DNA from: Fimbriiglobus sp.
GTDB taxonomy: Bacteria > Planctomycetota > Planctomycetia > Gemmatales > Gemmataceae
Direction: 5' to 3'
NCBI GenBank assembly: GCA_025362195.1
Contig: JANYHV010000013.1
Coordinates: 1 to 33,273 of the forward strand
Length of the DNA: 33,273 bases
Part shown: piece after piece, positions 1-33,273 of the stretch
How positions within the stretch are numbered: position 1 is the stretch's first letter
Layout of the letters: each line of letters starts with the position of its first letter
Translations under genes and position numbers: made by a program
The notes under the pieces: model-generated
What the model was told of the DNA's origin: nothing
Seen by the model: the letters and a program-made list of their open reading frames with translations, nothing else
The model's database searches: none

Positions 1-79
1 GGGCGGCGGGGCCGGGGCGGGTCGGGAGCAACGCCCGGACCCGCTCCCAGTCGGCGTCCGAGATCTCGTGGCGGCGCAT
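1..79 (-). CDS. IS5-like transposase, N-terminal fragment (runs off window)
   Basis: The first 26 codons of a minus-strand gene are visible, starting at the ATG complementary to 77-79 and continuing beyond the left edge. The peptide begins MRRHEISDADWERVRALLP, which matches the usual opening of IS4/IS5-group transposases (DUF4096-type N-terminus, 'ISDxxWxxIxPLLP'). A purine-rich stretch lies just upstream of the ATG on the minus strand. The rest of the enzyme, including any DDE residues, is outside the window, so intactness cannot be judged. Family assignment is from the N-terminal motif only. Confidence 0.7.
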   Translation of the reverse strand, partial: MRRHEISDADWERVRALLPTRPGPAA

Positions 80-210
80 GGCAAACCCTCGGGGAGTGCC
101 TAAAACTAGCGAAAAACCGTAGTCTGTCCACACGGCCTAAGTCACGGTGCAAAATCGACTTGAGTTTCTGGAAATTCATTTCTGAACGCTCGTTTTTGCC
201 ATTGTTTACT

Positions 211-222
211 TAACGATCGTTA
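211..222. promoter_or_regulatory. 12-base perfect palindrome, possible operator
   Basis: TAACGATCGTTA is a perfect inverted repeat in an unusually A/T-rich stretch between the transposase and the terminator at 359-385. Its size and symmetry would suit a dimeric repressor, but no regulator gene is adjacent and no second copy was noticed. Confidence 0.25.
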
Positions 223-358
223 GTTTCCGACCGCATCGAGCCGCCGCTAAAATGCTATTGCTTCGGCTTCAATGGCTGGTGGTTCAAATGTCACCACTTC
301 GGCGTGACTTTAATGCGAATTTCGAAGCGTTCGAGTCCCTCTCTTTCGCACCTCGAAG

Positions 359-385
359 GCCCCCGGTGAACCCCGGGGGCTTTTT
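359..385 (+). terminator. Intrinsic terminator
   Basis: An 8-bp stem, GCCCCCGG at 359-366 paired with CCGGGGGC at 373-380, encloses a 6-base loop and is followed by five T residues (381-385). It reads on the plus strand. No intact gene precedes it. It lies immediately after the tRNA-like remnant at 330-348, so it may once have ended that transcript. Confidence 0.75.
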
Positions 386-488
386 CGTGCGTTGCGTCAC
401 TTTCGCCGACGAACCGTTGCTTTCCCCGCCCCGGGTACGTTATTCTGGAGCCGTTGTCATTTCTCCCCGATGGCTGCTGGGTTCCGTC

Positions 489-3470
489 ATGCGTCGTCGT
501 TTGTCGTGGGTCGCACTGGGTGCCGTCGCGCTGAGTCTGTTCGGCTGGTCGGTCGCGGCCGAGAAGTCGGCCGGGCGGACGCCGTGGGCGTCGTCGAAGT
601 TGGTCGGGTCGCCCGAACCCCCGCCGGCGTTCAAACTCGTCAACGCCTTCCCCAAGGCCGTGTTCAAGAACCCGACGCTGATGACCCAACCGCCCGGCGG
701 CGGGCGGCTGTTCGTGGCGGAGCAGGGGGGCAAAATCTTCTCGATGAAGCCGGACGCCGGGGCCACGCCGGACCTGTGCTTCGACCCCGCCGCCGAGTTG
801 AAGAACCTCGCGCTGACGCCGAACGCCGCCGCGGTCGAATCGACCTACGGCATGGTGTTCCACCCGAAGTTCGCCGAGAACCGCCAGTGCTTCGTCTGCT
901 ACACCGTGAAGGCCAAGGACAAGCCGAACCTGGCCGACGGCACCCGGGTGTCGCGGTTCACGATGACGGCCGCCGAACCGCCGCGGATCGACCCGGCCAG
1001 TGAGGAGATTCTGTTCACCTACCTGCAAGGCGGGCACAACGGCGGCGACCTGCACTTCGGCCCGGACGGGATGCTGTACATTTCCACCGGCGACTCGGCC
1101 GACCCGAACCCGCCCGACGCCCTCAAGACCGGCCAGGACATTACCGACCTGTTGGCCAGCGTGCTGCGCATCGACGTGGACCGCAAGGACGCCGGGAAGA
1201 ACTACGCGATCCCGAAGGACAACCCGTTCGTCGGCACCGACATCGACGGCAAGCCGGCCCGCGGCGAGGTCTGGGCCTACGGCTTCCGCAACCCGTGGCG
1301 GATGAGCTTCGACAGGGCCACGGGCGACCTGTGGGTCGGGGACGTCGGCTGGGAATTGTGGGAACTCGTCCACAAGGTCGAGCGGGCCGGCAACTACGGC
1401 TGGAGCGCGGTCGAGGGCCGGCAGCCGGTGAACGTCGGCTGGAAGCTCGGCCCGACGCCGATCCAGCCGCCGGTCGTCGAAATCCCGCACACCGAAGGCG
1501 CGAGCATGACCGGCGGGTACGTCTACCGCGGCAAGAAGTTCCCGCAACTCGTGGGCAAGTACGTCTTCGGCGACTGGGTCACGAAGCGCATCTGGGCCGC
1601 CGAAGTGAAGGGGACCGAACTCGTCGAGTTGAAGGAGATCACGCCGCCGACGGTCCGCGTCGTCGCGTTCGGCCAGGACGCCGACGGCGAGTTGTACGCC
1701 CTCGACTACGACGCCGGCACCGTCCACGCCTTCGTGCCGAACGCGGCCACGGCGTCCGACCCGGCGAAGTTCCCCCGCACCCTGTCGGCGAGCGGGCTGT
1801 TCGCGGACACCAAGGCGCACGCCGTCGCGCCCGGGGTGGTCAAGTTCGAGATCAACTCGCCGCAGTGGCAGGACTACGCGACCTCGGAGCACTTCCTGGC
1901 CGCGCCGGGCACCGCCCCGGTGCTCGACTACGCCGACAAGAAACAGATCGAGGGCAACGTCAACTGGAACTGGTACCGCCTGCACTTCCCGGCCGACTCG
2001 GCGCTGGTCAAGACCCTCTCGCTCGAAACCGAGCGCGGCAACCCGGCCAGCCGGCGGCGCGTCGAAACGCAGGTGCTGCTCTTCGACGGCCAGTACTGGC
2101 ACGGGTACACCTACGCCTGGCGCGACGACCAGTCGGACGCCGACCTCGTGCCGGCCGAGGGCAGTGAGAAGAGCATCGCCGTGAAGGACCCCGTGTTCGC
2201 CGGCGGGGTACGGCAGCAGACGTGGAATTTCGCGGGGCGGTCGCAGTGCATGCAGTGCCACCACTCGTGGGCGGAGCACACGCTCGGCTTCAACGTCGAA
2301 CAACTCCACCGCGACACCGACGGCCCGGCCGGCCGCGTCAGCCAGTTGACGAAACTGCACGCGGCCGGGGTCTTGGAGCGCCGCGGCAAGGACGGCAAGC
2401 CGCTGCCGGCGTACAGCCCCGACGACCTCAAGAAGGAGCGCCGGCTGGTCAACCCGGCCGACGCGACGGTCAAACTCGACGACCGGGCCAAGAGCTACCT
2501 GCACGCGAACTGCGGGCACTGCCACCGCATGGGCGGCGGCGGGGCGGTCGATTTCGAACTGCACGCCTTCACCGACTGGTCGAGCAACAAGCTCCTGGGC
2601 GTCAAGCCGACGCGGGGCACCTTCGACCTGCCGGACCCCTGCGTCATCGCCCCCGGGGAGCCGGAGCGGAGCACGCTGTACTACCGCATGGCGAAGTTCG
2701 GCACCGGCCGGATGCCGCACGTCGGGGCGGAGTTCGTGGACGAAGCCGGGGTCGCCCTGGTCGGCCGCTGGATCGCGTCGCTGAAGGGCAAGGACGACCG
2801 GCGGGAAGCCTGCCCGCCGATGGGCAAACTCGACGAAGCCGCGATCACCGCCGCCCTGCAGGCCAAGCCGCACGACCTGGCCCGCGCCGTCGGCACGGCG
2901 ACCGCCGGCGAGAACGTCGCGGCCATTCTGACACTGGCCGCCAAGCTGCCGGCCGGGCCGCGGCGCGACCTGTTCGAGGGCTACTTACCCCACGACGGCC
3001 GCGACAAGAAGCTCGGCAGCAACCCGCGGCCGAAGGCGATCCTCGCCCTCACCGGAGACGCGGTCAAGGGCCGGGAATTGTTGGTCGCCGAGAAGTCGCA
3101 GTGCTTAAAGTGCCACAAGCTCGACGGCCAGGGCAAGGAGGTCGGCCCCGACCTGTCGGCCATCGCTAAAACCCGCAGCCGCGAACACCTGCTCGAAAGC
3201 CTGCTCGACCCGTCGCGGCGGGTCGAACCGGCCTACCAGTCGTACCTCGTGACCGCCCACGACGGCCGCACGTTCACCGCGCTGGTCACCCGCAAGGACG
3301 CCAAGGCCGTCGTGCTGCGGGACGCCGAGAGCCGCGAGACGACGCTACTCCCGGCCGACATCGAGACCCTGCGGCCGGCCCGCGAGTCCCTGATGCCGAC
3401 CGGGCTTCTCGCCGACTTCACCCCGCAACAGGCCGCCGACCTGCTGGCATTTTTGACAACGCGCAAGTAA
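489..3470 (+). CDS. Secreted PQQ-type sugar dehydrogenase fused to tri-haem cytochrome c
   Basis: A 993-residue exported protein. The ATG at 489 is chosen because it begins a clear signal peptide (basic MRRR, hydrophobic core, Ala-X-Ala near residue 24); the open frame back to 252 crosses a terminator. Residues ~45-420 resemble the glucose/sorbosone dehydrogenase beta-propeller (LFVAEQGG, GGHNGGDLHFGPDG, GFRNPWRMSFD), which in known members uses PQQ to oxidise sugars in the periplasm. The middle resembles SO2930-type cytochrome proteins. Three haem-attachment motifs are visible: CMQCH at residue 587, CGHCH at 675 and CLKCH at 872. The last lies in a TIGR02603-like Pirellula/Verrucomicrobium haem domain ending with LADFTPQQAADLLAFL. 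Inference: electrons pass from sugar to the haems within one polypeptide. The gene faces the HTTM operon across a shared hairpin. The sugar substrate is unknown. Confidence 0.88.
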   Translation: MRRRLSWVALGAVALSLFGWSVAAEKSAGRTPWASSKLVGSPEPPPAFKLVNAFPKAVFKNPTLMTQPPGGGRLFVAEQGGKIFSMKPDAGATPDLCFDPAAELKNLALTPNAAAVESTYGMVFHPKFAENRQCFVCYTVKAKDKPNLADGTRVSRFTMTAAEPPRIDPASEEILFTYLQGGHNGGDLHFGPDGMLYISTGDSADPNPPDALKTGQDITDLLASVLRIDVDRKDAGKNYAIPKDNPFVGTDIDGKPARGEVWAYGFRNPWRMSFDRATGDLWVGDVGWELWELVHKVERAGNYGWSAVEGRQPVNVGWKLGPTPIQPPVVEIPHTEGASMTGGYVYRGKKFPQLVGKYVFGDWVTKRIWAAEVKGTELVELKEITPPTVRVVAFGQDADGELYALDYDAGTVHAFVPNAATASDPAKFPRTLSASGLFADTKAHAVAPGVVKFEINSPQWQDYATSEHFLAAPGTAPVLDYADKKQIEGNVNWNWYRLHFPADSALVKTLSLETERGNPASRRRVETQVLLFDGQYWHGYTYAWRDDQSDADLVPAEGSEKSIAVKDPVFAGGVRQQTWNFAGRSQCMQCHHSWAEHTLGFNVEQLHRDTDGPAGRVSQLTKLHAAGVLERRGKDGKPLPAYSPDDLKKERRLVNPADATVKLDDRAKSYLHANCGHCHRMGGGGAVDFELHAFTDWSSNKLLGVKPTRGTFDLPDPCVIAPGEPERSTLYYRMAKFGTGRMPHVGAEFVDEAGVALVGRWIASLKGKDDRREACPPMGKLDEAAITAALQAKPHDLARAVGTATAGENVAAILTLAAKLPAGPRRDLFEGYLPHDGRDKKLGSNPRPKAILALTGDAVKGRELLVAEKSQCLKCHKLDGQGKEVGPDLSAIAKTRSREHLLESLLDPSRRVEPAYQSYLVTAHDGRTFTALVTRKDAKAVVLRDAESRETTLLPADIETLRPARESLMPTGLLADFTPQQAADLLAFLTTRK

Positions 3471-3488
3471 TCCCGGCGAGCGCCGGGA
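3471..3488. terminator. Hairpin between convergent genes
   Basis: TCCCGGC (3471-3477) pairs with GCCGGGA (3482-3488) around a GAGC loop. It starts right after the stop of the dehydrogenase fusion and ends one base before the stop triplet of the convergent HTTM gene. There is no T-tract, so it may act as a weak bidirectional terminator or an mRNA end stabiliser. Confidence 0.5.
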
Positions 3489-3489
3489 C

Positions 3490-5355
3490 TCACTTCACCA
3501 TCAGGCCCAGGCGGCGGGGGAATGCCGTCAGGGCTTCGAGCACGAGCTGCCAGCCGCGGTTGCTCGTCGCCACCGGCTTGCCGTTCTCGTGTAGCTCGAT
3601 CGTTTTGCCGCCCGGATCTGCGGTCAGCGCGTCGGAGAAGTCGCTGGCGGCGATGACGGCCACGCGGTGGTGGTGGTCCGGGCCGGCGGGGAAGCGGAGC
3701 AGGCGGCGGGTCGTGTCGGGCGGGCCGAACAGGCGGTTCCGGATGGCCGCCCCGGGCAGGTAGCACAACAGCATGGCCATCATGAACAGGCTGAACACGA
3801 TCAGCCCCATGAACGTGCCGATGCCGAAGTGGAAGGCCGCCGCGCCCATGATGAGCCACGGCCGCAGGCGGGTCCAGACCAGGAACGGGAAGCCGATTTC
3901 GATGACGAACGTGAACGCCACGCCGAACGCCGCCATCGCCGCGAACACCGGGCGGCTACTCACGAGCGTGCGGAGCAGGTTTTCGTACCACTGGTAGTAG
4001 ATCATCGTGAACTCGGGGTTCACGAGCGTGTCCCAGTACGCGGTCGTGTTCCACCAGGCCGCGCCCTTCAACTTCGACATGCCCGAGGCCAGGTAGATGA
4101 CGCAGAAGTGCATCTGCAACAGCCGCTGGGCGAACCCGGTGGCCACGGACAGCGGCGGGGCGTGCAGGTACGCCAGGGTCGCCGCGTCGAGGGTGCCGGT
4201 GCGGCGCAGGCTCAGCCGCGCGGCCCGGTACCGGTTGAGTAATCGGTCCAGCGACAGGGCCGCGCCGCAGTCCGAGATCATCAGGTAGATGAGCACGACG
4301 TTCATCATCGTGTCCATGCCGAACAGCACCTGCTGGCAGCGGTGGATGTAGCACAGCACGGCCAGCCAGGTCAGCACCGACGTGACCCGCGTGAACAGCC
4401 CGGCCGTGAACATCACGAACACGACCAGCATCGCGCAGTGGGCGACCCGCATCTCGGCCGGGTCGGTCATGTGGAACCAGATCGAGAAGACCGGCGACCC
4501 GGCCCGCAGCACGATCGCCGGATCGACGTTCCAGTACTCGAAGTACTCGAGCTGCTTGTCCCGCTCGGCGTACTCCAGCCGGACGAGCCGCTTCAACAGC
4601 ACGACCCACGCCTGCCGCTGGCCGTAGTCCATCTCGGCGAGGTGCTTCAAGACGTACGACTTCTCGGTCGCGTCGGTGGGGATCGTGCCGTAGTACGCCT
4701 CGGCTTCGCGGGCGAAGGTCGCGCGCTCGGCCGGGGACATGAGGCCGACGGCGTCCGGGCTGACGGAGATCGGCAGGTCGGGGACGCGGGTCTTGGCCAT
4801 CGCCGCCCGGCGGCCCTCGTCCACCAGCACGGCGAGTTGGTTCGCGCGGTCGGTCGGGTCGGCCGCCAGGCCGTCGATGTACGCGAGGCCCTGGAAGGTG
4901 AAGTTGCCCCCGACCGTCCGCCGGCGGATCTGGTCGATCTCGATCGCCTGGAGGCGTTCCAGGAACGCCAGCTTGGCGTCGAGTTCGGCGGGCGTGGCGG
5001 TCGGCCCGAGGTGGGCGCGGGCGTAGGCCATGATCGCCTTGCGGCGGTACGGGGCCTCCGGGATTTGCGCCGCGCGGGCCGGCTCGTACGGGTCTTCCCA
5101 CCCGGCCGGGGCGACGAAGTGCGGCAACTCCTTCCGCTCCCGCTCCGCGTTGGCGAGCGAGTACCAGGCGTCCTTGCCGAAGAAGTTGGACAGGTCGAAC
5201 GAGTACGCCAGGTGCGTGTACACGATCAGGCTCCCGACGACGATGCGGAGGAACGCCATCGTCGTCGGGTCGGCCGGGGCGAAGAAGAAGCTCAAGGAGC
5301 GCGCCCCGGCGTTCGGGTCCCGCGCCGCCGGCGTCGAAGGGGTGGACTGGCTCAT
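3490..5355 (-). CDS. HTTM-domain (vitamin K-dependent gamma-carboxylase-like) membrane protein
   Basis: A 621-residue multi-spanning membrane protein. After a short polar N-terminus comes a first hydrophobic helix around residues 33-53 (MAFLRIVVGSLIVYTHLAY). A large loop of about 230 residues follows, then at least five more hydrophobic segments in the C-terminal half, including the typical HTTM stretch QMHFCVIYLASGMSKL and a final span before a soluble tail. The HTTM family contains the membrane part of vitamin K-dependent gamma-carboxylases, but most bacterial members have no known reaction. The ATG at 5355 overlaps the stop of the upstream gene by four bases, so the two are translationally coupled. 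The large extracytoplasmic insert is longer than I expect for a plain HTTM protein. Carboxylase activity is not claimed. Confidence 0.8.
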   Translation of the reverse strand: MSQSTPSTPAARDPNAGARSLSFFFAPADPTTMAFLRIVVGSLIVYTHLAYSFDLSNFFGKDAWYSLANAERERKELPHFVAPAGWEDPYEPARAAQIPEAPYRRKAIMAYARAHLGPTATPAELDAKLAFLERLQAIEIDQIRRRTVGGNFTFQGLAYIDGLAADPTDRANQLAVLVDEGRRAAMAKTRVPDLPISVSPDAVGLMSPAERATFAREAEAYYGTIPTDATEKSYVLKHLAEMDYGQRQAWVVLLKRLVRLEYAERDKQLEYFEYWNVDPAIVLRAGSPVFSIWFHMTDPAEMRVAHCAMLVVFVMFTAGLFTRVTSVLTWLAVLCYIHRCQQVLFGMDTMMNVVLIYLMISDCGAALSLDRLLNRYRAARLSLRRTGTLDAATLAYLHAPPLSVATGFAQRLLQMHFCVIYLASGMSKLKGAAWWNTTAYWDTLVNPEFTMIYYQWYENLLRTLVSSRPVFAAMAAFGVAFTFVIEIGFPFLVWTRLRPWLIMGAAAFHFGIGTFMGLIVFSLFMMAMLLCYLPGAAIRNRLFGPPDTTRRLLRFPAGPDHHHRVAVIAASDFSDALTADPGGKTIELHENGKPVATSNRGWQLVLEALTAFPRRLGLMVK

Positions 5356-6629
5356 GGGCGCAACTGGCTCCAGGGGAACTCGTACCCGGAGTGCTCGGTC
5401 AGCAGGTCTTTGAACTGCTCCGGCCCCGGCTCGTCCAACTTCAGCTTGCCGGCCCGCGGCAGGATCGGGATCAGCCAGTACAGCATCGGGTCTTGCGGGT
5501 CCACGAGTTGCCCCTCGCGCGTGTAATCCCCCAGGAAGTAGACGCGGTACAGGGTCGGGTGGAACGGGCTGAGCTTCTGCGTCACGAAGTACTGCGTCGT
5601 CACGATGCGGTGCTCGGCCCGGTACAGCTTGACGTTCACGACCTTGAACCCCGGCGACGTGTGTTCGACGGCCAGGTGCTTCGTGAACGACGGCAATAAG
5701 AACCGGGTCACGTCGGCCTGCGGCTGGGCGTACCAGCGGAATTCGACCTCGTAGTTCGACGGCGGGTGCTCGATCCGCTTCACCCCCGGCAGCGCCCCGA
5801 GGGCCACGTCCTGGCGGCGGCGGTTGACCTGCGCCCGCTCGTCCGAGTTGTTGCCCAGGTCGGTCGTCGCGCGGACGGCGTTCTCGGTCAGCGACAGCCG
5901 GCGGTAGTACGTCTGGCCGAGCGGGTCCTTCCACTGCGTGTCCCGGCGCGGCAGGGTGACCCACTCGTGCAAGGTCTTCGGCTTCCCGGTCGCCGGGTCG
6001 GTCTCGTCGAGTTCGTAGGTCAGCAGCGCGAACAGGTGCGACGCCGGGCCGGGTTCGGGCGAGTAGAAGTGGTAGGCGTTCCGCAGGTACGTGAACTGCA
6101 TGAACGGCAAGTAAAACCGCTGGCCGAGTTGGTTCGTGATCCACGGCGACGATTCCGGCCAGGTCGTCGCCACGAGCAGCGACGAGAAGTGGAACGCGAC
6201 GAAGCCGACGATGACCGTCCGCCGGCCGACCCGGGCGATTGCCATCAGCCCCGCGCCGACGAACCCCGCCCCGGCGATCACGCGCATCAGCATCTGGCCC
6301 GAGTCCCAGTGGTCCGGTAAGCCGAAGCTGTTGGCTGCGGCCGTGAGGGCCGCGAGCAGCCAGACGAGCGGCGAGTCCGGGCGGAGGCTCAGCGCGCCCC
6401 CGGCGATCACGGCGGCCAGCGCCACGGCGACGAGCCGGACGGTCCCCGACGGCCCCGGCCCGTTCTCGCCGGCGACCAGGCCGACGACGACGGCCAGCAG
6501 GCTCAACCCGAGGGCCGCGACCGTGAGGCGGACGACCGCGGGCAACGCGGCCGGCGGCAAGACCTCTGTCGAGGGCGGGATCGGACTCGCGGGGACAATG
6601 GGCGTGGGGCGCGGGGAAGTGTCGGCCAT
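5352..6629 (-). CDS. Membrane protein partner of HTTM protein
   Basis: A 425-residue protein with a proline-rich start, four to five hydrophobic segments between residues ~30 and 160, and a soluble C-terminal domain of about 260 residues rich in aromatic and charged residues. It contains the stretch NAYHFYSPEPGPASHLF. I cannot name a Pfam family with certainty; similar proteins accompany HTTM genes in planctomycetes. A good ribosome-binding site (AGGAGGGG) precedes the ATG at 6629, and the gene ends in a four-base ATGA overlap with the HTTM gene, showing a two-gene operon. The 'SPEPGP...F..L.YEL' segment resembles the soluble portions of HTTM-associated proteins, so the pair probably forms one membrane complex. 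Function unknown. Confidence 0.75.
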   Translation of the reverse strand: MADTSPRPTPIVPASPIPPSTEVLPPAALPAVVRLTVAALGLSLLAVVVGLVAGENGPGPSGTVRLVAVALAAVIAGGALSLRPDSPLVWLLAALTAAANSFGLPDHWDSGQMLMRVIAGAGFVGAGLMAIARVGRRTVIVGFVAFHFSSLLVATTWPESSPWITNQLGQRFYLPFMQFTYLRNAYHFYSPEPGPASHLFALLTYELDETDPATGKPKTLHEWVTLPRRDTQWKDPLGQTYYRRLSLTENAVRATTDLGNNSDERAQVNRRRQDVALGALPGVKRIEHPPSNYEVEFRWYAQPQADVTRFLLPSFTKHLAVEHTSPGFKVVNVKLYRAEHRIVTTQYFVTQKLSPFHPTLYRVYFLGDYTREGQLVDPQDPMLYWLIPILPRAGKLKLDEPGPEQFKDLLTEHSGYEFPWSQLRP

Positions 6630-6674
6630 CGGTCCCCTCCTGGAACTGTGGTGCGCGTCGTGGCGTCGGTTGCC

Positions 6675-6680
6675 AGTATA
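6675..6680 (-). promoter_or_regulatory. Candidate -10 element of HTTM operon
   Basis: On the minus strand the hexamer TATACT lies about 45 bases before the ATG at 6629, in an otherwise GC-rich region. No convincing -35 element is seen at the usual distance. Confidence 0.35.
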
Positions 6681-7100
6681 GCCGACGGCACGGCCGGCGG
6701 CGTGGGCCGGCGGCGCGAACGCCGGGGTGCCGCACGCGCCGCGAGCGAGGATTCGACCCGACCGCTACGACGAGTTTCACCCGCCCATTTTTCCCAGTCG
6801 GAGCACCGGCCGGGGCGGCACGCAGCCCCCAGTCTGCCCCGAACGCCGGAAGCGTGAAAACTGCGTAGTTTGCCCGGTTTACTATTGAATCCCCGTGAGG
6901 CGAATCTTACCATCTGCTTACGCCGGTCGACTCCCGCGGAACCTTCCTTGATGGCCACCAATCCACGCCACCATTGAGTCTCACTGCCCGCCGACGCGAC
7001 CCCCCGACCCGGGGTCCGCTCGCGGCGGCGGCGTCGAGTTGACCGTTCGCGTTTGGGTTACGGGATTTCGTTCGACACCTGATTCAGGAGGATGAGTTCG
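6681..7100. other. Divergent intergenic region
   Basis: This gap separates the start of the HTTM operon (minus) from the CHG-repeat gene (plus). Bases ~6855-6920 are clearly more A/T-rich than the surroundings and are the likeliest place for a plus-strand promoter. Short open frames here have no recognisable motif and no ribosome-binding site. AGGAGG at 7086-7091 is the ribosome-binding site of the next gene. Confidence 0.5.
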
Positions 7101-7619
7101 ATGTACACAATGGTCATGATGATGGCGATGTCCGGTTCCACGGACACGACGGCCTTCGGCGGCAAGCTGTTCGGCGGCGGCTGCCACGGCACGAGCTGCC
7201 ACGGCGCGATGGTCGTTTCGACCGGCTGCACCGGCTCCCACGCGGCCCCGACCGTCCCCGCCCCGGCCTACGCCGGCTGCTCGGGCACGAGCTGCCACGG
7301 TTCGACGAGCTGCCACGGCGGCAGCGGTTTCCTCGGCCTGCGGAGCCACTTCAGCCGCAAGTCCGGCTGCCACGGCTCGACCGGTTGCCACGGTTCGGTC
7401 GCCCCCTCGACGGGCTGCACCGGTTACGCCGCCCCGGCCGCGGCCGATTGCTGCGGGACGACCGCCGCGTACTCGACCGGCTGCGTCGGCTCGATCATCA
7501 CCGGAAGCACCCCGGGTGCCGTGATCACCGAAAGCCCGGCCGCCCCGGCCGCCGGGGCCAAGGAAATGCCCAAGGCGAAGGACGCCCCCAAGGGCGAGAA
7601 GAAGGGCGACGGGGTCTAA
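7101..7619 (+). CDS. Cysteine-rich CHG-repeat protein
   Basis: A 172-residue protein of low complexity built around repeated Cys-His-Gly triplets: GCHGTSCHGA, TSCHGSTSCHGG and GCHGSTGCHGS. These are interspersed with STGCTGS/Y, AGCSG, CCGT and TGCVG, for twelve cysteines in all. The N-terminus is methionine-rich (MYTMVMMMAMSG) rather than a standard signal peptide. The C-terminus is a lysine/proline/alanine tail. The start at 7101 is chosen because AGGAGG at 7086-7091 is nine bases upstream; the in-frame ATG at 7092 abuts that motif. Regularly spaced Cys-His pairs suggest metal binding or disulfide cross-linking, but this is inference. Comparable SCHG/GCHG-repeat proteins occur in Gemmata-like planctomycetes without known function. 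Confidence 0.8.
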   Translation: MYTMVMMMAMSGSTDTTAFGGKLFGGGCHGTSCHGAMVVSTGCTGSHAAPTVPAPAYAGCSGTSCHGSTSCHGGSGFLGLRSHFSRKSGCHGSTGCHGSVAPSTGCTGYAAPAAADCCGTTAAYSTGCVGSIITGSTPGAVITESPAAPAAGAKEMPKAKDAPKGEKKGDGV

Positions 7620-7671
7620 GCGACCCGCCTTCAAGAACGATGAGCACGGACAGGGGTCCGGGTTCCGAGGC

Positions 7672-7694
7672 GAGGCGGGCACGATGCCCGTCTC
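7672..7694 (+). terminator. Hairpin downstream of CHG-repeat gene
   Basis: GAGGCGGGCA (7672-7681) pairs with TGCCCGTCTC (7685-7694) around a CGA loop, with one G-T pair. It lies about 50 bases after the CHG gene. No T-tract follows, so it may be a factor-assisted terminator. Confidence 0.5.
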
Positions 7695-7754
7695 GCCTCT
7701 CGCGTTGACGGCCTACAATGCCCGGAGTCGTTGCCCCGACGGTCCGGAGTCCGC

Positions 7755-8348
7755 ATGGCGGTCCCTTTCTTGCGCCCGCGCGTCATCGACCTCGTCTTCC
7801 GGGTCTACGCGCGGCCCCTGCACCCCGAGTTCTTCACGCGCCGCAAGGTCCGCCGGGTCGAGCGCGCCGGGTTCACGCTGACCGCCGCCATCACCCCCGC
7901 CGGGCACACGCTGGAGTGGACGCGGGGCGGCGTCGCCTTCATGGAAGTCCTGACCGCGACCGGGGACGCCCTGCCCGCCACCGGGTTGCGCTTGCAGCGG
8001 TGCCTCGACGGACTGGACGCCGGGCGGAGCGGCCGGTGCGACCTGTCGGCCGACGTGCGGTACGAGATGAGCCTGCGGGCCGAGACCCTTTCGCCCGAAG
8101 TGTTCAGCCACGTCCAGCGGGAGTTGATCGACGACGGGGCGCGGCGGGGGATGCTCTTCCACACCGCGAACTTGCGGCCCGGCGAATCCCCCGGGGCGTC
8201 GCCGGTGAGCTACTTGACGGTGGACCCGATCGCGGCCGGCCTGGCGGTCAGCGCCTTCCACACGTTCCCCGACGAGTTCGTCATCGTCCGCACGCAGTCG
8301 CTCGTCGAGTTCCCGACGGTCGGGGCGTTTGAAGAACTGCCGGGCTGA
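7755..8348 (+). CDS. DUF2617-like protein
   Basis: A 197-residue soluble protein with no signal peptide or membrane span. It begins MAVPFLRPRVIDLVFRVY and includes ADVRYEMSLRAE and a C-terminal AFHTFPDEFVIVRTQSLVE segment. This matches my recollection of the DUF2617 family found in planctomycetes and actinobacteria, which has no established function. The ATG at 7755 is chosen because it begins the conserved part; an in-frame start at 7731 is possible. TACAAT at 7713-7718 could be its -10 element. The gene is convergent with the SH3 protein gene, the stops being eleven bases apart. Confidence 0.65.
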   Translation: MAVPFLRPRVIDLVFRVYARPLHPEFFTRRKVRRVERAGFTLTAAITPAGHTLEWTRGGVAFMEVLTATGDALPATGLRLQRCLDGLDAGRSGRCDLSADVRYEMSLRAETLSPEVFSHVQRELIDDGARRGMLFHTANLRPGESPGASPVSYLTVDPIAAGLAVSAFHTFPDEFVIVRTQSLVEFPTVGAFEELPG

Positions 8349-8359
8349 GGCGCCGCCGG

Positions 8360-9562
8360 TTACGGGTCGGCCCGCTGGACCCGGGCGACGGTCAGGACCG
8401 GCACGTCGCCGTACTCCGACGTGTACCGGCGGGTGCCGAACAATTTCGTCTCGCCCTCGCGCCACTGGCTCAGGTCCACGCCCGGCCCGGCTTCGAGGTA
8501 CGCGACGACCCGGCTGGTGCCGCCCTTGCCCGTCGCGCGGAACGAGTACCGCGGCTCCCCGTCGCGCTGGAACCCGGTCGGCCGGATCGTGCCCGCCCCG
8601 GTCCACCCGGTCGCGTCCGACTTCGCCGCCGGGCGGTCGGTGCCGTCCCGGTCCCCGCGGACCGCCCCGGTGGCCGCCCCGCCGGCTTCCCGCGCCGCCG
8701 GCCGGCCGGCCGCCCGCTGCTTCTCGTAGACCGAGTGGACCCGTTCGTAGCACAGGTTGGCCAGGTCCACGTCGCCGCCGGGCTGGTTCATGTCGCTGGC
8801 GAGTTGCAGGTAGAGCCGCTCGGCCCGCTGGTACTCCTGGCGGTCGCTGGCCTGCTCGGCCTGGAGCCAGAGGGTGTGCTGCGGCCAGTCCGCCGGCTTG
8901 CCGCGGCCGGCCGTGGCGCTGGTGCCGACCGGCACCGCAAGGGTCGGGGCGCGGGCCGCGCCGGCCACGGGCGTCGATTCGGCGGCCGCCGGCGTGACCG
9001 CGCTCGGCGCGGGGGACTTCACCGTGTACGTCGCCGCCGCCTGGCCTTTGACGAACTGCACGGCCGCACGCGGCAGGTAGCGGCACTCGCCTTTGACCGG
9101 CTGAATCGGCGTCCACCCGGTCCGACCGGAGCCGTTCGGCTCGAACGAGTTGGTGCCGATGATCTGCACGAGGGTGCCGTCCGGCACCCGTTCTTTGCGG
9201 ACGTTCAACGGGGCCGTCAGGCCGGGCCGGCCCATCGCGACTTCGACATCCGGGTCGGCCTGGACGACGGCGTTGCGCGGCAGCGATTTCGGGTTGCCCC
9301 CGTCGATCTCGCTGAGCGCGAGGGTGCGGATCCACGACACCTGCCCGCGCGGCGGCTCGACCGCGAGCCACTGGTCGCCGACTTCGTGCAGGACGATGAC
9401 GAGTTCGCCGCGGGCCAGCGACCCGGTCTCTTCCATGTTTACGCCCGGACCTGTGCGCAAGCTGGCGTTGTCCGTGGCCACGGTCGCCAGGTACGGCGTC
9501 GCCTGGGCCAGACCGACGCCCGCCGCCGAGAGCCACACCAGACAGGTGAAGACGATGCGCAC
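8360..9562 (-). CDS. Exported SH3-domain protein
   Basis: A 400-residue protein. The GTG at 9562 is preferred because it follows a GGAG motif and begins a signal peptide (VRIVFTCLVWLSAAGVGLAQ, cleavage after Ala near residue 19). An upstream ATG at 9631 would add 23 residues with four arginines and two cysteines ahead of the signal. Residues ~23-85 form a bacterial SH3 domain (ASLRTGPGVN, QWLAVEPPRGQVSWI). A second SH3-like unit may lie at ~100-180 (PLNVRKERVPDGTLVQIIG, GWTPIQPV). An Ala/Pro-rich linker and a helical segment follow, with a C-terminal unit containing GETKLFGTRRY. Bacterial SH3 domains usually bind peptidoglycan or cell-surface ligands, so a periplasmic envelope role is inferred. 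Confidence 0.75.
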   Translation of the reverse strand: MRIVFTCLVWLSAAGVGLAQATPYLATVATDNASLRTGPGVNMEETGSLARGELVIVLHEVGDQWLAVEPPRGQVSWIRTLALSEIDGGNPKSLPRNAVVQADPDVEVAMGRPGLTAPLNVRKERVPDGTLVQIIGTNSFEPNGSGRTGWTPIQPVKGECRYLPRAAVQFVKGQAAATYTVKSPAPSAVTPAAAESTPVAGAARAPTLAVPVGTSATAGRGKPADWPQHTLWLQAEQASDRQEYQRAERLYLQLASDMNQPGGDVDLANLCYERVHSVYEKQRAAGRPAAREAGGAATGAVRGDRDGTDRPAAKSDATGWTGAGTIRPTGFQRDGEPRYSFRATGKGGTSRVVAYLEAGPGVDLSQWREGETKLFGTRRYTSEYGDVPVLTVARVQRADP

Positions 9563-9652
9563 GGCAAAACTCCGACGGACCGGGGACCGACAACAACCCC
9601 CCCGCATACCGTCGTCCGCCGCCCGCCGCAAGTTGAAGAAATCTCAGGCCAA

Positions 9653-9811
9653 CTACTTTAATCGCTTCGCTTCGACCTGCCTCCTCAACCGACGCATCTC
9701 GAGGACGCGCTTGAGTTCGGCCTCGTCCTTGCGAGCTTCGCGGAGTACTCTTTCCAGTCTGGCGGAGGTAATAGCGATAGCCTTACCCTGGTCAATCGTG
9801 GCTTCGCTCAC
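9653..9811 (-). CDS. Small coiled-coil protein (52 aa)
   Basis: A 52-codon frame with a strong ribosome-binding site (AAGGAAGG) five bases before its GTG. It starts 24 bases after the stop of the membrane sensor gene on the same strand, so they probably form an operon. The sequence is almost entirely charged helix (ARLERVLREARKDEAELKR, EMRRLRRQVEAKRLK), as in a short coiled coil with a basic tail. No family recognised. It may dimerise with the coiled-coil part of the upstream sensor, which is inference from adjacency and shared helical character. Confidence 0.6.
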   Translation of the reverse strand: MSEATIDQGKAIAITSARLERVLREARKDEAELKRVLEMRRLRRQVEAKRLK

Positions 9812-9835
9812 GTTACGCCTTCCTTTCGGAGCAGG

Positions 9836-10900
9836 TTACAGAGAGGTCAAGCCTCTGATAGCATGCTCCAGATCAATCCGCACTACGAACTCTCGGATAC
9901 GCGATTCGATCATCGCGCGGTCTTCCTCCCGGAAGTACCCGGCAACGTCGGTGTCGATCAACAGCGCGGCCCTTACCAAAACAATGCCTTCGGGACGACA
10001 GTCCGCCAGTGGATAGGCGACCATAGACCGGAGGTAATTCCGCTGCACGTCTCCGAAGTATTCGAACCCGGGCTCGCTCGCACAATCGGGGACGATTAGC
10101 GTCTGACCTTCGCGGACGCAGCGAACCGCGTGCGATGTGCCCGTCGGGGTGTCGAGCCGGAATCGTTCGGGGTGTGTTTGAGGCGAGGCGAACGGTTTGT
10201 GGCTTTTGGTCGCCAAGTCGAACGCGTCGCGCGGCGAGAGTCTGCCGTCCTCCTCGACGTACAAGCCGACCCGAAAGTTCTGTGCGATGCTCCCCCCCGT
10301 CGAGATGACCTCGATGCGGAAGAGGGCGGCGAGGGATTCTAGGATGATGCGGATCTGCTCCTCCGGGGCCAGACCCTCCCGCGCCTGCTGGACGGACGCT
10401 CGCGTCCCCGAGGCCTCTTCGACCGCCCTCCGCACACGTTGCACTTTGTGACTAACCGTCTCTCGCAAGTGAGTGAGCAGCCACTTCAACCGGGTCGCCT
10501 CGAAAGCCGCATCGTCCCGGTCCTGCGTCAAAGTCTCGACCTCGACCTCATACTCGGCGGCCTTCTTCTCCTTGGCCGACTTGTACTTCGAGTCGCCGAT
10601 GACGCCCGCGAGTTCCCAAAGCATGTACCCCACGACGGCCACGGCCGTCGTCGAGAGCCACGGCAGGTCAACCCCGTCGCCGGGTGCTGGCGGGCTGGTG
10701 CGACTCAGGATCGCAGACCCTCCGGCCACGGCACGGAACGCCGCGACGGCGATTTTCGCCACCACTTCCCGGTAATGCCTCTCGACCCACTGCCATCGAA
10801 ACGCGACGAGCAAACACGCCACGAAGCCGAGTAAAGCAACAACTCCGCTCGCGTAGCGAGTGATCGGCTCGGCGTTGTCGAGTCGGGATGACCAGGTCAT
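9836..10900 (-). CDS. Membrane-anchored GAF-like sensor protein
   Basis: A 354-residue protein. The ATG at 10900 follows AGGA by seven bases; a TTG immediately before it is less likely. Two hydrophobic spans are visible, near residues 15-35 (GVVALLGFVACLLVAF) and 78-100 (TTAVAVVGYMLWELAGVIG). A long charged coiled coil (~102-165, rich in Glu, Lys and Arg) leads to a C-terminal domain of about 170 residues with GAF-like character (QTLIVPDCASEP, RSMVAYPL, EGIVLVRAAL, FREEDRAMIESRIREFVV). No histidine kinase, GGDEF, HD or other output domain follows. GAF domains bind small ligands such as cyclic nucleotides or tetrapyrroles; the ligand here is unknown. Codon usage looks less GC-extreme than in neighbouring genes, which may indicate acquisition. 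Confidence 0.65.
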   Translation of the reverse strand: MTWSSRLDNAEPITRYASGVVALLGFVACLLVAFRWQWVERHYREVVAKIAVAAFRAVAGGSAILSRTSPPAPGDGVDLPWLSTTAVAVVGYMLWELAGVIGDSKYKSAKEKKAAEYEVEVETLTQDRDDAAFEATRLKWLLTHLRETVSHKVQRVRRAVEEASGTRASVQQAREGLAPEEQIRIILESLAALFRIEVISTGGSIAQNFRVGLYVEEDGRLSPRDAFDLATKSHKPFASPQTHPERFRLDTPTGTSHAVRCVREGQTLIVPDCASEPGFEYFGDVQRNYLRSMVAYPLADCRPEGIVLVRAALLIDTDVAGYFREEDRAMIESRIREFVVRIDLEHAIRGLTSL

Positions 10901-11068
10901 CAAGTTATCCTAGGAACGATTCGGCGTCCGATTGAGTGAAAATCTGACGCCGACAATCGGGTTCGCCGGATCGCGGCCACTCGAACTGCGATTTATCTGG
11001 GGCTGGGCGACGCCGGCCGTTCGTCGGACAATGCCAGCACACGCACCCTGCTTTCGGAGCCGACTGCC

Positions 11069-11755
11069 ATGCCCGCTGCGACCTTTGCCGAACTCACCAA
11101 GATGCTCGACCACTCCCTGTTGCAACCCACCCTGACCGACGCCGAGATGGAGGCGGGGTTGATCCTGGCCCGCGAGTACGACGTCGCGTCGGTCTGCATC
11201 AAGCCCTACGCCGTGCGGCTGGCGGCAAAAATGCTCGCCGGCTCGACCGTCCAGGCGAGCACGACCATCGGCTTCCCGCACGGCGGACACGTCACCAAGA
11301 TCAAGGTCGCCGAGAGCGAGATCGCCCTGGCCGACGGGGCGACGGAACTCGACATGGTCGTCAACATCGGCAAGGTCCTGTCGGGCGAGTGGAACGCCGT
11401 GGCCAGCGACATCGCCGCCGTCGTGGCGGTGGCGCACGCCGCCGGGGCGAAGGTGAAGGTGATCTTCGAGAACGCCTACCTGAAGGACGCGCACAAGATC
11501 GAGTTGTGCAAGATTTGCGGCGAAGTCCGGGCCGACTGGGTCAAGACCTCGACCGGGTACGCCGAGTCCGGGGCGACCACCGACGACTTGAAGCTGATGC
11601 GCCTGCACGCCCCGGCCCACGTCCAGGTCAAGGCGGCCGGCGGGGTGCGGACGTACGAGCGGCTGCTGGAAGTGCGGGCCATCGGCGTGAGCCGGGTCGG
11701 GGCGACGGCGACGAAGGTCATCCTCGACGAGGCGCGGGCCAAAATGGGGCTGTGA
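11069..11755 (+). CDS. deoC: Deoxyribose-phosphate aldolase
   Basis: A 228-residue TIM-barrel enzyme of usual bacterial length. It catalyses reversible cleavage of 2-deoxy-D-ribose 5-phosphate into glyceraldehyde 3-phosphate and acetaldehyde in deoxynucleoside breakdown. Recognisable motifs are LDHSLLQPTLT near the N-terminus, ELDMVVNIG with the catalytic Asp (residue 95), WVKTSTGY with the Schiff-base lysine (K159), and VKAAGGVR with the second active-site lysine (K188). The ATG at 11069 fits the family start. The gene stands alone, with no other deo genes beside it, and it ends two bases from the stop of the convergent ATP-grasp gene. Confidence 0.95.
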   Translation: MPAATFAELTKMLDHSLLQPTLTDAEMEAGLILAREYDVASVCIKPYAVRLAAKMLAGSTVQASTTIGFPHGGHVTKIKVAESEIALADGATELDMVVNIGKVLSGEWNAVASDIAAVVAVAHAAGAKVKVIFENAYLKDAHKIELCKICGEVRADWVKTSTGYAESGATTDDLKLMRLHAPAHVQVKAAGGVRTYERLLEVRAIGVSRVGATATKVILDEARAKMGL

Positions 11756-11756
11756 C

Positions 11757-12746
11757 TCACGCGAACCGCGTGACGGTGCCGTCGGGCGTGAACCGGACAC
11801 TGCCGGCGTTCCACCGGACCCGCACGTCCGCCGCGCCGCCGCACACGTCCCAAAGCTTGGCCATGAGGTTGTCGTCGGTCATCGCCCGCAGGCCGACGTA
11901 GGATGTCGTCAGCCGCGGGTTGATCTCGATGGCGAAGTCGCCGCTGCCGTCGGCGGCGGTCCCGAGGATCAAGTCCACGCCGACGTACCCGGCTAACCCC
12001 GGCACCGCGTCGATGGCCCGCCGGGCGAGCTTGACCGCCCGCAGCGTCAGGCCGTCGGGCATAGGAATTTCGCCACCCAGGTAGGTGAAGCGGCCGTCGT
12101 CCGAAAGGTGCTGGAAGCCCGGCAGCAGCGGCACGACGCAGTTCGGCCCGACGAGGAACGACACGCTCACGGCCACGCCGGGCACGTAGGGCTGGGTGAG
12201 CAGCTTGGACGCCGGCATGCCGTCGAGTTGGCCGGCCCGCCGCAACGCTTCCCATTCAGTGCGCGTGTCGATCCGCCGAACGGCGACCGACCCGGCCCCG
12301 TTGCGGTGCTTGACGACGAAGGGGAAGTCGAGCTGGTCGCCGTCGAAAGAGAGCACGACCGGCGTCGGCACGCCCGCCCCGTGCCAGAAGTCGGGGAGGT
12401 ATTCTTTGTCGCCCGCGATGTTCGTCGCCGACTCGGACGTGTTGAGGATTCGCTTCGCCCCGGCCTCCACGGCCCAGTACAGTCGCTGATTGAGCAGGCG
12501 GTCGGTCTCCGGCGCAATCACCAGGGTCGCGTCGGACTGCACGACGAGCCGGGCGAAGGTGTCGTGCTCCGCCGTCGGCCGGACGCCGGTCATCGTCGTC
12601 ACGGTCACCCCGGGGATGCGCTCGAAGTCGGCGATGCAGGCGGAGCGCATGGCGTTGCCCTCGCGCCAAAGCGAGTGGGCCGGGTCGGACGGCTCCCGGC
12701 CCAGCCCCAGTGCCGTGCAATACTCGTAGACGAAAACAATGCCCAT
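11757..12746 (-). CDS. ATP-grasp ligase, MfnD-like
   Basis: A 329-residue ATP-grasp protein. The ATG at 12746 begins MGIVFVYEYCTALG, similar to the N-terminus of tyramine-glutamate ligase (MfnD, methanofuran synthesis); an extension to 12783 is possible but would overlap the next gene's start. Residues ~140-310 show ATP-grasp features: FPFVVKHRNGAGSVAVRR (nucleotide-binding strand and loop), GYVGVDLILG, and FAIEINPRLTTSYVGL with metal-binding Glu and Asn. Planctomycetes possess tetrahydromethanopterin/methanofuran-type C1 enzymes, so a role in making such a cofactor is plausible but inferred; no other C1 gene lies in the window. The gene is divergent from the DUF1801 gene with only 37 bases between starts. 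Confidence 0.75.
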   Translation of the reverse strand: MGIVFVYEYCTALGLGREPSDPAHSLWREGNAMRSACIADFERIPGVTVTTMTGVRPTAEHDTFARLVVQSDATLVIAPETDRLLNQRLYWAVEAGAKRILNTSESATNIAGDKEYLPDFWHGAGVPTPVVLSFDGDQLDFPFVVKHRNGAGSVAVRRIDTRTEWEALRRAGQLDGMPASKLLTQPYVPGVAVSVSFLVGPNCVVPLLPGFQHLSDDGRFTYLGGEIPMPDGLTLRAVKLARRAIDAVPGLAGYVGVDLILGTAADGSGDFAIEINPRLTTSYVGLRAMTDDNLMAKLWDVCGGAADVRVRWNAGSVRFTPDGTVTRFA

Positions 12747-12783
12747 GCCGCTAATGTAGGCGACACAGTCGCGGAGAGAAATC

Positions 12784-13677
12784 ATGTCTGAGAATGTCAA
12801 GAAACCGGGGTCCGAGGGCGCGTCGGGTCCGCGCAAGCCACGCAAACCTGCGCCCGCTCCGAGGCTCACCGACCCGCCGCTCGTCGGCTCGGCGGACTGG
12901 CGCGAGGAGACCCTGGCCCGCGTCCGGGTGCTGATCCTGGAGGCCGACCCCGAGATGACCGAGGAGCGGAAGTGGAAGAAGCCGTCGAACGGGATGGCGG
13001 GGGTGCCGGTCTGGTCGCACGGCGGGATCGTCTGCACGGGGGAAGCGTACGCGAAAGTCGTCAAGCTCACGTTCGCCCGCGGGGCGACCATCCCGGACCC
13101 GTCGCGCCTCTTCAATTCCGGCCTGGAGGGCAACACGCGACGGGCGATCGACATCCCGGAAGGAACGAACATCGACGCGGGCGCGTTCAAGGCGCTCGTG
13201 CTCGCCGCGGTCGCCCAGAACGGCCCGCCGGCGGCGAAGACCAAGCCGGTGAAACTCCTGTCCGGCGGCAATCCGCAAATTGCGAAGGCCGACGGCGACG
13301 CCCCGGTGCAAGCGTACATCGCCGCGATGCCGGGCTGGAAGGGCGATGTCGGGCGCTGGCTCGACGCGCTCGTCGAGCGGACCGTGCCCGACGTGCGCAA
13401 GGCCGTGAAGTGGAATTCGCCCTTCTACGGCGTTGAAGGCAAGGGCTACTTCCTCGGCTTCCACTGCCTCACGAAGTGCGTCAAGGTGGCGTTCTTCCGC
13501 GGCACGTCCCTGCAACCGCCCCTGCCCGGCGAGTCCAAGCAAAAGGAAGTCCGCTACCTCGACGTCCGCGAACACGACCACATCGACGAGGCGCAACTGG
13601 CGGCGTGGGTGAAGCAGGCCGCCACATTGCCCGGCTGGCTGTACGGACTGCCCGACGGGAAACGGACAATCAGTTAG
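12784..13677 (+). CDS. Tandem DUF1801 protein
   Basis: A 297-residue soluble protein containing two DUF1801 (YdhG-like) units. The first (residues ~38-140) includes KWKKPSNGMAGVPVWSHGG and KVVKLTFARGA. The second (~178-292) includes VRKAVKWNSPFYGVEGKGYF and CVKVAFFRG. The N-terminus is a Pro/Lys-rich flexible segment. A GGAGAG ribosome-binding site precedes the ATG. DUF1801 proteins adopt a small alpha/beta fold and have no settled biochemical role. Carrying two diverged copies in one chain suggests an internal pseudo-dimer. The stop codon lies inside the last codons of the convergent transposase remnant, so the 3' boundary was probably set by an insertion. Confidence 0.8.
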   Translation: MSENVKKPGSEGASGPRKPRKPAPAPRLTDPPLVGSADWREETLARVRVLILEADPEMTEERKWKKPSNGMAGVPVWSHGGIVCTGEAYAKVVKLTFARGATIPDPSRLFNSGLEGNTRRAIDIPEGTNIDAGAFKALVLAAVAQNGPPAAKTKPVKLLSGGNPQIAKADGDAPVQAYIAAMPGWKGDVGRWLDALVERTVPDVRKAVKWNSPFYGVEGKGYFLGFHCLTKCVKVAFFRGTSLQPPLPGESKQKEVRYLDVREHDHIDEAQLAAWVKQAATLPGWLYGLPDGKRTIS

Positions 13678-14456
13678 GAGTATTCGTCGCCTTCGAACTG
13701 CGCCGGGGCGACGTACCCCAGCGCGCTGTGCCGACGCTCGCGGTTGTCGAACGCTTCGATGGACTCGAAGAGACTCGCCTTCGCTTCTGCTCGCGGCGCG
13801 TACTTTTCGTGGTGCCTCGACATCGACTTCGAGCTGGCGAAGAACGACTCCATCGGCGCGTTGTCCCAGCCGTTGCCGCGACGGCTCGTACTCCACACGA
13901 TTCGCTCCTCCTCCGACCGCCGCCGGTCGTGCTCGCTCGCGGACTGGCTCCCACGATCCGAGTGGGCCACCAGACCCGAAGACCTCCCGGGGCGACGACC
14001 CAGGGCCATGTCCAGGGAATCGACCACCCGCCGGCTGGTCATCGCCGCCGCCATACTCCACCCGACCACCCGCCGGCTGAACAGGTCCACCACGACCGCC
14101 AGGTCCAGCCACCCGTCACGGGTCGGGACGTCCGTCACGTCCGCGACCCACGACGCGTTCGGCTCGGCCGGGTCGAACTCCCGGTCCGGGACGTTCTCGG
14201 CCACCGGGTGCGGGTGGTTCGAGTCCGTCGTCCGGTGGAACTTCCGCTCCCCGGTCAGCTCGTCGCGCCGGGCGGCCGGGCCGGCCGACCGCGACGGCTT
14301 GGCCCGGCGGGTGCCCTTGACCGGGGGAAGGTGATCGGCCACCCTCTTGCGGGATCGGCGGCAAGGCGTGCCTGACGGAAGAGGCCCTCTGCCCGCGATC
14401 ACCGACGAAGTCGTCCCGACCCTCCTGCTGGCGGCGACGCGGCCCACCGGGCACAA
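13674..14456 (-). pseudogene. IS3-family transposase (orfB) remnant
   Basis: The C-terminal two thirds of an IS3/IS150-type transposase. The integrase core is clear: WVADVTDVPTRDGWLDLAVV, DLFSRRVVGW, HSDRGSQSASEH, DNAPMESFFAS and RRHSALGYVAPAQFE, so all three DDE acidic residues are present. The N-terminal helix-turn-helix and the partner orfA are missing. Upstream of about residue 35 the frame no longer resembles the family, and there is no credible start. Several motif positions are altered (for example SEEERIVWSTSRRGNGWD). The stop overlaps that of the convergent DUF1801 gene by four bases, and no terminal inverted repeat is visible beyond it. Probably inactive. Confidence 0.8.
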
Positions 14457-14790
14457 GCGGCACTCCTCCGCCCGCCGACTCTGCCCGAGTGGAGCGCCAC
14501 CATCCGGCCCGACGTGCCGGGAGATTCGACCACCGCTGATGGGTTAAACGCCGTGGCGGCGGCGGCCCTGACTGCCGGCAGGCAGGTGGGCGATGGAGGG
14601 TGCAACAGACGCCGGAGGTGGAGGCCGCGGCGTACAACCTGGTGCGACTGAGAAAGCTGGCCCCGGCCGCGTGAGGTCGAGGGGCGGGTCGATTCCCGGT
14701 GGCCGGGCCGAGGCCCTGGCGGCCGGGACTCGAAAACGTCGCGTGGGCGGTCCGATTGTGAAGGCACACCCGCGTTGTTCAACACACTCC
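14457..14790. other. Transposon debris between IS3 remnant and cysK
   Basis: No intact gene. The stretch contains the plus-strand transposase tail at 14600-14674 and a 10-base palindrome CTGCCGGCAG just before it. The rest shows no motif. Downstream of the cysK stop no T-rich terminator is visible. Confidence 0.5.
14600..14674 (+). pseudogene. C-terminal fragment of a second transposase
   Basis: Twenty-four codons ending in TGA encode VQQTPEVEAAAYNLVRLRK and a short Ala/Pro tail. The AAAYNLVRLRKL ending is typical of the last helix of DDE transposases of IS4/IS1182-like groups, but nothing upstream in any plus frame continues the enzyme. It is on the opposite strand to the IS3 remnant, so at least two different elements have decayed here. 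Confidence 0.45.
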
Positions 14791-15810
14791 CTAATCTTGC
14801 GGGTAGAGCGCGGTGGACAGGTAGCGTTCGCCGAGGTCGGGGAGGACGACGACGAACGTCTTCCCGGCGTGCTCCGGCCGCGCGGCCAGGGTCAGCGTGG
14901 CCGCCGCCGCCGCGCCGCAACTGATGCCGACCAGCATCCCCTCGTCCCGGGCCAACCGGCGGGCCATCTCGAAGGCCTCGTCGTCGGTCACTTGCACGAC
15001 CTCGTCGACGAGCGTGTACCCGCCGTCCTTGGCCCGCTTCAGCCCGTCCAGGAGCACGCCCGGGACGAAGCCCGCGCCGATGCCCTGGATCTTGTGCTTG
15101 CCCGGCTTGACCTCGTTGGCCGGCACCCCGTCGCGGATGTGCTGGGTGAGCACCGGGCTGGTGACCGGCTCGACGGCGACGCACTTGATCCCCGGCTTGC
15201 GGGCCTTGAACACCTCGCCGCACCCGACGATCGTCCCCCCGGTGCCGACGCCGCTGACGAAGTAGTCGAACTCCCCGCCGGTACACTTCCAAATTTCTTC
15301 GGCCGTGGTCGTGCGGTGGATCTCCGGGTTGGACGGGTTCTTGAACTGTTGCGGCATGAACGACTTCGGCTCGCCGCCGAACTCGCGGAAGAGTTCCTCG
15401 GACCGCGCGACGGCCCCGTTCATGCCCCGCTCGGCCGCCGTCAGGTGCAGTTCCGCCCCGAAGGCCTTGAGCAGCCGGCGGCGCTCCAGGGACATGCTCT
15501 CGGGCATCGTGATAATGAGCCGGTAGCCCTTGGCGGCGCAGGCGAAGGCGAGGCCGATGCCGGTGTTCCCGGAGGTCGCCTCGATGATGACCGTGTCCTT
15601 GGTGATCTTGCCCGCCGCCTCGCCGGCCTCGATCATGGCGACGCCGATGCGGTCCTTGACGGACCAGAGGGGGTTGAAGTTCTCGAGCTTGGCGATGACG
15701 GTCGCCTTCAACCCCTGGGTGACGCGGCGGAGCTTGATCAGCGGGGTGCCGCCGATGGTTTCGGTGATGTTGTCGTAAATCTTCGGGCGAATCTGCGACG
15801 TTTCGGGCAT
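14791..15810 (-). CDS. cysK: Cysteine synthase A (O-acetylserine sulfhydrylase)
   Basis: A 339-residue PLP enzyme that makes L-cysteine from O-acetylserine and sulfide in the cytoplasm. It shows the family's diagnostic segments: [11 protein letters not shown] with the PLP Schiff-base lysine (K52), the substrate loop [13 protein letters not shown], the PLP-phosphate loop [11 protein letters not shown], and [10 protein letters not shown] near the C-terminus. The length is slightly above the usual 310-325. The ATG at 15810 starts the conserved [20 protein letters not shown] region; upstream in-frame starts at up to 15876 only add a basic tail. It stands alone, without cysE or sulfate-reduction genes. 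A cystathionine beta-synthase-like activity cannot be excluded from sequence, but the motif set favours CysK. Confidence 0.93.
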
Positions 15811-15951
15811 GACACGACTCACGGGGAGTGTAGGGAGAACGGGAATCCTCACCAAAATGATACGCGACATCGACAATCCGCAAAGCGCGAATCGCCGGTC
15901 GCCGATTGCGTCCGCGTGAACCTCGGGTAAACTGAGGCCGTCGTTGACCGG

Positions 15952-16039
15952 GGAAGGGTGGCGGAGTGGTCTAACGCGTCAGTCTTGAAAACTGAAGTGG
16001 GGCTTGCCCCCACCGAGGGTTCGAATCCCTCCCCTTCCG
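15952..16039 (+). tRNA. tRNA-Ser (anticodon UGA)
   Basis: An 88-base type II tRNA. The acceptor stem GGAAGGG (15952-15958) pairs with CCCTTCC (16032-16038), followed by discriminator G at 16039. The anticodon arm TCAGT-CTTGAAA-ACTGA carries UGA. A long variable arm (GTGGGGCTTGCCCCCAC) and a T-arm GAGGG-TTCGAAT-CCCTC complete it. CCA is not encoded. It reads serine UCA codons. Its 3' part is repeated at 18324-18381. Confidence 0.97.
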
Positions 16040-16069
16040 CTTTCGGTCCGCTACGAAAGGATTTGTTTC
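16040..16069 (+). terminator. Hairpin after tRNA-Ser
   Basis: CTTTCG (16040-16045) pairs with CGAAAG (16054-16059) around an 8-base loop, followed by the T-rich run GATTTGTTTCT. It sits directly behind the tRNA and is the likely transcription end. The second, damaged tRNA copy retains the left arm, but its right arm has diverged. Confidence 0.6.
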
Positions 16070-16158
16070 TCACGCGAGTCTGGACTCGACCGCCGCACCC
16101 GGGGAGGAGGCGGGTCACGCGCGAGTCGCCGGACTGACCGACGGCCAAGTGGGCCGGG

Positions 16159-16393
16159 GTGTGGTACGACTTCGACGAGTTCCAGCGGATCGTCGTCGCG
16201 CGGCGGAAGGACAACGAGCCGTTCAAAAACGAGCGGGCGTTGCTCGCGCTGTCCGGGACGCGGTGTACGCGTGGTGATCGTCTGGACCGCAGACCCGGCC
16301 CTGGCGGGGTGCTACCTGCTCGGGCCGATGCCGGAGGACTGGTAATTCTACGCCAGCTGGTGTAAGTGTACCTTTGAGGTTGCCGCGAACTGA
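16159..16393 (+). pseudogene. Broken small gene, family unknown
   Basis: Two plus-strand frames read as one protein if a frameshift near 16263 is allowed: first WYDFDEFQRIVVARRKDNEP followed by FKNERALLALSGTR, then VVIVWTADPALAGCYLLGPM followed by PEDW. A TAA then interrupts at 16343-16345, and the same frame goes on as FYASWCKCTFEVAAN to a TGA at 16391-16393. The amino-acid composition is protein-like on both sides of each lesion, so I read this as a decayed gene of about 75 codons. I do not recognise the family. It lies between the tRNA-Ser and the three-gene cassette. Confidence 0.45.
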
Positions 16394-16487
16394 GAAGCCC
16401 TGTATCTCGTCAACTTCACATAGGTCAGTCGCGCGCGTGCCTCGGCCGTGTTCTTGTCACGAATTCTGATCGCACGGGACTAGCCAG
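16394..16487. other. Leader of the three-gene cassette
   Basis: A relatively A/T-rich 94-base stretch between the broken gene and the cassette. It must hold the cassette promoter if the genes are expressed independently. No convincing -35/-10 pair is seen, and there is no strong ribosome-binding site before the first gene. Confidence 0.35.
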
Positions 16488-17120
16488 ATGGGAGCTTCAC
16501 CTCGCAAGCCTCGGCTACCTGACATGTCCGATGCGCAGTGCCAATACATGGTCCTGTGCGGGCACTTCGACCCCGGCGACAGCGTACCCCTTGACGGGTT
16601 CCATGCGATCAAAGACGAAGTGGCTGACTATGCACGGTACTCTCAGAATAGCACCGTGGTCTCCGTTGTCATTATCAGGGACAGGCCCACGCGCTCGCGG
16701 GGTGCACACCTTCACATCGACTTTTCGCGCGACGGGTGGCGATACTCGGCCCCCGCCGCCGAACAAGCAATACTCTCCCGCACCGCCGTAGAGGCGGCAC
16801 TCGCGCCGCTCGCCCCGTTCGAGATCACAGCGGACGTGAAAGGCGTTTTCACCGTGGACGTGGACCGCTTGCCCGAGGCGTTCCGGCTCGCCCTGGACCC
16901 CGTCCAGTCCGAAGGCGTAGGGATGGTGATGGAGAGCGGCGTTTACGCGGTTACCGGCACCCCGATCCGCTCGATCCGCTGGCAGCGCACCGAAGACGAC
17001 CGGCAGTTTGAAATTGTCCTAGAGACACAAGGCACAGGGCACCTCGGCCCGGACTTCTTCAAAAAGTCGTTAGCGACCATGGAAGCGGCGTTCTCGATCT
17101 TGTTCCCGCATGTAGAGTGA
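16488..17120 (+). CDS. Unknown protein, first gene of island cassette
   Basis: A 210-residue soluble protein with no signal peptide or membrane span. I do not recognise its family. The N-terminal half alternates predicted strands and helices (CQYMVLCGHFDP, TVVSVVIIRDR, GAHLHIDFSRDGWRYSAP). The C-terminal half again looks alpha/beta (IRSIRWQRTEDDRQFEIVLE) and ends with a helix (FFKKSLATMEAAFSILFPHVE). The ATG at 16488 is the first in frame; an alternative is the ATG of MSDAQCQYM twelve codons later. It overlaps or abuts the next gene, and its GC content looks lower than that of genes outside the tRNA repeats, consistent with transfer. Its role probably depends on its two co-transcribed neighbours. 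Confidence 0.65.
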   Translation: MGASPRKPRLPDMSDAQCQYMVLCGHFDPGDSVPLDGFHAIKDEVADYARYSQNSTVVSVVIIRDRPTRSRGAHLHIDFSRDGWRYSAPAAEQAILSRTAVEAALAPLAPFEITADVKGVFTVDVDRLPEAFRLALDPVQSEGVGMVMESGVYAVTGTPIRSIRWQRTEDDRQFEIVLETQGTGHLGPDFFKKSLATMEAAFSILFPHVE

Positions 17121-17128
17121 GGAATTTC

Positions 17129-17677
17129 ATGGTCCGCACAGAAGAGATTGGCGAAATGCGGCACCGCACGTTTGGGCACCACGACAACTTCACCATTTAC
17201 AGCCCCAGGCCGAAGGGATCTTCCGGCAAGGGCAAAGCCGATCCGCCGAGCGGCGGCTATTCGCCCGACTGGGGGGCAAAGCTAAGTGACGTTCTATCCA
17301 AGCTCGCGGCGACCGGGCGATTTCACCGCGAACTCATTGCACTCCGAGGCGAGGTCGCGAAGCTCAAGTCACAGGTCGCGTCGCTGGGCGAATCTGGCGT
17401 CACGGCAACCGACGTGATCCAGTCTTTCGCCCCGGAGCCGTACGACGTTTTGAGGCCGATCCACGTCACGGTGACTCCTACCGACGAGGGCGATTACACC
17501 GCCCGGATTGGCGATGCGAACCTCACGGCGTACGGCGACAACCCGCACTTGGCGGTCAATAGCCTGAAGTTCATGATCCTCGACACGTTCGACAGTTTCA
17601 CGGCGGCGAAAAAGCTCGGCGCCGGCCCGGCCAAGCAGTTGGCCGTGCTCAAAGAACTGATAAAGAAGAGGGGCTGA
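17129..17677 (+). CDS. HicB-like protein with N-terminal coiled coil
   Basis: A 182-residue protein. The ATG at 17129 lies five bases after AGGAA; a GTG at 17117 overlapping the previous stop would add four residues. The N-terminal ~50 residues are polar and glycine/proline-rich. Residues ~60-90 form a charged helix (FHRELIALRGEVAKLKSQVA). Residues ~110-180 read like a HicB-type partial RNase H fold: HVTVTPTDEGDYTARIGD, ANLTAYGDNPHLAVNSLKF, then DTFDSF and GAGPAKQLAVLKELIKKRG. HicB antitoxins neutralise the RNase HicA and often carry a DNA-binding domain; none is obvious here. It is followed after two bases by a small basic gene, matching a toxin-antitoxin arrangement, but antitoxin function is inference. 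Confidence 0.65.
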   Translation: MVRTEEIGEMRHRTFGHHDNFTIYSPRPKGSSGKGKADPPSGGYSPDWGAKLSDVLSKLAATGRFHRELIALRGEVAKLKSQVASLGESGVTATDVIQSFAPEPYDVLRPIHVTVTPTDEGDYTARIGDANLTAYGDNPHLAVNSLKFMILDTFDSFTAAKKLGAGPAKQLAVLKELIKKRG

Positions 17678-17679
17678 GG

Positions 17680-17988
17680 ATGGCCCGCATGTTGACGAAA
17701 GAGCTTGCCGACAAGATCGTCAAGAAGTTAGGGGCAAAGTGTTCTCCGTCCCAGCGGCCGGGGTCGCCCCACGAATACTACGACTTCGAGTACAAAGGTG
17801 TTCTCGTTGCCCGCCTGAGCTTACGCCGTGGCTCCAACTGGGAGAAGGGTCACGACCACATGATCGAGGAACTGTTCTTAGGGCCGAACAAGGCCAAGCA
17901 ACTCGGACAGTGTTCGATTAGCCTAGAAAAATACATCATTTTGCTCCAAGAAGCCGGGCATATCGCGCCAGACGACGGTAACTCTTGA
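17680..17988 (+). CDS. Small basic protein, candidate toxin-like partner
   Basis: A 102-residue protein starting two bases after the HicB-like gene, with AGAGGGG as ribosome-binding site. It begins with a helix (LTKELADKIVKKLGAK), followed by a beta hairpin (HEYYDFEYKGVLVARLSLRRG), then RRGSNWEKGHDHMIEELFLG and a C-terminal helix (SLEKYIILLQEAGHI). The helix-hairpin plan and the pairing with a HicB-like gene recall HicA, a double-stranded-RNA-binding-fold mRNA interferase. However, the canonical HicA 'GSH' is not present; the conserved feature is GHDH. I recall similar small RRGS...GHDH proteins next to HicB-like genes, generally unannotated. Toxicity is not shown by the sequence. Confidence 0.65.
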   Translation: MARMLTKELADKIVKKLGAKCSPSQRPGSPHEYYDFEYKGVLVARLSLRRGSNWEKGHDHMIEELFLGPNKAKQLGQCSISLEKYIILLQEAGHIAPDDGNS

Positions 17989-18032
17989 CGCGGTCGGCGT
18001 AGCGGCAACACCCCCCTGAGAGTCTCTTTCCC

Positions 18033-18311
18033 TCACTCCCCCCGCCCGCCCCAGCCACTCGGTCGCAGCCGCCACCACCCCACGCCCGCCAGCGCGACGG
18101 CCAGGGCGACCGCCCGCCGCCGGGTGTAGCCGGCGGCGGCCCGGCCGCGTGAGATTACCGTCGCGGCGACCACGGCCGCCAAGCCGGCGGCGATGCCGGG
18201 CCCGATCAGGACGGCGGTCAGGAGGTTTTCGGCGGTACAAGGACAGCTGTTACGCCCGGGGCTACTCGGGGCGCGGCCGGGGATGTCGAATCGCCAGATT
18301 TCGCGGGGCTT
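18033..18311 (-). pseudogene. Possible C-terminal remnant of a membrane protein
   Basis: An open minus frame ends with TGA at 18033 and encodes two hydrophobic stretches, LLTAVLIGPGIAAGLAAVVA and RAVALAVALAGVGWW, separated by an Arg/Gly-rich loop. It lacks a credible start codon upstream of the first span. Its upstream in-frame stop (18312-18314) lies at the boundary of the tRNA pseudogene. It may be the tail of a gene cut off by the duplication or insertion event, or a chance frame in GC-rich DNA. Confidence 0.3.
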
Positions 18312-18312
18312 T

Positions 18313-18386
18313 CAAGGGTGCCGGCGTCAGTCTTGAAAACTGAAGTGGGGCTTGCCCCCACCGAGGGTTCGAATCCCTCCCTTCCG
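18313..18386 (+). pseudogene. tRNA-Ser(UGA) pseudogene lacking the D-arm
   Basis: Bases 18324-18381 are identical over 58 positions to 15976-16033 of the intact tRNA-Ser, covering the anticodon arm, variable arm and T-arm. Upstream, AAGGGTGCCG matches the start of the intact gene (AAGGGTGGCG), but about twelve bases of the D-arm are missing. One C is lost from the 3' acceptor strand, after which TTCCGCTTTCGGT again matches. Neither a D-arm nor a full acceptor stem can form, so it is not a working tRNA. Confidence 0.85.
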
Positions 18387-18439
18387 CTTTCGGTTCGCTG
18401 CGAATTGATTTGGCTCTTCGACGGGCCCGGCTCCGACTC

Positions 18440-18457
18440 CCGCACCCGGGGGTGCGG
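18440..18457 (-). terminator. Hairpin downstream of small lipoprotein gene
   Basis: CCGCACCC (18440-18447) pairs perfectly with GGGTGCGG (18450-18457) across a two-base loop, about 23 bases after the stop of the minus-strand lipoprotein gene. There is no T-tract. Confidence 0.4.
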
Positions 18458-18480
18458 CGGTTGTCGGTGTGGCAGGTGAA

Positions 18481-18639
18481 TTATTGCGGCGGGCGGGGCG
18501 GGATCGGGGGCGGGGTCGGGGTCTTCTGCGGCGTTGCCGCCGGGGTCTTGCCGGTCGGGGCCGGCGGCGCGGCCGAACAGCCGGCGAGGGCGGACAGGAT
18601 CAGGCCGGCGGCGAGACCGCGGGCGGCGGGCTTGGTCAT
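18481..18639 (-). CDS. Small lipoprotein (52 aa)
   Basis: A 52-residue precursor starting at the ATG complementary to 18637-18639, with GAGGA nine bases before it. It has a lipoprotein signal: MTKPAARGLAAGLILSALAGC, where LAGC is the lipobox and Cys21 the lipidation site. The mature part is only about 32 residues, mostly Pro, Thr and Ala (KTPAATPQKTPTPPPIPPRP). It lies 45 bases downstream of the DUF1559 gene on the same strand and is probably co-transcribed. Short proline-rich lipoproteins commonly follow DUF1559 genes in planctomycetes; function unknown. Confidence 0.75.
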   Translation of the reverse strand: MTKPAARGLAAGLILSALAGCSAAPPAPTGKTPAATPQKTPTPPPIPPRPPQ

Positions 18640-18684
18640 GGGAAATCCTCGGGGCGGTGGGTCGTCGTTCGCGGCGGAGGGCCG

Positions 18685-19638
18685 TCAGTTGGCGATGGCG
18701 GTGATGTCGTACACGGCCCCGTCCCGCATCCCGGCGGCTTGCTGGAAGACGAACCAACTCGGGCTGTAGAAGTCCGTGGCCGGGCCGGAGAACTTGCGGA
18801 TCGTCCGCACCGACCCGTCGCAGTACCCGAAGTTGATCGCGCCGGTGTGGGCGCTGCCGAACGTGTACCAGGCGGCGTTCGTCGGCAGCCCCCAGGCCGT
18901 CGGCAGGTTCGACCCGCCCATCCACGACCCGGTGTAGTCGCGGGCACCGGGGTTCGACCCGCCGAACGTCTCGCCGAACCCGAGGGTGTTGCTCGTGCCG
19001 TCGCTGATGGCGACGATGCGGGTCCGCGAGTTCGGCGTGTACGCGCCGACCCACTGGCCGAAGTACGCGTCCGTCGTCGCCCCGAGCGTCCCCGACACGG
19101 AGGCGTAGTTCGTCCGGCCGAGGGGCGACGGGGCGGCGAACGACGCCGCGTTGATGCTCGTCCCGGCCGTGTAGTAGTAGGCGAACACGCCCGTCACCGG
19201 CTGGCCCTCGGACCCGAGCGGGTCGGACGGGCAGAGGAAGTTCTTGACCTTCGTTTGGGCCGGCGCGTACGCGCTCGCCCACCACGGCCCGGACACGGTC
19301 GCCGGGGGCAGGTTGAACAGGGTGGGGTCGATTCCGGCGTGCAGGTTCCCCTGCTCGAGGTACGGCAGCAGGAACGGCAGGGTGCCGACGTAGCTCGTCT
19401 GTGCGGCCTTGCCCGGCGTGTACACGATGCCCGGCGGCAGCCACCCGTTCGCGCTCTCGTAGTTGTGCGCGGCCAGCGAAATCTGCTTCAGGTTGTTCTG
19501 GCACGTCATCCGGCTGGCGGCCTCCCGGACCTTCTGCACCGCCGGCAGGAGCAGGCCGATGAGGATGGCGATGATGGCGATCACCACCAGCAATTCGATC
19601 AGGGTGAAGGCGGCCCGGCGTCGGCGGAAGGTGTGCAT
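18685..19638 (-). CDS. DUF1559 prepilin-like protein
   Basis: A 317-residue protein of the large planctomycete DUF1559 family. The ATG at 19638 starts MHTFRRRRAAFTLIELLVVI, a type IV prepilin leader with cleavage expected before Phe11 and Glu at +5, followed by the hydrophobic helix AIIAILIGLLLPAVQKVREAA. The residue before the cleavage site is Ala rather than the usual Gly. After the helix comes the conserved QNNLKQISLAAHNYESANG. The C-terminus has the H-X9-DG motif (HTGAINFGYCDGSV). Such proteins are exported and assembled or anchored like pseudopilins; their exact job is unknown. The frame extends upstream to 19974 but has no pilin character there. Confidence 0.9.
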   Translation of the reverse strand: MHTFRRRRAAFTLIELLVVIAIIAILIGLLLPAVQKVREAASRMTCQNNLKQISLAAHNYESANGWLPPGIVYTPGKAAQTSYVGTLPFLLPYLEQGNLHAGIDPTLFNLPPATVSGPWWASAYAPAQTKVKNFLCPSDPLGSEGQPVTGVFAYYYTAGTSINAASFAAPSPLGRTNYASVSGTLGATTDAYFGQWVGAYTPNSRTRIVAISDGTSNTLGFGETFGGSNPGARDYTGSWMGGSNLPTAWGLPTNAAWYTFGSAHTGAINFGYCDGSVRTIRKFSGPATDFYSPSWFVFQQAAGMRDGAVYDITAIAN

Positions 19639-19967
19639 GACATCTCGTGTGGTGCGGATTGCAGGAATATTGGTGGTTGTGACGAGCGTAGGACGCGAAC
19701 CGACCTGGGGCGCACTTTGCCCGTGAGAATCGTCGCGGGCGGGCGGTTCGGATTTCGAGACGGCCGAGCAAATTGCCGCAAAGTTCCGGCGGCCCTGCGG
19801 CACGCGGCGGTCGCAGTTTGGAGCGGCAAACCGCCCGCACCGGCAGCGCCCGAAGCCCGGCCGGAGTCGATTCCGAATTCGCCGGAGATTGTCCGGCCAG
19901 TGGCACGCCAGTCGCGGAAGAATCTGGTGTTCACCTTCCGCAGAATGGGTAAGATGGGCGGTACACC
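19639..19967. other. Divergent intergenic region
   Basis: Separates the DUF1559 gene (minus) from the TIGR02996 gene (plus) and must hold both promoters. TAAGAT at about 19951-19956 could be the plus-strand -10 element. Nothing else is recognised; open frames across it have no motif. Confidence 0.45.
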
Positions 19968-20957
19968 ATGACAAACGAACCCGACGCTTTCCTGCGAACG
20001 ATCCTGGCCAACCCGGCCGACCCCCTGCCCCGCCTCGTCTTCGCGGACTGGCTGGAGGAGACGGGGGCGAGGTCGAACATCGCCTGGGCCAAGTACCTCC
20101 GGCTGTCCGAGGAGGTCGCGGCCCTGCCCCCGGGCGACGACTCCCGCGACAAAAAGCTCCGCCTGCTCGCCCGCCTCGGCACGCTGATCCAGGCGAAGCT
20201 GCGCTACAAGGCCGAGGTGTTCGTCGCCCACTCCGAGTGCCTGCGGCGGGTCTTGCCGCTCCGGTGCATGATCCTCGACGTGGACACGGTGGCGGTGTCG
20301 CACGAGTTGGCCGACGCCCTGCCGGCGAGCCTGGCGCTGGAGTACGCGGTCGTGCCGCTGCACCTCGACGCGACGACGCTGACCGTCGCCGCCGAGGAGA
20401 TGACCGCCGACGCGGTGGACACCCTGGGCTTCCTCGTCAACCGCCGCGTCGAGTGGGTGCCCGCGGCGCGGGAAGCCTTGCACCGGGCCGTCGAGAAGGC
20501 GTACGAAGCGGTCGGCGTCGAGCACGCCGATTGCGTGACCTTTAGCATCCCGTTCGCCCCCCCGCTGCCCCTCGAAGACGCCCAGACGCCGGCCCACCGC
20601 ATCATCGAGCTGTTCCTGAGTGACGCCCGCGACGAGGACGTGCGGGACATCGTCATCCGTCGCGCGGGGCCGCGCATCGAGGTGCGCTTCTACCGCCCCG
20701 GGACTTCGGAGTACGACATTTGGGGCGGCTTTCCTCCGGCCGTTCACCTGCCGATGGTCAACCACTTCCGCCGGCTGGCCCGCCTGCCCCAGGACGGCAC
20801 CGAGCCGGAGCAGTCCGGGATCTTCCGCTACCACTTCGGGTCGCGGTTTTACGACGTGGCCTTGCGCATCCAACCGGGCATTTCCGGCCCGCAAATCCAC
20901 CTGACGATCCTGCCGTACCTGTCCGAGCCGACCATCGCCGTTAACCGCGTGGCGTAG
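19968..20957 (+). CDS. TIGR02996 domain fused to GspE/PilB N-terminal domains, no ATPase
   Basis: A 329-residue soluble protein. Residues 1-50 are the Gemmata-type TIGR02996 domain (EPDAFLRTILANPADPLPRLV followed by FADWLEE). Residues ~110-185 resemble the N-terminal domain of type II secretion/type IV pilus assembly ATPases (ALPASLALEYAVVPLHLD, LTVAAEEMT, VEWVPAAREAL). Residues ~205-325 resemble the N2 domain before the ATPase core (RIIELFLSDARDEDVRDIVI, IEVRFYRPG, LPMVNHFRRLARLPQDG, YDVALRIQPG). The protein stops there: no Walker A, Walker B or His box. It may be a regulator or adaptor that mimics the ATPase's docking surface, which is inference. The ATG at 19968 fits the domain start. Confidence 0.75.
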   Translation: MTNEPDAFLRTILANPADPLPRLVFADWLEETGARSNIAWAKYLRLSEEVAALPPGDDSRDKKLRLLARLGTLIQAKLRYKAEVFVAHSECLRRVLPLRCMILDVDTVAVSHELADALPASLALEYAVVPLHLDATTLTVAAEEMTADAVDTLGFLVNRRVEWVPAAREALHRAVEKAYEAVGVEHADCVTFSIPFAPPLPLEDAQTPAHRIIELFLSDARDEDVRDIVIRRAGPRIEVRFYRPGTSEYDIWGGFPPAVHLPMVNHFRRLARLPQDGTEPEQSGIFRYHFGSRFYDVALRIQPGISGPQIHLTILPYLSEPTIAVNRVA

Positions 20958-21473
20958 TCCGGCCGGCAGCCGGTGGGCGAGTTGTGTGAACATCGCGTGA
21001 AAGATCGTGACGCTTTTCCGTTGACCTTCTCCCGCCCGGTTCATCATAATGTGAGTTGTAAACCTCGCCCGGAGCGGCGAGTCGATCGTTGCACTGCGGT
21101 CGGCCGCCGCGGTGCCAGTCCCGGAGGGACTGTTCGTGACGCGCCGTTGACATAAATATTGCCGTGCCGTTGGTGCTTTCGTCCTCGGTCCTTTGAACCC
21201 TGCCGACTCGCGAGGCAGGTTTGACGCCCGGTGGGGCCGGGGAGACCCGGTTCCCGCCCCGACTTGCTGAAGCTCTGGAAGTCCCGGTTTCCACTCGCCG
21301 GTTCGCCGTTTTCGGGCGACCGCCGGCGGGCGGAAACCGTCCGCCAACCCGCGTTGCAAAACGTCGGGCCGGCCCGTGCCCCGCGACCGCGGGTGGCGGT
21401 CGCCGGCCGGGGTCTCAGGGTCACCGGCCCGCCGAGCCGTACCGCACCGACGCGCCGTGAAGGAGCTGTTCGG
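20958..21473. other. Long leader region upstream of rny
   Basis: 516 bases without a gene. A sigma-70-like promoter candidate is at 21021-21050, giving a leader of more than 400 bases. A second TTGACA lies near 21147 in an A/T-rich patch, without a good -10. The frame continuous with rny from 21231 is not considered coding, because the strong ribosome-binding site and membrane anchor belong to the ATG at 21474. Confidence 0.5.
21021..21050 (+). promoter_or_regulatory. Candidate promoter for rny-ymdB
   Basis: TTGACC at 21021-21026 and CATAAT at 21045-21050 are separated by 18 bases, close to a sigma-70 consensus, and the -10 region is unusually A/T-rich for this genome. Confidence 0.45.
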
Positions 21474-23117
21474 ATGGACAACCCCGCGCTCGTTGCCGGG
21501 CTGGCGGTACTCGTCACCCTCGCCCTGGTCGGCGTCGCCTACGCCCTGTTCCGCACGGTCGGCCGGGACGCCGCCGCGCCGGCCGCCGACACGCTGACCG
21601 CCCCCGCCCCGCTGCTCGTCCCGACCGGCCCGGCCGAGGCCGAGCAGGTCCGCCTCGGCGAGTCCCGCGCCCAGGCCATCATCGAGAACGCCCGCCGCGA
21701 CGCCGAACGCCTCTTGAAGGACGCCGAGCACCGGGCCAAGGACGAGTCGTACCGCCGCCGCGAGGACCTGAACAAGGAACTCGACGCCGCCCGGACCGAA
21801 CTCCGCGAGCAGGAACGCCGCGCCCAGAAGCGCGACGACGCGGCCGAGGACGCGGCCAAGGAACTCGCCCGCAAGGACAAGCAACTCGACGCCGCCCAGC
21901 GGAAGACGGCCGAGCAACTCGCAACCTTCGAGAAGAAGACGGTCGAACTCGACGCGGTCATCAAGCAGGAGACGAAGGCCCTGCACGACATCACCGGGCT
22001 GAGCCGCGAGGCGGCCGAGGCGACGTTGTTCGAGAAGCTCGAACGGGAGTTGACGACCGAGTTCGCGTCCCGCATCCAGAAGCACACCGACGTGCTGAAG
22101 TCCGAGTGCGAGGCGAAGGCCCGCGAGATCATCACGATCGCCCTGCAGCGGTACGCCGCCCAGCACACCGCCGACTCGACGGTCAGCACGGTGGACATCC
22201 CGGACGACCAGATGAAGGGCCGGATCATCGGCCGCGAGGGCCGCAACATCCGCACCTTCGAGAAGTGTACCGGGGTCGATGTGATCGTGGACGACACCCC
22301 CGGCGTCGTCGTCGTCTCGGCGTTCGACAACGTGCGCCGGGAGACGGCCCGCATCGCGCTCACGAAGCTGATCCAGGACGGCCGCATCCACCCGACGCGG
22401 ATCGAGGAGGTCGTTCTCGAGACGCAACAAGAGATGGAGAAGACGATTCAGGAGGCCGGACAACAGGCGGTGCTCAACGCCGACGTGACGATGCCGCACG
22501 AGAAGATCGTCCACCTGCTCGGCCGCCTGAAGTACCGCACCAGTTACTCGCAAAACGTGCTGCTGCACAGCCTCGAAGTCGCGCACCTGTGCGGCATGAT
22601 GGCGTCCGAACTCGGCCTCGACCCGCGGCTCGCCCGGCGGTGCGGGCTGTTGCACGACGTGGGCAAGGCGGCCGACCACGAGATGGAGGGCGGGCACCCC
22701 AAGGTCGGGGCCGAACTCGCCAAGCGGTACGGCGAGACGAGCAAGGAAGTCCTGCACGCCATCGCCGGCCACCACGACGACATTACCGTCGATCACATTT
22801 ATACGGTCCTGGTCGCCGCGGCGGACGCCATCAGCGCCAGCCGGCCCGGCGCGCGGCGCGAGACCCTGGAGCGCTACGTCAAGCGCATGGCCGACCTCGA
22901 AGCGGTCGCGTGCGGCTTCCCGGAAGTGGACGCGGCGTTCGCCATCCAGGCCGGCCGCGAGTTGCGCGTCATCGCCAACTCGCACCGGACTTCGGACGCG
23001 GACGCGGTGCGCATCTGCCGGGAAATCGCCCGCGCCATCGAGGAGCAACTCGACTACCCTGGCGAGATCAAGGTGACCGTCATCCGCGAGATGCGCATCC
23101 TCGAAATGGCCAAGTAA
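21474..23117 (+). CDS. rny: Ribonuclease Y
   Basis: A 547-residue membrane-anchored endoribonuclease that starts decay of many mRNAs. The ATG at 21474 is preceded by AAGGAG and begins a single N-terminal span ([20 protein letters not shown]). A long coiled coil follows (~60-190, rich in Glu, Lys, Arg and Ala). The KH domain has [19 protein letters not shown] (from about residue 245). The HD domain has [10 protein letters not shown] (His365) and [12 protein letters not shown] with the catalytic His394-Asp395 pair. The C-terminus ends [18 protein letters not shown], matching the family. The length is slightly above the common ~520. The next gene, ymdB, starts 16 bases downstream, the same order as in Bacillus. 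Confidence 0.96.
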
Positions 23118-23132
23118 CCGCGAGGCTTCCGC

Positions 23133-23909
23133 GTGCGCTTCCTGTTCGTCGGCGACGTGGTCGGCAGCCCCGGCGTCAACTTCGTCGCCAAAGTCCTACC
23201 GGGCCTGCGCGCCAGCGAAGCCCTCGACTTTGTCGTCGTCAACGGCGAGAACGCGACCAACGGCTCCGGGCTGACCCCGCGCGACTACCGCAAGCTCCGC
23301 CAGTCCGGGGCCGACGCGATCACGCTGGGCGACCACATCTACAAGAAGTTCGAGATCGCCGAGGTCTTGAACACCCCCGCCGAGCCGATCGTCAAGCCGG
23401 CCAACTACCCGGCCGTCTCCCCCGGCCGCGACCACTGCACGCTGAGCGTCAACGGCGTGCGCGTGGTCGTGATCTCGCTGATGGGCCGCACGTACATGCG
23501 GGCCGTCGATTGCCCCTTCGCCGCCGCCGACCGCGTGTTGGCGACCGTCCCGCCCGGCAGCGTGATCGTCGTGGACGCCCACGCCGAGGCGACCGCCGAC
23601 AAGTACCAACTCCTGCACCACCTCCAGGGCCGGGTGACGGCAATTCTCGGCACGCACACCCACGTCCCCACGGCCGACGAGCACGTCCGCAACGGCACCG
23701 CGTACATCACCGACGCCGGCATGACCGGCCCGCACGAGAGCATCCTGGGCCGCCGCGCCGACCGCGTCCTGGCGACCGCCACGACCTTCGAGCCGACGAG
23801 CTTCGACGTGGCCACCGGCGACGTGCGCCTGAACGGCGTGATCGTCGAGTGCGACGCGGCGACCGGGCGGGCGACGAGCATTCGGCGGCTGTGTGTGCGG
23901 GAAGGTTGA
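23133..23909 (+). CDS. ymdB: YmdB-family metallophosphoesterase
   Basis: A 258-residue protein of the TIGR00282/YmdB family, cyclic-nucleotide phosphodiesterases with a dinuclear metal site. It starts at GTG with GAGG upstream, 16 bases after rny. The expected metal ligands are visible: Asp8 in FVGDVVG, Glu39-Asn40 in NGENATNG, His150 in DAHAEAT, and His175 and His177 in LGTHTHVPT. The remaining ligand, usually Asn67 in a GNH motif, is Asp here (LGDHIYKK). In Bacillus, YmdB affects mRNA-level regulation and biofilm formation and is encoded next to RNase Y, so a shared role in RNA turnover is plausible. Cytoplasmic; no signal peptide. Confidence 0.93.
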   Translation: MRFLFVGDVVGSPGVNFVAKVLPGLRASEALDFVVVNGENATNGSGLTPRDYRKLRQSGADAITLGDHIYKKFEIAEVLNTPAEPIVKPANYPAVSPGRDHCTLSVNGVRVVVISLMGRTYMRAVDCPFAAADRVLATVPPGSVIVVDAHAEATADKYQLLHHLQGRVTAILGTHTHVPTADEHVRNGTAYITDAGMTGPHESILGRRADRVLATATTFEPTSFDVATGDVRLNGVIVECDAATGRATSIRRLCVREG

Positions 23910-24098
23910 GTGGAGCGACGACGCACACGAGTCTCGTCCCGGCGAGCCAGGAGCGTGAGTACGCTTGATTGACGACGGCTTCGAGGTCGTCCGTCCGCGC
24001 GCCGGGATTCGACTAACCCCTCGGGGCGTTCTCGGATTACGATGGGCGGACCTGCCTGGTCGGCTCCTGCCGGCGTCTCTCTCGTTCGGGGTTCTCGC

Positions 24099-26828
24099 AT
24101 GCGTCGCTCGCTGTTCGGCGTCCTCGGTCTGCTCGTCACGTCGGTCGCGTTGGCCCAACCGCAGGGGAACCCACTGCCGCAGCCGCGGATTTCGAGCGTC
24201 TTCCCGGTGGGCGTTCGCGCCGGCACGGCCGTCGAAGTCACCGTCACCGGGACCGACCTCGACGACGCCACGGGGCTGTTGTTCTCGCACCCGGGGTTGA
24301 AGGCGACGGTGATCGTGCCGCCGGAGCCGAAGGTCGATCCGAAGGCGAAGGCCCCGCCGGCGGTGAAGGTCAACCCGAAGAAGGGGCCGCCGCCGACCGC
24401 GTCGAAGTTCCAAATCACCGCCGACAAGGGCGTGCCGGCGGGGAGTTACGACCTGCGCGTCGTCAACGCCTACGGGGTCAGCAACCCCCGGCTGTTCACC
24501 GTCGGGGTGCTGCCCGAGGTCAACGAGGTCGAGCCGAACGACGAGGCGACGAACCTGACCGTCCCGGCCGGGTTGACGGGGGCCGCGTCGCTGGGCGTGC
24601 CGCCGAAGAACGTGCCGCACGCCCAGCGGGTGAGCCTGGGCACGACGATCAACGGCATCCTGGGGTCCGGCACGGACGTCGATTACTCGGTCTTCTTCGG
24701 CAAGGCCGGGCAGCGGGTGCTCGTCCACTGCGCCACGTCGGCCATCGACAGCCGCGCCCGGCCGCTCGTCGAACTCTTCGACGCGGCCGGCAAGCGGCTC
24801 GCGGAGAACCGCAACGCCGTCGAGAACGACGCCCTGGCCGACGCGGTCCTCCCGGCCGACGGGGACTACTTCGTCCGCGTCGCGGAGTTCGCCTACCAGC
24901 AGGGCGGGCCGGACTACTTCTACCGCCTGACGGTCTCGACCGGCCCGTGGATCGACGCCGTCTTTCCGCCGGTCGTCAACCCCGGCAGCACGACGGCCGT
25001 GACCGTCTACGGCCGCAACCTGCCCGGCGGCAAAGTCGTCCCCGGGCTGACCCTCGACGGCCGGCCGGTCGAGGCGATCACGACGACCATCGCCGCGCCC
25101 AAGGACGCGACCGCCCTGACCTTCCGCGGCCGCGTCGCCCCGCCGCAGGGGTTGCAAGACGGGTTCGAGTTCCGGCTGCCGGCGGCGCTCGACCCGGCCG
25201 GCCAGTCGAACGCGGTGCTGGTGTTCCTCAGCCCGGCGAAGATCGTCCTCGAAGGCGCGGCCCGGCACGACAAGCCCGAGACGGCGGAGGCGGTCGCCGT
25301 GCCGTGCGACGTGGTCGGCCGCATCGACCGCCGGTACGACCGGGACTGCTACAAGTTCGCGGCCAAGAAGGGGGACGTGTCCGTCCTCGACGCCGTCGCC
25401 GAGCGGATCGGCAGCGACGCCGACCTGTCCGTGCGGCTGCGGGACGACAAGGGCAAGGAGCTGGCCGGGGAACTCGACGACGACGCGGACACCCTGCACC
25501 CGACCGGCTTCTTCACGCGGACCGGCGACCCGGCCCCGTTCAAGTTCACCGCCCCGGCCGACGGCACGTACACGGTCGTCGTCAGCAGCATCGACGCGAA
25601 CGTGAACTTCGGCCCGCGCTGTTTCTACCGGCTGCGGATCGGCGTGCCCGCGCCGGACTTCCGCCTGGTGGTCATGGCCCGGAGCCGGGAGTTGCCCGCG
25701 ACCGTGCTGGCGCTGGCCGACGGCGAGACGGCGTTCGACGTGTTCGTCGCCCGCCGCGACGGCTTCACCGGCCCGGTCGCGGTGAGTGCGACCGGTCTGC
25801 CGGCCGGCGTCACGGTCAAGCCGCTGACGGTGACCGGCTCGTCGCGGTGGGGCACGCTCGTGGTCAGCACTGCGGGCAAGCCGGCCGACTTCGAGGGGAT
25901 CGTGACGATCACCGGAACGGCCACCCTCGACGGCAAGTCGGTGACCCGGGAGGCGCGGCCGGCGTCGATCATCTGGGGCGTGCCGGGCCAGCAGAACGTG
26001 CCCACCATGACCCGCCTCGACCAGCAAACCCTGCTCGTCGTCCGCGGCGCGAAGACGCCGTTCCGCCTCACGGCCGACGCGGCCGGGATCGTCGTCAAGA
26101 CGAAGGCGAAGGACGGCAAGGAGGTGGACGAGAAGCCGACCGGGCCGGTCTTCGTCAAGCCGGGGGACAAGCTGACCGTCCCCGTGAAAGTTCTGTGGCA
26201 AAGCCCGGACGCGCGGGAAGCCCCCGTCAACGTCCTCGCCGAGCCGACGCAGCCGAACCCCAACGCGGCCGGGATCACGGTCAACAACAACCAGCCGCTC
26301 GGCATCGCCAAGGACAAGACCGACGCGGCCCTGACGCTCGACGTGAAGGCGAACGCGGTGCCCGGCCCGGTCACGATCAGTCTGCGCGGCGAGACGACCA
26401 TCAACTACCTGCGCGACCCGGCGCAGAAGGACAAGAAGATCGTCACGACGGTCGCCGCCTTCGCCGCGCCGTTCACCGTCACCGTGCTGCCGGTGGCCGT
26501 CGTCAAGGTCACCGTCGTGCCCCCGGCGGGCGGGTTGAAGCCCGGGGCGACCGGCGAAGTGACCGTCCGCGTCGAGCGGCTGAACGACTTCGCCGGCGAG
26601 TTGAAAGTCAGCGTCGCCCTCCCCAAGGAGTCGAAGGGCGTGACGGTGGCCGACGGCGTGATTGCGGCGGCGGCGGTCGAGGTGAAGCTGCTCGTGAGCG
26701 TGGCCAAGGACGCCAAGCCGGGGCCGCTGGCGAACCTGCCGGTGACCGTCACCGGGACGGTCCACGACAAGTTCCCGATCCCGACCGAGGCGAAGGTGAC
26801 GCTGGTCGTCGCGGCCGCCGGGAAGTGA
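24099..26828 (+). CDS. Exported PPC-domain protein
   Basis: A 909-residue secreted protein typical of planctomycetes. The ATG at 24099 starts a signal peptide (MRRSLFGVLGLLVTSVALAQ, cleavage after Ala19). Residues ~25-130 are IPT/TIG-like (SSVFPVGVRAGTAVEVTVTG) with a Lys/Pro-rich insert (PKVDPKAKAPPAVKVNPKKG). The first pre-peptidase C-terminal domain spans ~145-275 (EVEPNDEATN, DVDYSVFFGKAGQRVLVH). Another IPT-like unit (~283-390, VVNPGSTTAVTVYGRNLPGG) and a second PPC domain (~395-500, DRDCYKFAAKKGD) follow. The last 400 residues are beta-rich repeats. No protease or other catalytic domain is seen. It probably binds at the cell surface or periplasm. Confidence 0.85.
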   Translation: MRRSLFGVLGLLVTSVALAQPQGNPLPQPRISSVFPVGVRAGTAVEVTVTGTDLDDATGLLFSHPGLKATVIVPPEPKVDPKAKAPPAVKVNPKKGPPPTASKFQITADKGVPAGSYDLRVVNAYGVSNPRLFTVGVLPEVNEVEPNDEATNLTVPAGLTGAASLGVPPKNVPHAQRVSLGTTINGILGSGTDVDYSVFFGKAGQRVLVHCATSAIDSRARPLVELFDAAGKRLAENRNAVENDALADAVLPADGDYFVRVAEFAYQQGGPDYFYRLTVSTGPWIDAVFPPVVNPGSTTAVTVYGRNLPGGKVVPGLTLDGRPVEAITTTIAAPKDATALTFRGRVAPPQGLQDGFEFRLPAALDPAGQSNAVLVFLSPAKIVLEGAARHDKPETAEAVAVPCDVVGRIDRRYDRDCYKFAAKKGDVSVLDAVAERIGSDADLSVRLRDDKGKELAGELDDDADTLHPTGFFTRTGDPAPFKFTAPADGTYTVVVSSIDANVNFGPRCFYRLRIGVPAPDFRLVVMARSRELPATVLALADGETAFDVFVARRDGFTGPVAVSATGLPAGVTVKPLTVTGSSRWGTLVVSTAGKPADFEGIVTITGTATLDGKSVTREARPASIIWGVPGQQNVPTMTRLDQQTLLVVRGAKTPFRLTADAAGIVVKTKAKDGKEVDEKPTGPVFVKPGDKLTVPVKVLWQSPDAREAPVNVLAEPTQPNPNAAGITVNNNQPLGIAKDKTDAALTLDVKANAVPGPVTISLRGETTINYLRDPAQKDKKIVTTVAAFAAPFTVTVLPVAVVKVTVVPPAGGLKPGATGEVTVRVERLNDFAGELKVSVALPKESKGVTVADGVIAAAAVEVKLLVSVAKDAKPGPLANLPVTVTGTVHDKFPIPTEAKVTLVVAAAGK

Positions 26829-26840
26829 GTGCGGCCGGGG

Positions 26841-26869
26841 AAACGAAAACGGCGGGCTGTTGCCCGCCG
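26841..26869 (-). terminator. Terminator shared by convergent genes
   Basis: CGGCGGGC (26850-26857) and GCCCGCCG (26862-26869) form an 8-bp stem with a four-base loop. Read on the minus strand, the stem is followed by GTTTTCGTTT, giving an intrinsic terminator for the BBP7-like gene. It also lies 21 bases after the stop of the PPC-domain gene and may serve that transcript too. Confidence 0.7.
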
Positions 26870-26893
26870 CTCGCACCGCGTGTCCGGCCCGCG

Positions 26894-28345
26894 TTAGTAG
26901 CGGAGCGAGACCGTGAAGTTGACGCCTTGGTACCAGAACGAGGTCGTGTTGCCGACGGGGTTCGGCGTCACCACGCCGTTGTTCGCCCCGTACGACCCGC
27001 TCAGCGGGATGACCGACGGGTTGATCGTCGTGCTGTACTGCTCGCTCGGCCGGACGACGCTGTTGATGTACAGGAAGTTGTACCCGACGCTCGTCGTCAG
27101 CCAGCTCCGCCACGTGTACCCGAGGTTGATGCCGACTTCGGGCACGACGGCGAACTTGTCCTGGCTGTACCGGCCGTTGTTCGTGGCGTTGGCGTACATG
27201 CCGGCCTGGATGACCGACAGGTCGGGGCTGTTCGGCCCGGTCAGGGTGCTCGTGCCGCGGACGTCGATCCGCTGGTTGACGACGCCGAGGGCGACCTTAC
27301 CCGTGGCGTTCACGTACCAGTTGTTCATGCGCAACTCGGTGTTCAGGCCGAGTTGCCCGCCGTAGAAGCGGTTGTACGTGTCGAACCGGTCGGTGACGCC
27401 GATGACCGACCCGGCCCCGTACAGCTTGCCGTCGAACGCGGCCGTCGAGTTCCCGACCAGGGTGCTGCTCTGGTCGATGCGCAACTGCTCGTGGACGTCC
27501 AGGTACCGGAAGCCGGAGATCAGGTTGACGTTCCACAGGCACAGTTCGTCCGGGCAACTGCGGAACAGGTTGACCATCGGCCCGCCCTCCGCACCCCAGA
27601 CTTGCGTGCTGTTCTCGACGCTGACGCGGCCGGCCAGGTACGTCGGGAACGACACGAGGAGCACGTCCGGCAAGCCGGTCGCGGCGTTCACGAACGGGCG
27701 GGCCAACAGCGGCTGGCCGGTCGAGTCCGACGAGGTCTGGAAGTCGTTGCTCTTGGACTCGGTGAAGAAGCCCGACATGTAGTACCCGTACCGCCGGGCC
27801 TCGTCGGTCCAGATGCCGCCGGTGATCCGCGCCCCGTTCACCACGCCGACGCCCAGGTCGGTCCGGGAGTGCAGAACCAGGGTGCTCGTGTTCCCCAGGA
27901 CGCCGCCGGCGAGCGGAGCGCTCGTGGTCACGAACGGGAAGGTCGCGTTCTGGGACTTGGTGAACCCGAGGACGTAGTCGAACGTGACCCAGGCGCGGGC
28001 CGCGAGCCGGCCGTTGACGCCCTGCGGGTCGGTGAACGGCGGCGTCCAGGACTGCTGGCCGTGCGGGCCGGCTGGGTACCCGGGCATCCCGCCGTTCGGG
28101 TCGCCCATGCCGGCCCCCGGCATCCCGGGTCCGCCCATGCCCGGGCCGCCCATTCCGGGTCCGCCCATTCCGGGTCCGCCCATGCCCCCGTACGGCATCC
28201 CGCCGGGCATCGACTCCATCGCGGCGGGCATCGCCCCGCCGCCCGGGCCGATCGGTGCGGGCGGCGGAATGCCCGGACCCTGGGCGAGTGCCGAGGCAGC
28301 CCCCGCCGCGAACGCCGCAATCGACCCCAGAATCTTCTTTCGCAT
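26894..28345 (-). CDS. BBP7-like outer-membrane beta-barrel protein
   Basis: A 483-residue exported protein. The ATG at 28345 begins a signal peptide (MRKKILGSIAAFAAGAASALAQ). A Gly/Pro/Met-rich segment follows (about residues 23-85), containing the tandem unit GMGGP. The rest is a predicted barrel of about 370 residues, with alternating polar and aromatic strands such as ARAWVTFDYVLGFTKSQN, RYGYYMSGFFTES, GYTWRSWLTTSVGYNFLYI and a C-terminal SFWYQGVNFTVSLRY ending in an aromatic residue. This matches planctomycete BBP7 proteins, believed to be outer-membrane barrels of unknown cargo. Two cysteines (CPDELC) could form a loop disulfide. Confidence 0.85.
   Translation of the reverse strand: MRKKILGSIAAFAAGAASALAQGPGIPPPAPIGPGGGAMPAAMESMPGGMPYGGMGGPGMGGPGMGGPGMGGPGMPGAGMGDPNGGMPGYPAGPHGQQSWTPPFTDPQGVNGRLAARAWVTFDYVLGFTKSQNATFPFVTTSAPLAGGVLGNTSTLVLHSRTDLGVGVVNGARITGGIWTDEARRYGYYMSGFFTESKSNDFQTSSDSTGQPLLARPFVNAATGLPDVLLVSFPTYLAGRVSVENSTQVWGAEGGPMVNLFRSCPDELCLWNVNLISGFRYLDVHEQLRIDQSSTLVGNSTAAFDGKLYGAGSVIGVTDRFDTYNRFYGGQLGLNTELRMNNWYVNATGKVALGVVNQRIDVRGTSTLTGPNSPDLSVIQAGMYANATNNGRYSQDKFAVVPEVGINLGYTWRSWLTTSVGYNFLYINSVVRPSEQYSTTINPSVIPLSGSYGANNGVVTPNPVGNTTSFWYQGVNFTVSLRY
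28125..28184 (-). repeat. Tandem 15-base repeat, four units
   Basis: Four consecutive 15-base units of the form CCGGGTCCGCCCATT/G, encoding GMGGP repeats in the N-terminal linker of the BBP7-like protein. Units differ at only one or two positions, so the copy number could vary by slippage. Confidence 0.85.
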
Positions 28346-28605
28346 GGCATCCCCCAAGACTGCGGCACCCGAGTGAGGCGCACGGACTGCTCTAGCGGTT
28401 ACATTCGGCACGACCCGACGCCGAACATGAGGCAGATCGGGCAGACTCCCCGCAGGCGGCGGAGTCGGCACAACCCGCCCCCTTGCCAGAAGTCCCGATC
28501 TCGCCCAGCTTGCACCGTCGACCCGTTCAGCCGCCGGCCGCAAGGCAAATGCCGCCGGCCGGCCGGCGAAGCCCTGATGACGGTCCCGCTCCCGACGAGG
28601 TTCCC

Positions 28606-29577
28606 ATGAACGCGGTCGCCCAATCGCTCGCCCCGGACAGTCGGCTCCAGGGCGGGGCGTACCGCGTCCTGGACGTGATCGGCCGGGGCGGGTTCAGCTT
28701 CGTCTACCGCGCCCTCGACCGGGACGGCAACACGGTCGCCATCAAGGAACTGTTCCCGCCCGAAGCCCGCCGCAAGACCTTCTTCGGCCTCTGGACCCGC
28801 CAGGCCGTGCGCAAGACCCGGGACTGGCGCGAGTTGTCCCGCCGCGCCCGCGCCGAGTTCGCCCTGGTCCAGTCCCTGCGGCACCCCAACGTCGTCCGCG
28901 TCCTCGAACTGTTTGAAGAGAACGGCACGCTCTACATCGTCATGGAACTGCTCAGCGGCACGACCCTGCACGAGCACCTCGGCAAGCACGGCGGGCTGGG
29001 CGAGGCGGACGCCGTCGTCATCGGCACGGCCGTCGGGTCGGCCCTGGCGGCGGCCCACGCCAAAGGGGTCGTCCACCGGGACGTGAAGCCGGGCAACATC
29101 ATGACGTGCGACGACGGCCGCATCGTGCTCCTCGACTTCGGCATCGCCAAGAGCTTCGCCCGGTCGGACGCGCGGTCGCAGGTCGGCACCGAGTGCTACA
29201 TGGCCCCCGAGCAGGTCCGCGGCGAACGCCAGACGAGTGCCGTCGATTTGTACGGCCTGGGGGCGACGATCTACCACACGCTGACCGGCCACGCCCCCGT
29301 CCGCGCCGAGGACCGTCGGGCCGGCACGCGGCTGCCCCCGCCGGCGGAACTGGCCCCGCACGTCAGTGTGGCCGTGTCGAACGCGGTCATGCGGGCACTG
29401 TCGATGGCCCCGGCGGCCCGGCAAACGAGCGTGATGACGTTCGCGGAAGAGTTGCGCGGCGTGCCGCGAGCGCTGGCCGCCCAAGCCCCGGCGACCGGCG
29501 AACGGTGGTGTTGGTGGAAGCCGCTCGTCATCGTCGGGCTACTGGCCGTCCTGGCCCTCCTGCTGAAGAATTGGTAG
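28606..29577 (+). CDS. Hanks-type Ser/Thr protein kinase, tail-anchored
   Basis: A 323-residue protein kinase. The ATG at 28606 follows GAGG and leads straight into the kinase fold; longer in-frame starts (from 28483) add a Pro/Arg-rich stretch without support. Visible motifs are the glycine loop IGRGGFSFVY, VAIK with the ATP lysine (Lys47), the catalytic loop VHRDVKPGNI (His157-Arg158-Asp159), DFGIAK (Asp177), and GTECYMAPEQVRG in the activation segment. The C-terminus ends in one hydrophobic span (WKPLVIVGLLAVLALLLKNW, 304-323) with nothing beyond it, so the kinase faces the cytoplasm, anchored by its tail. No external sensor domain is present, unlike PASTA kinases. It is divergent from the BBP7-like gene. 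Confidence 0.93.
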   Translation: MNAVAQSLAPDSRLQGGAYRVLDVIGRGGFSFVYRALDRDGNTVAIKELFPPEARRKTFFGLWTRQAVRKTRDWRELSRRARAEFALVQSLRHPNVVRVLELFEENGTLYIVMELLSGTTLHEHLGKHGGLGEADAVVIGTAVGSALAAAHAKGVVHRDVKPGNIMTCDDGRIVLLDFGIAKSFARSDARSQVGTECYMAPEQVRGERQTSAVDLYGLGATIYHTLTGHAPVRAEDRRAGTRLPPPAELAPHVSVAVSNAVMRALSMAPAARQTSVMTFAEELRGVPRALAAQAPATGERWCWWKPLVIVGLLAVLALLLKNW

Positions 29578-29653
29578 GACTGTCAATCCGAGGCGTGACC
29601 CGGTCGGACCGGCCGACTCGAAGCCGCGCGACGCGGCGGCGGAGGCCGATCCC

Positions 29654-31609
29654 ATGCGTCACGCGGTCCGAACCCTGCCGGCGATTCTCGCGCTCGCCCT
29701 GGCGCTGGCCGCCGGCGCGAAGTCGCCCGCCGACGTTGACCCGGCGGTGACGCACTGGGCGTTCCGCCCGGTCGTGCGGCCGCCGGTGCCGACGCCTCGC
29801 GCCGGCGCGGCCCGCAACCCGATCGACGCGTTCGTCCTCGCCCGGCTCGACAAAGTCGGGGTGACGCCGTCCCCCGAGGCGGACCGCGTCACCCTACTGC
29901 GGCGGGTCAGCCTCGACCTGACCGGGCTGCCGCCGACCCCGGACGAGGTGGCCGCGTTCGCGGCGGACGTGCGGCCGGACGCCTTCGCGCGGCAGGTCGA
30001 TCGGCTGCTGGCCTCCCCCCATTACGGCGAGCGGTGGGGCCGCGTCTGGCTCGACCTGGCCCGGTACGCCGACACCAACGGGTTCAGCGTCGATTCGCCG
30101 CGGTCGATCTGGGCGTACCGCGACTGGGTGCTGACTGCCCTGAACGCCGACCTGCCGTTCGACCAGTTCACGGTCGAGCAACTGGCCGGCGACCTGCTGC
30201 CGGACGCCACCCGGGGCCAGCGCGTCGCCACCGGCTTCCACCGCAACACCCTCGTGAACGAGGAAGGCGGCGTCGATGTCGAGCAGTTCCGCGTCGAGGC
30301 CGTCGTCGATCGCGTGAACACCACCGGCGGCGTCTGGCTCGGCCTGACCGTCGGCTGCTGCCAGTGCCACAACCACAAGTTCGACCCGATCTCGCAGCGC
30401 GAGTACTACCGGCTGCTGGCGTTCTTCAACAACCAGGACGACGCCGACCTCTTCCTCGACCCGCCCGACGCGAAGGCCGACCCGAAAGTCCCGGTGAAGA
30501 AACCGGCGGGGCCGAAGACGCTGGTCCTGGCGGAGCGGGCCGTGCCCCGCGAGACGCACGTCATGCTCGGCGGGGACTTCACCCGCAAGGGCGTCAAGGT
30601 CGCCCCGGGGACGCCGGCCGTGCTGCCCCCGTTACCGAAACTCGACCGCCGGCCGACCCGCCTCGACCTCGCCCGCTGGCTGGTCGGCCCGGAGAATCCC
30701 CTGACCGCGCGGGTCTTCGTCAACCGCGTCTGGGGCGTCTACTTCGGCACCGGCCTGGTCGCTACCGAGAACGACTTCGGCACCCAGGGAACGCCGCCGA
30801 CGCACCCCGAACTGCTCGACTGGCTGGCCGCCGAGTTCGTCCGCCTGAAGTGGTCGCAGAAGGCGTTCCACAAGCTCGTCGTCACGTCCGCGACCTACCG
30901 GCAGGCGTCGAAGGTGCGGCCGGACCTGGCGGACGGCGACCCGCGCAACCTCTTACTCGCCCGGCAAACCCGGCTCCGCCTGGACGCCGAACTGGTGCGG
31001 GACGTGGCCCTCGCGGCGAGCGGGCTGCTCGACCCCAAGGTCGGCGGGCCGAGCGTCTACCCGCCGCAACCGGCCGGGTCGGGCCGGGTCACCCAGGTCA
31101 ACCGCGCCTGGACGGTCAGCCCCGGCGGGGACCGCTACCGCCGCGGCCTGTACACGCACTTCCAGCGGTCGGCCCCGCACCCGGCGCTGACCGCCTTCGA
31201 CGCCCCGGACGCGACGACGACCTGCACCCGCCGCACCCGCTCGACGACCCCGCTGCAAGCCCTGACGCTGTTGAACGACCCGGGCTTCGCCGAGTTCCCG
31301 TACGGCCTCGCCGACCGGCTGTTGGGGCCGCCCGCCGGCACCCCGGCGACCCGCGTCGCGGCGGCGTTCAAGGTCTGCCTGGGCCGCGAACCTTCGGCCC
31401 CGGAAGCGAAGCGGTTACTGGCGTTCGGCGTGCAACAGCAGGCGCACTTCGCCGCCCACCCGGACGACGCGAAGGCGCTTCTCGCCGCCGATTCCCCCGC
31501 CGCGAAAAAGCTGGCGGTCCGGGCCGGCGTGCCGGACGATGTCAAGGCGGCGACGGTGCTGCTGGCCCGTGCGGTTCTGAATCTGGACGAGTTCATCACC
31601 CGGGAGTAG
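29654..31609 (+). CDS. DUF1549/DUF1553 exported protein
   Basis: A 651-residue planctomycete protein. The N-terminus is a signal peptide (MRHAVRTLPAILALALALAA). The DUF1549 domain (~50-255) contains RRVSLDLTGLPPTPDEV, HYGERWGRVWLDLARYADTN and the CCQCHNHKFDPI motif with a CxxCH sequence. The DUF1553 domain (~335-600) contains LARWLVGPENPLTARVFVNR, NDFGTQGTPPTHPELLDWLA and TRSTTPLQALTLLNDP. Many relatives carry an N-terminal PSCyt1 cytochrome; this one does not. Function is unestablished, although the family is linked by context to polysaccharide or sulfated-polymer use. The DUF1501 gene starts five bases after the stop, an almost invariant pairing. A GCCGCG/CGCGGC hairpin (29623-29637) lies just before the start. 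Confidence 0.9.
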   Translation: MRHAVRTLPAILALALALAAGAKSPADVDPAVTHWAFRPVVRPPVPTPRAGAARNPIDAFVLARLDKVGVTPSPEADRVTLLRRVSLDLTGLPPTPDEVAAFAADVRPDAFARQVDRLLASPHYGERWGRVWLDLARYADTNGFSVDSPRSIWAYRDWVLTALNADLPFDQFTVEQLAGDLLPDATRGQRVATGFHRNTLVNEEGGVDVEQFRVEAVVDRVNTTGGVWLGLTVGCCQCHNHKFDPISQREYYRLLAFFNNQDDADLFLDPPDAKADPKVPVKKPAGPKTLVLAERAVPRETHVMLGGDFTRKGVKVAPGTPAVLPPLPKLDRRPTRLDLARWLVGPENPLTARVFVNRVWGVYFGTGLVATENDFGTQGTPPTHPELLDWLAAEFVRLKWSQKAFHKLVVTSATYRQASKVRPDLADGDPRNLLLARQTRLRLDAELVRDVALAASGLLDPKVGGPSVYPPQPAGSGRVTQVNRAWTVSPGGDRYRRGLYTHFQRSAPHPALTAFDAPDATTTCTRRTRSTTPLQALTLLNDPGFAEFPYGLADRLLGPPAGTPATRVAAAFKVCLGREPSAPEAKRLLAFGVQQQAHFAAHPDDAKALLAADSPAAKKLAVRAGVPDDVKAATVLLARAVLNLDEFITRE

Positions 31610-31614
31610 CCGCC

Positions 31615-33054
<1,440 letters not shown>

Positions 33055-33057
<3 letters not shown>

Positions 33058-33163
33058 AGCGGAGTTCGAGTTTGCGTCCCGTGTCGTCGATCCAGTCGAA
33101 CGCCGCGGGCTTCAGCAAGGTTTTCGGCTCCGCCGCAGGCGACTCGTGTTAGAGCGGAGTTCG
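33055..33163. repeat. 14-base direct repeat bracketing a short remnant
   Basis: TAGAGCGGAGTTCG occurs at 33055-33068, overlapping the DUF1501 stop codon, and again at 33150-33163. Between the copies the minus strand reads as a plausible protein tail (EPKTLLKPAAFDWIDDTGRK) ending at a stop inside the first repeat, but without a start. The bases from 33164 to 33273 show no gene. Confidence 0.45.
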
Positions 33164-33273
33164 CGTCGGTGTAGCGGTCTCATTGGGGGACGTAGGCCGG
33201 GTACCCACAAGGGACGCAGGCTCTGCCAATAAGCTCAGTTTTTTCCTGGCTCAGTATGCCTGCATCTTTGTTG

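Follow-up and report, generated by a model that had tools for sequence, protein, structure and literature searches.

What does a short planctomycete protein do with twelve Cys residues and eleven Cys-x-Gly (CxG) repeats? The question is raised by a predicted gene in the window, by which we mean the whole 33,273-nucleotide stretch of Fimbriiglobus sp. DNA analyzed here (contig JANYHV010000013.1). The original prediction for this gene singled out its six CHG triplets and read their Cys-His pairs either as metal ligands or as elements of a cross-linked layer. The reading at which we arrive, and to which we give a probability of about 0.4, is that of an exported, disulfide-capable envelope protein that is possibly matured by a neighboring gene pair, the HTTM module; export, disulfide formation, and maturation are steps that we infer from sequence comparisons.

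The predicted gene and its family

The features of the locus are collected in Table 1. The start at 7101 was chosen over an ATG at 7092 because of its spacing from the AGGAGG motif and because homologues begin with MY[ST]. An SD-like motif precedes 110 of 136 family genes, and in 92 of these it lies 7-10 nt from the start. An ORF on the minus strand (6981-7682) overlaps the CxG coding sequence and is most likely a shadow, since homologues retain the plus frame. Translation of the plus frame yields everything that the original prediction had listed: 12 Cys, three paired CHG blocks with six CHG in total (CHGTSCHG, CHGSTSCHG, and CHGSTGCHG), two GCTG elements along with GCSG and GCVG, and a Met-rich N-terminus with six Met in residues 1-10. 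The earliest basic residue is K22. The protein matched zero families in Pfam and NCBIfam. As a side observation, leader codon 3 (7107-7109) is an AGY Ser codon in 119 of the 136 family genes and TCN in 4 among those listed, compared with an AGY share of 43% among the Ser codons further along these genes; common descent or a translation-initiation constraint could account for this bias.

Table 1. Features of the CxG locus, in window coordinates
Feature	Position	Strand	Remarks
HTTM / SdpB-like protein	3490..5355	-	621 aa; predicted GGCX-like fold; start overlaps partner stop (ATGA)
Divergent partner	5352..6629	-	425 aa; six predicted N-terminal hydrophobic helices (read as membrane) and a mixed C-terminal part
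AGGAGG ribosome-binding site	7086..7091	+	9 nt upstream of start 7101
CxG-repeat protein CDS	7101..7619	+	172 aa; stop codon included in coordinates; homologues by tblastn
Uncharged leader MYTMVMMMAMSGSTDTTA	7101..7154	+	residues 1-18; first charge D15
Cys-x-Gly repeat region	7182..7490	+	residues 28-130
Lys/Ala/Pro/Glu-rich C-terminal tail	7530..7616	+	occupies the place of the TIGR03000 domain of most paralogues
DUF2617 protein	7731..8348	+	next gene 3' of the CxG gene, same strand

With the window protein as a tblastn query, a match (E <= 1e-3) was obtained in 26 of the 95 family genomes, its own included, and a gene start reading MY[ST]xV was present in 25 of the 27 loci (L004-L030; the exceptions are L024 and L029). 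A DNA pattern for the leader start is found in 79 of the 95 genomes and, read backwards, in 1 of 95. The family set used here holds 143 distinct proteins starting with MY[ST]xVLMxA, of which 136 are complete and 135 have at least three CxG; having been gathered by pattern, the set is conserved partly by construction at residues 1-3, 5-7, and 9, while residues 10-18 and the repeats were free to vary. The leader/CxG family can be described as MY[ST]x[VI][LM]MxA followed by Cys-x-Gly repeats, an arrangement shared by the window protein, which matches the leader profile with an E of 4.2e-11 while itself being one of the 40 profile rows. A pattern-based search of contigs with the window protein produced 75 pattern matches, 0 of them confirmed.

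In 96 of the 136 complete proteins, the CxG region is followed on its C-terminal side by the domain TIGR03000 (NCBIfam, E 1e-3). The 136 matched no other NCBIfam family at this threshold, and Pfam (E 1e-3) contributed DUF928 alone, in 2 of them. TIGR03000 is absent from the window protein. For the leader genes linked to the HTTM module (see below), sequence is available for 35 of 49, of which 32 are complete; searched with a local profile, 7 of these 32 carry TIGR03000 compared with 91 of 108 other family proteins, so the linked gene is mostly a distinct short branch. By its sequence, the window protein is a member of this short, TIGR03000-less, often CHG-rich branch of the leader/CxG family.

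Cys-x-Gly repeats and CHG triplets

The repeats of the window protein are not what its composition alone would give: in 20,000 residue shuffles of the repeat region, six CHG were never reached (mean 0.18, maximum 3) and neither were 11 CxG (mean 2.3, maximum 9). A double-CHG DNA pattern has three matches in the assembly from which the window comes (87% complete), all inside the CxG gene, and two matches when read backwards. Repeat statistics were computed on the 130 family proteins that are complete and contain three or more CxG. Of their 1917 Cys, 1572 are followed by Gly at Cys+2 (82% vs 26% background), and the 1572 CxG observed compare with 504 +/- 16 (sd) in shuffles. The middle residue is His in 17%, Tyr in 14%, Ser in 13%, Thr in 12%, Gly in 10%, and Cys and Asn in 9% each, followed by Phe and Trp; relative to background, His, Tyr, Thr, and Asn are enriched and Gly, Cys, Ala, Val, Leu, and Arg are depleted. 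The original prediction expected Cys and His positions to be conserved among homologues. This expectation held for Cys, which is kept as Cys-x-Gly, and failed for His.

These numbers bear on the possibility of a metal-binding or thiol-buffer protein, located in the periplasm or the cytoplasm, in which soft metals such as Cu or Zn would be bound by the CHG triplets. The enrichment of His as the middle residue (background 4.4% for the whole family), which rises to 34% of the CxG middles in the 32 complete HTTM-linked proteins, speaks for such a role, whereas the high variability of this position and the lack of any CHG in 55 of the 130 family members and in 8 of the 32 linked ones speak against it, as does the finding that no recognized metal gene is among the neighbors conserved across genera. 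We consider a protein of this sort quite improbable. CHG as a conserved metal motif was rejected as a family trait. The survey of CHG counts thus weakens the metal-binding half of the original prediction, and a CHG-specific metal site is unlikely to be the function of the CxG family. In terms of the Cys residues themselves, 69 of the 130 proteins have an odd number and 61 an even one, which means that complete pairing within one molecule is not the rule. A disulfide-linked layer of CxG proteins is a plausible hypothesis.

The uncharged leader

The statement that the protein has no classical signal peptide was correct and applies to the whole family. Not one of the 136 complete family proteins, window included, has Lys or Arg in residues 1-18, and in none of them does a basic n-region stand ahead of a hydrophobic core, the arrangement that serves as the Sec/SPase I criterion. 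Leader hydrophobicity is limited to about residues 4-10, in 106 of the 136 the first charge comes at residue 15 (Asp in 74 and Glu in 32), and basic residues come only after the hydrophobic core, unlike in a normal signal peptide.

Proteins with TIGR03000 and no leader provide a reference. A strict Sec-like test was defined by an SD-like motif, Lys or Arg in residues 2-9, a hydrophobic core, no early acid, and an A-x-A-like site. In a sample that consists of the best-scoring TIGR03000 matches without a leader gene nearby, rather than a random draw, 27 of 37 proteins were Sec-like compared with 0.2% of codon-shuffled controls; Lys or Arg in residues 2-9 occurs in 0 of the 136 leader proteins. 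Of the ten strict-test failures, L220, L231, and L238 are leader variants (MISAIVMAA, MFSMLLVMT), L206 has a sequence cut by the contig end, L087, L201, L214, L226, and one ORF of L227 passed a looser test only, and L076 is ambiguous. The TIGR03000 domain is preceded, then, by a Sec-like signal or by the uncharged leader or a variant of it. Because the domain follows a Sec-like signal in most leaderless proteins, the leader is likely to be an export signal as well, and we propose that it probably replaces the Sec signal; this comparison is our principal argument for export, and an indirect one. If the leader does direct export, there is to our knowledge no precedent for a signal of such a kind.

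The same leader properties could be taken to mean that the CxG protein stays inside the cell and that the leader is a membrane tether or an assembly segment. A stretch of 18 residues without Lys or Arg in 136 of 136 proteins, closed in most by Asp or Glu as the first charge, is compatible with this idea. However, a domain that 96 of the 136 members carry is found behind Sec-like signals in most of the leaderless proteins sampled, and we judge an intracellular protein rather improbable. The leader is also separable from the repeats, since a few leader proteins are almost without CxG. One example is at L134 (G037:C267), where two leader genes stand in tandem and one of the encoded bodies is rich in Gly, Trp, and Tyr; here the leader carries a different low-complexity material.

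The HTTM module

Gene order was compared across 20 homologous loci and the window, with the 25 largest gene groups considered. The only groups present in at least 5 of the 21 loci and spanning more than one genus are the CxG gene, HTTM, its partner, DUF2617, and antisense shadows; all remaining groups in at least 5 loci are confined to one genus (g6). Of the 95 family genomes, 90 contain HTTM (E <= 1e-10), 85 the partner, and 79 DUF2617. The linkage counts that follow draw on 193 listed leader places in 84 genomes and are lower bounds; G031 is represented by its second partner copy. In at least 49 of 85 genomes from at least 20 genera, the partner has a leader gene no more than 5 kb away, with the two genes divergent in 49 of 49 linked genomes and 361-1783 bp apart. 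Likewise, DUF2617 has a leader gene at a distance of up to 5 kb in at least 30 of 79 genomes from at least 13 genera, and in 30 of 30 this leader gene is upstream and shares the strand of DUF2617. Among 41 named HTTM loci, 20 have the strict leader pattern, which is on the opposite strand in 19 of these; they include the cultured strains Gemmata sp. IIL30 (L344) and Limnoglobus roseus PX52 (L336). Elsewhere the window encodes a large protein that combines Glucose/Sorbosone dehydrogenase with cytochrome c domains (186-3464, plus strand), a protein with a bacterial SH3 domain (8360-9631, minus strand), and, far from the CxG gene, the products of two ORFs (10940-11752 and 28396-29574) that have relatives in other genera, in groups of four loci.

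The linkage is not universal. Among the matches listed, 36 of the 85 genomes have the partner with no leader gene alongside. A relaxed leader search in 19 unlinked module loci (L302-L320) found none, with some of the contigs (for example L310, L311, and L320) ending at or near the partner; one ORF at L318 has five CxG and no leader. Since one of the unlinked genomes, G071, is a single contig and since the leader gene of G045 sits on another contig than the module, the link between CxG gene and module does not extend to all genomes. These genomes favor the explanation that the HTTM/partner/DUF2617 link is inherited gene order with no shared function and that the CxG protein matures alone, as does the location of most TIGR03000-bearing paralogues elsewhere. 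On the other hand, mere inheritance sits less easily with the finding that these genes, apart from antisense shadows, are the only ones to cross genera at the threshold given above, or with an orientation that is divergent without exception. We lean against inherited order while regarding it as a real possibility.

What kind of proteins make up the module? The window HTTM protein matches the NCBIfam model TIGR04033 (SdpB) with an E of 1.4e-8 and 34.7 bits, which is under the curated cut-off of 178.4. Pfam HTTM is matched by 17 of 27 homologues (best 1.7e-6) and not by the window copy. An AlphaFold2 model of the window protein has a mean pLDDT of 80. Foldseek placed 15 GGCX structures ahead of all else (E 6.3e-3 to 0.19, probability 1.00), with no match under an E of 0.001, and a VIA structure alignment to GGCX gave Z scores of 16.9-18.4, the highest of them with an rmsd of 5.1 over 277 residues, the next unrelated fold having a Z of 5.4. 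The model therefore predicts that the HTTM neighbor has a GGCX fold. The HTTM alignment contains an invariant Lys, K428, in a KL motif; it may correspond to GGCX K218. The C-terminal 75 or so residues of the model form a thioredoxin-like beta-alpha-beta-beta-alpha end of weak resemblance (Z 3-4), and no CxxC was seen in this part of the alignment; the end is perhaps a decayed oxidoreductase domain.

Glu carboxylation, the GGCX-type reaction, would need Glu in the CxG protein. The window protein has three Glu, and 12 of the 32 complete linked CxG proteins have none after residue 18. GGCX-type carboxylation as a general reaction on the linked proteins was rejected for this reason.

The partner model has a mean pLDDT of 85 and no convincing fold match; helical bundles match its N-terminal helices with Z up to 11.4, a score that means little for folds of this type. 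The only NCBIfam model to recur among the partner homologues is SdpA (TIGR04034), to which 2 of 30 match (best E 0.08), and the window's own partner matched zero NCBIfam families. Run against PDB sequences, the profiles of HTTM and of its partner gave chance-like helical matches only. The two Sdp resemblances recall SdpABC of Bacillus subtilis, in which SdpA and SdpB are required for SDP maturation (PMC13343845). As in that system, a small Cys-containing protein is encoded next to two others, here the SdpB-like HTTM protein and a partner that is probably bound to the membrane, and the CxG protein could by analogy be an SdpC-like precursor from which the pair releases a secreted peptide with an antimicrobial or signaling role. 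In contrast to SdpABC, the HTTM match is far below the SdpB cut-off, the SdpA match is marginal, and no SdpC-like core peptide was seen: the C-terminal tails of 38 TIGR03000-less proteins have no core peptide in common, and the repeats run along the whole protein. Furthermore, none of the cross-genus neighbors is recognized as an immunity gene. An SdpC-like precursor is, in our estimation, very improbable.

Taxonomic range

The leader profile covers the first 33 residues and has 40 rows, all drawn from these genomes. Of 248 class genomes searched with it, 65 match, 61 from the family and 4 of the 7 others from the order. Of the misses, 163 are counted only in total, and those listed, which are ordered by kinship, include no family genome. 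This leaves 0 of 180 class genomes outside the order. The leader/CxG family was found here only in Gemmatales, as judged by this profile. The leader DNA pattern does occur outside the family, in 34 of 391 phylum genomes (3 of 392 when read backwards). Being short DNA matches, these were read as mostly due to chance, and loci L064-L073 were excluded from the counts. TIGR03000 extends further: beyond the order, 51 of 111 class genomes contain it (E <= 1e-3). Because the domain reaches beyond the order and the leader was not found there, the leader seems to be the later, order-restricted acquisition. Named records with the HTTM neighbor mostly bear Fimbriiglobus, Gemmata, Limnoglobus, or Gemmataceae labels (family Gemmataceae, order Gemmatales), and the nearest one is a Fimbriiglobus MAG with 78% identity in HTTM. 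Two records titled Bacteroidales bacterium and Singulisphaera sp. (L334 and L349) carry a Gemmataceae-type locus, and their labels are probably wrong.

Proposed role and relation to known systems

In the mechanism that we favor, the uncharged leader, MY[ST]xVLMxA closed by Asp or Glu, would take the protein across the inner membrane instead of a Sec-type signal. Once outside the cytoplasm, the Cys of the CxG repeats would form intra- and intermolecular disulfides, and the bonded proteins would make up, or cross-link, a layer of the envelope or of the cell surface. The HTTM protein, with its predicted GGCX fold and SdpB likeness, and its partner would probably mature or oxidize the precursor at the membrane, a role suggested by the linkage of the genes. 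A more specific version can be formulated as an export-maturation route particular to Gemmatales, in which the leader replaces Sec and the GGCX-fold HTTM and SdpA-like partner process or oxidize Cys rather than Glu, yielding a disulfide-built envelope material that would be a bacterial analogue of keratin-associated proteins. Taken as a whole, this version is unlikely.

Comparison to known systems helps to place the family. With the TIGR03000 (plancto_dom_1) proteins it shares the domain that most leader proteins carry after the CxG region, and it differs in that the window protein is without this domain and in that the domain occurs outside the order, where the leader was not found. With GGCX, the HTTM neighbor shares a predicted fold, and the lack of Glu after residue 18 in 12 of the 32 linked CxG proteins sets the two apart. 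The original prediction called the role of such repeats in planctomycetes undescribed, and our open-access literature search is consistent with that: no paper it covered mentions TIGR03000, HTTM together with SdpB, or Gemmata together with HTTM, and the papers on Cys-rich planctomycete proteins that it turned up concern YTV proteins (PMC8567305, PMC10632474). Like the CxG family, YTV proteins are Cys-rich and lineage-restricted. They score highest in a planctomycete cell wall preparation, and in that study each of the 13 leading wall proteins bears a signal of type I or II (PMC8567305), which the leader/CxG family lacks. The YTV domain has no match in the 136 members (Pfam, E 1e-3), with the presence of a YTV model in the Pfam set unconfirmed. 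An older proposal, cited in PMC8567305, had planctomycete walls consist mainly of protein and not peptidoglycan. Peptidoglycan was later detected in planctomycetes (PMC10632474), so that there is no need for a purely proteinaceous wall, a point that counts against our proposal.

What is new here is the size of the family and its restriction to one order, the leader as a likely substitute for Sec, and the recurrent pairing with HTTM. YTV proteins are the known Cys-rich wall candidates of planctomycetes, and the leader/CxG family is a second and distinct candidate. If the HTTM module does act on the CxG protein, a bacterial GGCX-fold protein would gain a substrate.

Follow-up and report, generated by a model that had tools for sequence, protein, structure and literature searches.

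On balance, our analyses favour the view that a 329-aa protein encoded in the window (the whole 33,273-nucleotide stretch of a Fimbriiglobus sp. contig analysed here, from genome G000) is a conserved paralogue, lacking the ATPase core, of PilB, the extension ATPase of type IV pili, and that it has been recruited as a binding adaptor. The gene belongs to a real, selectively maintained family present in some Gemmataceae. Domain and profile matches, a set of relatives with the same layout, a well-supported branch apart from PilB, a low dN/dS and the loss of N2 hallmark residues speak for this reading, while the existence of shortened or N2-less relatives, as in a dispensable gene, counts against it.

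Domain organization

TIGR02996, a domain expanded in planctomycetes, opens the protein, as the first-pass annotation had proposed: its model scored 47.9 bits over residues 6-50, against a cut-off of 29.05, and was matched by 8/8 family members tested. The Pfam model MshEN (PF05157) scored 42.3 bits over residues 103-181 (cut-off 23.1). N2 scored below threshold in the single 329-aa sequence, its match coming via a family profile (A1) of eight relatives, which aligned with PilB proteins of known structure over 105-324 (E 5e-31) and with N2 of the GspE structure 1p9r over 210-326 (E 1e-12). When the family was compared by HHalign with eight Gemmataceae PilBs, the probability was 100% (E 6e-47, columns 106-327), and the match stopped at MRILDR, the N2/ATPase boundary, where the ATPase core of PilB would start. 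A search of the 329-aa protein for a Walker A motif found none. The coordinates, start, stop and overall architecture given by the annotation, including the missing ATPase core, were correct, and of the two GspE/PilB domains that it had named, N2 was recovered by the family profile, and N1 for its C-lobe but not for its helical N-lobe. The PilB alignment begins within the N1 C-lobe; N1 is represented by this lobe alone, the helical N-lobe (the c-di-GMP lobe) being replaced by TIGR02996 and a linker.

Table 1. Features of the gene and its immediate surroundings, in positions of the window
Feature	Position	Strand	Remarks
DUF1559 gene, N-terminal methylation motif (prepilin-type N-terminus)	18685..19638	-	Divergent, 330 bp from the ORF; not part of the feature
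TAAGAT, -10-like hexamer	19950..19955	+	12 nt 5' of the ATG; kept in the closest orthologue; consensus only
ORF	19968..20957	+	329 aa; TIGR02996, linker, N1 C-lobe (MshEN), N2; ATPase core absent
TIGR02996 domain	19983..20117	+	Residues 6-50
Helical linker	20118..20273	+	Residues 51-102; occupies the place of the MshEN helical N-lobe
N1 C-lobe, Pfam MshEN	20274..20510	+	Residues 103-181
N2 domain	20589..20921	+	About residues 208-318; PilB N2 blocks eroded
rny (RNase Y)	21474..23117	+	Next gene downstream of the ORF; likewise in G007

A structure model computed from a two-sequence alignment was poor (mean pLDDT 42) and the fold assignment therefore rests on sequence profiles; the helices of the linker were seen in this low-confidence model only. 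GC content by codon position in the ORF was 0.71/0.45/0.93. Truncation through an assembly error was ruled out by the closest orthologue (genome G007), which is 85% identical and has the same length and end. A search for anti-phage systems with PADLOC gave no match.

As in the PilB/GspE extension ATPases (TIGR02538, TIGR02533; profile-profile probability 100%), the N1 C-lobe precedes N2 in the protein, which differs from them by the absence of the ATPase domain, the Walker motif and the helical N1 lobe, and by its eroded N2 hallmarks. With the MshEN receptors of c-di-GMP it shares the Pfam domain above cut-off, but not their 24-residue RLGxx... motif, and with the TIGR02996 proteins of Gemmata and relatives it shares the N-terminal domain above cut-off, whereas its C-terminal half is PilB-derived and not LRR-like as in most of them. 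A precedent for MshEN outside ATPases is provided by fusions such as NfrB (PMC5013675).

Other unusual MshEN contexts were observed during the survey. An ORF of locus L102 (G065:C7, 2-3361) encodes a Valyl-tRNA synthetase with an in-frame MshEN (83 bits) inside the anticodon-binding region. The VIT-VWA protein of L061 (G029:C896, ORF 3558-7001) has MshEN and a portion of T2SSE fused to it and lacks Walker A; its N1-N2 piece groups with the PilB of the same genome (100/100). Proteins of ~630-650 aa encoded in L048 and L062 have MshEN at the N-terminus and lack Walker A, their remainder being SPFH/band-7-like by eye; in L048 no Pfam match was obtained beyond MshEN.

Residue changes in N2 and N1

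Columns of N2 that are invariant in 40 ATPases were scored in 15 family members. Core residues were kept (A220 in 15/15, G284 and G307 in 14/15 each), and the key hallmark residues were retained overall in 0-2/15 members versus 40/40 ATPases. In the SDIHIEP block, S was kept in 0/15, H in 1/15 and E in 1/15; neither E and K of EKRR nor D, R and K of QDGRIK, both within the EKRRPQDGRIK block, were kept in any of the 15, and the same held for R of MRI in the MRILDR block (0/15). Because these conserved blocks are eroded, the usual docking of N2 into the PilB ring is unlikely for the family. In N1, the 329-aa protein departs from PilB-invariant positions at residues 120 (E to A), 124 (R to L) and 152 (K to T).

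In MshE, the c-di-GMP motif sits in the helical N-lobe (PMC5013675). No family member matched the tandem motif RLGxx(L/V/I)..., strict or relaxed, nor did any of the PilB rows scanned alongside, and c-di-GMP sensing by the family is unlikely on this basis.

Distribution, phylogeny and selection

Looking for the same truncated architecture in other Gemmataceae, as the annotation had suggested, we recovered relatives combining TIGR02996 and the N1 lobe in 24/95 genomes from 5 genera, using the eight-relative profile. N2 was retained to the end in 15 rows, and the other relatives were shortened or divergent: those of G014, G022, G026, G089 and one G051 copy were cut short or without N2, and that of G091 was interrupted by a contig end. 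Among the matches listed from 391 other genomes of the phylum, none covered the TIGR02996 part, and they fit ordinary ATPases or partial frames. Phylogenetic analysis of the N1-N2 region placed the 15 N2-bearing rows on one side of a branch with 100/98 support, apart from PilB, in a topology whose root is not fixed, whose branches are very long and in which the order within the family is unsure.

The gene is under purifying selection: comparison with the G007 orthologue gave dS 0.52, dN 0.088 and dN/dS 0.17, with the lowest values of the gene in the N2 part (~0.09-0.10), and pairs from genus g6 gave dN/dS of 0.28-0.32.

TIGR02996 itself had 24 matches in the window's genome, mostly on other, LRR-like C-terminal halves, so that the suggestion that this domain marks the family regulated by the protein found no support. 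No paper naming TIGR02996 was found in the literature collection searched.

Genomic context and a proposed link to the pilus machinery

The prepilin-like DUF1559 neighbour had made a functional link attractive. This link was rejected, the neighbour being absent beside the G007 orthologue, where an R2K ATP-grasp gene holds the equivalent place, and lying within a stretch that the two genomes do not share: between the tRNA-Ser (16041) and position 19875 they do not align, a tRNA-Ser fragment excepted. DUF1559 had 80 matches in the window's genome, and an immediate divergent DUF1559 gene was found beside the family gene at only one other locus, in G044. Several g6 loci have DUF1559 genes a few kb downstream of rtcB, which we read as shared synteny. 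The 3' part of the window's tRNA-Ser (15952-16040) recurs 2.3 kb later, at 18324-18388; the tRNA gene and this repeat flank ORFs, of which those tested had no Pfam match, and the arrangement, which G007 lacks, resembles an insertion at a tRNA gene.

The protein could still act on a type IV pilus or type II machine as a decoy or regulator, its N1 C-lobe competing with PilB for a PilM-type stator and so keeping the motor off the platform. By analogy with GspE, the part of PilB proposed to touch the stator is N1, the domain containing PF05157 (PMC11656802), and the window's genome encodes PilM (G000:C212) and, at G000:C494, two MshEN-containing PilB-like proteins. We nevertheless consider such a role unlikely, since no pilus gene was recognised among the annotated neighbours of family members at ~20 loci, invariant positions of N1 are changed, N2 hallmarks are lost and the DUF1559 link fails. 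Of the adaptor or decoy proposed by the annotation, the adaptor stays plausible, in a genome that has both PilB and PilM; a decoy of the ring through N2 is improbable given the eroded blocks.

Association with archease, rtcB and rny

The recurrent neighbours of the family gene are fabH, archease and rtcB, a frequent order in the relatives being L21, a ~480-aa protein, fabH, the family gene, archease and rtcB. All 21 family genomes having archease carry it downstream of the family gene on the same strand; the two are immediate neighbours in 20 (gaps of 32-206 nt) and 1.3 kb apart in G047. Archease is usually followed by rtcB, and its link to the family gene persists where fabH is no longer adjacent. 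The gene of the window is instead followed by rny-ymdB.

These associations raise the possibility of a factor of RNA repair or turnover, acting with archease-RtcB in the majority of members and alongside RNase Y in the clade of the window, where both the window and G007 have rny downstream. We regard this as quite unlikely. FabH can adjoin archease in genomes without the family gene, so that the gene was probably inserted into an older fabH-archease block. Moreover, a GAACC-N15/16-TGTC box precedes archease by 12-43 nt at most of the loci examined (L114-L133 and L194-L213), with or without the family gene (expected 0.013 per region), and archease may for this reason be transcribed separately, in which case the linkage may be an inherited position. 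Finally, G000 and G007 keep the gene, but archease and rtcB were not found in either of these genomes, which are 86-87% complete.

The archease box resembles an ECF-sigma promoter. In G014, G027, G041 and G044, the rtcB frames reach ~1020 aa, with a long intein-like insertion near profile position 50. The gap between the gene and rny in the window (20958-21473) contains a TTGACC...CATAAT-like stretch; it shows ~79% identity to G007 over aligned columns, including a conserved CCTGCC...GGCAGG stretch.

The slot between fabH and archease is occupied in G024 and G012 by a TIGR02996-LRR gene or a relic, and truncated copies also occur there. Together with the PilB-derived N1-N2 piece of the VIT-VWA protein, which groups with its own genome's PilB, this would fit a gene that arose as a side product of domain shuffling at a spot where TIGR02996 inserts and that is drifting to loss without a fixed function; the equal length of the gene in the window's clade and its dN/dS, lowest in N2, make this very unlikely. 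It is similarly improbable that the TIGR02996 system took over a docking module of the pilus motor and made of it a cofactor of RNA repair or RNA decay, whose partner would be archease-RtcB in several genera of the Gemmataceae and RNase Y in the Fimbriiglobus-like clade of the window.

Discussion

Under the favoured reading of an adaptor paralogue, the N1 C-lobe and N2 of a PilB-type ATPase would have been placed behind TIGR02996, with the c-di-GMP lobe and the motor gone. We infer that the protein arose through a fusion involving a PilB of the Gemmataceae. TIGR02996 would serve as a common handle on many Gemmataceae proteins with differing C-terminal halves, and the N1-N2 module as the binding half of the adaptor, a function that we likewise infer for the 329-aa protein. 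There are two candidate partners, a PilM-type stator or a protein of RNA metabolism.

The family indicates that selection can maintain the stator-side half of a pilus motor after its separation from the motor and its attachment to TIGR02996. As TIGR02996 constitutes a large and unexplained planctomycete domain family, a binding test of the 329-aa protein would provide a first handle on its role.
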